Part shown: piece by piece, positions 1-64,000 of the stretch
Position numbering within the stretch: position 1 is the stretch's first letter
Layout: the number at the start of each line of letters is the position of its first letter
DNA from: Litchfieldia alkalitelluris
GTDB lineage: Bacteria > Bacillota > Bacilli > Bacillales > Bacillaceae_L
DNA length: 64,000 nt
Direction: 5' to 3'
NCBI RefSeq assembly: GCF_002019645.1
Contig: NZ_KV917374.1
Coordinates: 2,802,696-2,866,695 of the forward strand
The notes under the pieces: model-generated
Told to the model about the DNA's origin: nothing
Seen by the model: the letters and a program-made list of their open reading frames with translations, nothing else
The model's database searches: none
Made by a program: the position numbers and the translations under genes

Positions 1-2
1 AG

Positions 3-119
3 AAAATTGAAGAGTTAAATGGATCCCTGGTCGATCCGTCAACACGAGAAGCTTCATTAAAGGAATTCAAGGAATACGTAGAATCTATTATATCGCCAAT
101 TAAACCTTGTGAGGTGTAA
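3..119 (+). CDS. trpA: Tryptophan synthase alpha chain, C-terminal end (partial)
   Basis: An open frame enters from the left edge and stops with TAA at 117-119, giving the last 38 residues of a protein. The segment KIEELNGSLVDPSTREAS and its helical end look like the C-terminus of the TrpA TIM barrel, which makes indole from indole-3-glycerol phosphate. The position just before hisC and tyrA matches the trpEDCFBA-hisC-tyrA-aroA order of Bacillus. The ribosome binding site of hisC lies inside its last codons. No catalytic residue is visible in this fragment, so the call rests mainly on gene order. Confidence 0.75.
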   Translation, partial: KIEELNGSLVDPSTREASLKEFKEYVESIISPIKPCEV

Positions 120-128
120 GATAAAGGA

Positions 129-1229
129 ATGGAAATTAAAGCTCAATTATTAGACTTGAAACCATATCAACCAGGAAAACCAATTGAAGAAGTAAAAAGA
201 GAATTTGGTTTAGAAAAAATCACAAAACTAGCATCAAACGAGAATCCATTTGGATGTTCAGAAAAGGTTAAGGAAGCAATCACAGCCAATCTTGATTCAC
301 TTGCTTTATATCCTGATGGATATTCAACAGAATTAAGGCAAAAACTAGCTACCCATTTAAACGTAGAAGGTTCGCAGTTGATTTTTGGTAATGGTTCTGA
401 TGAAGTCATCCAAATAATTTGTAGAGCATTACTAGCACCTGGAAAAAATACAGTAATGCCAGCACCATCTTTCCCACAATATAAGCATAATGCTGTGATT
501 GAGGGAGCGGAAGTTCGAGAAATAGAGCTTATTGACGGAAACCATAACTTAACAGGTATGTTAGAAGCAGTGGATGAGAATACACAAATAGTTTGGATTT
601 GTAGCCCTAATAATCCTACCGGTACATACGTAAATGAAGAAAGTTTATTTTCATTTGTAAGTAAGGTACCAAAGCATGTCCTAATTGTCATTGATGAGGC
701 TTATTATGAGTATGTTGATGCGAGTGATTTTCCTGAAACCATTAACTTACTGAAAGATTATGACAATGTTATGATTCTAAGAACTTTTTCAAAGGCATAT
801 GGTCTTGCTTCATTACGTATTGGATATGGAATTGGACCAAGTGCTTTAATCAACAAGATTGAACCAGCCAGAGAACCTTTCAATACGACAAGACTTGCTC
901 AATTTGCGGCAACAGCAGCTCTTGATGATCAACAGTTTATTAAAGAGTGTGTTGAGAAAAATAATAAAGGGTTACAGCAATTTTATACGTTCTGTGAAGA
1001 ACACCAGTTGTCTTATTATAAATCTCAAGGGAATTTTATTTTAATTGATTTTAATCAACAGGGTGACACTGTTTTTCAATACTTATTACAGAGAGGATTC
1101 ATTGTTAGATCTGGAAATGCATTAGGTTTCCCGACTTGCGTTAGAATTACGGTAGGTACTAAGGAACAAAATCAAGAAATTATTAGCCTTTTAACTGAAA
1201 TGTTAGAAACGAAAAATGTAAGTATTTAA
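129..1229 (+). CDS. hisC: Histidinol-phosphate aminotransferase
   Basis: This 366-residue class I/II fold aminotransferase interconverts histidinol phosphate and imidazole-acetol phosphate in histidine synthesis. In Bacillus it also serves tyrosine and phenylalanine synthesis. The N-terminal LASNENPFG motif, the SPNNPTGTY segment and the PLP lysine in [17 protein letters not shown] (Lys222) are all present, and the length is normal. The start at 129 follows the GAGGTG that overlaps the trpA end, so the gene is read as part of the trp-his-tyr operon. A 111-base gap separates it from tyrA. Confidence 0.95.
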
Positions 1230-1340
1230 CCTTAGAAGGCGAGGGTGGGAGAGAAATAAGCTCTTCTATTCTCGTTTTTTCTTTAGATTCTGAATATTTA
1301 AACAGTTAAAAGAGTTTTTACCAGATGTTAGTGTATTGGG

Positions 1341-2453
1341 GTGGACGAGTTGAAAGGAAATGTCCTTATTATTGGATTAGGATTAATAGGAGGATCAATA
1401 GCATTAGCGATTAAGAAGGAACATCCCAATTGTTATATTTATGGGTATGATATCCAAGACGATCAACGAAAACTTGCGAAAACTTTACATGTAATTGATG
1501 AGATTGCAGTAGACTTAAGCGAAATTATATCTCTTTGTGACTTTATCTTTATTGCAGTTCCTGTAAAACAAACAGAGCTTATTATTGATGAACTTGCCAA
1601 ATTAAACTTAAAAGATTCGGCTATAGTAACAGATGTTGGAAGCACAAAAGAAAAAATTGTCATCAAAGCTGACCAACTTCGTGAAAAGGGGATATCATTT
1701 ATTGGTGGACATCCTATGGCAGGTTCTCATAAAAGCGGGGTAACGGCTGCGAAGGCACATTTGTTCGAAAATGCATTTTATATCTTAACACCTCACGACA
1801 AGCAGTCTCAGAAGGAGATTGCACAGCTTCGTTATTTATTAAATGGAACAAAAGCAAATTTTATTATACTATCACCGGGGGAACATGATCGAATTGCAGG
1901 GGTCATTAGTCATTTTCCGCATATTATTGCAGCAGGGCTGGTTCATCAAGCAAAAAACTACAGTAATGAGCATGATTTAGTGAGTAGGTTAGCTGCTGGA
2001 GGATTCAGAGATATCACAAGAATTGCTTCAAGTAATCCAGTGATGTGGCGAGATATTCTTCTCCATAACAAGGAACCTTTATTAGACTTGTTTGATGGAT
2101 GGATTTCAGAAATGGAAAAGGTTAGAAGCTTTATTGATGCTGATTGCGGCGATCGCATATTTGAATATTTTTCAAGTGCAAAAGATTTTCGCGACGAGCT
2201 TCCCACGAGAACAAAAGGTGCGATACCATCATTTTATGATTTATTTGTTGATGTTCCAGATTACCCTGGTATCATCTCAGAGATAACAGGATATCTTGCA
2301 GAAGAAAGAATTAGCATCACAAATATACGAATAATCGAAACAAGAGAAGAAATTTATGGAGTATTGAGATTAAGTTTTCAAAATGAAGAAGATCGTGAGA
2401 AGGCAAGAGAATGTATTGAGTCAAACACAAACTATGAGACGTTCTATGGGTAG
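1341..2453 (+). CDS. tyrA: Prephenate dehydrogenase
   Basis: TyrA oxidatively decarboxylates prephenate to 4-hydroxyphenylpyruvate with NAD+ for tyrosine synthesis. The protein opens with the Rossmann motif GLGLIGGS at residues 12-19. It carries the family segment GGHPMAGSHKSG and ends with an ACT domain (DVPDYPGIISEITGYL), the usual tyrosine-sensing module. The GTG at 1341 aligns with the usual N-terminus but has no clear Shine-Dalgarno. A TTG at 1350 has GGGGTGG six bases upstream and may be the real start, removing three residues. Confidence 0.94.
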   Translation: MDELKGNVLIIGLGLIGGSIALAIKKEHPNCYIYGYDIQDDQRKLAKTLHVIDEIAVDLSEIISLCDFIFIAVPVKQTELIIDELAKLNLKDSAIVTDVGSTKEKIVIKADQLREKGISFIGGHPMAGSHKSGVTAAKAHLFENAFYILTPHDKQSQKEIAQLRYLLNGTKANFIILSPGEHDRIAGVISHFPHIIAAGLVHQAKNYSNEHDLVSRLAAGGFRDITRIASSNPVMWRDILLHNKEPLLDLFDGWISEMEKVRSFIDADCGDRIFEYFSSAKDFRDELPTRTKGAIPSFYDLFVDVPDYPGIISEITGYLAEERISITNIRIIETREEIYGVLRLSFQNEEDREKARECIESNTNYETFYG

Positions 2454-2499
2454 ATGTCCAAGGTATCTATCAAACTGTACCATGAATGTTTGATCTCAT

Positions 2500-2605
2500 C
2501 TGTAATGAGCGGAAGTTCACTCCATTCTGAGGGGTGTGCGGCCGCGTGTGACCCGTAGGAGTACAAAGAGATAAGAGGACGGTTCATGAACTGAGGAAAA
2601 GCCAT
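2500..2605 (+). repeat. Diverged intergenic hairpin repeat, copy C
   Basis: This GC-rich block lies in the 245-base gap between tyrA and aroA. It begins with AATGAGCGGAAG and contains arms AGTTCA (2514-2519) and TGAACT (2587-2592) that can pair. Its opening resembles the repeat at 7190-7341 (AATGAGCGGAGAG), and both have a GGAAA(A)GC segment after the second arm. The arm sequences differ between copies while complementarity is kept. It is the most diverged of the three copies. No reading frame spans it. Confidence 0.5.
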
Positions 2606-2698
2606 GGAATTCGGCAGTAGGTTGTTTTTAGGTGATCTGACTACATAAATATCAATTATATTTTTTCCATTAAATATTAAATCTGTGAGGTGTTTTAA

Positions 2699-3994
2699 AT
2701 GACAAAAAGCACAAAGTTACCTCAAAAGGTAAAAGGTTTATCTGGTAGTATTGTTATTCCAGGTGATAAATCTATTTCCCACCGCGGAGTGATGTTTGGC
2801 AGTCTTGCCAACGGAACAACAGAAATTAAAAATTTCTTAACAGGTGAGGATTGTTTGAGTACAATCGATTGTTTTAGAAAGATGGGCGTTGATATCACGG
2901 TTACTGATGATGTTGTTGTTGTTCAGGGAAAAGGAATGGATGGGTTAGTTGAACCTTCAAAAATTCTTGATGTTGGTAACTCAGGAACAACAACCAGGTT
3001 AATGTTAGGAATATTAGCAGGCAGTTCATTCCACTCATGCATCATTGGTGATGACTCTATTGCTAAACGACCAATGAATCGAGTAACTGCACCACTAAGA
3101 ATGATGGGAGCCGAAATTGATGGTAGAAAAGAAGGTGGATTTACACCACTGGCAGTAAGAGGAACTAAGTTACAGGCTATAGATTATGTATCACCTGTAG
3201 CAAGTGCACAGGTGAAGTCTGCAGTTCTTCTTGCAGGACTAAATGCTAATGGTACTACCTCTGTAACAGAGCCAGCTAAATCAAGGGACCATACAGAAAG
3301 AATGTTACGTGCATTCGGATGTGAAGTTGAAGAATCTGGTTTAAGAGTTTCTATTAAAGGTGGCCAAACTTTGTCGGCTACTAAAATTGTTGTTCCTGGA
3401 GATATCTCTTCCGCTGCATTTTTCCTAGTTGCTGGCGCAATTACACCAAACAGTTCAATAACATTAAAAGATGTAGGTATGAATCCAACAAGGACAGGGA
3501 TCATCGATATTCTTACAGGGATGGGAGCCGACCTTATAGTGGAAAACGAACGGACTGTTAACTTTGAGCCAGTGGCTGACTTAACCATTTCCACTTCCGA
3601 TTTAAAAGGGATAGAAATAAGTGGTGAAATTATTCCAAGATTAATTGATGAAATCCCTGTCATTGCATTATTAGCGTCACAAGCATCTGGTCAAACCGTC
3701 ATTAAAGATGCGAGTGAGTTAAAAGTAAAGGAAACGAACCGAATTGATACTGTCGTAAATGAACTATCAAAGCTGGGTGTTAATATTCAATCAACAGATG
3801 ATGGAATGGTCATAACTGGATCTGCTACACCTTTATCAGGTGGACAAGTTAGTAGTTATGGAGATCATAGAATTGGAATGATGCTTGCGGTTGCTTCATT
3901 AATAGCCGACGGAGATCTCACTCTTGATGATCCAGATGCTATTGCAGTATCTTACCCGACCTTCTTTGAACACCTTAAAGAACTAAGTCTATAG
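2699..3994 (+). CDS. aroA: 3-phosphoshikimate 1-carboxyvinyltransferase (EPSP synthase)
   Basis: The enzyme joins phosphoenolpyruvate to shikimate-3-phosphate in the sixth step of the shikimate pathway. The 431 residues show GDKSISHR (22-29), the NSGTTTRL motif, the RPMNR loop and the C-terminal KETNRI and GDHRIGMM segments of the double inside-out barrel. B. subtilis calls this gene aroE. GAGGTG lies eight bases before the ATG. It follows tyrA after a gap that holds a repeat and is closed by the terminator at 4009. Confidence 0.96.
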
Positions 3995-4008
3995 AAACAA
4001 GCAGTGCT

Positions 4009-4047
4009 AAGACTAACTCATGAATATCATGTGGTTAGTCTTTTTTG
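4009..4047 (+). terminator. Terminator after aroA
   Basis: An inverted repeat AAGACTAAC / GGTTAGTCTT (4009-4017 and 4033-4042) is followed directly by T residues. It marks the end of the trp-his-tyr-aro transcript. Confidence 0.85.
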
Positions 4048-4172
4048 TTGTTTCGTTACCCATTAATGAAATAATCATCATACAACTCAAATTTTTTGCA
4101 TAGCTTGTCTTAAGATACCAATTCTTTAAAAGTATATTGCACAAGCCATATAGCAAGAATGGAGGAAGGCAT

Positions 4173-5084
4173 ATGACTTATCTTATAGAACAGGCGAACG
4201 TCCTTAAAGAAAATAAAATAGAAAAATGCTCTATTGTTGTAAAAGGTACGAATATTGACTATATTAGTAGTAGTAATAAACGTTTTACGTTTATGAAAAT
4301 GAATCTTTCAAACTATTTATTAACACCTGGTCATGTCATGATGAATTATACCTTTACAGAGACAACCCCATTTAAGGAGTTTAAAGCAGTTCTTCAAAAA
4401 GACTATGTAGATAAAGGTTGTACTACTTTAATCTCCATTTGTGATGTTAAAAAAGAGTATGAGCTTTTTGATAAAATTAATAGAAAAAAAAACACCTTGA
4501 TAAATAGTCCCATTGATTTTTATATCGGTATTAAAATCCCCTTGAAATTACTTACACCTTCATTTATAAGAGCATGTAAGCGTGTGAAAATCCCTATAGT
4601 GATTGTTGAGATTGACGATGTGAGCGATTTACAACAAGTTCCTTGGGGATGGATCAAAGAAGCATTCTATCCTTATTTTTTCCCGTTAATCCCGAAGTGG
4701 AATATCAAAGAGAAATCTTTTTTTAACGCTAATAACCACATCGGACTGTGGGATGAAATTATGGCGGAACACGGTATTGCCTCAATTAATGCATGTCCAG
4801 AGGAAGGTGTGCCGTTATCATTGGATCTTCTTAAGAAGATGGGGGTTTATCCTGATAAAGGTGATATTCGGATTAGAGGTGCAATGGATTACAATTTGTA
4901 TAATATAGACGATTTAAGCTATTCTTTGGAACAAAAGCCTTCATTTGATTTTCAAACTTTTAGACCAATCATAACCATGCATAAAGGGAAATTTCTGAAG
5001 GTTGATCATCAGACATTTTTCTCACCAGGATTTGGAAAAGAGTGTAAGGTGAAATTGCCAGGATACTTTGTGTCGAGTAAATAG
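4173..5084 (+). CDS. Amidohydrolase-like protein without the metal-binding motif
   Basis: The likely start is the ATG at 4173, which follows GGAGGAAGG, giving 303 residues. The N-terminus (LIEQANVLKENK...CSIVVKGTNIDYI) has the pattern of the small beta-domain of amidohydrolases. LLTPGHVMMNYTF occupies the place of the usual TPGxxDxHxH motif, but both histidines are missing. The C-terminal FRPIITMHKGKFLKVD resembles the strand that closes that beta-domain. I do not recognise a named gene. It could be a non-catalytic relative of the dihydroorotase or GlcNAc-6-P deacetylase type. It sits 15 bases before ypiA and may be cotranscribed with it. Confidence 0.6.
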   Translation: MTYLIEQANVLKENKIEKCSIVVKGTNIDYISSSNKRFTFMKMNLSNYLLTPGHVMMNYTFTETTPFKEFKAVLQKDYVDKGCTTLISICDVKKEYELFDKINRKKNTLINSPIDFYIGIKIPLKLLTPSFIRACKRVKIPIVIVEIDDVSDLQQVPWGWIKEAFYPYFFPLIPKWNIKEKSFFNANNHIGLWDEIMAEHGIASINACPEEGVPLSLDLLKKMGVYPDKGDIRIRGAMDYNLYNIDDLSYSLEQKPSFDFQTFRPIITMHKGKFLKVDHQTFFSPGFGKECKVKLPGYFVSSK

Positions 5085-5099
5085 AAGGAGCACGCTAAG

Positions 5100-6353
5100 A
5101 TGTTTAAATTAGAAGAAGCAATTCAATTAGTTGAAAATGGAGAAGCTGAAAAAGGCCTAAAATATATTAATGAAATGAAAAGCCAATGTTCAGATGATGA
5201 GAAATATGAAATTGCAATAACCTTTTTTAAATGGGGATTAGTAAATGAAGCCAAAGATCTTGTGGAAGAACTTTTATTTATGTATCCAGATGAAGGTGAA
5301 CTGCTAGTCTTAATGGCTGAAATTCTAATTGATTTAGACAATGAAGAAGAAGCGATTGGTTTTTTAGAAGATATCTCGAAAAATGACCCAGCATATGTAG
5401 AGGCTCTTCTTTTACAAGCTGATTTGTATCAGATCCAAGGTTTGCATGAGGTGAGTGAGCAAAAACTCTTGACTGCTAAAAGACAGATGCCCAATGAAGA
5501 TATAATTGACTTTGCTCTTGCTGAACTTTATTTGAGCCAAGCTGAGTATAAAAAGTGTATTCCTTACTATAAGTCAATCATTGCAGGTAATGAAAACATT
5601 GCAGGTGTTAACCTATATTCAAGATTAGCTGAAGCATTAAGTACTGTTGGTGAATTTGAGGAGTCTCTGCCGTATTTTGAAAAAGCAATAGAAAAAACTG
5701 AGGAAATCAATACACTATTTAACTACGGATTTACTTCTTTACAAGCAGGATATCATATTACTGCGATTGAGGTATTCATAAGGCTTAAAGAATTAGATCC
5801 AGAATATAGTTCCCTATACTTACATTTAGCGAAAGCGTATGAACAAGAGGAAATGATTTCAGAAAGCTATGAAGCTGCACAAGAAGGCTTAAAGATTGAT
5901 AATCTTAATAAAGAATTATATTTTCTAGCCGGAAAATTAGCGATGAAGCTCGGGGATATAAGTTCGGTAGAAAATCATCTTAGACAGGCAATTGCGATTG
6001 ACCCAGGATACATTGAGGCTACAACTACTTTGACAAGCTTTTTGAGACATGAACAAAGATATGAAGATATTGTTGAGTGCCTTCAGGAGGTTATGAGCTA
6101 TGGCGAAAATGATCCACAGTTCGAATGGGACTTGGCCTATGCAAAAAATCAACTTGAAGAATATTCTCATGCATTAAACCATTATCGTCTTGCATATACT
6201 TCTTTTAAGGATGACAGAGACTTTTTAGAGGAATATGGTTACTTTCTTTTAGAAGATGGAAAACGGGCAGAAGCAGTTGATATTTTTAAATCACTATTGC
6301 TAATTGAACCAGATAATCTTGAAATAGAAGAGCTGATTTTAGGCTTGGAGTAG
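5100..6353 (+). CDS. ypiA: TPR-repeat protein YpiA
   Basis: The 417-residue protein is made almost entirely of helical tetratricopeptide repeats, with repeated ...A..A...P...E.. spacing such as FEESLPYFEKAIE and EATTTLTSFLRHEQRY. It has no signal peptide or membrane segment, so it is probably cytoplasmic and protein-binding. AAGGAG lies upstream of the ATG, 15 bases after the preceding stop. Length and position after aroA match B. subtilis YpiA, whose partner is unknown to me. Confidence 0.88.
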   Translation: MFKLEEAIQLVENGEAEKGLKYINEMKSQCSDDEKYEIAITFFKWGLVNEAKDLVEELLFMYPDEGELLVLMAEILIDLDNEEEAIGFLEDISKNDPAYVEALLLQADLYQIQGLHEVSEQKLLTAKRQMPNEDIIDFALAELYLSQAEYKKCIPYYKSIIAGNENIAGVNLYSRLAEALSTVGEFEESLPYFEKAIEKTEEINTLFNYGFTSLQAGYHITAIEVFIRLKELDPEYSSLYLHLAKAYEQEEMISESYEAAQEGLKIDNLNKELYFLAGKLAMKLGDISSVENHLRQAIAIDPGYIEATTTLTSFLRHEQRYEDIVECLQEVMSYGENDPQFEWDLAYAKNQLEEYSHALNHYRLAYTSFKDDRDFLEEYGYFLLEDGKRAEAVDIFKSLLLIEPDNLEIEELILGLE

Positions 6354-6456
6354 TAGTAAATTTTCTAGGGGTTTGCAGGAGTTCAAAGTGGGTTTGTCGA
6401 ATAAATAAAGTGCTTACAAAAACTTATTACACATTTGCAGAGGAGGGAAGCATGCG

Positions 6457-7011
6457 ATGACTACCCCTGTATCTGTCAACGAGAAGAAAGATTTCATTCG
6501 CTGGTTTCTTAATAACTACCAATTAAAGAGAAGAGAATGTGTTTGGATTTTGAATTACTTAATGAGTCACGACCAATTAATGAAAAACGTTCATTTTGTA
6601 GAACAAGCGCAGTATTGTCCAAGAGGAATAATTATGTCAACACATTGTGTAGATGATGTACCGTTCAGGTTTTATAAAGAAAATGTGATGACAACTGATG
6701 CTGAAAAGTCCTTCCATGACATTAGGCTAAATAGGGATGAAGATATTTATATCCAATTAAATTTTCGCTCTTCTTTTCACACTCCACAATATGTAGCAGT
6801 TCTTGAAGAGAATCCTTATATGCCAAAGCACTTGCAAGTGAACGAAAAAGACACATTGCTAGCCGAAAGATTTTTAGAGGAATCAATTCATATTTACCAG
6901 AAAGAAAAATTACTAAAGAAAATTGATGAAGCCCTTGATCAACAAGACTCAACTGAGTTCCAAAGACTTACAGAGCAACTTAAAAAATTATCAAGAACAA
7001 ATTGTCATTAA
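6457..7011 (+). CDS. ypiB: UPF0302 family protein YpiB
   Basis: This is a 184-residue soluble protein of the YpiB/UPF0302 family. It has the typical opening [20 protein letters not shown] and a C-terminal amphipathic helix ([20 protein letters not shown]). An upstream ATG at 6452 is followed by a stop, so 6457 is the start, set by AGGAGGGAAG at 6441-6450. The function is unknown. It follows ypiA by about 100 bases and ends at a strong terminator. Confidence 0.87.
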
Positions 7012-7031
7012 AAAAAATACAAGAAGATGCT

Positions 7032-7067
7032 GCTGACAAAAGAAAGAAATTTTGTCAGCTTTTTTTG
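7032..7067 (+). terminator. Terminator after ypiB
   Basis: A ten-base stem GCTGACAAAA / TTTTGTCAGC (7032-7041, 7050-7059) is followed by a run of eight T. Confidence 0.9.
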
Positions 7068-7189
7068 TGGATTATTTTCACAATCAATCTCCTTTTATAT
7101 AGAAGGAACGAATAAAGTGGACAGTTCCCGACCTTATTTATTGATTCATGGCTATTAACTCACAACATGGAGGATGAAAATGTTGTTCA

Positions 7190-7341
7190 CTTAGTGTGGA
7201 ATGAGCGGAGAGCCACCTGACTCCTGCGGGATCTAGCGATCTTCGTGAAACCCCACAGGAGGCTCAAAAGACGACGAGGAACTCACGTACTCCCCCGCGG
7301 AAAGCAGGTGGATCGCAGCGAATGGAACTCTGCTAACTAAG
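7190..7341 (+). repeat. Intergenic hairpin repeat, copy A
   Basis: This is a GC-rich 150-base element in a gene-free stretch of more than 600 bases. The outer arms are CTTAGT (7190-7195) and ACTAAG (7336-7341). The middle arms are CCACCTG (7213-7219) and CAGGTGG (7305-7311). An inner pair CCTGCGGG / CCCCACAGG occupies the centre. It resembles a dispersed intergenic element I recall from several Bacillaceae genomes (ACTCCTGCGGG...CGCGGAAAGC). A related copy is at 28371-28517 and a weaker one at 2500-2605. Confidence 0.75.
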
Positions 7342-7413
7342 TTATTATCATCTGAGACATCCATGCTAATTAAAATTAGCACCATGGAGAATGAAAAATT
7401 ATACTTAGCTTAG

Positions 7414-7550
7414 TGTCTAGCTTCAGGCGCTATCTGCTCTCAGGTCTAAGTCAAGCCGGCAAGAAGGTTAAAAAGCAACCTTCTTGCCGGCTCGTCTTAT
7501 GCCTGTCGCCGATGAACGAGCGCCTTCCGCATTTCTTTTTTTAGGGTAGA
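7414..7550 (+). repeat. Dispersed repeat with 15-bp perfect hairpin (copy D)
   Basis: The element starts TGTCTAGCTTCAGGCGC and ends in a T-rich tail. Its centre is a perfect 15-base inverted repeat (7455-7469 and 7477-7491) around a seven-base loop. Outer GGCGCT / AGCGCC arms (7426-7431 and the AGCGCC at 7519-7524) can also pair. The layout matches a dispersed TGTCTAGCTCCAGCGCC-type intergenic repeat I recall from Bacillus and relatives. A 5-prime half copy precedes ypjA (10419-10482). Its last 26 bases recur exactly at 59019-59044. Orientation is arbitrary. Confidence 0.8.
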
Positions 7551-7658
7551 TTTTTAATTTAATAATTCTTCCGACTTTCCGTTACTGATTGTAGAATTGC
7601 TGTAACTAAAGATAGTATGTTATCTTTGATTTAGCTAAAAACGAAGGGAAGATTTATT

Positions 7659-8117
7659 TTGAAATGGACTACTAACGATATCAATTTGTATTTACAATCA
7701 AAAGAATATGTAGACACAGCCGTAATTCCATTAATACCTGTCTCATGGTCTAGCAATGTAAAAAAAACAATTGAAATAGGAGAGTTTACATCAATTCTTT
7801 CACACGAAATAGAAAGACAATTTAAAGGTAGACTGATACTGTATCCTGCATTTACATATAGCGAGAAAGAAGGGCGAACCCAAAGTCTCGCACGTTTGCA
7901 GACGTGGTCTGATGAAATTTTAACGAATGGATTAAAACATATCGTATATGTTACAGCTGATTCTCAATGGAAAGGATATGAAAACGAACTAGCAGGAACA
8001 ATTATTTCATTACCATCAATCCCATTAGAACATTTAGATGAAAAACTTAAACAATCAATGTTCCAGGATCAAATGAAGAGCCTTATTACCCTTTTTATGA
8101 GAATATGGCAAAGTTAA
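7659..8117 (+). CDS. ypiF: DUF2487 family protein YpiF
   Basis: A 152-residue protein of the DUF2487/YpiF family, encoded just upstream of the bc complex as in B. subtilis. It starts with TTG at 7659, which has AAGGGAAG seven bases before it. The protein has no membrane segment. The central ...GRLILYPAFTYS... and QTWSDEILTNGLKHIVYVTADSQW segments suggest an alpha/beta fold. No catalytic motif is evident and the function is unknown. The repeat-filled region upstream separates it from ypiB, and 200 bases with a sigma-A promoter separate it from qcrA. Confidence 0.82.
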   Translation: MKWTTNDINLYLQSKEYVDTAVIPLIPVSWSSNVKKTIEIGEFTSILSHEIERQFKGRLILYPAFTYSEKEGRTQSLARLQTWSDEILTNGLKHIVYVTADSQWKGYENELAGTIISLPSIPLEHLDEKLKQSMFQDQMKSLITLFMRIWQS

Positions 8118-8223
8118 ACTCGCTTTTTACTATAAGCATGATACATATGAAACTAATAAACCTAATATCATGATTTTTCCATAAAAAATCACATACTTGC
8201 CTTTAGATAAGAGAATGATAATA

Positions 8224-8252
8224 TTGACCTTACCAGAATATTGATATATCAT
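8224..8252 (+). promoter_or_regulatory. Sigma-A-type promoter for qcrABC
   Basis: A TTGACC -35 box (8224-8229) and a TATCAT -10 box (8247-8252) are separated by 17 bases, about 75 bases before qcrA. Confidence 0.6.
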
Positions 8253-8325
8253 GAGTATGTCCTAGTATTATATGTGTTAATTTTATGTCCGGTTGGACTT
8301 AGCTTTTGATAGAGGGGGGAAAATA

Positions 8326-8835
8326 ATGAGCGAGAAAAAACATCGGGTATCAAGACGTCAGTTTTTAAACTATACACTTACTGGCGTTGGAGGATTTATG
8401 GCAGCTGGGATGCTTATGCCAATGGTTCGTTTTGCTATTGATCCTGTGTTAAAGCCAAGACAAGAGCAAGACTTAGTTCAGGTTGCGAGTGTGGAAGATA
8501 TTACTAGCGAACCACAACGTATTGATTTTAAAGTGCAGCAAGTCGATGCATGGTATGAGTCAGAAGAACCTAGATCTGCATGGGTATATAAGGACGAAAA
8601 TGACAAAATTGTCGCCCTTTCACCTGTGTGTAAGCATTTAGGCTGTACTGTAGACTGGAATACAGATCCAAAGAATGAAAACAAATTCTTCTGTCCTTGT
8701 CATTATGGCTTATATGAAAAAAATGGTGATAACGTTCCAGGTACACCACCAATTGGTCCACTGGACAGATTTGTAACACAAGTAAAAGATGGCTACTTGT
8801 ATTTAGGTCAGGCAAAACCGCAAGGAGGGGCGTAA
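8326..8835 (+). CDS. qcrA: Menaquinol-cytochrome c reductase Rieske iron-sulfur subunit
   Basis: This is the Rieske [2Fe-2S] subunit of the membrane bc complex, which passes electrons from menaquinol to cytochrome c. The ATG at 8326 follows AGAGGGGGG, giving 169 residues; an in-frame upstream TTG lacks support. The N-terminus has a twin-arginine-like SRRQF motif and a membrane helix (FMAAGMLMPMVRFAI). Cluster ligands are seen in CKHLGC and CPCHYG. qcrB begins three bases after the stop. Confidence 0.97.
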   Translation: MSEKKHRVSRRQFLNYTLTGVGGFMAAGMLMPMVRFAIDPVLKPRQEQDLVQVASVEDITSEPQRIDFKVQQVDAWYESEEPRSAWVYKDENDKIVALSPVCKHLGCTVDWNTDPKNENKFFCPCHYGLYEKNGDNVPGTPPIGPLDRFVTQVKDGYLYLGQAKPQGGA

Positions 8836-8838
8836 TAA

Positions 8839-9513
8839 ATGTTAAATAAGATCTATGACTGGGTTGATGAGCGCTTAGATATTACGCCTTTGTGGCGAGA
8901 TATTGCTGATCACGAAGTTCCAGAGCATGTTAATCCTGCTCATCACTTTTCAGCTTTCGTTTATTGCTTTGGAGGCTTAACGTTTTTTGTAACCGTTATT
9001 CAAATTCTTTCTGGTATGTTTTTAACTATGTATTATGTACCAGATATTAAAAATGCGTGGGAATCAGTATATTATCTACAAAATGAAGTTGCATTCGGCC
9101 AAATTGTACGTGGAATGCATCACTGGGGAGCTAGTTTAGTAATCGTTATGATGTTCTTACATACGCTCCGTGTATTTTTCCAAGGTTCCTATAAAAAACC
9201 TCGCGAATTAAACTGGGTTGTAGGTGTGTTGATTTTCTTCGTTATGCTTGCATTAGGTTTAACTGGCTACTTATTACCTTGGGATATGAAGGCTCTTTTT
9301 GCTACAAAGGTAACCCTGCAAATTGTTGAGGCAGTTCCTTTACTTGGGCCACATATTAAAGTGTTACTTTCTGGTCATCCGGAAATCGTTGGTGCGCAAA
9401 CTCTAACAAGATTCTTTGCAATCCACGTATTCTTCTTACCAGCAGCTCTGTTTGGTTTAATGGCTGCTCACTTTATGATGATTAGAAAACAAGGGATTTC
9501 AGGACCACTATAA
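8839..9513 (+). CDS. qcrB: Menaquinol-cytochrome c reductase cytochrome b subunit
   Basis: The 224-residue cytochrome b6-type subunit has four membrane helices. The heme-ligating histidines lie in HHWGASLVIVMMFLHTLR and in RFFAIHVFF...AAHFMM. It forms the quinol-oxidising core with QcrA and QcrC. A b6-length protein with a separate QcrC is the split typical of Bacillus. AAGGAGG just before the qcrA stop serves as its ribosome binding site. Confidence 0.97.
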   Translation: MLNKIYDWVDERLDITPLWRDIADHEVPEHVNPAHHFSAFVYCFGGLTFFVTVIQILSGMFLTMYYVPDIKNAWESVYYLQNEVAFGQIVRGMHHWGASLVIVMMFLHTLRVFFQGSYKKPRELNWVVGVLIFFVMLALGLTGYLLPWDMKALFATKVTLQIVEAVPLLGPHIKVLLSGHPEIVGAQTLTRFFAIHVFFLPAALFGLMAAHFMMIRKQGISGPL

Positions 9514-9583
9514 AATTATAGAATCATTATATGTATAGGCTTTAGAATGTCTATATTTCCTTAGAAAAGGAGGGGAACTGATT

Positions 9584-10351
9584 ATGCATCGCGGTAAAGG
9601 AATGAAATTTGTTGGAGACTCACGTGTTCCAGCAGTTAGGAAACCAAATATTCCAAAGGACTACTCTGAGTATCCTGGAAAAACGGAAGCATTCTGGCCA
9701 AACTTCTTATTAAAAGAATGGTTAGTTGGTGCTGTTTTCCTAATAGGATTTTTAAGTTTGACAGTTGCGCATGAGCCGCCGTTAGAGCGTATTGCAGATC
9801 CAACAGATACTGGGTACATACCTCTACCAGACTGGTATTTCTTATTTTTATATCAATTGTTAAAGTATTCTTATGCTGCAGGGCCTTATACCATTATTGG
9901 AGCACTAGTTATCCCGGGTCTTGGATTTGGAGCATTAATGCTTGCACCATTCTTAGACCGTGGACCAGAACGAAAACCGTCTAAACGTCCAATAGCGACT
10001 GGCTTAATGCTACTTGGAGTAGCTTCAGTTTTCTATTTAACTTGGGAATCTGTTGATCAAACAGATTGGGAGTTAAAAGAACAGCAAGGTGCAATTGTTG
10101 CCGAAGCTGAAATTGATAAAGAGTCAGAGGGTTATCTGCTTTATCAAGAAAAAGGCTGTATTGGCTGTCATGGTGAAAACCTAGAAGGAACTCCAGCCGG
10201 TAAAGCATTAGTGGATAACGGACTTGAAGTTGACCAAATCAGTGATATCGCTGTAAATGGTCAAGGAGGCATGCCAGCTGGTATGTTTGAAGGATCTGAG
10301 GAAGAACTTCAAAAGCTTTCAGAATTCATTTCTGAAGTTACTTCTAAATAA
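9584..10351 (+). CDS. qcrC: Menaquinol-cytochrome c reductase cytochrome b/c subunit
   Basis: The protein (255 residues) fuses a subunit IV-like part to a C-terminal cytochrome c domain. The first part has three membrane helices, and PDWYFLFLYQLLKY carries the PDWY quinol-site signature. The heme c site is CIGCH at residues 192-196, with Met residues in GGMPAGMF as the likely distal ligand region. AAGGAGGGG precedes the ATG. The operon ends at the terminator at 10361. Confidence 0.97.
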   Translation: MHRGKGMKFVGDSRVPAVRKPNIPKDYSEYPGKTEAFWPNFLLKEWLVGAVFLIGFLSLTVAHEPPLERIADPTDTGYIPLPDWYFLFLYQLLKYSYAAGPYTIIGALVIPGLGFGALMLAPFLDRGPERKPSKRPIATGLMLLGVASVFYLTWESVDQTDWELKEQQGAIVAEAEIDKESEGYLLYQEKGCIGCHGENLEGTPAGKALVDNGLEVDQISDIAVNGQGGMPAGMFEGSEEELQKLSEFISEVTSK

Positions 10352-10360
10352 ATATGTTGA

Positions 10361-10388
10361 AAGCTGACTATGATAGTCAGCTTTTTTC
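10361..10388 (+). terminator. Terminator after qcrABC
   Basis: A ten-base perfect stem AAGCTGACTA / TAGTCAGCTT with a TGA loop (10361-10383) leads into a T run. Confidence 0.92.
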
Positions 10389-10418
10389 AAATTATAACAA
10401 AATATAAAAATTTAGAAT

Positions 10419-10482
10419 GTTCAGCTCCAGGTTCCATCTGCTTCTGGTCTGAGCCGGGCAGAAAAAAGCAAGAAGGTTGGTT
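10419..10482 (+). repeat. 5-prime half copy of dispersed repeat D
   Basis: TGTTCAGCTCCAGGTTCC and the following ATCTGCTTCTGGTCTGAGCC align with the first half of the element at 7414-7550, up to the AAGAAGGTT of its hairpin arm, and then stop. The fragment ends a few bases before ypjA and its AGAAGG may act as that gene's ribosome binding site. Confidence 0.65.
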
Positions 10483-10488
10483 TTTTAA

Positions 10489-11085
10489 TTGAAGAATATA
10501 CTCTTTTATCCTTTTGGACAGCGATACATGTTATGGCTTTTGTTAATAATAAATATATTAGGAACCATATACGGTTATATTTGGTATGCTAGTCAATTAG
10601 AAATAACCCCCCCACGTTTTTTGTTGTTTGTACCTGATAGCCCCACAGCAAGTCTGTTCTTTGTGTTTGTTCTTATAGCCTTTATTATGAGAAAAAACTG
10701 GCCAATAATTGAGGCACTTGCCATCGTTACTTTATTTAAGTATGGTATATGGGCTGTGATCATGAATTTACTTACATATGTTGAATTAGGCTACTTAAGT
10801 ATTGCAGGATACATGTTAATTTTTTCACATCTTGGCATGGCGATTCAAGGATTATTGTATGCCCCGTATTATCGAATAAAGCCTGTCCATTTGGTACTAG
10901 CAGGGATTTGGACTTTACATAATGATGTGATTGATTACGTCTTTTTTATGCTTCCAAGATATTCAGTATTAGACGAATATATCCCACAAATAGGCTATTT
11001 TACATTTTGGCTATCGATCGTATCCATCCTTATTACCTATTGGCTTTGTATTAGAAAAGACAGAATCGTGTTAACTATCCAGTAA
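10489..11085 (+). CDS. ypjA: DUF1405 membrane protein YpjA
   Basis: A 198-residue integral membrane protein with about six hydrophobic helices, of the DUF1405/YpjA family. It begins with TTG at 10489, and MKNILFYPFGQRYMLWLLLI matches the usual YpjA opening. The only purine-rich ribosome site (AGAAGG, 10471-10476) lies inside the repeat fragment, 12 bases upstream. The substrate and role are unknown. It precedes ypjB, which is a sporulation-family gene. Confidence 0.87.
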   Translation: MKNILFYPFGQRYMLWLLLIINILGTIYGYIWYASQLEITPPRFLLFVPDSPTASLFFVFVLIAFIMRKNWPIIEALAIVTLFKYGIWAVIMNLLTYVELGYLSIAGYMLIFSHLGMAIQGLLYAPYYRIKPVHLVLAGIWTLHNDVIDYVFFMLPRYSVLDEYIPQIGYFTFWLSIVSILITYWLCIRKDRIVLTIQ

Positions 11086-11163
11086 TTAAAATAATAGATT
11101 TTCATGGTCTACTCTTGTCCAAACCCTCATACATTCTTAATAGAAGTTTGAGGAGGGACAAGT

Positions 11164-11958
11164 ATGAAGTTTTTAAGAATTGGATTTGTTCTAATGCTAC
11201 TAATAATCATGTTCCCAATTTCTTCTCATGCGGACACACATGATTCTTGGGAAAAACTAGATCAATTATCGGACCAAGCATTGCAACTAGTGAAACAAGA
11301 AAGATATGAAGAGGCTAAAAGAATGCTTGATTATTTTTCAGATGAGTTTTTAAAGACCCATTTTGACGACAGGAATTATTCAATGGATGAATTACGTGTA
11401 ATTACGGTCACTCATGATAGTGCCGTTGAAGCCATTAATTCCACTTCAATCTCCTTTGAAGAAAGAGTCAAAAAGGCAACTCAATTTCGACTAGTAATTG
11501 ATGCAATTCGCTCTGAGCATCAACCTTTATGGTCTGAAATGGAGCACTCTATTATGACTACTTTTAATCAAATGAAAGAGACTGTAGTAGAAGGTGACAG
11601 TAACACCTATCAACACCAGTTAGATCTTTTTATGGCTAAGTATGACATGATTCAACCTAGTTTAAAGGTTGATGTATCACCATTAACTGTTCAAAGGCTT
11701 GATTCCCACATTAGCTTTCTTGATTCATATCGTAATGAGTCATTAAAAACGTCAACGCGACTTCAACAAATGGAACAAATGGAGTTGGATTTACGGACGA
11801 TTTTTGATAACATTACTGAAGATGATGCAGATCCATCGTTAATCTGGGTCATGATTTCAACAGGTAGTGTGATAATACTTACATTATCCTATGTCGGTTG
11901 GAGAAAATATAAAGGTGACAAACAGAAACGAGTACCGAGAAGAGATTCAGAGGAATAA
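11164..11958 (+). CDS. ypjB: Sporulation protein YpjB
   Basis: The 264-residue protein has an N-terminal signal peptide (residues 1-24, ending HADTHD). A helical extracytoplasmic middle follows. A C-terminal membrane helix (LIWVMISTGSVIILTLSYVGW) is followed by a basic tail. This is the YpjB architecture, a membrane protein of sporulating bacilli with unknown exact function. GAGGAGGGACA lies before the ATG. Confidence 0.85.
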   Translation: MKFLRIGFVLMLLIIMFPISSHADTHDSWEKLDQLSDQALQLVKQERYEEAKRMLDYFSDEFLKTHFDDRNYSMDELRVITVTHDSAVEAINSTSISFEERVKKATQFRLVIDAIRSEHQPLWSEMEHSIMTTFNQMKETVVEGDSNTYQHQLDLFMAKYDMIQPSLKVDVSPLTVQRLDSHISFLDSYRNESLKTSTRLQQMEQMELDLRTIFDNITEDDADPSLIWVMISTGSVIILTLSYVGWRKYKGDKQKRVPRRDSEE

Positions 11959-12023
11959 TAAAATTGACAACCACACAATTTCCTCACTAAAATAGACTTA
12001 ACATCTAACAGGAGGAATAGGGA

Positions 12024-12704
12024 ATGACAACAATCATTTATTTTGCGATTATTATATTGGTACCTCTTTATGCCCAAATGAAGGTTAAAAGTACTTATAA
12101 AAAATATTCTCAAATAAGATCATCAAGCGGGATGACAGGTGCAGAAGTAGCAAGAAGAATTCTAGATCAAAATGGTTTATATAATGTAGGGGTTGAAGAA
12201 ACACCTGGCTTTTTATCAGATCACTATGATCCAAGATCAAAAACAGTTCGCTTATCCTCGAACAATTTTCATGGATATTCAATTGCTGGAGCAGCTGTTG
12301 CAGCCCATGAAGTAGGTCATGCAATGCAAGACCAAGAGGAATATGCGTTCCTACGATTTCGCCATACATTAGTACCTGTTGCGAGCTTTGGATCAAACAT
12401 ATCATGGATTTTAATCTTAATTGGTATTTTTTCTGGTTTAACCAATTTACTGTTATTTGGTATCATCTTTATGGCTGCGGCTGTTTTGTTTCAGATTGTC
12501 ACGCTTCCTGTTGAATTCAACGCATCTAACCGTGCGATGGAACAAATTGTTTCAGTGGGGGTAATTAAAAATGAAGAAGAGCGGGAAACAAAAAAAGTAT
12601 TGAATGCCGCTGCTTTAACTTATGTAGCCGCCGCTGCAGTAGCGGTACTAGAACTAGTAAGACTTATTTTAATTTATACTGGCATGACTAGAAGTGAGGA
12701 ATAA
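12024..12704 (+). CDS. Zinc metallopeptidase, YugP family
   Basis: A membrane-bound neutral zinc peptidase of the YugP type, 226 residues. The gluzincin motif HEVGHAMQ places His95, Glu96 and His99 at the metal site. The protein has an N-terminal helix, two central helices (SWILILIGIFSGL and LLLFGIIFMAAAVLF) and a C-terminal helix. GGAGGAATAGGG precedes the ATG. In B. subtilis yugP lies elsewhere, so its place between ypjB and ypjC is a local arrangement. Confidence 0.88.
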   Translation: MTTIIYFAIIILVPLYAQMKVKSTYKKYSQIRSSSGMTGAEVARRILDQNGLYNVGVEETPGFLSDHYDPRSKTVRLSSNNFHGYSIAGAAVAAHEVGHAMQDQEEYAFLRFRHTLVPVASFGSNISWILILIGIFSGLTNLLLFGIIFMAAAVLFQIVTLPVEFNASNRAMEQIVSVGVIKNEEERETKKVLNAAALTYVAAAAVAVLELVRLILIYTGMTRSEE

Positions 12705-12754
12705 GGTCCAATAAGTTAGTATTACTCTTTGTCTGACATTAAATGACAAAAAAG

Positions 12755-12790
12755 AAAGCGTAGATTCTCGCAATAGAATCTCGCTTTTCT
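12755..12790. terminator. Bidirectional terminator between the YugP-like gene and ypjC
   Basis: AAAGCG-T-AGATTCT and AGAATCT-CGCTTT form a 13-bp stem with one bulge (12755-12787). A T-rich run follows on the plus side, and an A-rich run precedes it, serving the convergent minus-strand gene. Confidence 0.85.
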
Positions 12791-12828
12791 TTTGTTTTCT
12801 TAAGTTTGTTCCTTAATGTAGATTATCT

Positions 12829-13701
12829 TTATCTTTCTAATGGCTTTTTATTTTCATCATGTGTAAATCCTTCGCCCAACACGTCTCGAACATCACTAAC
12901 AGCAACAAATGCATGAGGATCGACCGAAATAATCGTCTGCTTCAGTCTTACAAGTTCATTTCTTGCTACAACACAATATAGTACATTGCGTTCTTTCCTG
13001 GTAAAAGAACCTTGACCCTTTAAGATGGTTACTCCTCGATCCATCTCTTCAATTATTTTTTTAGATATCTCCTCACTAAAGTCTGAGATAATTGTTGCTC
13101 CTTTTGCCGCATATGCACCATCTTGCATAAAATCAATTACCTTTGCACCTACAAATACTGCCACTAAAGTATACATGGCTTCACGATAGGATAAATAAAC
13201 AATAAGAGATAAAGTAATGACGAATGCATCAAATAAAAACATGGTCTTACCCATACTCCAGCCAATATACTTATGGACTAACCTAGCAATAATATCAACT
13301 CCACCAGTTGTTCCACCGAATCTAAAGATAATTCCTAGTCCGATCCCCAAAAATACTCCCGCGAAAAGTGCAGCTAGGGCAAGGTCACCGTCTAATGGAA
13401 TCATGAATTGATAGCGCTGAAAAATCCATAAAAACACGGATAAACTAACTGTACCAATTATTGTGTATATAAAGGCAGTTCGCCCTAGGAGTTTCCACCC
13501 AATAAAAAAGAGAGGGATATTTAGTATTAAATTACTATACGAGGGATCCCATCCAAAACGAAAAAATAGTAATAATGTTATGCCAGTAAAACCGCCTTCA
13601 GCTAGATGGTTTTGCATATTAAAATGAACTAAACCAAAAGCAAAAATGCTTGAGCCTAGTAAAATAAAGAAGATGTTTTTAAGTCTTAAACCAAGTGCCA
13701 T
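12829..13701 (-). CDS. ypjC: YitT family membrane protein YpjC
   Basis: A 290-residue YitT-family protein with five to six membrane helices. It ends in a soluble DUF2179 domain (TILKGQGSFTRKERNVLYCVVARNE). The ATG at 13701 has AGGAGG six bases upstream; a longer frame to 13728 would swallow that site. The glycine-rich FGGTTGGVDIIARL segment is typical of the family. Transport activity is unproven. It is convergent with the YugP-like gene and divergent from ypjD. Confidence 0.9.
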   Translation of the reverse strand: MALGLRLKNIFFILLGSSIFAFGLVHFNMQNHLAEGGFTGITLLLFFRFGWDPSYSNLILNIPLFFIGWKLLGRTAFIYTIIGTVSLSVFLWIFQRYQFMIPLDGDLALAALFAGVFLGIGLGIIFRFGGTTGGVDIIARLVHKYIGWSMGKTMFLFDAFVITLSLIVYLSYREAMYTLVAVFVGAKVIDFMQDGAYAAKGATIISDFSEEISKKIIEEMDRGVTILKGQGSFTRKERNVLYCVVARNELVRLKQTIISVDPHAFVAVSDVRDVLGEGFTHDENKKPLER

Positions 13702-14015
13702 TGTATTCCTCCTAGCGTTTCTGTGCATTTTAGATAAAATTTAAATATGTAAGAGATTTTATTAAAAATTGTTTGATGGCTATCCTATTATAGAGTATGT
13801 TTAATGGTAGGGCAAATCCATATTGTAAATACCATTTCTTTAGTTTTTAACTTAAGGCAAAAAAGATACTTCAAAAACTGACATAGAATATCTTTACAAA
13901 ATCTATAGGACTTTTAGCTATTGGTAAATACAACGTTATTAAGTACCTATACTTAATATTTGTAAAATGCAGTTCTTTTAGCTAACATGAAGAAAGAAAG
14001 ATAGAGGTGAAGACA

Positions 14016-14348
14016 GTGCAGGAAGGTAAAACAATGAAACAGATTCAACAAGATGTTGATGAATACATTGGCCAGTTTAAGGAAGGTTATTTCAGTCCGC
14101 TTGCAATGATTGCACGATTAACAGAGGAATTGGGTGAACTTGCCCGAGAGGTGAATCACTATTATGGTGAGAAACCGAAAAAGTCTACAGAAGAATCTAA
14201 AACAATTGAAGAAGAAGCAGGGGACTTATTATTTGTCCTAATCTGTTTAGCAAATTCATTAAATATAGATTTAGAAAAGGCTCACGAGATAGTGATGGAG
14301 AAGTTCAATACAAGAGATAAAGATCGCTGGACACGAAAAGATACATAG
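14016..14348 (+). CDS. ypjD: MazG-like nucleotide pyrophosphohydrolase YpjD
   Basis: An all-alpha NTP pyrophosphohydrolase of about 110 residues, expected to clear non-canonical nucleotides. The metal-binding carboxylates are in EELGELAREVNH and EEEAGDLLFVLICLAN. The GTG at 14016 is favoured because GAGGTGA (14004-14010) precedes it and the length matches the usual 111 residues. The ATG at 14034 has its own GGAAGG site and is an alternative. dapB follows within 25 bases. Confidence 0.9.
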   Translation: MQEGKTMKQIQQDVDEYIGQFKEGYFSPLAMIARLTEELGELAREVNHYYGEKPKKSTEESKTIEEEAGDLLFVLICLANSLNIDLEKAHEIVMEKFNTRDKDRWTRKDT

Positions 14349-14369
14349 TAATAGGAGTTGTTGTTATCA

Positions 14370-15170
14370 ATGGAAAAGATAAAAATTGTTTTAGCTGGTG
14401 CGAGAGGAAGAATGGGCATTGAAGCATTAAGAATGATTAAGTCGGTTGATCACTTTGAGTTGGTGGGTGCAATTGACCATAAATTTAATGGTATAAAGAT
14501 CTCTGAAATAGAAGGATTGCCTAATTTAGATGCTAAGATTTATACAGATGTTAATGAATGCTTTACTCAAACCAAACCGGATGTTCTTGTTGATCTAACT
14601 ACACCTGAAATTGGAAGATTGCATACAAGGGCGGCTCTTGAGCATGGGATTAGACCGGTAGTGGGAACAACTGGTTTTTCGAAAGAAGATCTAAAAGAAC
14701 TAACAGAAATGGCCGAAGAAAAAAAACTTGGAGCAATTATTGCTCCTAATTTCGCAGTAGGTGCAATTCTAATGATGAAATTCTCGCAAATGGCTGCTAA
14801 ATATTTTCAAGATGTAGAAATTATCGAATTACATCATGATCAGAAGCTGGATGCTCCATCTGGGACAGGCATTAAAACAGCTGAACTGATCTCTTCAGTA
14901 AGGGAAAGTAAACAGCAAGGTCACCCAAATGAAAAAGAAACTCATGTAGGCGCTAGAGGGGCAGATTATGATGGGATTCACATACATAGTGTTCGTTTAC
15001 CAGGCTTAGTAGCTCATCAAGAGGTTTTATTTGGTGGTGAAGGACAAATGTTAACTATTCGTCACGATTCCTTTAATAGAGCATCATTTATGTCAGGTGT
15101 GAAGTTGTCAGTAGAAACAGTCATGAAAATTGATTTGCTTGTCTATGGGCTAGAAAACATCATCGAATAA
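14370..15170 (+). CDS. dapB: 4-hydroxy-tetrahydrodipicolinate reductase
   Basis: DapB reduces hydroxy-tetrahydrodipicolinate in the lysine and diaminopimelate pathway. The N-terminal Rossmann motif is [21 protein letters not shown] carries the catalytic histidine and lysine, and VVGTTGF is the nucleotide-side loop. I take the ATG at 14370, with GGAG 12 bases upstream; in-frame TTG codons at 14358 and 14361 lie almost on that site. The next gene is mgsA. Confidence 0.96.
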
Positions 15171-15225
15171 TAGGTTTGAACCTATATAACAAGCTAAAAA
15201 ATTATGGTTCACTGGGGGAATGAAA

Positions 15226-15660
15226 ATGAAAATTTCTTTAATCGCACATGATAATAAAAAGCAATATATTGTTCAATTTGCACTTGCCTATAAGCATGTT
15301 TTAGAAAAACATGAGCTATACGCTACAGGAACAACAGGACAAAAAATATCTGAAGCTACTGGCTTAACTATACACAGATTTCAGTCAGGTCCTCTTGGCG
15401 GGGATCAAGAAATAGGTGCCTTAATTGCAAAAAATGAGATGGATATGGTCATATTCTTTAGAGATCCCCTTACAGCTCAGCCACATGAACCAGATGTAAC
15501 TGCATTACTTCGATTATGTGATGTATACTCAATCCCATTAGCAACCAATATGGGTACAGCTGAAATTCTAATTCATGGATTAGAACGTGGTGATTTTTCT
15601 TGGAGAGATATTATTCATGAGCGGACAAAAGGAGAGCGTAATGGAAGCAACAACTCTTGA
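15226..15660 (+). CDS. mgsA: Methylglyoxal synthase
   Basis: The enzyme converts dihydroxyacetone phosphate to methylglyoxal, a bypass that relieves phosphate-limited glycolysis. The 144 residues include the GTTG phosphate loop, [14 protein letters not shown] with the catalytic aspartate region, and [12 protein letters not shown]. Two in-frame ATG codons lie at 15220 and 15226; the second is better spaced from GGGGG. The 3-prime end overlaps the bshB1 start, which suggests translational coupling. Confidence 0.95.
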
Positions 15661-16351
15661 TATATTAGCTTTTGGAGCCCATCCAGATGATGTTGAAATT
15701 GGAATGGCTGGAACGATTGCGAAGTATGTGAAAAAAGGGAAATCTGTAGGTGTTTGTGATTTAACGAAGGCTGAGTTATCATCAAATGGCACAGTGGAAA
15801 TACGCCAGCAAGAGGCAAAGGAAGCCGCTGCCATCCTAGGAATAGCAAAGAGAATCCTTCTTGATTTGCCTGATCGAGGAATTGACTTACAGAAAGAATA
15901 CATAGATAAGGTAGTCCATGTAATCAGAACTTATAAACCAAAGGTTGTTTTTATTCCTTATTTCGAAGACCGACATCCAGATCATGGGAATTGTGCCAGG
16001 TTAGTGGAGGAAGCTATTTTCTCCTCGAAAATTAAAAAGTATGTTGATAAAGATGGTTTAGCTCCACATAAAGTAACGTCTGTTTATTTTTATATGATCA
16101 ATGGCTTTCATACACCAGATTTTGTTATAGATATTAGTGATACAATTGAAGATAAGATCAAAAGTCTGAAAGCTTATAAAAGTCAGTTTACAAAAGAAGA
16201 TGGGGCTGTTGATACTCCGTTGGTGAATAATTATATTGAAAATGTTAGAAATAGAGAGCAACTATTTGGACAGGGAAGCGGAGTTAAGTTCGCAGAAGGC
16301 TTTAAAACAAAGCATCCAATTATTATTTCTTATGATTTGCTAGGGGACTAA
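15641..16351 (+). CDS. bshB1: Bacillithiol biosynthesis deacetylase BshB1
   Basis: A PIG-L/LmbE-type zinc deacetylase (236 residues) that removes acetate from GlcNAc-malate in bacillithiol synthesis. The zinc motif AHPDD is at residues 13-17 and RHPDHGN supplies the other ligands. The ATG at 15641 has AAGGAG upstream and gives exactly the family length; a longer frame to 15587 lies inside mgsA. bshA begins four bases after the stop, so the two pathway steps are coupled. Its older name is ypjG. Confidence 0.96.
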
Positions 16352-16354
16352 AAC

Positions 16355-17482
16355 ATGAAATTAAAAATAGGAATTACTTGTTATCCATCTGTAGGTGGTT
16401 CTGGGGTAATAGCAACTGAATTAGGAAAACTATTAGCTGAAAGAGGACATGAAATTCATTTTATCACATCAAGTATGCCCTTTAGGTTAAATAAGGTGTA
16501 TTCTAATATCTATTATCATGAAGTTGAAGTTAATCAATATTCAGTGTTCAAATATCCTCCGTATGATCTTGCGTTAGCGAGTAAAATGGCAGAGGTTGCA
16601 AAAAGAGAGGAATTGGATGTTCTTCATGTTCACTACGCAATACCTCATGCGGTTTGTGCAATTTTAGCTAGAGAAATGGTTGCAGGGGATTTAAAAATCG
16701 TAACAACATTGCATGGAACAGACATAACTGTTCTGGGATATGATCCATCACTAACTGAACTAATTCGATTTGGAATTGAATCTTCCGATGTCGTTACAGC
16801 AGTTTCCAATGCCCTTGTACAAGAAACGATGGAGGTTGTAGGACCTAATAAGGAGATACACACTGTTTATAACTTCATTGACGAAAGAGTTTATTGTAAA
16901 AAAGAGGATTTGAATTTAAAACAACAATACGGAATCTTACCACATGAGAAAGTAGTCATTCATGTTTCAAATTTTCGTAAAGTAAAACGCGTGGAGGATG
17001 TCATTCATGCCTTTAATTTGATTCAACAAGAGGTTGAAGCCAAACTTTTATTAATTGGTGATGGTCCTGAATTTACAGTTGTTTGCAAGTTAGTAAAGTC
17101 ACTCGGCCTTTCTAATAAGGTACTTTTCCTTGGAAAACAGGAAAAAGTTGAAGATTTATATTCAATTAGCGATTTAAAGCTATTGTTATCAGAAAAAGAA
17201 AGCTTTGGTCTAGTTTTGTTAGAGGCCATGGCGTGTGGTGTACCTGCTATAGGAACAACAGTTGGAGGAATTCCTGAAGTAATCACTCATGGTGAGAATG
17301 GTTTTCTCTGCGAACTTGGGGATGTAAATGATATTGCAAATAAAGGGATAGAACTTTTAACGAATGATCAGTTACATAAAGAAATGTCTGAAAAAGCAAA
17401 ACATGCAGTTACAAGTCGATTCCAGTCAGAACGAATCGTAGAAGAGTATGAAGCGTTATATTATACATTAGTTAAACATTAA
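16355..17482 (+). CDS. bshA: L-malate glycosyltransferase BshA
   Basis: A GT4-family retaining glycosyltransferase (375 residues) that transfers GlcNAc from UDP-GlcNAc to L-malate, the first step of bacillithiol synthesis. It has two Rossmann-like domains, with [15 protein letters not shown] near the start. The donor-site motif [22 protein letters not shown] is in the C-terminal half. GGGGAC lies before the ATG. Its older name is ypjH. cca follows 16 bases later. Confidence 0.96.
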
Positions 17483-17498
17483 AGTAAGGGGTTCTAAC

Positions 17499-18707
17499 AT
17501 GTTTGGACCATTTAAAAAAGCATCGGTTATTTTAAACAAACTTCAGACTCATGGTCACGAGGCTTACTTTGTAGGTGGAGCTGTTAGAGATTTTCTTTTA
17601 CAACGTCAAATTGGTGATGTGGATATCGCAACCTCAGCAACGCCAACAGACATCCTTTCTTTATTCGAGCATACAGTTGATGTCGGTATCGAACACGGCA
17701 CAATCATCGTTCTTATAGACTCTATTCCATTTGAGGTAACAACGTTTCGGGCAGAGGATCAATACGAGGATTATCGAAGACCATCAAAGGTAGCTTTTAT
17801 TAAGTCATTAAAAGATGATTTACAAAGACGAGATTTTACGATGAATGCTATGGCTATGACACTCTCTGGAGAAATCATAGATCCCTTTAATGGTAAACAT
17901 GCTATCTCTGAAGGTCTAATTGAGACAGTAGGAAATCCCTCCGAGAGATTTAATGAAGATGCCCTAAGGATAATGAGGGGTGTTCGTTTTGTAAGTCAGT
18001 TAAATTTCAAACTAGCACCTCAAACAAAAGAAGCAATGAAAACACATGGATATTTGCTTAGTAAAATTTCAGTCGAAAGAATTACGACTGAGTTTGAAAA
18101 AATAATAACATCACAATTTCCAAATAAAGGCCTATCACTATTGCTTGACAGTAATCTTTATCAATATTTACCTACCTTAAAAGATTATAGCAATCAACTG
18201 ACGGAAGTAATTCGAGTAGATTGGTCTAGGTTGAATTCTAATGTTGAAGGTTGGACACTACTTACATACATATTAGAGGTAAAAAACCCTCAAACTTTTT
18301 TAAAAGCTTGGAAGCTCTCGAACAAAACGATAAATGCTGTACTAAAAAATTTAACCTCAATAGAAGATATACTAAGTAAAGGTTGGACTAATCTTACACT
18401 CTATAGAATAGGTCTTGTGAATTTACCTCAGATTCACAGACTGTTAGCAGTCATTCAAAATAAAGTAACAACTAGTATCGACTTTTTAACAGATAGGTAT
18501 CAAGGATTAGTTATTAAGTCACGAGATGAGCTAGTTATCAATGGAGTCGACGTAATAAATTGGTCAGAGAAAAAAGCCGGACCATGGGTATCTGAAGCTT
18601 TAAGTGCAGTTGAATTAGCAGTCTTAGATGGCCAGCTTGAAAATGATAGAGAGAAAATAAAGGAGTGGCTTCTTCATTGCAATCGGAAATCAGAAAAAAA
18701 CTATTAG
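17499..18707 (+). CDS. cca: CCA tRNA nucleotidyltransferase
   Basis: Adds or repairs the 3-prime CCA end of tRNAs. The class II polymerase-beta-like core shows GGAVRDFLL and the metal-binding carboxylates in GDVDIATSATP. It is followed by RRDFTMNAMA and the EDALRIMRGVRF template-recognition region. Length is 402 residues, as in Bacillus relatives. birA starts inside its last 31 bases, so the pair is translationally linked. Confidence 0.95.
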   Translation: MFGPFKKASVILNKLQTHGHEAYFVGGAVRDFLLQRQIGDVDIATSATPTDILSLFEHTVDVGIEHGTIIVLIDSIPFEVTTFRAEDQYEDYRRPSKVAFIKSLKDDLQRRDFTMNAMAMTLSGEIIDPFNGKHAISEGLIETVGNPSERFNEDALRIMRGVRFVSQLNFKLAPQTKEAMKTHGYLLSKISVERITTEFEKIITSQFPNKGLSLLLDSNLYQYLPTLKDYSNQLTEVIRVDWSRLNSNVEGWTLLTYILEVKNPQTFLKAWKLSNKTINAVLKNLTSIEDILSKGWTNLTLYRIGLVNLPQIHRLLAVIQNKVTTSIDFLTDRYQGLVIKSRDELVINGVDVINWSEKKAGPWVSEALSAVELAVLDGQLENDREKIKEWLLHCNRKSEKNY

Positions 18708-19663
18708 AGCTTTTCTCAAAGGCAAATGGAGAATTTATTTCAGGTCAGAAAATTAGCGAACAATTGGGTTGTTCAAGAACGGCTGTTTGGAAACATATTG
18801 AAGATTTGCGCAAGGAAGGCTATGAAGTAAATGCAGTTCGTAAAGCGGGATACCAAATTACCTCCAAGCCCGATAAAATTTCAAGTAATGAAATACAACT
18901 AGGATTACAAACAAAAATCTTGGGTCGTTCAATTGTATTTGAAGAAGTTGTCAGTTCTACCCAAAAACTTGCACATAAATTAGCATATGACGGAGCTGAA
19001 GAGGGTACAATCATTGTCACCGAACAACAAACTGAAGGACGGGGACGATTAGACCGAAAGTGGTTTTCTCCAAAGTATACTGGGATTTGGATGAGTTTGA
19101 TCTTGAGGCCAAATATTCCGCCTACTAGCGCACCACAGTTAACTTTACTAGCTGCTGTTGCTGTAGCACAAGCTATTCAAGAGGTGACAGGTTTAGAGCC
19201 AGATATAAAATGGCCGAATGATATCCTATTGTCTGGGAAAAAGGTAGTGGGAATCTTAACAGAGTTACAGGCTGAATCTGATAGGATTAATTCAGTTATT
19301 ATTGGAATAGGGATTAATGTTAATCAATCCAAATTAGACTTTCCTGAGGAAATAAACGGAGTTGCAACTTCTCTCTCAATAGCAAAGGGAGAAAAAGTTA
19401 ATCGTTCCTATCTAGTTCAGATTCTCTTGTTAAAACTAGAACATCTTTATCTTACATACCTAGAGAATGGTTTCCATGCTATTAAGTTACTTTGGGAAAG
19501 CTATGCAATTAATATTGGGGAACAGATCTTGGCAAGAACTCTGCATGGGACGATTAAAGGACGGGCATTAGGGATTACGGATGACGGAGTTTTAAAACTT
19601 GAAACGTCTGATGGAGAAATCCATTATATTTATTCTGCAGACATAGAAATCCTATCAAAGTGA
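18677..19663 (+). CDS. birA: Biotin protein ligase and biotin operon repressor
   Basis: BirA joins biotin to carboxylases and, through its N-terminal winged helix, represses biotin genes. The helix-turn-helix is ISGQKISEQLGCSRTAVWKHIEDL. The biotinoyl-AMP loop is GRGRLDRKW, and the core follows with KWPNDILLSGKKVVGIL. The TTG at 18677 gives an N-terminus (MQSEIRKKLLELFS) in register with the family. A GTG at 18665 lies directly on the AAAGGAG site. The start overlaps the end of cca. Confidence 0.95.
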   Translation: MQSEIRKKLLELFSKANGEFISGQKISEQLGCSRTAVWKHIEDLRKEGYEVNAVRKAGYQITSKPDKISSNEIQLGLQTKILGRSIVFEEVVSSTQKLAHKLAYDGAEEGTIIVTEQQTEGRGRLDRKWFSPKYTGIWMSLILRPNIPPTSAPQLTLLAAVAVAQAIQEVTGLEPDIKWPNDILLSGKKVVGILTELQAESDRINSVIIGIGINVNQSKLDFPEEINGVATSLSIAKGEKVNRSYLVQILLLKLEHLYLTYLENGFHAIKLLWESYAINIGEQILARTLHGTIKGRALGITDDGVLKLETSDGEIHYIYSADIEILSK

Positions 19664-19692
19664 ATTAACAATATAAATCGAAAAATTAATTG

Positions 19693-19721
19693 TAGTCAAA
19701 AGAAGTAACAATTGTTATAAT
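19693..19721 (+). promoter_or_regulatory. Candidate sigma-A promoter for panBCD
   Basis: TAGTCA (19693-19698) and a consensus TATAAT (19716-19721) are 17 bases apart, placing transcription start near 19729, more than 200 bases before panB. Confidence 0.55.
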
Positions 19722-19729
19722 TCAGTTGA

Positions 19730-19893
19730 ATATGGGTGGTATCCTGTGGAACCACACCTAAAAAGATAAATGCTTATAATCTTCATGTAATGTTCTGCCT
19801 TGATCCACTAATAAGGGACTGGGACAGAGGGATGAATTCTTAGATGTGTGTTCGCACTCACGTCCTTCTTTCTCTATGAAAGAAGGCTTTTTG
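19730..19893 (+). promoter_or_regulatory. Structured leader with terminator upstream of panB
   Basis: The leader has a GTGGT...ACCAC hairpin with an asymmetric A-containing internal loop (about 19735-19758). A second small hairpin carries a TTCG loop (about 19844-19859). A strong terminator follows, CCTTCTTTC / GAAAGAAGG, at 19864-19886 with a T tail. AAGGGAC (19813-19819) could pair with GTCCTT (19862-19867), competing with the terminator. Bacillus panB leaders are known to carry the small pan RNA motif, hairpins with bulged adenosines. I think this may be one, but could not match it to a consensus. Confidence 0.5.
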
Positions 19894-19960
19894 ATTTTAA
19901 ACGTGAGTCGGGTGATTTATTGAGATTCATTTCCTCTTTAATTAAAAAGGAGGAGTTTAA

Positions 19961-20797
19961 ATGAAGCAGTCGACAGATTTTATGAAAATGAAAGAAAATA
20001 AAGAGCCAATTGTTATGCTAACAGCATATGATTATCCTTCAGCTATGCACGCAGAGAAAGCTGATGTTGATATGATTCTAGTAGGCGATTCACTTGGAAT
20101 GGTTGTACTAGGGTACGATTCAACAATACCTGTTACGATAGAGGATATGATTCATCATACAAAGGCTGTTAAAAGAGGGGCAAAGGGTACATTTATTGTG
20201 ACAGATATGCCTTTTATGTCCTACCATATATCAAAAGCTGAAACCTTAAAAAATGCAGCCAGATTAGTTCAAGAAGCTGGTGCACATGCTGTAAAGGTTG
20301 AAGGTGCTAATGAAGTAGTTGATGTGATAAAAAGTTTAACAGAAGCAGGTGTTCCTGTAGTAGCACATCTTGGATTAACACCACAGGCAGTTGGTGTTCT
20401 TGGCGGTTATAAGGTTCAAGGAAAAGATGCAGAAAGTGCTAGGAAATTAATTGAGGATTCAAAGAAGTGTGAAGCAGCGGGAGCTATTGCGTTAGTATTA
20501 GAGTGTGTTCCTAGACAACTTGCAGAAGCGATTACAACGCAATTAAAGATTCCTACGATTGGAATTGGAGCAGGAAACCAAACAGATGGTCAAGTCCTTG
20601 TTTATCATGATGTTATTAGTTACGGAGTTGATAGAGTTCCAAAGTTTGTAAAGCAATTCGCTTCAATTGATCAACAAATTACTGATGGAATTAATCGTTT
20701 TGTTTCTGAAGTGAAAACAAAAGAATTTCCTAGTGAAGAGCATACTTACACGATGAAGGACCATGAGCTTTCATCACTTTACGGAGGAAAAAAGTAA
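19961..20797 (+). CDS. panB: 3-methyl-2-oxobutanoate hydroxymethyltransferase
   Basis: PanB adds a hydroxymethyl group from methylene-THF to ketoisovalerate, the first committed step to pantothenate. The TIM-barrel motifs [20 protein letters not shown] (metal and substrate site) and KVEG are present in a normal 278-residue protein. AAGGAGGAG precedes the ATG. The stop codon abuts the panC ATG directly. Confidence 0.97.
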
Positions 20798-21643
20798 ATG
20801 CGGATTATTACCTCTATTGAAGAAATGGAAAGGGAAGTTGCCCAGCATCGCGAGGCAAAATCTTCGATTGGATTTGTTCCGACTATGGGTTATTTACATG
20901 AAGGTCATCTAACCTTAATACACACTGCTAGAAAAGAGAATGACATCGTTATTGCTAGTATTTTTGTAAATCCGCTCCAATTTGGTCCTAATGAGGATTT
21001 TGATTCATACCCTCGTGACTTTGAGAGGGATGAACAACTTGCTAGGAACAATGGGGTAGATATCCTTTTTTATCCAAATGTCAACGACATGTATAAGCCA
21101 GACTTTTCATTTCAAATTAAAGTAATTGATAAAGTTGATGTTCTTTGTGGAAAAAAACGTGAAGGTCATTTTGATGGCGTTGCAACAGTGTTAATTAAAC
21201 TCTTCAACATTACAAGACCAAATCGGGTCTATTTTGGGATGAAGGACGCACAGCAAGTTGCCATTGTCACAAGTGTGATTGAAGATTTTAACTTCCCGAT
21301 TGAACTTGTTCCAGTAAGTACTGTCAGAGAAGAGGATGGGCTGGCCAAAAGTTCTAGAAACGTATATCTAACTGAACAGGAAAGACAAGAGGCACCTAAT
21401 CTTTATTACGGATTAAAGATGGCACGATCATTAATAGAAGATGGTGAAAGAAACCCAAATATAATCAGAAATAAGGTTATAGAACATATTGCCAATCATA
21501 CATCAGGAGAAATAGACTATGTCGAAGTCCTTAGTTATCCTGAATTAAAAGAGCAAAAAGAGGTTTTTGGTAAAATTATCATTGCGGTAGCGGTGAAGTT
21601 TACAAAAGCAAGGTTAATTGATAATATAACATTTGTTGTTTGA
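20798..21643 (+). CDS. panC: Pantothenate synthetase
   Basis: PanC joins pantoate and beta-alanine with ATP. The adenylate-forming HIGH-type site is PTMGYLHEGHLTLI, followed by FVNPLQFGPNEDF and the KMSK-like KSSRNVYL. Length is 281 residues. Its ribosome site (CGGAGG) lies in the end of panB, so the genes are coupled. Confidence 0.97.
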   Translation: MRIITSIEEMEREVAQHREAKSSIGFVPTMGYLHEGHLTLIHTARKENDIVIASIFVNPLQFGPNEDFDSYPRDFERDEQLARNNGVDILFYPNVNDMYKPDFSFQIKVIDKVDVLCGKKREGHFDGVATVLIKLFNITRPNRVYFGMKDAQQVAIVTSVIEDFNFPIELVPVSTVREEDGLAKSSRNVYLTEQERQEAPNLYYGLKMARSLIEDGERNPNIIRNKVIEHIANHTSGEIDYVEVLSYPELKEQKEVFGKIIIAVAVKFTKARLIDNITFVV

Positions 21644-21735
21644 GAAATTGAAGAAAAGCAATTGGAAAGAACTTTGGCTATTTACTTGCTATAGCTTAGT
21701 TTTACCTAGGATGTTCTTTATGAGGAGGAACAAGT

Positions 21736-22119
21736 ATGTTTCGTACTATGATGAGTGCAAAAATACATCGTGCACGTGTAACAGAAGCTAATTTAAATTA
21801 CGTAGGAAGTATTACAATAGATGAGGATATTTTAGATGCAGTAGGCATGCTTGCTAATGAAAAAGTACAGATTGTAAACAATAATAATGGTGCTAGATTA
21901 GAAACTTATATTATTCCTGGACCAAGAGGAAGTGGAACATTTTGTTTAAATGGTGCTGCTGCGAGACTCGTGCAAAAGGATGATATTATTATTGTCATAT
22001 CTTATGTGTTAGTAGGGCAAAATGAGCTATCAAACCATGTTCCGAAAGTTGCAATTATGGATGAAAATAACTGTATTAAACAATTGATTGGAAATGAGCC
22101 AGCTAGTACTGTATTATAA
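21736..22119 (+). CDS. panD: Aspartate 1-decarboxylase
   Basis: PanD makes beta-alanine from aspartate for PanC. The self-cleaving pyruvoyl site Gly24-Ser25 lies in NYVGSITID, and Lys9 and the later [14 protein letters not shown] match the active-site region. Length is 127 residues. GAGGAGG stands before the ATG. It closes the operon just before a terminator. Confidence 0.97.
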
Positions 22120-22125
22120 ATTTAT

Positions 22126-22150
22126 ACCCCCTAAGATGGGGGTTTTTTAT
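22126..22150 (+). terminator. Terminator after panBCD
   Basis: CCCCC (22127-22131) pairs with GGGGG (22138-22142), followed by a T run. Confidence 0.85.
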
Positions 22151-22343
22151 TTTTTGAATCAAGGCCTTATATGACAGATGCTTTTTAGAAAACAGAAGAG
22201 ATTTTTCTTGATTATAAGAAGAAACTTTGGAGATAAGACTGCCTTTCTGCATTCACGAAACAGCTTATATGAAAAAATAAATAGATTATTACATAACCTA
22301 AAATAAACGAGTGATAATGTGGGATGGATTGAGGTGAAGTACA

Positions 22344-25145
22344 ATGAATAAAAGATTTGTAGTCGTTGATTTAGAAACAACAGGTAATGCTCCTAAAAAA
22401 GGTGACCGCATTATACAAATTGCTGCTGTTGTTATTGAAAATGGAGAGATATGTGAAAAGTTTTCTAGTTTTATTAATCCAAATCGTCCAATTCCCCCTT
22501 TTATAGAGCAATTGACAGGTATTTCAACTAATAATGTTCAACACGCACCTGATTTTAAGCTGATAGCACCGGAAATTGTTTCGATGCTTGAAAATTCGTA
22601 TTTTGTAGCACACAATGTACCATTTGATTTATCTTTTCTTCAAGCTGAGCTCGAGCACAATGGGTTCCCAAGATTTAGTGGGCCAACGATCGATACGGTG
22701 GAGCTCTCAAGAATATTACTTCCTGGGGTCGAGAGCTATAAATTGGGTCATTTAGCTGAGAATTTTTCATTAAGTCATCTTCAACCTCATCGTGCAGATA
22801 GTGATGCAGAGGTAACTGCGGAGCTCTTATTAAAAATTTTAGATAAGTTAGCTCTCTTACCAATTGTAACAACCCAAAAATTGTTAACCCTCTCAAAAGG
22901 GTATAAAAGTGATGTCCAAGATATATTAATTGAACAAATACAGGAAAAGCAAAGCAAGATAAGTAATGATGATGTTACATACGATACCTTCCGGGGGATA
23001 GCACTGAAGAAACAAACACCACTCCAGTATAGTAGAGGGGAAGATATTGATTATAATCAATTTAAAAAAGGATTAATTAAAAAAGAACTAAAAAATAACC
23101 ATTATGAATATCGACCCGAACAAATGAAGATGATGGACTTTGTTTACGATATTCAGGAAACAAAACAACATGGCCTTTTAGAGGGTGGTACTGGGAGTGG
23201 TAAAACGTTTGCATACTTAATTCCTAGTATCTTTAATGCCAAGAAAAATGGAAAGCAAGTTGTTATTAGCACACATACTATTCAGCTTCAACAGCAGCTA
23301 GTAGACCATGACTTACCAATGATTTGCGAGACGCTTCCTTTTGAGGTTACATTTTCATTACTTAAAGGAAGAAGCCATTATCTATCTTTGAGGAAATTCG
23401 AACAATCTTTATATGAACTAGATGATAATTATGATACAACCTTAACTAAGTCACAAATCCTAGTATGGCTTACAGAGACTACAACAGGAGATGTGGAGGA
23501 AATAAATTTACCATCAGGTGGACAGATTTATTGGAACACAGTAAACGTTGATTCAACAAGTATTGAATTGAAAGAAGATCCATGGGAAGATCGGTGTTTT
23601 TATAAGCGAGCAAGACAAAAGGCATCTCAGTGCAACTTGATTATAACAAATCATGCACTTCTTTTTTCAGATTTAATAAATGAGAAAGAGCTAATTCCGT
23701 CTTATGATTATCTTGTGATTGATGAGGCGCATCAAATGGATCAAATTGCTAGTAAACATCTTGGTCATAAAATTCATTATCTTCAAATTCATACGATCAT
23801 TACTCAGTTAGGCACACTTGATAATAATCAGTTACTTTCAAAAAGTTCGAAAATATTTACTGCTATTGGTCAAGGGAAATCTGATTTTATGGAAATAGAA
23901 AGGATCACCAAGGATATAAAACATCTATTAGATGATTTATTTGTGATGATGCGCACCTACGTCCTTGAGATATCTGATGATAAATCTGGTGAGGATCCGA
24001 ATAAAATAAGCTATAGTTTTCAACCACATCTAGAAAATAATGTATATTGGGACATGGTGATTGATTTAATTGAACAAGTTAACCATCAGAAAAAAATATA
24101 TATAATGGTTGCAAAAAGACAAATGAAACTTATTGAAAGTAATTCACATATGATTACACCATTTCAGTATGGGACTTTTATGGATTATTACTATTTGGTT
24201 CTAAAACTTGAAAAAATAATTAATCTACTCAAGTCCTTATTAACAGAAGAACAGTCAAATGCAGTTTCTTGGATTGAGATTGATCGGAAAGGTGCAAAAA
24301 ACGCAACCTCAATTTATTGTCAACCAGTTGATGTGTCAGATATGTTGGCAGATAAACTTTTTGCATTTAAGAAAAGTGTCTTATTAACCTCTGCAACATT
24401 AACTGTTCGAGAATCTTTTAATTATACAATCAATAAGCTTGGTTTAAATGATTTTCAACCGCCAACTTTACGTGTTTCTTCACCTTTTGACTTATCACAA
24501 CAAGCGGTGATCATGTTGCCAAACGACTTACCTGATATAAATGAAAAAGATGAACAAACTTTTGTAGAGGAACTAGCTAGACAACTTATTGAAATTGCTC
24601 AAATTACTAAGGGGAGAATGCTTGTTTTATTTACATCCAACAATATGCTAAGAAAAGTATATATTCAGCTGAAAAATTCGTCCAAATTAAATGAATATAT
24701 CCTAATTGCCCAAGGTATTAGTGGTGGAAGTAAAGCGAAACTCACGAAAAACTTTAAAGCATTTAATAAATCGATCCTTCTGGGTACAAGTAGCTTTTGG
24801 GAAGGTATTGATATTGCAGGTGAACAATTATCTACAGTAATTATTGTAAGATTACCATTCGCAAACCCAAGTGATCCAATCTATAAAGCGAAGACTGAAT
24901 TATACAAAGCCAAAGGTTTAAATCCGTTTACTGAATTAGCATTACCCGATGCAATCATTCGATTTAAGCAAGGATTTGGAAGACTTATAAGAACGAAAAG
25001 TGACAAAGGTATTGTGTTTGTTATGGACAGAAGAATATCAAAGACAAGCTATGGAACAAAATTTTTACAAGCGATTCCTGAGGTCCCTGTTATTGAAGAT
25101 CATTTAGAGAATTTGTTAAATAAAATGGATAACTGGTTATCATAA
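22344..25145 (+). CDS. dinG: ATP-dependent helicase/3-5 exonuclease DinG
   Basis: The 933-residue protein fuses an N-terminal DEDDh exonuclease domain (VVDLETTG, residues 8-15) to an XPD-like helicase. The exonuclease continues with HNVPFDLSFL and HRADSDAEVTAELL. In the helicase, Walker A is GGTGSGKT, the Walker B box is DEAH and GRLIRTKSDKG is motif VI. The exonuclease fusion is the Gram-positive form of DinG. The iron-sulfur cysteines of the E. coli enzyme are not evident. GAGGTGAAG precedes the ATG. Confidence 0.95.
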   Translation: MNKRFVVVDLETTGNAPKKGDRIIQIAAVVIENGEICEKFSSFINPNRPIPPFIEQLTGISTNNVQHAPDFKLIAPEIVSMLENSYFVAHNVPFDLSFLQAELEHNGFPRFSGPTIDTVELSRILLPGVESYKLGHLAENFSLSHLQPHRADSDAEVTAELLLKILDKLALLPIVTTQKLLTLSKGYKSDVQDILIEQIQEKQSKISNDDVTYDTFRGIALKKQTPLQYSRGEDIDYNQFKKGLIKKELKNNHYEYRPEQMKMMDFVYDIQETKQHGLLEGGTGSGKTFAYLIPSIFNAKKNGKQVVISTHTIQLQQQLVDHDLPMICETLPFEVTFSLLKGRSHYLSLRKFEQSLYELDDNYDTTLTKSQILVWLTETTTGDVEEINLPSGGQIYWNTVNVDSTSIELKEDPWEDRCFYKRARQKASQCNLIITNHALLFSDLINEKELIPSYDYLVIDEAHQMDQIASKHLGHKIHYLQIHTIITQLGTLDNNQLLSKSSKIFTAIGQGKSDFMEIERITKDIKHLLDDLFVMMRTYVLEISDDKSGEDPNKISYSFQPHLENNVYWDMVIDLIEQVNHQKKIYIMVAKRQMKLIESNSHMITPFQYGTFMDYYYLVLKLEKIINLLKSLLTEEQSNAVSWIEIDRKGAKNATSIYCQPVDVSDMLADKLFAFKKSVLLTSATLTVRESFNYTINKLGLNDFQPPTLRVSSPFDLSQQAVIMLPNDLPDINEKDEQTFVEELARQLIEIAQITKGRMLVLFTSNNMLRKVYIQLKNSSKLNEYILIAQGISGGSKAKLTKNFKAFNKSILLGTSSFWEGIDIAGEQLSTVIIVRLPFANPSDPIYKAKTELYKAKGLNPFTELALPDAIIRFKQGFGRLIRTKSDKGIVFVMDRRISKTSYGTKFLQAIPEVPVIEDHLENLLNKMDNWLS

Positions 25146-25265
25146 AGAGTTAGTGGGTAAACATAATGGTAGAACTTCTTAAGAAGAAACTCGTTCCCAA
25201 AAATTTTATGAATTCAAATTATAACACCATGAAAAAACACGCGTTTCATTTTGGAGGAAATTGGT

Positions 25266-26117
25266 TTGAAGAGATTTGTATTAGTTATGGTTACTTTCAT
25301 TTCTAGTCTTTTCCTTAGTGGATTAACAAGTAACGATATACCTACCGATATTGAAAAAGTTAATTTGAAGATTAAAGAAGATCAACTGGCATTTACATTT
25401 TTAAGTCTTAGTAGTGGGGAAGCAACCTTAATTCAAAATAGTAGAGGTGACAACATATTAATTAATACAGGTGGTCCCAAAACAGAAGGCGAATTAAAGG
25501 AATTGCTGACACTCTACGATATTAACTCGTTTCACTCGGTTATACTGACAAAAAATGATAATGAGTATAAAGCAAACATTGAATATTTATCAAAAAATTA
25601 CTTGATCGGAAAAACAATTGTGGGTGAGCATCTAACGGATTCCAAAATTAGAACAACAAACAATCTAATTACATGGAAAAGCGGTGATAAATTAGAACTT
25701 CTACCCGGATTAACTGTTGAGGTCATTCAAGAAAATGAAGATGCTTCAGGGAGTTTAGGTATGGATTTACTTTTAAGCTTTGGTAAACACGAATTACTTT
25801 ATATGACAAGTTCAAATACCGAATTAGAAAAAAATATCATTTTAAAAAGAGATCTTTCATCGGTAAATATAATTAAAGTGCCTGAATTTGCAAGTAATAC
25901 TGGAACATCTCAAAAATTCTTAGAACATATTGATCCACAAGTAGCTGTTATTTTTCAAAAAAGAGGTTTAAATGTAAGTCAAGATGTCATTGAGCGACTT
26001 CAGGAAACTTGGATTGACATTTATCACACGAGACAGTTTGGTAACATTACAATCAAATGTGATGAAGAAGATTATGACATAATAACCCTTTCGGTTGAAA
26101 GTGCTAATCAAATCTAA
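25266..26117 (+). CDS. MBL-fold protein of ComEC type, metal site lost, with signal sequence
   Basis: The TTG at 25266 has GGAGG eight bases upstream, giving 283 residues with an N-terminal hydrophobic signal (FVLVMVTFISSLFLSGL). The segment FTFLSLSSGEATLIQNSRGDNILINTGG has the layout of the first strands of the ComEC/Rec2 metallo-beta-lactamase domain. Where THPHADH would stand, the protein has TKNDNEY, so the zinc ligands are absent. I know no gene name. It may be a secreted or anchored non-catalytic relative. It lies between dinG and ypmA. Confidence 0.6.
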   Translation: MKRFVLVMVTFISSLFLSGLTSNDIPTDIEKVNLKIKEDQLAFTFLSLSSGEATLIQNSRGDNILINTGGPKTEGELKELLTLYDINSFHSVILTKNDNEYKANIEYLSKNYLIGKTIVGEHLTDSKIRTTNNLITWKSGDKLELLPGLTVEVIQENEDASGSLGMDLLLSFGKHELLYMTSSNTELEKNIILKRDLSSVNIIKVPEFASNTGTSQKFLEHIDPQVAVIFQKRGLNVSQDVIERLQETWIDIYHTRQFGNITIKCDEEDYDIITLSVESANQI

Positions 26118-26210
26118 TTATAGAAAGAATTTAATGGATAATAACCGGACTTCTCTAATGGAGTTCGGTTGGTGTTTCAACCATAGGATTTAAGTAGAAA
26201 AATGAGAAAA

Positions 26211-26234
26211 CAAAAAAACCTGTCATAGACAGGT
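26211..26234 (-). terminator. Minus-strand intrinsic terminator without an obvious gene
   Basis: ACCTGTC (26218-26224) and GACAGGT (26228-26234) pair around a three-base loop. On the minus strand the hairpin is followed by seven T. The plus side has no T run. No minus-strand gene is seen to its right before 26410. Confidence 0.5.
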
Positions 26235-26409
26235 AAAGAGTGTGGGTATAGGAGTTTAATTTTGCGAAAATTTATTAACGTAAAGGTGTGTTCACCTGTT
26301 ATAATGGTTAAAGAATTACTTCAACTATTTGTTGTAGTAATTATATTATTACCTTGATATGAACTCGCTATAAGTAGAAAAATTTGTGATACATACGGGA
26401 GGAAATGTT

Positions 26410-26580
26410 GTGGAAAGTAAAATTGAAATATTATCTACAATAAAAATTCAACATTCTCCAGATCTCTATAAGATTGTGGATAATTTAAATAGAACATTAA
26501 AACACCAAGATTTAATGTTCGGTCTGGCTCTGGATAATAAAGATCAAAATATAGCGATTTTCACCATTTATCGTACATAA
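26410..26580 (+). CDS. ypmA: Small conserved protein YpmA
   Basis: A 56-residue protein of the YpmA (DUF4264) family, in the same position as in B. subtilis. The GTG at 26410 follows GGGAGGA by five bases and gives the expected length; an upstream in-frame GTG at 26386 would read through that site. The sequence is soluble with a ...QNIAIFTIYRT end. The function is unknown. ypmB starts eight bases later. Confidence 0.85.
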   Translation: MESKIEILSTIKIQHSPDLYKIVDNLNRTLKHQDLMFGLALDNKDQNIAIFTIYRT

Positions 26581-26587
26581 TTGTCAT

Positions 26588-27088
26588 ATGAAAAAGTGGA
26601 TTATTTTTGTTAGCATTTTTATATTCCTGCTTGTTGGGTGGGGGTTTATCTCGATTTATCAAGCAACAGTTAATGTTAAATTTTCGGAGCAAGAAAAAGC
26701 AATCTTAAAAGTTCAAGAGGATGGCATTTTAGAGTCCATAGTTGAAGCAACGACCTATTATGGTACCGAAGAATATCAAATTGTAACTGGTATTGATTCC
26801 AATGGCGATGAAGTAATCGTGTGGGTCCCTACTAATGAAAAAAAAGATATGATCAAGCGTAATGCTTCCGAAGGTGTAACGAAAGAGGAAGCATTAGATA
26901 TCTTATTAAGCAACCCTGAATTACATCCAAAAGAAGTTTGGTCAATTAAATTAGGGATGGAATGGGATGCGAAAACAAGTAAAGACAGACCAATTTGGGA
27001 AATAATTTATCTTGATGAGAATGATCGGATAACTTATTATAGAAGTTTCTTTTCAACAGGTGATTATTGGAAAATCATTAAACCTTAA
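26588..27088 (+). CDS. ypmB: Membrane-anchored protein YpmB (DUF5590)
   Basis: A 166-residue protein with one N-terminal membrane helix (IIFVSIFIFLLVGWGFISIY) and an extracytoplasmic PepSY-like region (VTKEEALDILLSNPELHPKEVWSIKLG). It belongs to the YpmB family. No ribosome binding site is seen before the ATG; the short gap to ypmA suggests translational coupling. aspB follows 20 bases later with its own good site. Confidence 0.85.
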   Translation: MKKWIIFVSIFIFLLVGWGFISIYQATVNVKFSEQEKAILKVQEDGILESIVEATTYYGTEEYQIVTGIDSNGDEVIVWVPTNEKKDMIKRNASEGVTKEEALDILLSNPELHPKEVWSIKLGMEWDAKTSKDRPIWEIIYLDENDRITYYRSFFSTGDYWKIIKP

Positions 27089-27108
27089 AATTCAGGGGGA
27101 GCGCGAAA

Positions 27109-28293
27109 ATGAAATTAGCAAAAAGAGTATCGGCATTAACACCATCAACGACACTAGAGATTACAGCAAAAGCCCAAGAATTAAAAGCAGCTGGTCACGA
27201 TGTAATTGGTCTTGGAGCTGGAGAACCAGACTTTAATACACCACAACATATCATTGATGCTGCAATTGAAGCCATGAATGAAGGTCATACAAAATATACT
27301 CCTACAGCAGGACTAGCTTCATTGAAAAAAGAAATTATAGAAAAATTTAAAAAAGACCAAGAAATTACATATAAGCCTTCAGAAATCATTGTTTGTTCTG
27401 GAGCAAAACATGCCCTTTATACCTTGTTCCAAGTTATCTTGGACGATGAGGATGAGGTTATTATACCTACTCCTTATTGGGTAAGCTATCCTGAACAAGT
27501 TAAGCTAGCGGGAGGCATTCCTGTTTATGTCGAGGGTAGAGAGTCAAACGAATTTAAGATTACTCCAGCTGAACTCGAAAAGGGGATTACTTCTCGTACA
27601 AAAGCAGTAATACTTAATTCACCAAGTAACCCAACTGGAATGCTATACACAGAAAATGAACTACAAGCACTCGGAGAAGTTTGTTTAAAGCATGATATTT
27701 TAATTGTATCAGATGAAATTTATGAAAAATTAATATATGCAGGACACAAGCACGTCTCAATTGCTCAACTCTCTCCGAAACTTAAAGAGCAAACAATCAT
27801 CATTAATGGAGTATCAAAATCTCATTCAATGACTGGTTGGAGAATAGGATATGCAGCCGGTAATAAGGAGATAATTACAGCGATGACAAACTTAGCAAGT
27901 CACAGCACTTCTAATCCTACCTCTATAGCTCAATATGGCTCAATTGCCGCTTATCATGGAACTCAGGATCCAGTTGAAGAGATGAGGCAGGCATTTGAAG
28001 AGAGATTAGATATTATATTTGAAAAACTAATCGCAATTCCAGGATTTTCGTGTATAAAACCACAAGGCGCATTTTACCTTTTTCCGAATGTAAAAGAAGC
28101 TGCTTATAACACTGGATTTAACAACGTTGATGATTTCGCAAAGGGTTTATTAGAAGATGTAAAAGTGGCAGTTGTACCTGGGTCTGGGTTTGGAGCACCT
28201 GAAAATATTAGGCTTTCATATGCTACTTCATTGGAAGCACTTGAAGAAGCCCTAAAGCGAATCGAGCAGTTCGTTAAGGAAAATCAAAGATAG
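27109..28293 (+). CDS. aspB: Aspartate aminotransferase
   Basis: A class I pyridoxal-phosphate aminotransferase of 394 residues that makes aspartate from oxaloacetate. Motifs are GLGAGEPDFNTP near the N-terminus, NSPSNPTGMLY, SDEIYEKL, and the PLP lysine in NGVSKSHSMTGWRIGYAAG (Lys237). AGGGGGAGCG precedes the ATG. Its neighbour asnS uses aspartate to make Asn-tRNA, the same arrangement as in B. subtilis. Confidence 0.95.
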   Translation: MKLAKRVSALTPSTTLEITAKAQELKAAGHDVIGLGAGEPDFNTPQHIIDAAIEAMNEGHTKYTPTAGLASLKKEIIEKFKKDQEITYKPSEIIVCSGAKHALYTLFQVILDDEDEVIIPTPYWVSYPEQVKLAGGIPVYVEGRESNEFKITPAELEKGITSRTKAVILNSPSNPTGMLYTENELQALGEVCLKHDILIVSDEIYEKLIYAGHKHVSIAQLSPKLKEQTIIINGVSKSHSMTGWRIGYAAGNKEIITAMTNLASHSTSNPTSIAQYGSIAAYHGTQDPVEEMRQAFEERLDIIFEKLIAIPGFSCIKPQGAFYLFPNVKEAAYNTGFNNVDDFAKGLLEDVKVAVVPGSGFGAPENIRLSYATSLEALEEALKRIEQFVKENQR

Positions 28294-28370
28294 GCAAATT
28301 TTAAAATAAGATAACGAATACGACTAAATCCATGTTGACCTATGCATTATAGAAATTATTTATTGATGGT

Positions 28371-28517
28371 CACTCAATGTGGAATTGGAGGAGAATTCAC
28401 TCGATTACTCAGGGATATAGCCGCCCCGGGAAAACCACTGAACTTTGCGACGAGGAGGTTCCCGGACCAGTACGTGGCAAGCGAGTGAATCAGAGGGAAT
28501 AGAACTCTCCACTAAGT
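28371..28517 (+). repeat. Intergenic hairpin repeat, copy B
   Basis: This GC-rich block between aspB and asnS has arms ATTCACTCG (28395-28403) and CGAGTGAAT (28482-28490). An inner pair CCGGGAA / TTCCCGG also occurs. Its outer frame (CACTCAATGTGGAAT...GGAATAGAACTCT...ACTAAG) follows copy A at 7190-7341, while the paired arms are quite different in sequence. Confidence 0.7.
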
Positions 28518-28548
28518 AGTCTGTTACTTAAAATTTTAAATAAGGTAA

Positions 28549-28608
28549 AGCAAATCACTGGAATACAATATCTTACGTATCCAATGGTTTGCTCTTTTTA
28601 TTTTTTTA
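28549..28608 (+). terminator. Terminator after aspB
   Basis: AGCAAATCACTGGA and TCCAATGGTTTGCT pair with few mismatches (28549-28592) and a long T-rich tail follows. Confidence 0.85.
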
Positions 28609-28609
28609 T

Positions 28610-28638
28610 TTGCTTACACCTGTCTACAAAGGTATAAT
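28610..28638 (+). promoter_or_regulatory. Sigma-A promoter for asnS
   Basis: TTGCTT (28610-28615) and TATAAT (28633-28638) have an ideal 17-base spacer, about 70 bases before asnS. The short leader leaves no room for a T-box. Confidence 0.75.
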
Positions 28639-28709
28639 ATGTTGTTGTATAAGGAATAAAAAGCTATACATAAATAATTTGTCATTTTTGCTTTTTGGAG
28701 GGAAACAGA

Positions 28710-30002
28710 TTGAAAACAACGATTTCAGAGGTACATAAATATGTTGAACAAGAGGTAACAATCGGAGCATGGTTAGCTAATAAAAGATCAAGTGGTAAAA
28801 TTGCGTTTTTACAACTCAGAGATGGGACAGGCTTTATTCAAGGAGTAGTTGTAAAAGCAGAAGTAGCTGAGGAAGTATTTACAAAGGCTAAATCAACTAC
28901 CCAAGAAACATCTTTATATGTTACAGGTACTGTTAAAACAGACGAAAGGTCACCATTTGGGTACGAATTAGCAATCACTAATATCGAAGTAATTCACGAA
29001 TCTGTAGATTATCCTATTACACCAAAAGAACATGGAACAGAGTTTTTAATGGATAATCGTCATTTATGGCTACGCTCGAAGAGACAGCATGCAGTGATGA
29101 AAATTAGAAATGAAATTATTAGGGCAACTTATGAATTCTTTAATGAAAATGGATTTACAAAGGTGGATCCACCTATTTTAACAGGAAGTGCCCCAGAAGG
29201 AACGTCAGAGCTATTTGCTACAAAATACTTTGATGAGGATGCATATCTATCTCAAAGTGGACAACTCTATATGGAGGCAGCTGCTATGGCTTTAGGTAAG
29301 GTATTTTCTTTTGGGCCAACTTTCCGTGCAGAAAAATCAAAAACGAGACGTCACTTAATTGAGTTTTGGATGATTGAGCCTGAAATGGCATTTTATGAGT
29401 TTGAAGATAACCTAAAAGTACAAGAAGATTATGTTTCATATATCGTTCAATCAGTTCTGAAAAATTGTTCTCTTGAATTGCATACCCTTGGAAGGGATAC
29501 AGAAAAACTCGAAAAAATTGTAGCTCCTTTCCCACGTATTTCATATGACGATGCAATTAAGTTTTTACACGATAAAGGCTTTACAGATATCACATGGGGA
29601 GATGACTTTGGAGCTCCACATGAAACTGCGATTGCTGAGAGTTATGATAAACCAGTATTCATTACGCATTATCCAACGGGTATAAAGCCGTTTTATATGC
29701 AGCCAGCGCCTGACCGTGATGATGTGGTGTTATGTGCAGACCTGATTGCACCAGAAGGATATGGTGAAATTATTGGAGGGTCTGAACGTATTCATGACCA
29801 TGAACTTCTTAAGCAACGTTTGCAAGAACACGGCTTAACAACAGAAGCTTATAAATGGTATGAAGAATTGCGACAGTATGGTTCTGTACCACATTCTGGA
29901 TTTGGTTTAGGACTTGAAAGAACAGTAGCCTGGATAAGTGGAGTCGAGCATGTAAGAGAAACTATTCCATTCCCACGTCTATTAAACCGCTTATACCCAT
30001 AA
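28710..30002 (+). CDS. asnS: Asparaginyl-tRNA synthetase
   Basis: A class IIb synthetase (430 residues) charging tRNA-Asn. It has an N-terminal OB-fold ([24 protein letters not shown]) and the class II motifs [15 protein letters not shown] (motif 2) and [12 protein letters not shown] (motif 3). The TTG at 28710 is seven bases after GGAGGG and gives the exact family length. It is a single-gene unit with its own promoter and terminator. Confidence 0.96.
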
Positions 30003-30011
30003 GAAACAACT

Positions 30012-30055
30012 AAAAGCTTGTAGAGAAAATTCTTTCTTTACAAGCTTTTGTCTTT
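30012..30055 (+). terminator. Terminator after asnS
   Basis: AAAAGCTTGTA (30012-30022) pairs with TACAAGCTTTT (30039-30049), and a T-rich stretch follows. Confidence 0.85.
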
Positions 30056-30296
30056 CTAAGCGTAAAGTTTTTTTCCGAAAAGATTTATTGTGGAAAATGT
30101 CTTAGATAATTCAAATACGTAATTTTAACAATTGAATCTTAATAGACCCAAAAACACAAATAGCAATAAAACACTCGTTTGTTTAAAGGCGTCTTTTACA
30201 GAAATAGACGTCTAGAAAATCATAAGTCAATGCCAATTATTCTTTCTTATCTGTCTAAGTTTTTCATGTTATACTTGGTTATGAGGTGTTAATTAA

Positions 30297-31004
30297 ATGA
30301 ATAAAGAAAAACTAGTCGAATGGTTTAAAGAAGGAAACGTATCAATTCCGAAATTGTTAATTGTTAATTATAAAGCATTAGGACTCAATGAAGATGATTT
30401 TATGCTCATCTTACAAATAATGGCTTCTCTTCAAGGTGGAAACTCCTTCCCAACTCCCACTGAATTATCAAATAGAATGACTTTTTCTGATACAAAATGT
30501 TCAGATCTTTTAAGAAGACTTATCCAAAGGGGTTTCTTAGAAATCATTGAGGAACGAGACGAACATGGTTTATTTTATGAAAAGTATTCCTTAAACCCAC
30601 TCTGGGATAAAATAGTCCAAATGTTATTATTTGAAGACCAAAGAAAAGAAGAAATAACTCTAAGAAATGAAGAAGCTGATTTATATTCTATCTTCGAAAA
30701 TGAATTTGGACGCCCACTTTCTCCTTTCGAATGTGAAACACTTGCAATGTGGTTAGATCAAGACCATCACGATCCTGTCATTATTAAAGGGGCTCTTCGT
30801 GAAGCGGTGATGTCGGGAAAAATAAACTTCAGGTATATTGACCGTATTTTATTCGAATGGAAGAAGAACGGTATAAAAACAATCGACCAAGCTCAAAAGC
30901 ATTCTCAAAAATTCCGTCAGCATCAACAAAAATCAAAACAACCTAACGATCAATCAGGTGAATATAAACGTACAATCCCATTTTATAATTGGTTAGAAAC
31001 ATAA
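30297..31004 (+). CDS. dnaD: DNA replication initiation protein DnaD
   Basis: DnaD remodels origin DNA and loads helicase with DnaB and DnaI. The 235 residues contain the N-terminal winged-helix DDBH1 domain (IPKLLIVNYKALGLNEDDFMLIL) and the C-terminal DDBH2 domain. The latter carries the FGRPLSPFE...LAMWLD pattern and the YIDRILFEWKKNGI motif. GAGGTG precedes the ATG. nth and ypoC follow, as in B. subtilis. Confidence 0.95.
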   Translation: MNKEKLVEWFKEGNVSIPKLLIVNYKALGLNEDDFMLILQIMASLQGGNSFPTPTELSNRMTFSDTKCSDLLRRLIQRGFLEIIEERDEHGLFYEKYSLNPLWDKIVQMLLFEDQRKEEITLRNEEADLYSIFENEFGRPLSPFECETLAMWLDQDHHDPVIIKGALREAVMSGKINFRYIDRILFEWKKNGIKTIDQAQKHSQKFRQHQQKSKQPNDQSGEYKRTIPFYNWLET

Positions 31005-31084
31005 TTAGTCTTTGTCACCTAATTTGCCCAACTGACAAAAAACGAAAAAATTTCAATTAAAAGAAACAATATAAAGGTGATCAT

Positions 31085-31750
31085 ATGTTAAATAAATCTC
31101 AAATTAGACTTTGTTTAGATAAAATGGGTGAAATGTACCCAGACGCACATTGTGAGTTAGTTCATAGTAATCCATTTGAACTTGTTATTGCGGTTTCATT
31201 ATCAGCTCAATGTACAGATGCATTAGTAAATAAGGTCACAAAATCTCTTTTTCAAAAATATAAAACGCCTGAGGACTACCTTGCTGTTTCACTCGAAGAA
31301 TTGCAGCAGGATATACGCTCAATTGGCTTATTTAGGAATAAAGCAAAGAATATAAAAAAACTGTGTCAAATGCTTATTGACGAATATGCTGGATTACTAC
31401 CAATGGACAGAGATGAACTTACAAAACTTCCGGGTGTTGGTAGAAAAACAGCTAATGTAGTTGTTTCTGTTGCTTTTGACATACCAGCAATAGCAGTAGA
31501 TACACATGTTGAAAGAGTAAGTAAGAGATTAGCTTTTTGTCGTTGGAAGGATTCGGTTCTTGAGGTTGAAAAGACACTAATGAGGAAAATTCCCGAAGAT
31601 GAATGGTCAGTAACTCACCATCGAATGATTTTCTTTGGTAGATACCATTGTAAAGCGCAAAATCCTCAATGTCGGATTTGTCCATTGCTGGATATATGTC
31701 GAGAAGGGAAGAAAAGGATGAAGGGAAGAGATATTGTTGAAGCCCAATGA
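31085..31750 (+). CDS. nth: Endonuclease III
   Basis: A DNA glycosylase/AP lyase for oxidised pyrimidines. The helix-hairpin-helix LPGVGRKTANVV carries the catalytic lysine, and VDTHVERVSKRL the catalytic aspartate. A [4Fe-4S] cluster is formed by the four cysteines of CKAQNPQCRICPLLDIC. Length is 221 residues. AAGGTGATC stands before the ATG. It overlaps the ypoC start by 17 bases. Confidence 0.96.
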   Translation: MLNKSQIRLCLDKMGEMYPDAHCELVHSNPFELVIAVSLSAQCTDALVNKVTKSLFQKYKTPEDYLAVSLEELQQDIRSIGLFRNKAKNIKKLCQMLIDEYAGLLPMDRDELTKLPGVGRKTANVVVSVAFDIPAIAVDTHVERVSKRLAFCRWKDSVLEVEKTLMRKIPEDEWSVTHHRMIFFGRYHCKAQNPQCRICPLLDICREGKKRMKGRDIVEAQ

Positions 31751-32288
31751 AAAGTTTGCTGTTCCTAGTTCATTTTATCACTCTTTATACTATGATAAAC
31801 AATCAATAATAAGTCTAGATTGTGAACTGAAGGAGCAACAAATTAAGAGGCTACTTAAGGAATTTCCTTTTATTTTTGATATACTTGAAGAGGTTGGTGA
31901 CAAGTTTCCTAAGCCATGGGAAGATAGAAATCAAATGATTCCTATCTTACTAGAAAGTTGGTCTGAAACAAGTGACATGCTTTCAAATTTGTTTAAACGT
32001 AGGGTGCGGAACGAAACAAGAGGACCTATGCTTCAGTCAATTAGTCTTTATATCCAATTTTTATATTGGGTGAACGAACAAGCTGTACCTGGCTTGCAGA
32101 ATATTGTTAGTGACATGTTAAAATTGGAATATACACCAATAAATATAGAGGAAAGAATGGCATTTATATTATCACGACCTGATTCATATCATGCATACAT
32201 TCAAGTTTCTCAGCTCTTTGAAGAGGGAAAAAAGTATTTTTATAAGCAAAATGCCGTATTAAAATATCAGAACATCGATCAACAATAA
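31734..32288 (+). CDS. ypoC: Conserved protein YpoC
   Basis: A 184-residue helical, soluble protein in the YpoC position after nth. It begins at one of two adjacent TTG codons (31734 or 31737), with AAGGGAAGAG upstream inside nth. There are no enzyme motifs, and the function is unknown. It ends at a bidirectional terminator shared with ponA. Confidence 0.8.
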   Translation: MLKPNEKFAVPSSFYHSLYYDKQSIISLDCELKEQQIKRLLKEFPFIFDILEEVGDKFPKPWEDRNQMIPILLESWSETSDMLSNLFKRRVRNETRGPMLQSISLYIQFLYWVNEQAVPGLQNIVSDMLKLEYTPINIEERMAFILSRPDSYHAYIQVSQLFEEGKKYFYKQNAVLKYQNIDQQ

Positions 32289-32296
32289 AGGAATAC

Positions 32297-32331
32297 AAAA
32301 AAGGTATCAGAATAATTCTGATACCTTTTTA
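32297..32331. terminator. Bidirectional terminator between ypoC and ponA
   Basis: A near-perfect 15-base inverted repeat (AAAAAGGTATCAGAA and its complement) around TAA serves both converging genes. Confidence 0.93.
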
Positions 32332-32338
32332 ACGTTCA

Positions 32339-34915
32339 CTATTCGTTGGACCCTTGATTATCACTGCCTTCACCAGTAGTATCTTCATCACCTGGTGGTG
32401 CTATTATATCTGGTAATCCATCCCCGTTACTATCACCATCGCCTGAATCTTCAGCATCCCCAGAGTCATCACCTTCACTATCGTCACCTTCACCTTCACT
32501 ATCGTCACCTTCATCTTCACCATCTGTAGGCGGGAGTTCAGGTACTTCTTCAAGTATTGCTGGTACTTCGATTTGTGTAGAGGCTGGTTCACTTCGGTTT
32601 TCTTCATTTTCATCACTAATTGCAATAACTTGATAGCGATATATTGCTTCAGGTATTGGTTCATTTATAATAACTGACAATTCCTTTGACGTTGAAATGA
32701 CTTTAAATGGACCTTCATCTATTGATTCTTTGACTTCAAAACTTACATTTTCTAACTTATCTTCTGGATATGACCACGTTAAACTAATCTGATTTGTTTC
32801 TTGATCATATGCAACATTCAAATTAGAAGGGACCGCTAATTTATTATATCGATCAGATTGACTAGTAGGTTCAGTTCCCTTGACAAAGTATTCAGTAACA
32901 ATTTGATCCTTTGGTGTATATTCACTAGGAAGTTTAGCTGGATTTGATCCACGCTCAACAGCAACTCTTACCACACTATTAGGGACTTCATAATCAGGTT
33001 TTTCCTCATCTTCTGTTAAAAATGTAATAAGATTCTTAAATAAATATTGTGATATTTTAGTTTCTCCGTCTCTGCCACTTAGCCATTTTTTGTTATCACT
33101 ATATCCAGTCCAAATTGCTACTGTATAGTTTGGAGTATAGCCAGTAAACCAGGCATCAGGAACGCCTCCAGGCGGTACCCCGTAATTCTGCTTTTCTTCT
33201 TGTGTATAGTTGGTTGTACCTGTTTTTCCCGCGATATGAAGTCCAGGGACATTGGCAGTAGTTCCCGTACCTCCAGAAACCATAACTGATTTCAGCACAT
33301 CGGTTACAATGAATGCAGTTGAATCCTTCATTGCTACTTCAGCTGAAGGGGCAGTGATTACTTCGGTGTCATCAGGATATACAACTTTTTTAACTGCATG
33401 TGGTTTTATATAATTCCCTTTATTTCCAAGTGCCCCGTAAGCTCCTGCCATTTGCAACGGAGAAATACCTTCACTTGTCCCACCAATAGAGTAGGCTTCA
33501 TTTATAGGCTCATCAAAAGGAATTCCGAGACTTACTGCAAATTGACGAGCTTTCTCTACTCCAACTGCTTGTAATGCTTTCAATGCAGGGATGTTACGAG
33601 AATCAGCAATAGCAGTTCTTAACGATATTTGCCCTCTATGTTTGTTATCATAGTTATTAATTGGTTTACCATCAGAATACGTATAAGGCTCGTCTACGAT
33701 TTGTTCGTAGGTTGACCAATTTAGGTATTCTACAGCAGGGGCATAATCTAAAATTGGTTTGATAGTAGAACCAGGTTGATTATTTGCTTCAAGAGCAAAA
33801 TTTCTACGTTTAGTTTCAGACTGGTGGCGTCCGCCTCCCAAAGCTAGAATTTCACCCGTTTTAGTATCTGTGAGGGCAATACCAGCTTGAAGCTCCTCGT
33901 TAGGAAAGACAACTGTTTCGTTTGATGTTAATAGTTCATCAATGTATTCTTGTGCATCTGGATCAAAGGAAGTATGAATAGTTAACCCAGCTGTATAAAC
34001 GTCAATATCACCAAGCTCCGCAATCTCTATTTTAACTTGGTCTAAGAAAGCTTCTATTGGTTGTGCTTCTGGCTGTGAGTCAACAATTGTATCTTCTACT
34101 GCTACTAATTTAGATTCAGCTGCTTGTTCACTTGTGATAAATCCATGGTTAACCATTTGGTTTAAGACCACATTTCTTCGATTTTCGGCACCCTCAGGAT
34201 TTGTAAACGGATTATGAATTCCTGGGTTTTGCCCAAGTCCAGCAATTAAAGCAGCTTCATGAAGCTCTAGTTCAGATAGACTTTTGCCGAAATAAATTTC
34301 AGCTGCCTTGGCAACACCATGTGTGTTACCAACACCGTAGTAAATTTTATTAAGGTACATTTCTAAGATTTGATCTTTAGAGTATTTATTTTCAAGTTGG
34401 AAAGCAAGCCACAATTCTTGAGCTTTTCGTTTTAATTTTTTTTCAGGACTTAAAAACGAATTCTTAATTACTTGTTGTGAAATTGTGCTAGCACCTTCAG
34501 CTCCAAAGCCTTCTTGAAAGTTTGCAATCACTGCACCGAAGAGACGAATCACATCCAAACCATGATGTTCATAGAATCTAGCATCTTCAATCGCGATTAC
34601 AGCATTTTTTAAATCTTCTGGTATTTTATCAATTGAAACATAGGTCCTTTTTTCCACACCAAATTCAAAAATTTTATCTCCATTTTTATCTAACACTTTT
34701 GATGAAATAGGATCTTTTAATAGTGCTTCATCTAATGGCGGGGCATCCTTGGCCATCACATAAAATGTAGTTGCACCAGCTAACATGGCAATAATTCCAA
34801 TTGCAAATAAGACAATTAAAATTCTCTTTACAACCCCAGCTTTACTTTTCTTTCGTTTTTTACTTTTATTTGTAGCAACTCTGCGTTCTTCACGGCTACG
34901 ATATTTTTCAGACAT
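32339..34915 (-). CDS. ponA: Penicillin-binding protein 1A/1B
   Basis: A class A PBP that polymerises and cross-links peptidoglycan. A basic cytoplasmic tail and membrane helix come first. The GT51 transglycosylase domain follows, with EDARFYEHHGLD and GASTISQQVIKN. The transpeptidase domain has the SxxK motif in QPGSTIKPILDY, an SRN motif in ADSRNIP and KTGTT. A fibronectin type III domain is followed by an acidic D/S/G/E-rich tail ending in DSNGDGLPD. The second of two ATG codons is better spaced from AGGAAAG. recU is 25 bases upstream in the same operon. Confidence 0.96.
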   Translation of the reverse strand: MSEKYRSREERRVATNKSKKRKKSKAGVVKRILIVLFAIGIIAMLAGATTFYVMAKDAPPLDEALLKDPISSKVLDKNGDKIFEFGVEKRTYVSIDKIPEDLKNAVIAIEDARFYEHHGLDVIRLFGAVIANFQEGFGAEGASTISQQVIKNSFLSPEKKLKRKAQELWLAFQLENKYSKDQILEMYLNKIYYGVGNTHGVAKAAEIYFGKSLSELELHEAALIAGLGQNPGIHNPFTNPEGAENRRNVVLNQMVNHGFITSEQAAESKLVAVEDTIVDSQPEAQPIEAFLDQVKIEIAELGDIDVYTAGLTIHTSFDPDAQEYIDELLTSNETVVFPNEELQAGIALTDTKTGEILALGGGRHQSETKRRNFALEANNQPGSTIKPILDYAPAVEYLNWSTYEQIVDEPYTYSDGKPINNYDNKHRGQISLRTAIADSRNIPALKALQAVGVEKARQFAVSLGIPFDEPINEAYSIGGTSEGISPLQMAGAYGALGNKGNYIKPHAVKKVVYPDDTEVITAPSAEVAMKDSTAFIVTDVLKSVMVSGGTGTTANVPGLHIAGKTGTTNYTQEEKQNYGVPPGGVPDAWFTGYTPNYTVAIWTGYSDNKKWLSGRDGETKISQYLFKNLITFLTEDEEKPDYEVPNSVVRVAVERGSNPAKLPSEYTPKDQIVTEYFVKGTEPTSQSDRYNKLAVPSNLNVAYDQETNQISLTWSYPEDKLENVSFEVKESIDEGPFKVISTSKELSVIINEPIPEAIYRYQVIAISDENEENRSEPASTQIEVPAILEEVPELPPTDGEDEGDDSEGEGDDSEGDDSGDAEDSGDGDSNGDGLPDIIAPPGDEDTTGEGSDNQGSNE

Positions 34916-34940
34916 CATCTTTCCTGCCTTTCAATAGCTT

Positions 34941-35540
34941 CTAAAAATATAGTTTATCAATTACTTTCAGATAGTCAATTCTTGGGTGATATCCAAGGGG
35001 TATTTTATGACCTTCTTGTTCAATTTCTTCCTTTTTTATAGATCTTCTTCCTCCTGATAAATGTCTTTTCCAATAGGAAAGAAGAAAACTTGCATCAAGA
35101 TAAAAGATTTCATTAGTGCTTGAAAATCTTAATAACACAAAGCATATACCCTTTTGTTGTAGAACATCTCTCATATGGTTTATTTGATGTTCATGAAAAT
35201 TCTGTAAAGGGAATGAGGTTTTATTTCTAGTTTCTTTTGCTTCAAAGTCAATATATTTACCATTATAAATTCCATTATAGTCAGTGGTCGAAGCTTGTTT
35301 AAAATAAGCTTCTTTTATCACTGCAGCACTTCTTTTTGGGTAACTAACATTAACAATTTGCACTGGAGTTGGTTTTTTATGTATAACAGCCAGTTGATTG
35401 TTTAAGTAATATAGGTTCGTTTCATTAATGTCTTCCTCTAAAGTCATCCCTCGGTTGCTATACAATGGTTTCTTTACATAAGGTGAATGGGTACTTTCCT
35501 TTGGTTGAAAGACTTTTCCATTTGGATAGCGAAAATTCAT
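34941..35540 (-). CDS. recU: Holliday junction resolvase RecU
   Basis: RecU cuts Holliday junctions in recombination and chromosome segregation. The nuclease motifs [17 protein letters not shown] and the bridging loop residues of the type II restriction-like fold are present. Length is 199 residues. AGGAGGAGAT precedes the ATG. The recU-ponA pairing is conserved in Bacillus. Confidence 0.95.
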
Positions 35541-35898
35541 TAAATATCTCCTCCTAAAAAACCTATTATCTATAATAGCAGAAAATAGCTGTAATAGGTG
35601 GAATTACATTTTACTATTGGATGTTTTCGCAAACTTTGTTCCTTTAAAAGGTCTTTTACATTGACTATGAACTAAGTAGAGTGACAACATTTCTTCTTAG
35701 ACGGGAAATGAAATCCTGAAAAAATGCTGTTATTTAATTTTAATTACATTAATAGCAACAATCTTTCAGAAAAGAGCCTACTAATTAGACGAAACCCTTT
35801 TAGATAAGTTACATATAGGATGTTTCTTAGGATGAATACATGAATCAAATGTTTTTGTTCAAGATAAGGTTAGAGATGAAAAGAGAAGGAGCGAGAAT
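35541..35898. other. Divergent intergenic region between recU and yppC
   Basis: This 358-base gap separates diverging genes. It holds a small inverted repeat CTATTA/TAATAG near the recU end and AT-rich DNA. I see no convincing reading frame, terminator or strong promoter match. Confidence 0.5.
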
Positions 35899-36918
35899 GT
35901 GAGAGATAAGCTTTTTAAGAAAAATCTAAGATTTGTTCAAAAGAGGCGAAGGGCAAAAACTTTTTCCTCTAACGAATTAGAGTTAATAGAACATATAAAT
36001 CAAGAAACTGAAAGATTTAATATGGATAATATCTCAAGAACAAAAGCATATCTTCAATACTACAATCGAAATAAGGAAATACCTTGGTCATTTCTTGCAA
36101 GTATGGTATCTAGAAACGCAGGATGGAATATGACTGACCTTGAAGGTAACTGGTTATCTAAGGCTTTAAATGATGATTATCGGAACCTGTTATTTATGAC
36201 ATTTGAGAGAGCAAACTGGCTAATATTTTCAGATGCATATCCTCAACTATTGTTATATGAATGGTCCAAAAAGCTTGGTAAGTCATTAATGGGCTTAGCA
36301 TCAGCTTTTTCGGTATCAGTCTTTATAGAAACGGAATGGGAAGTATTTCTTGATTTAAAAGCTGAAAAACGTTTAATGATGTCTCAAATAATAAATGAAC
36401 AAAATGTTATCCAAAAACCAGTAATAGAAAATGCGTTTTATAAAAAAAATGTGTTTACTTCAGGAATTTACAGATTGCAGGACTGGTTACATTTTAGCTC
36501 TGTTATCTTTCCTACAAAGAAAGGCGAACTCTATGGTTTCTCAGTACATGATTTTAGTGAGTTATCAAGAAGAATAGATTTAGGAGCAAAGTTAGCTGAA
36601 TTGTTATTTCACCCCAATTATTTTGCTCACTTTTATAAATTTTCTGCTGATAATGAACATACAGGCTCTCGCTATGATTACGAAAAATTTCTCAAACCAC
36701 CAAGAGCAAGAAGTACACCTTACCTGAGATTAATATACCCCGTGATCACTCATGCTAAGGAACCTCTAACAGATTGGTTTACAGGTAGAAATACAAAAAA
36801 AAGATGGTACAAACCAGTTGCTTTGCCAAAATTAGACCAATATCTGATTACTGAATGGTATGAAAAAAAGCAGAAACAGCTTCATATTGGAATCGCTATT
36901 GAACAATTATTAAAATAA
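35899..36918 (+). CDS. yppC: DUF2515 protein YppC
   Basis: A 339-residue protein of the YppC/DUF2515 family. The characteristic N-terminal stretch is TKAYLQYYNRNKEIPWSFLASMVSRNAGWNMTDL. Its GTG start is seven bases after AAGGAG. There is no signal peptide; several aromatic-rich helices suggest membrane contact but not a clear span. The function is unknown. Position after recU (divergent) and before sspM matches B. subtilis. Confidence 0.85.
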   Translation: MRDKLFKKNLRFVQKRRRAKTFSSNELELIEHINQETERFNMDNISRTKAYLQYYNRNKEIPWSFLASMVSRNAGWNMTDLEGNWLSKALNDDYRNLLFMTFERANWLIFSDAYPQLLLYEWSKKLGKSLMGLASAFSVSVFIETEWEVFLDLKAEKRLMMSQIINEQNVIQKPVIENAFYKKNVFTSGIYRLQDWLHFSSVIFPTKKGELYGFSVHDFSELSRRIDLGAKLAELLFHPNYFAHFYKFSADNEHTGSRYDYEKFLKPPRARSTPYLRLIYPVITHAKEPLTDWFTGRNTKKRWYKPVALPKLDQYLITEWYEKKQKQLHIGIAIEQLLK

Positions 36919-36927
36919 GTCGGAAAA

Positions 36928-36970
36928 GAAAAGAGCTAACCCGAAGGAATTAAACCTTAAGGTTAGCCTT
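36928..36970. terminator. Bidirectional terminator between yppC and sspM
   Basis: GCTAACC (36935-36941) and GGTTAGC (36961-36967), with an inner AAGG/CCTT pair, form the stem. The minus strand continues into TCTTTTCTTTT. Confidence 0.7.
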
Positions 36971-36981
36971 GATTATCTTAT

Positions 36982-37086
36982 TTAAGTTGACGGACGGTTA
37001 GGCCCATCTAATTTTTTATCTCCATATCCTGGTGCAGTTTCTTCTTCACGTCTAGGTTGTTTTTTCTTGTTTTCTTTCTTAGCCAT
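36982..37086 (-). CDS. sspM: Small acid-soluble spore protein M
   Basis: A 34-residue basic protein starting MAKKENKKKQPRR and ending KKLDGPNRPST. That ending is almost the same as the end of B. subtilis SspM. AGGAGGTG is seven bases before the ATG. It is expected to be made in the forespore late in sporulation. Location between yppC and yppD is as in B. subtilis. Confidence 0.85.
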   Translation of the reverse strand: MAKKENKKKQPRREEETAPGYGDKKLDGPNRPST

Positions 37087-37365
37087 TGATTAACACCTCC
37101 TAGAAATAGTGTAAACATACTAACGTTTTTCATTCTGAAAAAGGTCATTTTCAATACAGTGTTTACTTCTTTTGTTCAAAAATAATTTAGGTGTTCACCT
37201 TTGAACTATGTATGAAAAAGATATGAAAAGTACTGTCGAATCACGCTGTGAATAGCGTTTTTTCACTTTCTTTGACGAATGAGAACTAGTTTTGTCAATG
37301 GTGAAGGGAGTACAAATAATTTCTAGAATAAGTATATAAACTTATTGAAACGGGAGGGATTAGAT

Positions 37366-37623
37366 TTGGAATCGCTTGTTACAACAAATCATGTTATTGA
37401 AGAAATTGATAGTATATTAAGAGTAACAGTTAAGATAGAGCAGCAATTATCGATTTATACTAATGAGGCAATTAATCACGTAACAGAATCCTATTTACAA
37501 GAAATGAATGAGTTGTCACATCAATTGCGAAAGATTGATGGTGTTTTAAACGAAACAACGCACGAAAAAATTTATGCAAGGAAAAACAACTCCAATAGGC
37601 TTATTTATAAATTAAGTTATTAA
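37366..37623 (+). CDS. yppD: Small conserved protein YppD
   Basis: An 85-residue helical protein in the yppD position. The TTG at 37366 follows GGGAGGGA by six bases; a longer frame to 37345 would cover that site. The sequence has heptad-like spacing (IEEIDSILRVTVKIEQQL) and no enzyme motif. The function is unknown. It precedes yppE by 46 bases. Confidence 0.72.
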   Translation: MESLVTTNHVIEEIDSILRVTVKIEQQLSIYTNEAINHVTESYLQEMNELSHQLRKIDGVLNETTHEKIYARKNNSNRLIYKLSY

Positions 37624-37669
37624 AATACATTCATTTCTGCTATCATAGGAAACTAGAGGTGAAGCAGAT

Positions 37670-38017
37670 ATGGAAAAAAAGCTTATAGACTATACAACTC
37701 AGTTAATAGAGTATTGTGACATTTCTTATCAACGTTTATTTGAGTTAATTGAAAATGACCAAATTCAATATGAATTTTTTAATGATGTTAAGCCATTTGC
37801 TGATAAAGTGAAGAAAGTGGCAGATGATTGGAAGGCAGAGGCCATGGATTGGGTTGGTAAGGAGAAACCAAAATATTTACACACTATGCAAATAGAGACT
37901 ACCTATGATCATTTACTATCTCTGTCAATCAGTTGTTTTTACCGCGATACTAAGATTAAAAGATTTAAGGACACTTATCAATCAATTCATTACGTTTTAA
38001 ATCAAATTATTAAATAA
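37670..38017 (+). CDS. yppE: DUF1798 protein YppE
   Basis: A 115-residue all-helical protein of the YppE/DUF1798 family with the motif WKAEAMDWVGKEKPKYLH. AGAGGTGAAG precedes the ATG. No known activity. It ends at the terminator it shares with yppF. Confidence 0.87.
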   Translation: MEKKLIDYTTQLIEYCDISYQRLFELIENDQIQYEFFNDVKPFADKVKKVADDWKAEAMDWVGKEKPKYLHTMQIETTYDHLLSLSISCFYRDTKIKRFKDTYQSIHYVLNQIIK

Positions 38018-38070
38018 AAAGTCTGACTAAATGTACCCCTAAGCAGGGTGTATTAGTCAGACTTTTATTT
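38016..38070. terminator. Bidirectional terminator between yppE and yppF
   Basis: AAAAGTCTGACTAA pairs with TTAGTCAGACTTTT across a loop that contains a further ACCC/GGGT pair. Confidence 0.9.
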
Positions 38071-38098
38071 TGATTAGTTTGGTCTTAGGAAGCTGAAC

Positions 38099-38302
38099 TT
38101 ATAGTTCAACAACATCTTCAAATGCGTAGAGAGGTTTACTAGCTCCATCATTCTCTAATTGACGAATGACATTTCTGTAGTCCAAAATGGAAAGATTTCC
38201 ACTAAGGTATTGCTGTCGTGCAAAATCCAACAATTCATTATTGTCCATTGGCTCGTAAGTTTTAACTGCGATAAAGGTATTACGTAATTCCTGGATAAGC
38301 AT
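38099..38302 (-). CDS. yppF: Small conserved protein YppF
   Basis: A 67-residue protein of the YppF family, with the segment NNELLDFARQQYLSGNLSILDYRNVIRQLE. AAGGGAGG precedes the ATG. It is transcribed against yppE and away from yppG. No function is known. Confidence 0.83.
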   Translation of the reverse strand: MLIQELRNTFIAVKTYEPMDNNELLDFARQQYLSGNLSILDYRNVIRQLENDGASKPLYAFEDVVEL

Positions 38303-38379
38303 AATAAAACCTCCCTTATTTGTCTTACTAAAATCGTACCATGAATTATTAAATTTTACGGTTTTTGAAAAATTTTAAC

Positions 38380-38560
38380 TTCCGACAGATTGTGACATAT
38401 CTCGGCAACTTTTCCTTTCTGCCAAGTTTAGTCTTTAAAATTACAACGGAATTTTGGCGCCCTAGTTTCTGTGCCCAACAGCTCGGTCAAAAAAGCCAAT
38501 TACCGCAAAAAAGGTCTACTACTCTTAGACCGGTTGCCGATAGGCGGGTGCCCTGCGATT
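38380..38560. ncRNA. Candidate structured RNA between yppF and yppG
   Basis: This 180-base block is clearly richer in G+C than its flanks and packed with short hairpins. They are CCGACAGAT/ATCTCGG (38382-38405), GGCA/TGCC (38404-38423), GGCGC/GTGCC (38456-38475), GGTCTA/TAGACC (38513-38531) and GCC-GATA-GGC (38536-38545). One open frame crosses it (38365-38595, plus) but lacks a ribosome site and looks accidental. I recognise no Rfam family, and the strand is undecided. An old transferred DNA scrap is the main alternative. Confidence 0.4.
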
Positions 38561-38565
38561 TTCAT

Positions 38566-38594
38566 ACACCTTTTCTGGGTGAATGCATATTCTA
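38566..38594 (+). promoter_or_regulatory. Sigma-K-like promoter for yppG
   Basis: ACACC (38566-38570) and CATATTCTA (38586-38594) fit the mother-cell sigma-K pattern (-35 AC, -10 CATANNNTA) with a 15-base spacer. They lie 32 bases before the yppG start. Confidence 0.5.
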
Positions 38595-38626
38595 ATGATA
38601 TATATTGACCTGGAGGTGTGTTGTTT

Positions 38627-39079
38627 ATGCACTTTTATCAACCTAGACAAAAGAATTATTATCAACCTTCTGTTAGACAGCTATCCCGTTATCAGCAACC
38701 CTTTCAGTCTTATCCATATCAACAGCAAGGAAATGCACAGATGTTTCCTATGAATATGGTAGGACAGCCACAAATGGGGAATAACCCATTTGGAGCCACT
38801 AGTCAAAATTTCAATCAACAGGTCCAAGGAGGTACTAATTATTCTGGTAGTGAACAACAAAATCAAATGTTTCAGCAATATCAAACACCATATCCTATTA
38901 ATGGGAACTATCCACCACAGATGTCTCCGGGTGGTTTTCAGTCCTTTATGTCGCAATTTAAAAACGAAAATGGAACCTATGATTATAATAAAATGATGGA
39001 TACAGCTGGCCAAATGATGGGGGCAGTAAATCAGATTTCAGGATTAGTAAAAGGATTTTCTGGAGTATTTAAATCTTAA
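38627..39079 (+). CDS. yppG: YppG-like spore coat protein
   Basis: A 150-residue low-complexity protein rich in Gln, Asn, Tyr, Pro and Met, ending with GVFKS. This composition and the FKNENGTYDYNKMMDTAGQMMGAVNQISGLVKG end are typical of YppG-like coat proteins. The ATG at 38627 lies eight bases after GGAGGTG. A sigma-K-like promoter upstream fits mother-cell expression. Confidence 0.83.
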   Translation: MHFYQPRQKNYYQPSVRQLSRYQQPFQSYPYQQQGNAQMFPMNMVGQPQMGNNPFGATSQNFNQQVQGGTNYSGSEQQNQMFQQYQTPYPINGNYPPQMSPGGFQSFMSQFKNENGTYDYNKMMDTAGQMMGAVNQISGLVKGFSGVFKS

Positions 39080-39086
39080 AATGAAG

Positions 39087-39136
39087 ATAGTGCTATGTAC
39101 AGAATTTTTTACTTCTTGTACATAGCACTATTTTTA
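39087..39136 (+). terminator. Terminator after yppG
   Basis: A 15-base perfect stem (ATAGTGCTATGTACA and its complement, 39087-39101 and 39117-39131) is followed by T residues. Confidence 0.92.
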
Positions 39137-39268
39137 TCTGATAATTTTGAGAAACGAATACAAATAGAACATAAATTTACATTGAAATTGTATTTGTCAA
39201 AACAATACTAAAATTGCTTATTGCAACTTTTCCATGAAAGGAGTAAACTCCATCTAGGAACATTTCGT

Positions 39269-40564
39269 GTGCCGAAAAAAGGGTCGAAAGAAGTTGAGAG
39301 TTTACAGATGGAATATTCTGCAAAAGTAATCAAATATAATGAAAAAATCAGTATTTGGAACGGTGCTGCTTCTATTATTACAAATAGTTTTATAACGAGC
39401 TTTATTCCTTTATTTGCCATTGGGGTACTAGGTGCAAGCAATCAGCAAATTGGTCTGCTTAGTTCATTACCACCACTAATGAGTATGATTGCCATGATTC
39501 CAGGAGCTATATGGATCAATAAATTGGAATCAAAAAAGAAATTTACTGCAATGACCTTATTGGTCGCAAGATTTTTTCTATTGTTACTAATATTTATCCC
39601 GTTTATAACCTTTGCTCAACAAGCATGGATTCTTGTTGTCATCATAGCGTTAATGAATTTACCTACCGCCATCACTACTCTATCGTGGCAATCCTTTATT
39701 GGAGATATAATACCAGACAGTAGGAGGGGTCAATTTTTTAGTGAGAGAAGTAGAATCTTAACCATAGTTGGTATGGTTGTTACATTTTCTACAGGTATTT
39801 CACTTAACTTTTTTGAAAAAGATGCGGCCTACCCATACCAAGGACTATTTTTACTAGGTTTTTTGTTTGGAGTACTTGAAGTATATTTTCTATTAAAGCA
39901 TATAGAGAAAAAGCGGGTTAAAGTTGTTAAAAAGGAGAGACAGTCACCTACAGTTTTAATAAAGAAGTTAATGAAGGAAAAAAAGTATATTACGTTTTTA
40001 GTTTGTGCAGTTATATTCAACTTCGGTTGGCAAATGGCATGGCCTCTTTTTTCCATCTACCAAATAAATGATGCTAACGCTACTGCTATATGGATTAGTT
40101 TATTTGCTGTTGCCAACCAAATTTCACAAATATTAAGTTATAAGTGGTGGGCGAAGAAAGCAGATAAATGGGGAAATTCAGTGATGCTTTTTGTAGCAGG
40201 AATTGGAATGGCAGTTGCCCCGATTTTAACTATTCTTTCAACAAATCTTGTATATTTAGTTGTTATTAACTTTTTTATGGGAATATTTGTAGCAGGGACA
40301 GTCATGCTTCTCTTTAATCAACTTCTGCATGTGTCTCCAGAAAATGATCGCACTGCTTTCTTAGCGAACTACAACATCATTCTGGGTGGAATTGGCTTTA
40401 TTGCTCCTCAGTTTGGTGTGTTACTTCTAGAAATGGCTAGCATGAGTTTTGCGATGATTACTTCCGCTTCAATTCGTTTGATTGGTGGATTGTTGTTTTT
40501 AGTAGTTGTTTTGACTATTGATAAGAAATCTAAAACAGATAAAAAGATAGAGTTAACCATCTAG
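39269..40564 (+). CDS. Major facilitator superfamily transporter
   Basis: A 12-helix MFS protein of about 430 residues. The segment ESKKKFTAMTLLVARFF lies in the loop 2-3 position, and a long basic central loop is present (KHIEKKRVKVVKKERQSPTVLIKKL). The substrate cannot be told. The start is uncertain: GTG at 39269 has AGGA eight bases upstream, an ATG at 39308 is an alternative, and the frame stays open to 39221. It has its own terminator. It does not belong to the conserved ypp block. Confidence 0.8.
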   Translation: MPKKGSKEVESLQMEYSAKVIKYNEKISIWNGAASIITNSFITSFIPLFAIGVLGASNQQIGLLSSLPPLMSMIAMIPGAIWINKLESKKKFTAMTLLVARFFLLLLIFIPFITFAQQAWILVVIIALMNLPTAITTLSWQSFIGDIIPDSRRGQFFSERSRILTIVGMVVTFSTGISLNFFEKDAAYPYQGLFLLGFLFGVLEVYFLLKHIEKKRVKVVKKERQSPTVLIKKLMKEKKYITFLVCAVIFNFGWQMAWPLFSIYQINDANATAIWISLFAVANQISQILSYKWWAKKADKWGNSVMLFVAGIGMAVAPILTILSTNLVYLVVINFFMGIFVAGTVMLLFNQLLHVSPENDRTAFLANYNIILGGIGFIAPQFGVLLLEMASMSFAMITSASIRLIGGLLFLVVVLTIDKKSKTDKKIELTI

Positions 40565-40570
40565 ATATGA

Positions 40571-40618
40571 AAAAATAAGCAGATTGATTATCATTAATCG
40601 ACCTGCTTATTTTCATTT
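40571..40618 (+). terminator. Terminator after the MFS gene
   Basis: AAAATAAGCAG and CTGCTTATTTT pair (40572-40613) with an additional inner GATT/AATC helix. Confidence 0.85.
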
Positions 40619-40858
40619 CCGGTGGTACAGTGTTTTATCAGGAAACAGCCTTGTAACAAGATGGCTAACTTTTGTCAAATGCATAAAAGATTCTAAACAA
40701 TATCACCTTTTAACGTTGAAAAGGGATATATGTTAAAATAATGTTACAAACAATATTTATGTTATGTAAATATAATTTTGGCTTTTTAGGAATTAATTTG
40801 ATAAGACTATAACTAGTGACAGGTACATTAATGTCCAATAATTGATGGAGATGATTTT

Positions 40859-41032
40859 ATGAGTGGATCTAAGAGTAAAGGTGGAACAGGCAGAGGTACA
40901 GGTAAGAAAGGGTGGAATCGTTGGCAGGCTAGTGCAAAAAAGGCAAAAAGTGCTAAACCTTATAAAAGTAAAGGTGTTAAAAATCGTGAAGGTGCTATAA
41001 AAGTTAATAACGATGATTCCTCTGAAAAATAG
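40859..41032 (+). CDS. Small basic protein, 57 residues
   Basis: The frame MSGSKSKGGTGRGTGKKGWN... encodes 57 residues rich in Lys, Gly and Ser with one WNRWQ motif. GGAG lies eight bases before the ATG. The N-terminal Gly/Lys pattern reminds me of the short DUF3934-type proteins of Bacillus, though this is from memory. High positive charge suggests nucleic-acid binding. Nothing else is known. It stands alone between two terminators or gaps. Confidence 0.6.
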   Translation: MSGSKSKGGTGRGTGKKGWNRWQASAKKAKSAKPYKSKGVKNREGAIKVNNDDSSEK

Positions 41033-41235
41033 GAACTGTTATTTAAATCAGGCTCTTTTCTGAAAGATTGTTGCTAACCAAACAATTTATAGAGGTAGGT
41101 TACATAGAGGATATGAATTTTTAGTAGGTAGGCGTATCTTCATAACGGATACGCTTATTTCGATGATTTTCCTTGATGAAGATGTTTTTAAAGTTTTATA
41201 TACAGTGGTTTAACTGTCTAAAAGGTGGCTCTCAT

Positions 41236-41886
41236 ATGTATAGTTTATTAATTTTAATAATAATAGGTTTGATTACATTTATAATTTATTTAATGTTAAA
41301 AAAGAAAAATCCGTTGAAATTTATTATAATCATTTTCGCAATAATCATTGGAGTTTTATTATTATTTGGTTTTCGTTTTACAGCATCAAGTGCACTTCCT
41401 ATGGGTTCTAATGTTATTAAAAGCATCAATACAGTATATGGTAAAGCCGTATTATATGAGGATCAAAATAATACATTTGGCTTGGCTAAGATAAATCGAA
41501 GTCTTGGATTCTTATATCATTATTCAGGTGGTACTTCTGATTATCTCATTGAAGGAAGTGAACCATTCGTTGCAGCTGGTTTTGGAAATGATGAAGAAGA
41601 TGGTTTTATGGTTGGAGTTAAATCTAATAATCATAATATAAACTATATTGTGGTTGGTAATCATTTGGAAGATATCTCCCCATCTGACACGTACAAATTT
41701 AATATGGAAACTGTCAAGAAACATCCAGAGAGCTATCAAGTAAAAGAGGTGGTTGATCAATATGCCTTTTTTGTCTTTGATGAATATTCAGAGAAAACAT
41801 GGACAATTCGAGCGCTAGATTTTGAAGGTAATCTACTTGCAGATAAATTATTCGGAAACGGGGATGCTCGATACATAGGGTGGTAA
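41236..41886 (+). CDS. Membrane-anchored protein of unknown function
   Basis: The ATG at 41236 follows AAAGGTGG and gives 216 residues. The first is a membrane helix (LLILIIIGLITFIIYLML), the second FIIIIFAIIIGVLLLFGF, and an extracytoplasmic beta-rich domain of about 160 residues follows. I do not recognise the family. The upstream in-frame stretch from 41173 has no ribosome site. A terminator follows at 41908. Confidence 0.65.
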   Translation: MYSLLILIIIGLITFIIYLMLKKKNPLKFIIIIFAIIIGVLLLFGFRFTASSALPMGSNVIKSINTVYGKAVLYEDQNNTFGLAKINRSLGFLYHYSGGTSDYLIEGSEPFVAAGFGNDEEDGFMVGVKSNNHNINYIVVGNHLEDISPSDTYKFNMETVKKHPESYQVKEVVDQYAFFVFDEYSEKTWTIRALDFEGNLLADKLFGNGDARYIGW

Positions 41887-41907
41887 GCATACCAAATGGT
41901 CATGAGA

Positions 41908-41950
41908 AACGCTCAGAGCTAATAATTTTAACTCTGGGCGTTATTTAATT
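41908..41950 (+). terminator. Terminator at 41.9 kb
   Basis: AACGCTCAGAG (41908-41918) pairs with CTCTGGGCGTT (41932-41942), with one G-U pair. Confidence 0.75.
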
Positions 41951-41995
41951 TATTCTTTTTCAGACTAATAGTATATCGTGTAGTCTTATTTTTTG

Positions 41996-42148
41996 TTAGT
42001 GTTTAGCTTTATTTGCCTGATAGTTTTTTGCTAGTAACTCAAGAACTTCATTGTAAGATAATCCTGACTTTCCATTTAATCTCTTTACTTCTTCAACATT
42101 TGTGTTTGAAAACCGTTTAGTACTAAAATTTTGATTATTTTCAGTCAT
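41996..42148 (-). CDS. Small protein, 50 residues, spore-protein-like
   Basis: The frame MTENNQNFSTKRFSNTNVEE continues with VKRLNGKSGLSYNEVLELLAKNY. AAGGTG lies seven bases before the ATG. The FSNTNVEEVKRLNGKSG stretch resembles the FATETDVQAVKQANAQS repeat of gamma-type small acid-soluble spore proteins, but only weakly. It lies just downstream of the csgA-like gene, which fits a sporulation role. The name and function are unknown. Confidence 0.6.
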   Translation of the reverse strand: MTENNQNFSTKRFSNTNVEEVKRLNGKSGLSYNEVLELLAKNYQANKAKH

Positions 42149-42169
42149 TTTGTGCACCTTCTGATTTTG

Positions 42170-42421
42170 TTAATAAAGCAACTCATACACATCATTTAGC
42201 TCTTGAACTCGCTTGTAATCTTTTTCTTCCATAGCATATTTTATTTCATCTGGAAGAATTTTGTTCAAAAACGAAACTTCATCCTCCGATAAATCCCTTA
42301 CAAATACGATTTCGCTACCGTAATCATTTTTTAGTATTTTTTTCTGAATACTTTGGGCAAATGTTTGTTCATCAGTATAATTCGAAACCGATTCTCTCAA
42401 ATATCCTAAAGTTTTAATCAT
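42170..42421 (-). CDS. csgA: Sigma-G-dependent sporulation protein CsgA
   Basis: An 83-residue protein whose opening (TLGYLRESVSN), middle (DEVSFLNKILPDEIKYA) and end (RVQELNDVYELLY) closely match B. subtilis CsgA as I recall it. CsgA is a small sporulation protein under forespore sigma-G control. GGAGTGAG is upstream of the ATG. In B. subtilis the neighbour is ybxH, which here lies 20 kb away. Confidence 0.8.
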   Translation of the reverse strand: MIKTLGYLRESVSNYTDEQTFAQSIQKKILKNDYGSEIVFVRDLSEDEVSFLNKILPDEIKYAMEEKDYKRVQELNDVYELLY

Positions 42422-42439
42422 TTCTACTCACTCCAATTT

Positions 42440-42646
42440 TCAATCTTGATCTTTATCATTAAAATATGAAGAGAACTCCTGCTCATCAGATTTCCCTTTA
42501 ACAAAATATGGATTATCATCAATTGCATTGACTGGATCAAGATTGGTTTTTATTACAAGTGAAGGCTCGGGACTAGGGTTCGCGATAATTCTATCGCTAA
42601 GTTGTTTAAAGTCAGGCATTTCTTTACTATTTTTTTGATTTGTCAT
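42440..42646 (-). CDS. Small protein, 68 residues, unknown
   Basis: A hydrophilic 68-residue protein (MTNQKNSKEMPDFKQL...) with AGGAGGTG seven bases upstream. It is followed 18 bases later by csgA, so the two are likely cotranscribed and perhaps both act in sporulation. I recognise no motif. Confidence 0.65.
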   Translation of the reverse strand: MTNQKNSKEMPDFKQLSDRIIANPSPEPSLVIKTNLDPVNAIDDNPYFVKGKSDEQEFSSYFNDKDQD

Positions 42647-42715
42647 AATGCACCTCCTAAAAATAGGGTGCTATTCAATCAGTAAAAGTATGTAAGGTAA
42701 GTAAGTAGTTGTTAT

Positions 42716-42745
42716 AAAAAAGAAAAAGGTGCGCGGGAGGCGCAC
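42716..42745 (-). terminator. Terminator after the Hsp20 gene (minus strand)
   Basis: GTGCGC (42729-42734) and GCGCAC (42740-42745) form the stem, and the minus strand continues into CTTTTTCTTTTTT. Confidence 0.85.
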
Positions 42746-42782
42746 TAAAGAATACTAAATAACCTATATACGTAACTATTTA

Positions 42783-43259
42783 TCAGTTTTCTTCACTTAT
42801 TTCAATTTTGCGTCTAGGCTGTTTTGGAACTCTAATTCTTAATTGACCATTATTATAAGAAGCTTTTATTAAACGTTCATTTACTGGATATGGTAAAGTA
42901 ATTAGCCTTGATGAATAATTCATTGTTTGTTTTTTAAAAAAATAAGGATTAGTTTCATTTTTCTCCTCAATATCTTCAGTATGCTGAACTGCAATAGTAA
43001 TTGAGCTGGAAGAGTACTCTAAACTAATTTGTTCCTTTTTAATACCCGGTAAATCAGCTGTAATGATTAAATCCTGGTCGGTTTCATACATTTCTACAGG
43101 AATAGTTGGAATTGGAAAAGGCTGTTCAAAAAAATCATCAATTGAGTCAAGTAATCGTTGTACTGGCTTTTGATTAAAGAACTCATTCATTGATCTCATA
43201 ATTGGATTTGATAGCTGGTGATTTTTTTTAGGCAAGTGATTATTTTTATCTTGTTTCAT
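42783..43259 (-). CDS. Hsp20/alpha-crystallin family protein
   Basis: A small heat-shock-type chaperone of 158 residues. The alpha-crystallin domain runs from PVEMYETDQDLIITADLPGIKKEQISL to the end. It includes the usual A.y.nGvL.i..PK pattern in ASYNNGQLRIRVPKQ. The ATG at 43259 is eight bases after AAGGAG. It could be a general chaperone or a spore-coat type (CotM/CotP); the sequence does not decide. Confidence 0.9.
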   Translation of the reverse strand: MKQDKNNHLPKKNHQLSNPIMRSMNEFFNQKPVQRLLDSIDDFFEQPFPIPTIPVEMYETDQDLIITADLPGIKKEQISLEYSSSSITIAVQHTEDIEEKNETNPYFFKKQTMNYSSRLITLPYPVNERLIKASYNNGQLRIRVPKQPRRKIEISEEN

Positions 43260-43645
43260 TAGACACACTCCTTAGGCGAATCTTCTATCATTAATGTATT
43301 CAATGCTAAACAGTTTGCTTAGGCTAATATCATTGTTCTATAAAAATTTCTTTCCTGAGGATACTGTTCATAAACATTAAATCTGTATTTTCAACAACCC
43401 GTATGACTTAGTTTTTTCAAAAAATTAAAGAGATTTTATACATAAAATACTATATATTACAACATGATAAGTTTACATATAACTTCCATAGGTGATCAGA
43501 TGAAAAATAGAATCCAGACTTTTTTTAGAATTACATTAGAAACTAGAATTGATGAAGTCTTTGCTTGGACATAGGGGAGTAAAGAGTAAAAAGAGGGTGA
43601 TTGTTATAAGAATCAAAAATGATTTAAACAAAGGAAAATAAAAAT
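43260..43645. other. Intergenic region with a possible 24-codon leader
   Basis: This 386-base AT-rich gap contains one short frame (43500-43574, plus). It starts MKNRIQTFFRITLE, with AGGTGATC two bases before its ATG, too close for good initiation. Otherwise I see only divergent promoter-like AT tracts. Confidence 0.35.
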
Positions 43646-44116
43646 ATGAATAGAGACAAAGCATTAGAAGCAGTTTTATGGAGTATAGCAGTGCCGGGGT
43701 TTGGTCAATTTTTAAATAAACATATTGTAAAGGGTATCGTTTTAATTCTTTTTGAGGTTATTATAAATGTATACAGCCATTTTAACACGGCAATTATGTT
43801 AAGTTTTTTAGGAGATATCGAAGGAGCAATACATGTAACAAATTATCAGTGGTTAATGTTTTATCCTTGTTTTTATATGTACTCGATCTGGGATGCATAT
43901 AAGTACTCAAGACAAGGGATCACAAAAAGATTTAGTTATTTGCCACTAGCCTTTGCAGCATATTCTGTAACAGTAGGTCTCATGTATTCATATAAAATTA
44001 AGGTGTTTGGATATATATTAGGGCCTGTTTGGCTACCTATGTTATTTGTAATTCCAGGATTATTAGTTGGCTATATAATTCGACTTATTCTCTTGAAAAT
44101 GAGCCCAGTTAATTGA
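43646..44116 (+). CDS. Four-helix membrane protein
   Basis: A 156-residue protein with about four hydrophobic helices. The opening ALEAVLWSIAVPGFGQFLNKHIVKGIVLILFE has the PGxGQ pattern of TM2-like proteins. AAAGGAAA precedes the ATG. No function can be assigned. It converges on the DUF6509-like gene with a shared terminator. Confidence 0.7.
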   Translation: MNRDKALEAVLWSIAVPGFGQFLNKHIVKGIVLILFEVIINVYSHFNTAIMLSFLGDIEGAIHVTNYQWLMFYPCFYMYSIWDAYKYSRQGITKRFSYLPLAFAAYSVTVGLMYSYKIKVFGYILGPVWLPMLFVIPGLLVGYIIRLILLKMSPVN

Positions 44117-44140
44117 ATAACCTAATCTCCTCGAAATGAT

Positions 44141-44180
44141 AAAAAGCCCTTTACAAAAATAAATGTAAGGGCTTTTGAAT
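44141..44180. terminator. Bidirectional terminator at 44.1 kb
   Basis: AAAAGCCCTTTACA and TGTAAGGGCTTTT pair (44142-44176), flanked by A and T runs. Confidence 0.9.
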
Positions 44181-44193
44181 TGATTTTGGGAAT

Positions 44194-44484
44194 TTACTCT
44201 GAGGGTATATGTCGTGCACAATACTCTTTAATCATCGTTTCTTCTTCTTCTTCTAATTCAAAGTCGAGTACTTCTTCCGTACCACTCTCAATAATATAAT
44301 ATTGAGCTAGTTTTGAATAAAATCCATCAATCACATAAATAGCTTTAATTTTTATTCCATTATCAGAATAGAGCTCATCATCTTCAGGTACCTCTAGGTT
44401 TAATATAAATTCGTATCGATCTCCGCCAAGAATCCCTGTAGGATCTATCAGTTTTTCAACTGTGTGTTCAACAACTGTAATCAT
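44194..44484 (-). CDS. DUF6509-like protein
   Basis: A 96-residue acidic protein with the pattern VEKLIDPTGILGGDRYEFILNLEVPEDDELYSDNGI. This matches what I recall of the DUF6509 family of bacilli. The C-terminal FELEEEEETMIKEYC is strongly acidic. No function is known. Confidence 0.7.
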   Translation of the reverse strand: MITVVEHTVEKLIDPTGILGGDRYEFILNLEVPEDDELYSDNGIKIKAIYVIDGFYSKLAQYYIIESGTEEVLDFELEEEEETMIKEYCARHIPSE

Positions 44485-44771
44485 CTCATTCAGTCCTTTT
44501 ATAAATTTATCAGTGATTTAATTCCTCTAAATCCTTATTATATTATACACCGAAAGCTCAATTTTTAAAGTTGTTAAACTCCGTTTAAAACTTTTAGTCA
44601 TCTTGTGTAAGCTTTGTTTTCATTAAAGTTTTAACACTAGCACGTCGTCTTTTAGACTATGAGTACATTATAAAGAATAATCTTAACAAAAACTGCCTAT
44701 CAAATATCCTTAGTTGATAAGCATTTAAGCATGTTATTAATGTTTGTGTTGGGCTTCTATCTTGTTACCTA

Positions 44772-46274
44772 TTATGCCAGCCCTTTTTGTAATACCCTTT
44801 TTTTGATAGTTCCTATAAATATATCAGTAATCAGAGGATCCCATTGCGTCCCTTTACCACTCAACAAAATTTGTAGTGCCTTTTCTGAACTCATCCCTTT
44901 TCGATAAGGTCTGTCTGATGTCATTGCATCGTATGCATCGGCAACTGCAATAATTCTTCCGAATAAAGGTATTTGCTCTCCACTTACTCCTTTAGGGTAG
45001 CCAAAACCATCATATCTCTCATGGTGATATAATACACCTTCTATAATTGTCTCTAAATTAGAGAAATCTTGCATTTGACTTAAAATTCTTGCTCCAATCT
45101 CTGGATGGCTCTTAATCATTGTAAATTCCTCATCTGATAATTTTCCATCCTTTAGTAGGACTTTATCTGATATACCAATCTTGCCAATATCATGAATTAA
45201 TGCAGATTTCTTTAAGATTTCAAGTCCCTTGTCATTTATACCAAGTTTGTGACCAATGGCAACTGCATAGTCGGCGACCCTTATTGAATGTCCAGCTGTA
45301 TATGGATCACGAGCATCTAATGCCGTAGAAAGACTTTCTAGGAATCCTTCAAATAAAAGAATATTCTTTTTATCACGCTCCACAATAGCATCAATCATAT
45401 GATTAAAACCATTAACTAAGGTTGAAAACTCATCTGAGTAAATTTCCTCTGTTTTATTCAATTTACCAAGTTGAACATTTTTCATGGCATGTTGAAGCTG
45501 ATTTATAGGTTGATTAAGATTTAAATATAACAGCTTTGCACCAAAATAGGCGAAGGTAAGAGCCAGTAAGATAATAAATATTGCCCAATTCCAGTATTGA
45601 ATTCTATTATCTGAAACAATGTCCAAACGTACCTGAGTAGCTAGGCTAAATAGAAGAATTGGAAATGCAGTAATATAGATAAAGCTTAATTGGAATTTTC
45701 TTTTTATTGATATAATTGTTTTCCCTTGTAACGATATGGGCCGATTTAATTCTCTTTGAACTTTGACTTCGATATCCAAAAGGAGAGGTTGAATCGCTTT
45801 AATAGTAAGGAATAATTCTATCATAGCGTGCATTCCAGCAACAAGAATTGCTCCAATCAACGCTAATAAAATATAGTGATATGGGATTGAAAGTAATTCT
45901 ATTTTAATCAAAAAATAAGAAAGGATTATAGCTGGAATGGATAAACCTAAGAAATGTGGTCCAATTACCCGCTTAAAAGTTATAAATGGATACCTATGAA
46001 TATAATAGAAGATCTCTTGATATTCTTTATAATCACAATTGGTTTTGTTGTATATATTAATTATGGGTTTGAGGTCATTTTGAAACTTAATATATTCAAC
46101 TAACAACATAATAGTGAGGGAAATGATAATAATTAATATCATATAGATTAATTCGGCAAACGTAAGTTCAAGTGTTAGAAAGATGAAAATTCCTCCAACA
46201 CCACAAATTGCAATGAATGAACCAATAATATAATTATATAGTAACTGTTTTTTAAATGTATGTAATGTCTTCAA
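44772..46274 (-). CDS. HD-GYP domain cyclic-di-GMP phosphodiesterase, membrane bound
   Basis: A 500-residue signalling protein. Six or so membrane helices come first, then a HAMP-like linker (LNQPINQLQHAMKNVQLGKLN). An HD-GYP domain with SALIHDIGKIGI and YHHERYDGFGYPKG follows, which should hydrolyse cyclic di-GMP. The TTG at 46274 has AGGAAG six bases upstream; the longer frame to 46316 lacks one. It stands alone on the minus strand. Confidence 0.9.
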   Translation of the reverse strand: MKTLHTFKKQLLYNYIIGSFIAICGVGGIFIFLTLELTFAELIYMILIIIISLTIMLLVEYIKFQNDLKPIINIYNKTNCDYKEYQEIFYYIHRYPFITFKRVIGPHFLGLSIPAIILSYFLIKIELLSIPYHYILLALIGAILVAGMHAMIELFLTIKAIQPLLLDIEVKVQRELNRPISLQGKTIISIKRKFQLSFIYITAFPILLFSLATQVRLDIVSDNRIQYWNWAIFIILLALTFAYFGAKLLYLNLNQPINQLQHAMKNVQLGKLNKTEEIYSDEFSTLVNGFNHMIDAIVERDKKNILLFEGFLESLSTALDARDPYTAGHSIRVADYAVAIGHKLGINDKGLEILKKSALIHDIGKIGISDKVLLKDGKLSDEEFTMIKSHPEIGARILSQMQDFSNLETIIEGVLYHHERYDGFGYPKGVSGEQIPLFGRIIAVADAYDAMTSDRPYRKGMSSEKALQILLSGKGTQWDPLITDIFIGTIKKRVLQKGLA

Positions 46275-46427
46275 TGTAAGCTTCCTACCTTCAATAAATA
46301 TACAATTTGACAACATCTATTATAAACTATTATTCCTGTTCACACGGTATGTAATTTAGTTTCACGTTAAATATTATTGAATTAATATTGAAAAAATAAG
46401 CAATATAACAGTGAGGAGGGTGGTAAA

Positions 46428-47100
46428 ATGACCACTTTTGAAATGGTTGTTCGTACTACGTCTGGCTTTGTTGTATTGTATATTTTATGCCGGATCCTAA
46501 ACAAAAAATTGATTGCACAAATGACTTTTTTTGATTTCGTTGCCGGAATTACTATTGGTTCAATTGTTGCTAGTTCAATGCTTATGAAGGATATTCCGAT
46601 TTATATCGGTATGTTAGGTTTAAGCCTTTTTTGCCTCTATACGTTTCTAACAAATATTATCGCATTGAAAAAGCTTCATTGGACGTAAAGTTCTCCAGGA
46701 TGAGCCAACCGTCCTTATTAAGAATGGACAAATTTTAGAAGAAGGGCTAAAGAAAACAAGAATGACAACCGACAGTTTACTTACAAATTTACGGAAGAAA
46801 GATGTATTTTATGTGGATCAGGTTGAAACGGATGGGACTGTTTCAATATTAAAAAAACCGCAGTTCTTAGGAGTAATGCAAAAGGATATCATGAATGTTC
46901 AATCAAGCAGAGGGACAGCCCAAGCTTTTATAATTGATGGGAAGATTCTTCAGAAGAGCTTGTCTTTACTAGGAAAAGATGCTTCTTGGGTTAAAAATGT
47001 GCTACTTCAACATAACATTTCTAGAATAAGTGATGTTTTTTTTGCACAGATTGATCAAGTAGGTAATATATACATTGACCTTAGAGATGATTTAATGTAA
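46428..47100 (+). pseudogene. DUF421 (YetF-type) membrane protein, frameshifted
   Basis: The first part starts at 46428 and gives three membrane helices (residues 1-83), then stops at 46686. The second part (from 46681 in the next frame) continues GRKVLQDEPTVLIKNGQILEEG to 47100, the soluble YetF domain. Removing one A from the A5 run at 46668-46672 restores LKSFIGRKVLQDEPTVL, the expected join. The intact product would be about 223 residues. Either the gene is dead or the base call is wrong. An intact paralogue lies at 59477. Confidence 0.85.
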
Positions 47101-47201
47101 TTGGTATCTTGATAAAAAAATTTTGAGTTTAAATTAAAGGATATTACAGTCTTTTGCCGAAATAGAAGTTGAATACAATAAGGTAGAAGGACATGTAAAT
47201 T

Positions 47202-48368
47202 ATGAATGAAAGTAAACCAAGATACACATTTGACTATAATTTATTATTTATTATTTTTTTATTTATGCTTATTAGTGGTATTGGAATATACTTTGCACAA
47301 CAAATGGGCCAATACAATGAAAACTTTGTCATTAAACAGTTAATCTGGTACATACTCGGTCTGAGTTTTATGGCAATAATCTTTATTTTTGATTTTGAAC
47401 AAATTAGGAAGATTTCACCATATCTTTATGGAATTGGAGTACTCCTTTTAGTTGTGTTAATGTTTTCTCCTGAAAAAATCGCTCCAACAATAAAAGGAGC
47501 TAAATCGTGGTTTGTCATTCCTGGATTTGGATCATTGCAACCTTCTGAATTTATGAAACTTCTACTAATATTAATGCTTGCTAAAGTTATACATTCACAT
47601 AAAAGTCACGCTGAATCCTCAGGAGGCTTATCTAGTGATTTTCTATTAATTGTTAAAATTATATTAACAGCAGCTCCACCCATCGTCTTAGTATTGCTAC
47701 AAGATGCAGGAACAGCGATGGTTCTTTCCTTTATTTCTATCGGTATGCTTTTCGTTTCTGGTGTGAATTGGAAGATCATATTACTTTTCGTATTTATAGG
47801 TGCTGGTACCCTTGGGATGATTATATTTATCTTTTTAACTTCACCTGCACGCTTACTTTTAGTATTAGATACGTATCAATTAAACCGTATCTACTCTTGG
47901 TTAGATCCTTTCAAATATGGTTCTGATATTGGATATCAGTTGAAAAATTCGCTTCTCACCATAGGAACTGGTTCAATTTATGGGACAGGGATAGGAAGTG
48001 AGTTAAAGATTAATATTCCTGAAGCACATTCTGATTTTATATTTACTATCATTGCTGCTAAATTTGGTTTTTTAGGTGCAAGCCTTGTTATTGGAATGTA
48101 CTTTTTATTAATTTACAGAATTGTTGTTATTGCTTTATCTCATAAAGGTGAATATGAAACATTTATTGCAGCGGGAGTAATATCATTGTTTACTTTTCAT
48201 ATTTTTGAAAATATCGGTATGGTTATTGGGCTTGTTCCTATTACTGGGATACCTTTACCTTTGCTTAGCTATGGAGGAAGTTCAATTCTTGCTGCATTGT
48301 TATCGCTAGGTGTGATATTAAATATATCAGCTAAGACAAGGGTATACATGTTTGGAAATGATGAGTAA
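47202..48368 (+). CDS. SEDS family protein (FtsW/RodA/SpoVE type)
   Basis: A ten-helix SEDS glycosyltransferase (388 residues) that polymerises lipid II into glycan strands. Family hallmarks are GAKSWFVIPGFGSLQPSEFMKL, EAHSDFIFTIIAAKFGFLG and the GIPLPLLSYGGSS end. It is closest in style to RodA-type elongation proteins. AGAAGG lies 13 bases before the ATG, which is weak. No cognate PBP is adjacent. Confidence 0.9.
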   Translation: MNESKPRYTFDYNLLFIIFLFMLISGIGIYFAQQMGQYNENFVIKQLIWYILGLSFMAIIFIFDFEQIRKISPYLYGIGVLLLVVLMFSPEKIAPTIKGAKSWFVIPGFGSLQPSEFMKLLLILMLAKVIHSHKSHAESSGGLSSDFLLIVKIILTAAPPIVLVLLQDAGTAMVLSFISIGMLFVSGVNWKIILLFVFIGAGTLGMIIFIFLTSPARLLLVLDTYQLNRIYSWLDPFKYGSDIGYQLKNSLLTIGTGSIYGTGIGSELKINIPEAHSDFIFTIIAAKFGFLGASLVIGMYFLLIYRIVVIALSHKGEYETFIAAGVISLFTFHIFENIGMVIGLVPITGIPLPLLSYGGSSILAALLSLGVILNISAKTRVYMFGNDE

Positions 48369-48441
48369 AATACTCGATAAATTTGACATGTGGTAAATTT
48401 TTTGAGATTTTATATACAGTAGAATGATGAGGAGAGATTAA

Positions 48442-48735
48442 ATGAATATTATACATGCGTATATTAAAATTAAGCCGGAGTATCGCGAGGAGTTCCTCGA
48501 AAAAGTAAGAGACCTAGTAAAGAATTCTCAAGCTGAAGAAGGGAATATTAGTTACAAATTATACGAGGAAACAACTGAACAAAATGCTTTTGTGATGCTT
48601 GAGGAATGGAAGGATAAAGCAGCAATCGAATATCACTTTCAAACACCTCACTTTACTGAATGGGGAAAGATCTCAAAGGATTTCTATTCGGAACCGACTA
48701 AAGTGTTACAATTTGAGGCTACCCCATTAGCCTAA
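48442..48735 (+). CDS. Antibiotic biosynthesis monooxygenase-fold protein
   Basis: A 97-residue ferredoxin-like ABM-domain protein with the pattern EEGNISYKLYEETTEQNAFVMLEEWKDKAAIEYHFQTPHF, typical of YgiN-type quinol monooxygenases. GAGGAGAG precedes the ATG. The substrate is unknown. A terminator follows. Confidence 0.87.
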   Translation: MNIIHAYIKIKPEYREEFLEKVRDLVKNSQAEEGNISYKLYEETTEQNAFVMLEEWKDKAAIEYHFQTPHFTEWGKISKDFYSEPTKVLQFEATPLA

Positions 48736-48785
48736 GTTGTTTACCATGGAATTCTTTTAAAAAATTTTATATGTAAAGGTTATTT

Positions 48786-48823
48786 AAATGTCTTCTTTAA
48801 ATCAAAGGAGACATTTTTTTGTT
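48786..48823 (+). terminator. Terminator after the monooxygenase gene
   Basis: AAATGTCTTCTTT and AAAGGAGACATTT pair with one wobble (48786-48816), followed by seven T. Confidence 0.9.
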
Positions 48824-48907
48824 TTTATAAAAAAAGTGAAAATTGTTTAAATGTCTTTACGTCTATATATAAAGAGTGTTTTTTGCAGGCTGTATGGGGG
48901 GGAGAAA

Positions 48908-49761
48908 ATGAAATTAGTGATTCAAATGATTAAACTCTTGTGTATATATTGTTTGGTTATTGTTGCAATGATGTTGGTTGTTATGTTCCCAAGAGAAACA
49001 AATCAAGTAGAGATTAATAAATTTAGTGTGAATTATCATTTCTCCATGAGAGAATATTTTCAAAATCTCAAAACTATATTACTGAAAGAGCGACCTCTTT
49101 TGATTTTGGAGTGGTCTATGAGACAAAAACACCAGCAATGGAAGAAGCTTTAAAACTTTTTGGGAAGAGCTACTCTCTGCTAGGGCTTTCATTCATTCTT
49201 TTTTCGTTATTTACTCTGTTGTTAAGTTTAGCAGTCTTCTTACTAATTATTTTAATTCAATGGTTTATTATCTATAATCTCAGGTCAGTTGACGTCTTTG
49301 GACATGAACAATGGTACAATTTTTTACTACCTTCAATTTTAATTTCAATTCATCCTACCATGTATTTTGCCAATGTAACTAGAGAAGCTTTAGAACAAGA
49401 AGCTGGGGAGTACTATACTCAAGTAGCCTTTTCAAAAGGCTTTACGAGGGACTATATTTTGTTTAGACATATGATGAAAAATTCAGCTAGTATTCTTTCT
49501 AGCCATATACCTTCAGTGATGCTTTATATCATGTTTAATCTTCTTATCATTGAGTGGCTTATGGATTACAAAGGAGCTGCCTATCGTTTGTTTAAGGCAA
49601 TAGGTCATGAAAATCAAGTATATTTACAAGGCTCATTCGGAACGGTAGAGGCTCCGTTAATTTTAGGAATTGTGATTTGTTTTATGATTCCATTATTCCT
49701 TGCTCAATTACTAAGTTTAATAGTTAAAAAGAAAACAACTGGCCATTTAGGGAGGGATTGA
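48908..49761 (+). pseudogene. Dipeptide-type ABC transporter permease (DppB-like), frameshifted
   Basis: The ATG at 48908 has GGGGGGAG before it and opens with a membrane helix (LLCIYCLVIVAMMLVVMF) and VNYHFSMREYFQNLK. That frame stops at 49151. The next frame, open from 49027, carries on with FGVVYETKTPAMEEALKLFGKS. It then has five helices and an EAGEYYTQVAFSKGFTRDYILFRHMMKN loop that corresponds to the EAA motif. The join lies near 49060-49095, and a one-base loss would explain it. A restart at GTG 49111 is possible but would lose the first helix. Confidence 0.78.
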
Positions 49762-49762
49762 T

Positions 49763-50659
49763 ATGAACACAAATTACTTATTATGGATAGGTTTGGGCAT
49801 GTTTTTACTTTTGATATTGGCTATTTTCTTGGAACCAATCCTCACTTCAGAGGAAAACTTACAACCTAATAGGATGAGATTTCAAGATGATGGCTCAGTA
49901 GAAAAGGCTCCTTTTGCACCTAATAAGGAATATATTTTCGGTTCTGATACCGAGGGAAGAGGAATTTTTGATATGTTAGTAATTGGTACAAAGGATACCT
50001 TATTAATCATTTTCTTGATCACTCTTATTCGGTACTTGATTGCGATTCCCTTAGCATTTGTAGCATCTAAAAAAAGGGGGATTTCACATTGGCTTGTTGT
50101 AAGCTTAAATACATTTTTTACAAGTATTCCTACTCTTGTTGCAGCCATAATTTTGGTTAATTTACCTTTTCTGATTTTCTCTGATAACCGATATGTGTGG
50201 TGTGTCTTTATTTTAGCTTTTATTGAAATTGGTCGAGTAGCATATATTTTTCAACAACAAGCATATGATCTGTCGAATAAAGAATTTATACGAGTAGCGA
50301 AGATACAAGGCAATAATCATTTTGGTATTATTATTCGCCATTACATACCTTACTTCTTTCCAGGAATTATAACCAGTTTTTTTGTGGATCTTGGGAAAGT
50401 GACAGTATTAATTGGTCAACTGGGATTATTTAATATTTTTGTGACTCAACAAATGGTTGAAGTAGGTAGAGGTTTGTTTGAACTGGAGAATGGAAGTTAT
50501 AATTGGGCAACATTACTTGCTTCTACAAGGTGGTCTTTATATAATGCACCTTGGATTCCACTCTTTCCAGCCTTGGCATTGTTTTATGTAATGCTCAGTT
50601 TTAGTATGATTGGTGAGGGGTTAAAAAGGCATTTTATGAAAAGTGCAAAGTATCTATAA
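49763..50659 (+). CDS. Dipeptide-type ABC transporter permease (DppC-like)
   Basis: A 298-residue permease with six helices. FGSDTEGRGIFDMLVIGTKDTL is the DppC/OppC opening and EFIRVAKIQGNNHFGIIIRHYIPYFFP the EAA loop that contacts the ATPase. It starts two bases after the DppB-like gene with GGGAGGG upstream. No ATPase or binding protein is nearby. With its partner frameshifted, the transporter is probably inactive. Confidence 0.83.
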   Translation: MNTNYLLWIGLGMFLLLILAIFLEPILTSEENLQPNRMRFQDDGSVEKAPFAPNKEYIFGSDTEGRGIFDMLVIGTKDTLLIIFLITLIRYLIAIPLAFVASKKRGISHWLVVSLNTFFTSIPTLVAAIILVNLPFLIFSDNRYVWCVFILAFIEIGRVAYIFQQQAYDLSNKEFIRVAKIQGNNHFGIIIRHYIPYFFPGIITSFFVDLGKVTVLIGQLGLFNIFVTQQMVEVGRGLFELENGSYNWATLLASTRWSLYNAPWIPLFPALALFYVMLSFSMIGEGLKRHFMKSAKYL

Positions 50660-50678
50660 AGATAGGTTAGTTGGTTTC

Positions 50679-50822
50679 ATGGGGGAGTGTGTATGGACAA
50701 TAGAGAAATCGTCGAGTGAGGCAAAAGTAAAAACGACCTATTACAGAGCATTTCGAAAATTGAAGGAACTGTTGATAGAGAACGAAGAGGTGATTGCAAA
50801 TGTAATCCAACTACGACTATAA
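50679..50822 (+). pseudogene. Remnant of an ECF sigma factor, region 4 only
   Basis: A 48-codon frame encodes SSSEAKVKTTYYRAFRKLKE followed by LLIENEEVIANV. This looks like the recognition helix of sigma region 4.2 (SEAKVKT...RAxxKLxxLL) and the usual C-terminal tail. Region 2 is absent, and the DppC-like gene ends 19 bases before it. The end overlaps the ATG of the next, anti-sigma-like gene, the usual sigma/anti-sigma layout. No strong ribosome site is present. Confidence 0.5.
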
Positions 50823-51399
50823 AAATTCCTTACCAAAACCACCTTTATATAAGATCAATCAATCAAAGCAAATAAGGATACAAAAGAATATAAGAGAGTT
50901 TGAAAAGGAGTGGGGAACTCATCGGAAGAAGATAAAAAGGGCTAAAATATCTGTGAAATTAATAGTATTTGCAACACTTTTTGTTCTTGTTTTTTCTTCA
51001 ATATATACGGGATCAATTGAAAGACTAGGGGAGCACCTTAGACAGTTAATTCATTCTAATAATGAAGATATCACATCAGATTTTTTGATTAAAGATGGAG
51101 AAAACCTTATGTTTGAAGGAGTTAAAATTGTAAACTTTGCAGAAGGTATTGCTAATTCTACCCATTATGTTGTCTATGCAGGTAGAACTGAGGGTGAAGA
51201 TTTATATGGAATTGTAAAAATTTTTATCACTGAACCGAATGGAGAGGTGGTTGATGTAGATTATGTGTTTGACCAAAGAGAAGCAGTAAGAATTCTTGGC
51301 ATAACAGGTAATAGAATTAAACTAAGCTCTGGGGCAAATGCACGGTCTAGGTATTACGATCTTTTAGAGAGAAGAATGGTTAGTGAGTTTTACCACTAA
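50800..51399 (+). pseudogene. Anti-sigma-like membrane protein with stop at codon 2
   Basis: GAGGTGATTGCAA places a perfect ribosome site before ATG 50800, but the second codon is TAA. The frame then runs open for nearly 200 codons: SNYDYKNSLPKPPLYKINQS, a basic linker, one membrane helix (KLIVFATLFVLVFSSIYTG), then an extracytoplasmic domain ending at 51399. The only downstream start is GTG 50953, directly before the membrane helix, with a poor site. The overlap with a sigma remnant suggests an anti-sigma factor. Confidence 0.5.
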
Positions 51400-51438
51400 C
51401 CAACAAATATTTTACTGTTTTTTCCAGTTAAGTTAGAG

Positions 51439-51466
51439 AGGTAAGCCGTTAAGCTTACCCCTTTTT
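51439..51466 (+). terminator. Terminator at 51.4 kb
   Basis: GGTAAGC and GCTTACC (51439-51458) form a stem followed by CCTTTTT. The next 250 bases up to 51712 hold no gene that I can see. Confidence 0.88.
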
Positions 51467-51712
51467 AAACAGGTGATGAGATTCCTTTACATCAATCTAG
51501 CTTAACACATAAGATGGTTTACTTAATAACCAGCTCAATCTATAAACGATTTTACGTACTAAATATCTCAGTGAATTTAACGTAAAACTAATAGACGAAA
51601 TTAAGCTTAAAAGATTATTCATAAAGGATTCTCCCTCCATAAGCCTGTTTTAGGTGAATAAACACCAATAATAGTATGTCCTTTAATTAAAAGAGTATGT
51701 TTGTATTTCCAT

Positions 51713-51868
51713 TTATTTTTTATTTCGCTGACGACCACTTTTCTTTTGACTTTGATGCTCAGAATTTCCTATTTGTGTATTAGGGTCCATTTCAAGGCTA
51801 TTTGTTTCATCTTGTTTTTCTACTTGTGATCTTGTTTGATTGATGTTTTGTCTTCCTTGTTTTGACAT
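51713..51868 (-). CDS. Small hydrophilic protein, 51 residues
   Basis: The frame MSKQGRQNINQTRSQVEKQD... ending SGRQRNKK has AGGAGG seven bases before its ATG. It is rich in Gln, Asn, Lys and Ser with no hydrophobic core, like many small spore proteins of bacilli. I recognise no family. Confidence 0.55.
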   Translation of the reverse strand: MSKQGRQNINQTRSQVEKQDETNSLEMDPNTQIGNSEHQSQKKSGRQRNKK

Positions 51869-52075
51869 AATAAAACCTCCTTATGTAGTCTTAATTTTTA
51901 ATATTCACCTTAGAAAAATAATATATGTATTCCTATGAGGGAATTAAAAAAGCTATGTTTTTCCAACTTTCTTTATCATCCTTTTTAAAAAATGTTAAAC
52001 ACAAATGTTTAACATATCGTAAATAAATGAAAAATATTATATTATTTATAAATACAAACTTATGGGGGATAAGAC

Positions 52076-52570
52076 ATGGATGAGTTACTAATACGTGAAG
52101 GGACAAAAGATGATTTATCTTCTATCCTATATATTTATAACCAGGGAATTGAGGATCGAATTGCTACATTAGAAGTTGGCCAAAAAGACCTATCTTATAT
52201 GTTGGAGTGGTATGAAAAACACAAGGGAAGACATCGTTTTATTGTGGCACAATATGAAGATGAAATCATTGGTTGGGCTTCTTTAAATCAGTATAATAGT
52301 CGTTGTGTTTATGATGGTGTTGCAGATTTATCGATATATATTCTGAGGGAAGCACGTGGAAAAGGGGTTGGAGGAAAGTTACTTTCGAAGATTGAAAACT
52401 TAGCCAAAGAGAATAAATTTCATAAAATAATTTTATTTACATTTCCTTTTAATTTAGTGGGACAGTCGTTATATAAAAAGAATGGTTATAGAGAAGTAGG
52501 GGTTTTTCTAAACCAAGGCGTACTAGATGGAAAGCTTGTAGATGTAATGGCCATGGAAAAAATATTATGA
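52076..52570 (+). CDS. GNAT family N-acetyltransferase
   Basis: A 164-residue acetyltransferase. IYNQGIEDRIATLE near the start is the pattern of phosphinothricin/YwnH-type enzymes. The acetyl-CoA loop is REARGKGVGGKLLSKIE. The C-terminal NGYREVGVFLNQGVLDGKLVDVMAMEK fits the same group. Substrates of this group include amino-acid-like toxins; the actual one is unknown. GGGGGAT lies before the ATG. Confidence 0.87.
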   Translation: MDELLIREGTKDDLSSILYIYNQGIEDRIATLEVGQKDLSYMLEWYEKHKGRHRFIVAQYEDEIIGWASLNQYNSRCVYDGVADLSIYILREARGKGVGGKLLSKIENLAKENKFHKIILFTFPFNLVGQSLYKKNGYREVGVFLNQGVLDGKLVDVMAMEKIL

Positions 52571-52649
52571 TAAGGCTTTCTTAAGTGGTTGTTTTATTTC
52601 AACAATAACTGGAATTATTTTTGAATACTCAATGGGGAGAGGTGAAACC

Positions 52650-52690
52650 ACAATAGAAAACCTCCTTTTTCGCAAAAGAAAAAAGAGGTT
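52650..52690 (-). terminator. Terminator after glutaminase (minus strand)
   Basis: AACCTC...TTTTTC and GAAAAA..GAGGTT pair (52659-52690) on the minus strand, followed by a short T-rich stretch. Confidence 0.65.
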
Positions 52691-52696
52691 AAAGGA

Positions 52697-53626
52697 TTAA
52701 AACATACTTAGGTTATAATTTTTAGACAAAAGCTCTAACAACCTTATTCCTGCAATACTATTTCCCTTTTCATCTAGGGCTGGGCCGAAGATGCCTATTC
52801 CGAACTTTCCAGGTACTGACCCCATAATCCCCCCAGATACTCCACTTTTGGCAGGAATGCCTACTTTAATTGCAAACTCACCGGACGAATTATACATCCC
52901 ACATGTTACCATAAAGGTCTTGCAAATCCTCGCTATATCTATAGGAATAATTTGTTTGCCGTTTAAAGGGTCTCTACCATCCATAGCAAATATCATGCCA
53001 ATCCGCGCTAAATCTAAACAATTCATTTCGATTGCACATTGTTTTGTATACAATTTTAGTAATTGCTCTACATCTTCATTTATAATCTGATGCTGCTTTA
53101 AAAAGTAGCAAAGAGCACGATTTAAATCTGCTGTTTCAAACTCAGAGTAAGCAACTTCCGTTGAATAGCTAACAGATGGATCGTTTGATAGCTCTTGAAT
53201 AAATGTTAAAAGTCGACTAAAGCGCTCCTCCACCGAATTCCCTTTTAGCATGTGTGTAACAACAAGGGCTCCTGCATTGATCATCGGATTTAAAGGTTTA
53301 GCGGGTGCCATTGTTTCAAGCTTTGCAATTGAATTGAAAGGATCGCCTGTTGGCTCCATACCCACACGTTCAAACACGAAATCAGGGCCTCGATCAATCA
53401 AAACAAGCGCTAAACTTATTACTTTTGAAATACTTTGTAGAGTGAATTGTTTTTCAATATCACCAGCAGAGATACAATTTCCATCCGGATAGTGGATTGC
53501 TATAGAAAAGTCATCTCTTTTGGCTCTACCAAGTGCAGGTATATAATCTGCTACTTTTCCATTTTTAATAACTGATTTTGCTTCAGTTACAAACTGTATT
53601 AAATCATTACTGGATCGGCATTGCAT
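52697..53626 (-). CDS. glsA: Glutaminase A
   Basis: A serine-dependent beta-lactamase-like glutaminase (309 residues) that hydrolyses glutamine to glutamate and ammonia. The catalytic SxxK pair is Ser65-Ile-Ser-Lys68 ([11 protein letters not shown]). [10 protein letters not shown] and [20 protein letters not shown] complete the family signature. GGGG lies before the ATG. Its start overlaps the sortase gene by 20 bases, so it is read with it. Confidence 0.94.
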
Positions 53627-54254
53627 AATTATCCCCGTTTCTTATACTTTGAAAAGCACTTGCATTTTTTTTCCGTTCTTTACCTGAGATTAGTTCACTT
53701 ACAATGATATACCTTTGAGGGGCATCTCCTAAGAAGTAAAATGGATAACATGTTGTCAGTGTAAGTGTACTCCTTGGTTTTGGTTTGATAACTGTATGAT
53801 CATCGGCATCAACAATTCTAATTTTTTTAATTTTATATATAAATTCTCCTGCTATAGTACTTACAACGAAATGGTCATGTAACTCAAGGTCCTTGAGACC
53901 TCTAAAAACAGTATCTCGATGTCCAGATAAAACAGAGTTATTCTTTTCGCCAGGAAGAACACTTCGTGAAAAGTGCCCAATCCCTTTTTTTAGTGTTTCA
54001 TGATCCGTACCTTGAAAAATAGGGAATGTTTTTTCCAATCGTGGTATAAATAAATCACCTATTTTTTCTCCATTAGTCGGTATGTCAGCATAGAGATGTT
54101 GATTTATAACCTCTTCGCTTGGACTGTCTTCTACTAGTTGAGTCTGTTTAGGTGGTGTTTTCGTATAAGAGAAATAACCTAAACAAAATGCATACGCATT
54201 CCAGCTAATGAGAATGATGCCCGATATAATTAGAAGCAAACCAACTTTTTTCAT
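53607..54254 (-). CDS. Class D sortase
   Basis: A membrane-anchored transpeptidase (215 residues) with an N-terminal signal anchor ([19 protein letters not shown]). The catalytic triad is His112 (SGHRDT), Cys169 (LTTCYPF) and Arg181 (APQRYIIV). The adjacent gene encodes a protein with an LPNPA sorting signal, the expected class D substrate. Its ATG lies one base after the substrate gene's stop and has only a weak ribosome site, so it is likely coupled. Confidence 0.9.
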
Positions 54255-54255
54255 G

Positions 54256-55215
54256 TTAAATGCTAACTTTCTTTCTAGGAATGATAAAACCAGTTAGTAA
54301 AACAATCATTCCTAAAACGATATTTAATAGAAATGGTGATGCAGGATTAGGCAGTTGTTCATGTTTAATATTGGTTAACTCACCGGCTAATTCACCTACT
54401 TCAGATAATTGTTCTGCACCTTCGAAGATAAAGTCAGATGTTAACATATCTTCAGAAAGTTGCATATCTAAAATAAGTTCTCCTGTTTGATCATATAGCT
54501 CTAAAAAGACACTTTCACCATTTAATGTTTCCATTGCTAAAAGTTCTGCAAAGTTTACTTCTCTTCTAGTGTCGGTTTCATCTATTAAATAATATTTAGG
54601 ATTTAAATTAAGAAGAGTCATCATCTCCGACCATATTCCAGATAGTTCTTGGATTTGCTCTGAGGTTAGCTCTTCTTCAGGATTCATAGCTAAATATGGC
54701 TCAAGCCTAGATGAAACGGATGCCATTTGTTCCTCTAATACTGTTTCATCAAGCACCATTAAGTGATTAAAGAAACGATCCACTTCTTCTTCTTCAGTTA
54801 AACCCATTGTTGCAAGGATATCCTCAGCTTCCTTCATATACTCATCATGATTTAAGTAAAAGTCTATTGATACATCTAATTCTTCTATAAACCAATAATC
54901 ATCTACAGTTTCACCAAAACCAGCCAACAGTTCATCAAGTTCAGCCCGGCTCATGTCATAATCTAGTAATAGTTGGGCTAAATTCTCATCAGTAATAGGT
55001 GTTCCTAGAAAATCTTCAAGTTCTTCAATAGTCGAAAAGTCATTAAGGGTTAACTCATAGTACTCAAGATAACTCTCTAATTCTTCCACAGTCCAACCCA
55101 TCTCATTTACTAATTAATTAACTTGATTTTGAGGTGGAGCTGCAGAAGTAGGAACTACAGTTAAGCTCGATGTTAAAATAAGTACGGCACTCAATAATGC
55201 AAAAACTTTTTTCAC
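54256..55215 (-). pseudogene. Processed acidic surface protein (sortase substrate), in-frame stop
   Basis: GTG 55215 has GGAGGT six bases upstream and encodes a clear signal peptide, KKVFALLSAVLILTSSLTVV, ending PTSA. A TAA at codon 34 (55116-55114) then interrupts the frame, which continues LVNEMGWTVEELESYLEYYE for 283 more codons. The long acidic helical region ends with LPNPA, a membrane helix and RKK, a sortase D sorting signal. A restart at ATG 55101 would lack the signal peptide. The family is the acidic LPXTA-type proteins paired with class D sortases. Confidence 0.8.
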
Positions 55216-55363
55216 TTTAATACCTCCAAATGCAAAAATTAACTTCGTTGGTATTTTGTCATAAGTAAGGAAAATAATTCATCAAAATAAAAAGAGGGTA
55301 TTGGAAATATGTGGCTTTAAAATCGGTGTCCAAATCGAAGCCTTACAATATGTCCTAGCAAAC

Positions 55364-55391
55364 AAAAAAAACTCCGAAGGGGAGTTTTTTG
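55364..55391. terminator. Bidirectional terminator at 55.4 kb
   Basis: ACTCC/GGAGT with A and T runs on both sides (55364-55391) follows the minus-strand transferase gene and can act in both directions. Confidence 0.85.
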
Positions 55392-55411
55392 TTTAAATTT
55401 ATATAGTATTG

Positions 55412-56536
55412 TTAACTGGCTTTTTTATATTTACGGAGAAAGAGGGGCGAAACTGTTTCCTTAAACTTTCGCCTTTTACCGGGCCCTTTATGAATAATTA
55501 TAGTTAGCATTAAACAAGTCATAAGTAACCGACCATGATCACAAACAATATATCTTGATTCCCACTCTGGGAGAAATTTGTTTTTATATTCATAAAGCCC
55601 TTTAAAATTGTAAAAGTGCTTAACATGATTAAAAAGATAAGCTCCTACTTTTTCGAACCAACCCTTCTTATCTTTATCATCTAAATTTGCAAGAGGTGAC
55701 ATCCCTAAACTACACCAGTCGTAGTTTTGCTCCTTACACCAATTAATTGTCGAAAGAAATAAGAAATCCATTGTTCCATGAGGACTGTCCTGTTTAAATC
55801 TCATTAAATCAATTGTAATTGTCCGGTTGTCGTCTTGGTGATTATAAGCTAGTGTTGCAAAGGCAATAATATCTCCATTTGGATCAATGACTATGGCTAA
55901 TGGGAAACGACTGATATACTTTTCGCAAAAATAACTAACTGAAAACCCTTTTTCACTTCGATTTCCTAGCCATGAATCAGAAATTTCTTTAAGCTCTGAA
56001 ATAGATGCTTCATTATTGTTTACTACTTTGAATTGATAACCACTTCGTTCAAATTTGTTTCTTCGCGTCCTCAGTTTCGCCCATCTCTTCCCATTAAGTG
56101 TGAAATTGGATAAACAAACCCTGCCTTCTGCACCAATTTTAGTAATACTAAAACCAAAAGCTTGATAGATAGAGAGGAAGTGATTTGAAACTTGGTAAAA
56201 TACTATGTTCAATCTCGATTTTTTACAATAGTTAAGAAGCTCTTCAATAGACTCATAAAGCAATGCTTGATTCCCCACTGGATCTCCTAAAACGATTAAA
56301 GTGTTTCCCAATTTTTTATAAGTAAATAAAACTTGTTTTCTCTGGGCCCAATAAAAGCATTTATCATTTAATAAATAGAGATGTGAACAATGGTTTCCTC
56401 CATATTTTGAGATAAATGAAGCTATGTCATCAACTTTTGTTACATCTTTATAATCAAAGTTATTGGATTTATTTTTTCTTATAAATAAAGTGATTACAAT
56501 AATTAATACTAGAGTCAAACTTAAAAAAAGAAGCAT
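55412..56536 (-). CDS. MprF-like phosphatidylglycerol aminoacyl transferase domain protein
   Basis: The protein (374 residues) has one N-terminal membrane helix followed by the DUF2156 tandem-GNAT domain found at the C-terminus of MprF. Visible segments are LGDPVGNQALLYESIEELLNYC, RRNKFERSGYQF and MDFLFLSTINWCKEQNYDWCSLGMSPLAN. The flippase part of MprF is absent. It may transfer an amino acid from tRNA to a lipid. The second of two nearby ATGs, at 56536, is correctly spaced from GGAGGG. Confidence 0.85.
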   Translation of the reverse strand: MLLFLSLTLVLIIVITLFIRKNKSNNFDYKDVTKVDDIASFISKYGGNHCSHLYLLNDKCFYWAQRKQVLFTYKKLGNTLIVLGDPVGNQALLYESIEELLNYCKKSRLNIVFYQVSNHFLSIYQAFGFSITKIGAEGRVCLSNFTLNGKRWAKLRTRRNKFERSGYQFKVVNNNEASISELKEISDSWLGNRSEKGFSVSYFCEKYISRFPLAIVIDPNGDIIAFATLAYNHQDDNRTITIDLMRFKQDSPHGTMDFLFLSTINWCKEQNYDWCSLGMSPLANLDDKDKKGWFEKVGAYLFNHVKHFYNFKGLYEYKNKFLPEWESRYIVCDHGRLLMTCLMLTIIIHKGPGKRRKFKETVSPLFLRKYKKAS

Positions 56537-56677
56537 AAAACCCTCCATATTAGGTTTTGAAAATTCAGTAGTCTAAGTAACAACTCTACTATTATAACTA
56601 AGAATTGATATAAGTCTATAGATAATTCAAAAGACTAGTCTATCCAATATCAACAATACTCAATAGTTGTAATAAAC

Positions 56678-56699
56678 AAAAAGTAAACGTATACTTTTT
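56678..56699 (+). promoter_or_regulatory. Palindromic operator, LacI/cre-like
   Basis: AAAAAGTA-AACGTA-TACTTTTT is a perfect palindrome with a six-base centre. The core GTAAACGTATAC resembles a catabolite-responsive or LacI-family operator. It lies 84 bases before the epimerase gene. Confidence 0.45.
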
Positions 56700-56782
56700 A
56701 GTGAAAGGTATGAAATATCTAAATTTGATTTTTAAAATATATTGGTTAAGGATTCTTAACTAAAAAACTGGGGGATTAAAAA

Positions 56783-57634
56783 ATGAAAAAAGTTGTTGTT
56801 ACTGGAGGTAGTGGACTTCTAGGGTCTGCAGTAATACAGGAGTTTTTAGATCATGACTATGAGGTAATTAATGCTGATATAAAATACCCGAAGGAAACTC
56901 TCTGTAAAACAGTTATTACTGATTTAACAAACCTTGGAGAAGTATATGGAGTTCTATCTGGTGCTGATGCAGTGGTTCATCTTGCTGCAATTCCAGTTGC
57001 TTATTCACATCCTAATGAAGTTACTTTTGAAAATAATGTGATGTCTACTTATAACATATTAGAAGCTGCTGCCAACTTAGGAATTAAAAAAGCAGTGATT
57101 TCTTCAAGTGAATCATCCTATGGTATTTGCTTTTCAAAGCAAAATTTAGCTCCACAATATGTGCCGATTGATGAAGAACATCCCCAATTACCTGAAGAAA
57201 GCTATGGATTATCAAAAATTGTAAATGAAAAAACAGCGGATATGATCCATGCAAGGACTGGAATGCAAGTGGTATCCATGAGATTAGGAAATGTGATATC
57301 ACCAGAGATGTACAAGAACTTCCCTGATTTTATCCATAATCCTGAATTAAGAAAAACGATTCTATGGAGTTATATAGATACAAGAGATGCTGCTAGTGCT
57401 TACCGCTTGGCTATTGAAACCGATGGACTTGGTTCTGTTGCCTTAAATATTGGTGCTGACGAAACGAGTATGGATATTGAAAGTAAGAAATTAATTGCAG
57501 AGTGTTTTCCTGAAGTGAAAGATTTTAGAGGAGAACTTTCCGGTTTTGCCCCGTTACTTAATAGCGAAAAAGCTAAGCAACTCTTAAATTGGAAGCCTAT
57601 ACATAAGTGGAGAAACTATGTCAAACAACTTTAA
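56783..57634 (+). CDS. NAD-dependent epimerase/dehydratase family protein
   Basis: An extended-type SDR of 283 residues. The nucleotide-binding motif is GGSGLLG near the N-terminus. SSSESSYG and YGLSK provide the serine and the Tyr-x-x-x-Lys pair of the active site. It is probably a sugar oxidoreductase or epimerase, but the substrate is not clear. GGGGGAT lies before the ATG. The aldo-keto reductase gene follows 79 bases later and may share its control. Confidence 0.87.
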   Translation: MKKVVVTGGSGLLGSAVIQEFLDHDYEVINADIKYPKETLCKTVITDLTNLGEVYGVLSGADAVVHLAAIPVAYSHPNEVTFENNVMSTYNILEAAANLGIKKAVISSSESSYGICFSKQNLAPQYVPIDEEHPQLPEESYGLSKIVNEKTADMIHARTGMQVVSMRLGNVISPEMYKNFPDFIHNPELRKTILWSYIDTRDAASAYRLAIETDGLGSVALNIGADETSMDIESKKLIAECFPEVKDFRGELSGFAPLLNSEKAKQLLNWKPIHKWRNYVKQL

Positions 57635-57713
57635 ACCAATAACTTTCATCTAAAAGGATTTGTTGGCAGTTGATAACTGAACTATTTAAAATTATTTAAA
57701 GAGGAGATCTAAA

Positions 57714-58706
57714 ATGGTATACCAAGCAAAAGAAAATAGATATGAATCTATGAAGTACAACCGTGTGGGTAGTTCTGGTCTTTTACTACCTGCTATTTCT
57801 CTAGGGTTATGGCATAATTTTGGTGGTGTAGACTCATTTGAAAATGGGCGTGGTTTACTTCGTCGAGCATTTGATTTAGGAATCACTCACTTTGATTTAG
57901 CTAATAATTACGGTCCGCCAGCAGGTTCTGCTGAAGAAATGTTAGGTTCACTTTTGAAAACTGATTTTGCGCCATATCGCGATGAATTAGTGATTTCAAC
58001 TAAAGCAGGCTATTACATGTGGCCTGGTCCATATGGCGATTGGGGTTCTAAGAAGTACTTAATTTCTAGTCTTGATCAAAGTTTAAAGCGACTAGGACTT
58101 GATTATGTAGATGTTTTTTATTCTCACCGTCCTGATCCAAATACTCCACTTGAAGAAACGATGGGTGCACTTGATCAAATTGTTCGTCAAGGTAAGGCTC
58201 TATATGTTGGAATTTCAAACTATAGTGCAGAAGAAACAGCGCAAGCCGTAAAAATCCTTAATAATCTTGGCACACCATTATTAATTCATCAACCAAATTA
58301 CTCTATGTTCAACCGATGGATTGAGAATGGATTAGAGGATGTTCTTCAAAAAAGTGGAGTAGGTTCTATTGCCTTCTGTCCATTAGCACAAGGGTTACTA
58401 ACGAATAAATATCTTAACGGAGTTCCAAGTGACTCAAGGGCAGCAAGTGCATCGGTATTCCTTGGGGAAGAACAAGTTACAGAAGGTGTTCTCAAAAAGG
58501 TAATGCACCTTAATGAAATAGCAGTAGATAGAGGACAAACTCTTGCTCAAATGGCCCTTGCCTGGGTTTTAAGAGATGGTAAAGTTACTTCAGCATTGAT
58601 TGGTGCGAGTAAAATAACGCAAATAGAAGAAAATGTAGCAGCACTAAATAATCTGGATTTTTCTATTGACGAATTAACGAGAATAGAAGATATTTTAAAT
58701 AATTAA
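57714..58706 (+). CDS. Aldo/keto reductase, L-glyceraldehyde 3-phosphate reductase type
   Basis: A 330-residue TIM-barrel oxidoreductase. ENRYESMKYNRVGSSGLLLPAISLGLWHNFG is the opening typical of YghZ-type enzymes, which reduce L-glyceraldehyde 3-phosphate and methylglyoxal. The catalytic Asp-Tyr-Lys-His set is seen in FDLANNYGPP, STKAGY and YSHRPD. GAGGAGAT precedes the ATG. With the upstream epimerase it may act in sugar metabolism. Confidence 0.88.
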   Translation: MVYQAKENRYESMKYNRVGSSGLLLPAISLGLWHNFGGVDSFENGRGLLRRAFDLGITHFDLANNYGPPAGSAEEMLGSLLKTDFAPYRDELVISTKAGYYMWPGPYGDWGSKKYLISSLDQSLKRLGLDYVDVFYSHRPDPNTPLEETMGALDQIVRQGKALYVGISNYSAEETAQAVKILNNLGTPLLIHQPNYSMFNRWIENGLEDVLQKSGVGSIAFCPLAQGLLTNKYLNGVPSDSRAASASVFLGEEQVTEGVLKKVMHLNEIAVDRGQTLAQMALAWVLRDGKVTSALIGASKITQIEENVAALNNLDFSIDELTRIEDILNN

Positions 58707-58779
58707 GATCGGACACCCAAGTGAATAAGTATTGACATGGAAATATGAAATAGTTCCTGGATGGTTGCTTAAAATGTGT

Positions 58780-59044
58780 CGGGATTTAGGTGAATCTAGT
58801 GGCTTTGATACAGTTGCCGAGGTAAAGGCAAGACGGAAGTGAATCATAGGCCTTTTATGATTACTTACCGAAGCGAAAACAAGGAAGAAGTGAATCATAG
58901 GCCTTCTATGATTCACTTGCCGAGGCGAAATCAAGGAGGAAGTAAATCATAGGCTATCTATGATTCAGTTGCCGAAGCGAAATCAAGGAGGAAGTGAATC
59001 ATTGGCTTTCTATGATTCATTCCGCATTTCTTTTTTTAGGGTAG
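58780..59044 (+). repeat. Tandem array of 51-52 bp palindromic units
   Basis: Five units lie head to tail. A typical one holds the palindrome GTGAATCATAG-gcctt-CTATGATTCAC, then TTGCCGAGGCGAAATCAAGG. Units two to five keep the arms, and the first is diverged. The last palindrome runs into a 26-base T-rich tail that is identical to the end of the repeat at 7414-7550. A minus-strand frame (58695-58934) reading RPMIHF repeats is an artefact of the array. Confidence 0.85.
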
Positions 59045-59070
59045 ACAAGAAAAATATAGAAAAGGTTTAA

Positions 59071-59104
59071 AAAAATGCGATTCTGTGAAGAGTCGCATTT
59101 TTTA
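59071..59104. terminator. Bidirectional terminator downstream of the array
   Basis: AAAAATGCGA (59071-59080) and TCGCATTTTT (59093-59102) pair. It directly follows the stop of the minus-strand small gene at 59109. Confidence 0.88.
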
Positions 59105-59108
59105 TGGC

Positions 59109-59264
59109 TTAATATTTAATTGTTTTTTTTATATCCTCAGCTAGTTCACTTATGATTTGATCTAATTCATTCTTAGAAATGCCATACCTATTTTTTAATT
59201 CATAGACCATACTTTTTATTTCTTGTTTTATTTCAATATGCATTTGCTCTTGGTAATTTTTCAT
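59109..59264 (-). CDS. Small helical protein, 51 residues
   Basis: MKNYQEQMHIEIKQEIKSMV... is a charged, helical 51-residue protein with AGGTGA five bases before its ATG and a terminator right after its stop. No family is recognised. Confidence 0.6.
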   Translation of the reverse strand: MKNYQEQMHIEIKQEIKSMVYELKNRYGISKNELDQIISELAEDIKKTIKY

Positions 59265-59476
59265 TTTTGTCACCTACTAAATTTATACTCTGTATATTAA
59301 AGATATCATAATTTTAATTATAGTAAATTGGGAAAGTACCATACGAATAATACTAATTATTCTTTATGGTTTTGAACTATTTTCCAAATACCATGAAAAA
59401 AATTATCCTAAGAAGGTTAGAGAACCTAACATCGTGTTAATAATGTAATAGACAAAAAATAAGGAAGTGTCCATTC

Positions 59477-60079
59477 TTGGATTTACATTTTATTTGGAAA
59501 TCAATCGTTATTGTTATAGGTGGAGTATTGGTACTTCGAATTGCAGGAAGAAAATCGATTTCACAATTAACTGTTGCTCAAACGGTGATGATGGTAGGAG
59601 TAGGATCATTAATTATCCAACCGGTAGGAGATCGAAACATATGGATTACAATGATTATAACCGCTTTGCTTGTTCTTAATCTTATTATTATTGAGTTTCT
59701 AGTTTTGAAATATGACTTTTTTGAGAAAGTGTTTTACGGCAGGTCTATCATTGTAGTTGAAAATGGTCAGTTGCAAGAAAAAAATTTAGCTAAATTAAGG
59801 TTAACAGTAGATATGTTAGAAGTGCGACTGAGACAGCAAGGGATTCAGAGGATTAGTGATATTGAATGGGCTACAATTGAGTCAAATGGGCAGTTAGGTT
59901 ATATGCTTAAATCGGATAAACAATATGCCACGAAAGAAGATATAAAGTTTTTGATAGCATTGATTGAAGGGAAAGAATCAAGCGCATCTAACTCTAATTC
60001 GGGCAATTCTGATAATATTTTCAAAGAGATAAAGAAGACAAATAATCATGAAAAAGATATTCCAGATGATTTAAAATAA
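59477..60079 (+). CDS. DUF421 (YetF-type) membrane protein
   Basis: A 200-residue protein with three N-terminal helices (FIWKSIVIVIGGVLVLRIAGRKSISQLT...), followed by the soluble YetF domain (VENGQLQEKNLAKLRLTVDMLEVRLRQQGIQRISDIEWATIE). It ends in a charged Ser/Asn/Lys tail. The TTG start has AAGGAAGTG seven bases upstream. Some members of this family take part in spore function; this one is unassigned. It is the intact paralogue of the broken gene at 46428. Confidence 0.88.
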   Translation: MDLHFIWKSIVIVIGGVLVLRIAGRKSISQLTVAQTVMMVGVGSLIIQPVGDRNIWITMIITALLVLNLIIIEFLVLKYDFFEKVFYGRSIIVVENGQLQEKNLAKLRLTVDMLEVRLRQQGIQRISDIEWATIESNGQLGYMLKSDKQYATKEDIKFLIALIEGKESSASNSNSGNSDNIFKEIKKTNNHEKDIPDDLK

Positions 60080-60116
60080 CCCACAAAGAGTATGATTACT
60101 TTTTGTGGGTTTTTTG
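60077..60116 (+). terminator. Terminator after the DUF421 gene
   Basis: AACCCACAAA (60078-60087) pairs with TTTGTGGGTT (60102-60111), followed by T residues. Confidence 0.88.
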
Positions 60117-60324
60117 TGTATTACACTAAGAGGATGCTAGTATCTAACTTGTATAGTAGATTATTTGTCTCAAATGGAAAAGCTGTTCGGAAGTACGAAA
60201 GGGATTTAAAGCAGTAAAGTGCATGACTGAATGTCTAAAGATAATAAAATCATTATATTAGCCCTTACCAAATCCGTGTTTTTGCCATCTACTGTAGTAA
60301 TTAATAGCTATAGGAGGTGGTATT

Positions 60325-61862
60325 ATGAGTCACAAACTTATGAAATTCGTAGATAGGTTGCCAATTATGGATACGTTAAAACCAAAAAAGAAGTTGAAAG
60401 ATGGCAACTATTATGAGGTAAGAATGGAACAATTTTGCAAAAGCTGCACAGAGACTTGCCGCCGACACGTTTATGGGGCTACAATCGTCAAGTACCAGGG
60501 CCAACATTTGACGTTAATAGGGGGAACGTGTTCATGTGAAATGGATAAACAATCTTCCTAAAAGACATTTTCTCCCTGTTGATCAATCATTTCTTGATGT
60601 TGAGTTACCTGAGGTCAGAACTGTAACCCATTTACACGGTGGGGAAACTCCTTCACCAAGTGATGGATATCCTGAGGCCTGGTTTACAAAAGGGTATGAA
60701 GAGGTAGGTCCATTCTTTGAAAGAGAAGTTTATGAGTATCTTAATAATCAAAGAGCAACAATGCTTTGGTACCATGATCATGCTATGGGGATAACAAGAC
60801 TAAACAATTATGCAGGACTTCCGGGAGCCTATATTATAAGAGACAAACATGAAAAATCTTTAAACTTACCATCAGGAAAGTACGAAATTCCTCTTATCAT
60901 ACAGGATCGATCTTTTAACCATGACGGATCACTTTCATATCCCAACCAGCCAAACGATGCATCTAATGTGTTACCAAATCCTTCTGTTATTCCAGCATTT
61001 TTTGGTGACACAATCTTGGTGAATGGAAAGGTATGGCCTTATATGGAAGTTGAACCGCGAAAATATCGTTTTCGTATATTAAATGCATCTAATACAAGAG
61101 GGTATCAATTTATATCTTGATTCTGAACAAACAGTATATCAAATTGGTTCAGACGGTGGTCTTTTAGAAAAGCCTGTTCATATGGAAAAAATCGCGATCG
61201 AACCATCTGAACGTGTTGATTTAATCATAGACTTTTCAAAAAATGAAGGAAAGGAAATTGTCTTAAAAAACGATCTTGGTCCGAATGCTGATCCTGATAA
61301 TGAAACAGATGAAGTTATGCAATTTAGAGTCACAAAGCCACTTTCAGATTTTGATAAGAGTGTAATTCCAACTAGATTGTCAACTATCCCTAAGTTGAAG
61401 CAAAATAACATTTCAACAATTAGAAATTTAAAACTAGTAGGTACAGATGATAAATTTGGGAGACCATTGTTGTTACTTAATGGCAAAAGATGGCATGATC
61501 CAATTACGGAAAAACCCCAACTTGGTTCAATGGAAATATGGTCTTTGTTTAATACAACAGCATTTACTCATCCCATGCATATTCACTTAATTCAATTTCA
61601 AATTTTAGAACGACAGCCTTTTGACTTAGAACGCTATAATCAAGATGGTCAAATCATCTATACAGGAGGACCAACACCTCCTGAAGTGAACGAGCGAGGC
61701 TGGAAAGACACAGTAGCAGCAACATCTGGACATGTAACAAGGGTAATTGGAAAATATGCTCCACACGTAGGGCATTATGTTTGGTATTGTCATATTTTAG
61801 AACATGAAGATTATGACATGATGCGACCTTTTGAGGTGATTGATAGAGAGAAAAATAATTAA
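60325..61862 (+). pseudogene. cotA: CotA-type spore coat multicopper oxidase, three frameshifts
   Basis: The ATG at 60325 follows AGGAGGTGG. The reading [33 protein letters not shown] and KWINNLPKRHFLPVD are all CotA/bilirubin oxidase segments but lie in three different frames. Copper sites are complete: HLHGG, WYHDHA, HPMHIH and HCHILEHEDYDMM. A lost T near 60430-60434, a lost G near 60520-60524 and an extra A near 61113 explain all the shifts. CotA is a laccase of the outer spore coat. The gene is probably inactive. Confidence 0.93.
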
Positions 61863-61910
61863 AAAATTGTAAACACTTTCCCGGATAATTTCTTTGAAGT
61901 GTTAAAAGTC

Positions 61911-61960
61911 AAAAAAGAAAATGGATAATGGAAGGACCATTTATCCATTCTCTTTTTTTA
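61911..61960. terminator. Bidirectional terminator between cotA and the thioredoxin-TPR gene
   Basis: AATGGATAATGG and CCATTTATCCATT (61919-61949) pair with one bulge; a T run follows on the plus side and an A run precedes. Confidence 0.88.
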
Positions 61961-62734
61961 GTTATTGCTATTATTGGTTGTTCCAGGAATATAACATCCT
62001 TCTGGTCCACAATCTAAATCATTTTTTAATTTAGCTTCTACTGCCTTTTCTTTCTTTAATTCAATTTGTTGCCATTCAATATCAATTGTTGGAGAAAACT
62101 TTTCAGGATAACGAATATACCATCTCTGTTTCCTAATGAGAAAATTGTCCGTGTCTAGTAAAAGAGCCTCATCCAATTCGTGTAATGCTTCTTCCTTTTT
62201 TCCGTTTTTCCAATACTCCATACCTAATTTAAACTTTGTTTCCGATAATTGTTTCTCTAAATTGATAAGAGTAGAGGTAGGGTTATAATATTCATCATCT
62301 AAAACAACGTGGTCTACAGTACCATTTATTAAATTTTGTATTGCCTTTAGGTGATTTTCATTTGTCACATGAAATCCTTGTTTAACTAGTCGAATCGTAC
62401 CTTCTTTATCAATAAATATACCGTTAGGGACAATTTTAAAACCAAATAAATTAGCAAAAATATTATCCGTGTCAACAACTGTTGTAAAAGAATGATTTTC
62501 TGCATAAGGTTTTACTACTTCCGACCCTTGAATATCTACAGAAACTGATAAGAATTCAAATTCTTGATCTTGGAACTTTTCATAAAAATCCTGCCAGCCT
62601 GGCAGTTGTTCACGACAACGTCACCACGATGCCCACATAAAAATTAAAGTGTTTTTTCCTCTGAAATCATTAATTGAAACAGAATTCCCATGTATATCTT
62701 GAAGTGTAATGTTTTTCATTTTTGTCATTAACAA
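61958..62734 (-). CDS. Thioredoxin-fold/TPR fusion protein with in-frame UGA at the active site (candidate selenoprotein)
   Basis: Read through one TGA (62623-62621), the frame gives about 258 residues. It has a TlpA/ResA-like domain starting ITLQDIHGNSVSINDFRGKN, then WASW-UGA-RCREQLPGWQ, then VDIQGSEVVKPYAENHSF and the cis-proline loop GFKIVPNGIFIDKEG. A TPR-like helical tail (KFKLGMEYWKNGKKEEALHELDEA) ends in CGPEGCYIPG. TTG 62734 has AGGGAGGG six bases upstream; ATG 62728 is the next in-frame start. UGA replaces the first active-site cysteine. A CUGCC-AGGCU-GGCAG hairpin begins 15 bases downstream. Selenocysteine insertion or a recent nonsense mutation would explain it. Confidence 0.7.
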
Positions 62735-62883
62735 ACCAATCCCTCCCTTATGATTAGTTTACATTGGAAATCCCGAATACTCAATTATTTCGTTTTAAAT
62801 TAAATATTGGATTATCTGTTTGTAAACCTTCATCTTGAGTAATATTAACTATAAAATAACATTTCAAGGAGATGATTTTAGAA

Positions 62884-63075
62884 ATGGGTGCTGTTGAACG
62901 TGGCGGGTATCGATTTGAACCAGAATTTAGTGTAATTAATCAAAATGGAGCAATTCATGTATATCATGAAGGGGGATTTATAGAAGAAATAAAATTTACT
63001 TTTAGTGGAGAATTTCCAGAACATGATCAGATAGAGGAGTTAATCAATACTTACTGTGAACAGCGTGGCTTTTAA
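62884..63075 (+). CDS. ybxH: Small conserved protein YbxH (DUF5370)
   Basis: A 63-residue protein opening MGAVERGGYRFEPEFSVINQ. It matches B. subtilis YbxH as I recall it, including FSGEFPEHDQIEELINTYC. The ATG at 62884 is preceded by AAGGAG; an in-frame ATG at 62872 sits directly on that site. In B. subtilis ybxH neighbours csgA, here found 20 kb away. The function is unknown. Confidence 0.75.
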   Translation: MGAVERGGYRFEPEFSVINQNGAIHVYHEGGFIEEIKFTFSGEFPEHDQIEELINTYCEQRGF

Positions 63076-63076
63076 T

Positions 63077-63163
63077 ATGAGTTTAACAGAAATCATTCAA
63101 TCTGCTAGAGCAAATTGGTTTACACAATTGAATGATTTAAAAAAGGAAACTCTAAATAAATAA
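63077..63163 (+). CDS. Possible 28-residue protein
   Basis: The frame MSLTEIIQSARANWFTQLND followed by LKKETLNK starts one base after the ybxH stop and ends just before the next gene. Its position suggests coupling to ybxH, but there is no clear ribosome site and the product is very short. Confidence 0.35.
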   Translation: MSLTEIIQSARANWFTQLNDLKKETLNK

Positions 63164-63185
63164 AACTTTTTGTGGAGGTGCCTAG

Positions 63186-63638
63186 ATGAATCCATCTTGG
63201 TTATTTGTTATTGCAACTGCTATCGCTGTTTTTGGGATTCTTACTGTTTTTAAGGCGTTAATGGCGAATGTTCAATCAAAATTAGAAGAAGAACAGGAAA
63301 TTAAAGGAGAATCGCTTCAAAAAGAACAAAGTAAATTTTTTATAAAAGTTATTATGGTAGAAACAATACCGATTTTGTTAATTGTAGTTGGATTTTCGCA
63401 AATAGGCCAACCAGATATCGGGGATATACAGTTGTTTTTTCCTTTAATAATCATAGTAGCTATTTTTATTTACGCTGTTACAAATTTATTCATTGTGAGA
63501 AAAGAAACCATAAATTACGGAGAACCCTCACAAGAAACAAAAAATTTTATTAACACCTTTCTCTTTATTGCAATCGCACTACTATCATCTATCCCAACTA
63601 TCTCGATTGTAGGTATATTTTTATTGACAGCATCATAA
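63186..63638 (+). CDS. Four-helix membrane protein, c-subunit-like pattern
   Basis: A 150-residue integral membrane protein with four hydrophobic segments. The first is followed by a charged loop (ANVQSKLEEEQEIKGESLQKEQS). The second (FFIKVIMVETIPILLIVVGFSQI) carries a buried glutamate, loosely like proton-binding helices of F-type c subunits. GGAGGTG precedes the ATG. I know no name, and no ATPase genes are near. A terminator follows. Confidence 0.65.
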   Translation: MNPSWLFVIATAIAVFGILTVFKALMANVQSKLEEEQEIKGESLQKEQSKFFIKVIMVETIPILLIVVGFSQIGQPDIGDIQLFFPLIIIVAIFIYAVTNLFIVRKETINYGEPSQETKNFINTFLFIAIALLSSIPTISIVGIFLLTAS

Positions 63639-63654
63639 CAATCACAACAATGAT

Positions 63655-63690
63655 AAAGGTACAACTTTTGGTTGTACCTTTAACTATTTT
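63655..63690 (+). terminator. Terminator at 63.7 kb
   Basis: A perfect 11-base stem AAAGGTACAAC / GTTGTACCTTT with a five-base loop (63655-63681). The stretch from here to 63963 holds no clear gene; an eight-codon frame at 63891 with a good GAAGGTGAT site is the only candidate. Confidence 0.88.
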
Positions 63691-63963
63691 CTTTACTATA
63701 GTAAAAAGATAAGGAATTTTAAACGTAAGATAATAGGGTATAGCATAAGCACATTCGATATTCTCCTAATGCACAAAATACCTTATCCTCAGAAAAAAAG
63801 TTAGGATTAGATAAAAAAGAGAACGTGAAATAGATTTATACGTTAAAATAACACTATATAATCCTACTTATGAAGGTGATGAAAATCATATGATTATTAA
63901 GGCGAAAATAAACTAGTAACCAGTTTTGAATGATTAAATTAGTGAGAAGGAGCAGAGAAGAAG

Positions 63964-64000
63964 ATGAATTTAACTAGTATTCCAAGGAAAAAATATACAA
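63964..64000 (+). CDS. Start of a coding region, possibly D-cysteine desulfhydrase/ACC deaminase family (partial)
   Basis: AGAAGGAG lies upstream of ATG 63964, which opens MNLTSIPRKKYT before the window ends. This opening resembles the MNL..FPR+.YT start of PLP-dependent D-cysteine desulfhydrase/ACC deaminase proteins. Twelve residues are too few to be sure. Confidence 0.4.
   Translation, partial: MNLTSIPRKKYT

Follow-up and report, generated by a model that had tools for sequence, protein, structure and literature searches.

A minus-strand reading frame of 258 codons, running from 62734 to 61958 of the window (the whole 64,000-nucleotide stretch of DNA that was analysed), is interrupted by a single TGA at 62623-62621 and then closes with TAA (Table 1). 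The initial annotation had described a frame with one TGA, in the context WASW-UGA-RCREQLP, at the first redox position of a TlpA/ResA-type domain, and re-reading of the minus strand confirmed this. The TTG at 62734 is likely to be the start codon and places 37 codons upstream of the UGA, the same number as in 30 of the 38 sequences compared; an automatic start rule picked the ATG at 62728. On the plus strand, two overlapping ORFs in different frames, 60536-61120 and 61083-61862, look like a single multicopper oxidase split by a frameshift, with a Cu-oxidase_2 match of 74.4 bits in the latter and no Pfam match at 1e-5 in the former.

Table 1. Features of the predicted selenoprotein gene and its product, in window coordinates, with the TTG codon counted as residue 1
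Feature	Position	Strand	Remarks
Shine-Dalgarno-like GGGAGGG	62741..62747	(-)	6 bases 5' of TTG; read from sequence
Predicted selenoprotein gene	61958..62734	(-)	ResA/TlpA-like thioredoxin domain, TPR-like helices, CxxxxC tail
Thioredoxin-fold (AhpC-TSA/ResA-like) domain	62324..62722	(-)	about residues 5-137; Pfam, model and PDB matches
Predicted selenocysteine codon UGA	62621..62623	(-)	residue 38
Cys codon TGT of the U-R-C motif	62615..62617	(-)	invariant in the 13 rows of alignment A1 and the 41 rows of alignment A3
Putative bacterial SECIS hairpin	62591..62605	(-)	comparative and folding evidence; stem CUGCC 62605-62601, loop AGGCU 62600-62596, stem GGCAG 62595-62591
Helical TPR-like region	62021..62263	(-)	residues 158-238; model and profile matches
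C-terminal CGPEGC	61994..62011	(-)	Cys 242 (62011-62009), Cys 247 (61996-61994); pLDDT <50
TAA stop of the predicted selenoprotein gene	61960-61958	(-)	

The N-terminal part of the translated frame matches Pfam PF00578 at 64.1 bits against a cut-off of 26, the AhpC-TSA/Redoxin match lying within residues 5-124. An AlphaFold2 model built from 41 sequences, with selenocysteine modelled as cysteine (mean pLDDT 87.8), predicts a thioredoxin fold for residues up to about 137, followed by helices at 158-238 and by a low-confidence tail that is probably disordered, and a Foldseek search with it returned ResA structures as the best PDB matches (E 2e-11, TM about 0.8 by target length). The TPR tail proposed from the sequence is likely; the region of the modelled helices gives profile matches to designed TPR chains, but the TPR_2 match at residues 166-197 scores 22.3 bits and falls under the Pfam cut-off of 27. 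No hydrophobic N-terminus was found, the highest 19-residue hydropathy being 0.98 and that of the first ten windows at most 0.04, and the protein is therefore probably soluble and cytosolic. The U-x-C motif that had been noted takes the form U-R-C, with the arginine invariant in both alignments; A3 omits L062 for an early in-frame stop, L069 for an extra TGA, L079 because its reference ran into a stop and L059 and L086 as near-duplicates, and it uses 8 of the loci added by the order-wide sample described below. Of 38 sequences, 37 carry CGPEGC or a close variant in the tail, and the remaining one is truncated by an early stop. Across the family the only shared selenocysteine or cysteine positions are the selenocysteine, the cysteine two residues on and the two tail cysteines; among the 38 sequences one further cysteine each occurs in L060 and L008 only. 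The host genome also encodes ordinary CxxC relatives, for example with WCKPC and WCPPC, so the selenium form is not a substitute for a missing thiol enzyme.

The CUGCC/GGCAG stem, the AGGCU loop and their spacings from the UGA (15 bases to the stem and 20 to the loop) were all located as the initial annotation had claimed. The legend to Fig. 2 of PMC13188914 gives limits for bacterial SECIS elements (bSECIS) that include a loop of 3-9 nt, an upper stem of 4-16 bp, a spacing of 16-37 nt, a G within the first two loop positions and an MFE of no more than -7.5 kcal/mol. When coded, these limits are satisfied after 463 of the 2625 TGA triplets of the window, counted on both strands and in all frames, and a stricter form (stem of 5 bp or more, loop of 5 nt or fewer with GG among its early positions) is found after 43 of the 2625. 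The 50-nt stretch folds modestly better than its shuffles (z -2.0, with 7 of 200 shuffles as good), and an Rfam search of 62400-62800 gave no match up to E 1. The hairpin of the window is, by itself, weak evidence, and the test of selenocysteine is therefore comparative. An extended element was also considered, since the window's own fold has a lower stem; only 65% of the lower-stem cells pair across relatives, and the extension was rejected on this poor pairing while the apical stem of 5 bp was retained.

The TGA is shared by every examined orthologue that covers the codon. In a first sample of 100 genomes, consisting of the host and 99 relatives, a strong match was found in 12 genomes as 13 copies (two in G065), and a TGA lies inside all 13, each of which also showed the motif on reading. 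A scan of GTDB species genomes yielded 37 loci, of which 33 cover the codon and have TGA in 33 of 33; the others are fragments without the codon (L085, L089, L090) and an unrelated Bacteroidetes protein (L091). One of the two peptide patterns used in that scan holds cysteine at the selenocysteine position and the other lies elsewhere, so that cysteine forms were not disfavoured. An order-wide sample of 396 genomes, overlapping with these loci, gave 31 matches at 1e-25 when at most the best six candidates per genome were scored, and the 30 that hold the N-terminal half have TGA in 30 of 30. No cysteine orthologue at the selenocysteine codon was found among the 33 loci or the 30 genomes of the order-wide sample, which answers the question, raised by the initial annotation, of whether homologues carry cysteine or selenocysteine here. 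Named carriers belong to Bacillus, Cytobacillus, Virgibacillus, Litchfieldia, Aquibacillus, Pontibacillus, Evansella, Salipaludibacillus, Paenibacillus and Alicyclobacillus; in a phylum-wide sample of 398 genomes, again with at most the best six candidates per genome scored, the host genome alone matched at 1e-22. One genome, G321, has a divergent second copy (L122, G321:C1:689651-690325) with the TGA, WGSWURC and the hairpin and without the CGPEGC tail.

Comparison of the hairpin was made over 36 sequences including the window, L059 and L086 having been dropped as more than 95% identical to L058. Both the UGA and the hairpin are kept in 36 of 36, which places the hairpin above chance, and all 36 pass the coded published limits with a spacing of 20 or 21 nt. 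Standard pairs occupy 180 of 180 pair cells and two of the five pairs have changed on both sides. In 500 shuffles, the observed paired percentage, covariation score and number of doubly changed cells were never reached, and the numbers of doubly changed pairs and of pair types were reached in 8. Sliding the 3' partners by one to three columns lowers the paired cells to 19-81%, and the covariation score is 0.186 for the real pairing against at most 0.084 for any slide: at -3, 81% of cells still pair with a score of 0.059, and at +3 the two doubly changed pairs equal those of the structure, with six pair types against four, at a score of 0.084. RNAalifold, unaided, recovers the identical five pairs.

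The stem also contains compensatory synonymous changes. Its outer pair joins position 1 of a Leu codon to position 3 of a Gln codon, and the combinations seen are CTG-CAG (29), TTG-CAA (5), TTG-CAG (1) and CTT-GAG, where the second codon is Glu (1). Within the loop, GGA accompanies 14 of 14 Pro or Ser codons that end in T and 1 of 22 that end in A. Judged against the codon usage of these genes, the lowest synonymous diversity among the conserved columns tested falls at Leu+6 (z -9.7), Pro+7 (-8.2) and Gln+10 (-5.9), followed by Leu-35 (z -5.6), while Gly+8 in the loop shows no such reduction (z -0.8). TTA is used at Leu+6 in none of the 36 sequences and Pro+7 is CCA or CCT only in the 36, with CCC found in L117. 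Conservation of the protein alone leaves this choice of synonymous codons unexplained, and the pattern among relatives indicates that the hairpin is selected as RNA.

The selenocysteine genes whose presence the initial annotation had proposed to check were all found in the host genome (5.43 Mb), elsewhere than in the window. On contig 1, SelA is encoded at 3286183-3287274 (479 bits), SelB at 3288064-3289920 (364 bits, cut-off 242) and SelD at 1164052-1164981 (426 bits, cut-off 125), and a tRNA-Sec gene lies at 3290253-3290345 with 57.8 bits against a gathering score of 47. Among 14 control genomes, 5 also score over the cut-off with this tRNA model, and the stronger evidence is the ARAGORN call of a tRNA-SeC with anticodon TCA. 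The same genome has no fewer than two further UGA genes that belong to known kinds of selenoprotein: the SelD gene itself has a TGA (GGUGCK), and between selA and selB lies a SelW-like gene of 86 codons with CMQU and an in-frame TGA (L033:1154-1414, minus strand), which matches TIGR02174 at 67.2 bits against a cut-off of 34.2. The U-R-C gene tracks the selenocysteine trait. In the order-wide sample, 180 of the 396 genomes have SelA, and these include all 31 in which the gene or a remnant was found (Fisher p 5e-12, kinship ignored); the 12 carriers of the first sample of 100 genomes all fall among the 58 with full-length SelA (Fisher p 8e-4) and among the 57 with a tRNA-Sec over the cut-off (p 7e-4), kinship again being ignored in both figures. 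In G187, selB, a SelW-like gene, selA and then the U-R-C gene follow one another on one strand, and a tRNA-Sec gene is close by.

Taken on this comparative evidence, the UGA of the window is very probably decoded as selenocysteine within a selenoprotein of 258 residues, a reading to which we give a probability of about 0.95. The selenocysteine interpretation first proposed is supported by the sel genes of the host, by the shared TGA and by the conserved, covarying hairpin. Two of the refuting conditions that the initial annotation had named, a genome lacking sel genes and close relatives with a Cys codon and no conserved hairpin, were put to the test, and both outcomes favour selenocysteine. 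The roles of the Sel proteins are well established, and by them SelA would make selenocysteyl-tRNA(Sec) using selenophosphate from SelD, SelB on the 5-bp hairpin would deliver it to the UGA, and the ribosome would read past this codon to the end of the 258-residue protein.

The alternative that survives best accepts a selenoprotein and holds that it is just a short version of a known UGC-containing ResA/TlpA-like family. The best NCBIfam match of the protein is indeed NF041054, the 'ResA-like WAxxUGC motif-containing protein' (WAxxUGC_long), with which it shares a ResA/TlpA-type domain and the order of selenocysteine first and cysteine two residues on. Furthermore, G005 encodes a long UGC relative of 368 residues (L047:1780-2886, plus strand) in which TGA occupies the corresponding position and the same stem encloses an AGTTT loop (CTGCC-AGTTT-GGCAG), and the window protein is 30% identical to it over query residues 8-207. 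However, the score of 112.9 bits is far under the curated cut-off of 300, as are those of two relatives (114 and 135.6), about 80 N-terminal positions of the profile are unmatched, arginine or lysine (U-K-C in L116) stands between the selenocysteine and the cysteine, and the window family adds a CxxxxC tail that L047 is without. Membership of NF041054 was rejected on the score and on the motif, WASWURC against WAxxUGC, and a mere short version is considered possible, though on the whole unlikely. Judged by sequence, the family is nevertheless kin to the known UGC-type ResA/TlpA selenoproteins; it differs in the U-R-C motif, the shorter form without a hydrophobic N-terminus and the conserved C-terminal CxxxxC tail. 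The host genome has no other NF041054 match above the cut-off. As G005 carries both a U-R-C protein and the long UGC relative, the two types can share a genome. The long relative itself scores 281 bits, just under the cut-off, and NF041054 may therefore miss real members.

Other known systems share features with the window protein. ResA, StoA and TlpA have the same fold and are exported or membrane-anchored CxxC proteins, whereas the window protein has UxC, no hydrophobic N-terminus and extra helices with a tail; its score against NF002854 (ResA) is 63.4 bits, below the cut-off of 170. SelW, SelT and SelH (Rdx) are likewise selenoproteins and have a thioredoxin-like fold, but the SelW-like gene of the same genome has CxxU, is 86 residues long and matches other families. 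The 'UGC-containing TlpA disulfide reductase family protein' (cd02966) of a 2026 review (PMC13188914) and the 'Prx-like (UGC-containing)' family of the 2008 ocean survey, or GOS paper (PMC2398784), were matched to the window family by motif only. The parts of the literature consulted hold no description of a U-R-C ResA/TPR family, and an earlier description is possible.

A further alternative is that the UGA truly stops translation, with the downstream part made from an internal GTG at 62368 (136 codons) and the hairpin put to another use. An ORF at 61958-62368 does exist, and two loci, in G061 and in Fictibacillus nanhaiensis (L089), retain the C-terminal part only. This is very improbable for three reasons: first, the invariant residues, including U-R-C and the thioredoxin core, continue across the UGA without a break; second, the two remnants abut sequence unlike the family, as relics would; and third, SelA is present in all carriers. 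The initial annotation had itself cautioned that the TGA could be a nonsense mutation of TGC or TGT, which would make the gene a pseudogene, and the frameshifted look of the adjoining multicopper-oxidase-like gene makes regional decay plausible. This explanation fails on the sharing of the TGA by each covering orthologue examined, with cysteine in none, on a frame that is open on both sides and on a hairpin that covaries, since a fresh change would not be common to several genera, and its likelihood is negligible. Leaky UGA readthrough occurs in Bacillus, and L069 has an extra TGA at a Trp position, yet the redox Cys position of the codon, the presence of SelA in all carriers and the hairpin make it scarcely credible that the UGA is read by near-cognate readthrough as another residue such as tryptophan.

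With the UGA read as selenocysteine, it is suggested that the protein would act as a ResA/TlpA-type thiol-disulfide oxidoreductase in which, from position and fold, Sec38 would attack and Cys40 resolve. For the helical region, docking of a partner is probable, and the modelled fold would suit a reductase that acts on a cytosolic disulfide, sulfoxide or peroxide. Reduction of the Sec-Cys selenenylsulfide, or onward transfer of electrons, is a probable role of the tail pair Cys242/Cys247; alternatively, thioredoxin may be the reductant of the Sec-Cys site. A tentative possibility is a selenium-obligate, self-recycling enzyme in which the CGPEGC dithiol reduces the Sec-x-Cys pair of the same protein, much as electrons are relayed by the C-terminal tails of thioredoxin or mercuric reductases, and which has no cysteine version as its chemistry needs selenium. 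Such an arrangement is supported by the finding that the selenocysteine, the cysteine two residues on and the tail cysteines alone are shared and by the failure to find cysteine orthologues; it is opposed by the divergent copy in G321, which argues against a need for the tail in all relatives. The tail cysteine pair does offer a simple, testable mechanism.

The family would add a selenoprotein subfamily of many Bacillaceae and some Paenibacillus and Alicyclobacillus. Given that selenocysteine is predicted at all 33 loci and in all 30 genomes that cover the codon, in samples that overlap, it would provide a clean case in which to ask why selenium is retained. Three members were scanned against NCBIfam (June 2026 release) and none attains the cut-off of any model; annotation is therefore likely to miss the gene or to start it after the UGA.

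A search of 72,556 plasmid records by tblastn at 1e-20 gave no match, and a mobile origin of the gene was rejected on this result. In the neighbourhood of 35 loci, compared for ORFs of at least 80 codons up to about 6 kb either side in most loci, no ORF cluster besides the U-R-C family occurs in more than six loci, and no recurrent neighbour suggests a substrate. The two remnants, G061 (L046, about 3502-3830), where SelA is present, and F. nanhaiensis L089 (6001-6291), retain nothing but the C-terminal portion, CGPEGC tail included, and, from the family-unlike sequence adjoining them, are apparently relics. L070, titled Pseudomonas sp. ISL-84, carries a Bacillaceae-type copy, which probably reflects a wrong title or a foreign contig. 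Finally, in Bacillus sp. FJAT-27251 (L069, about 6091-6110) a second TGA replaces the Trp codon of FMW-SSWURC, which is a mutation or a sequencing error.
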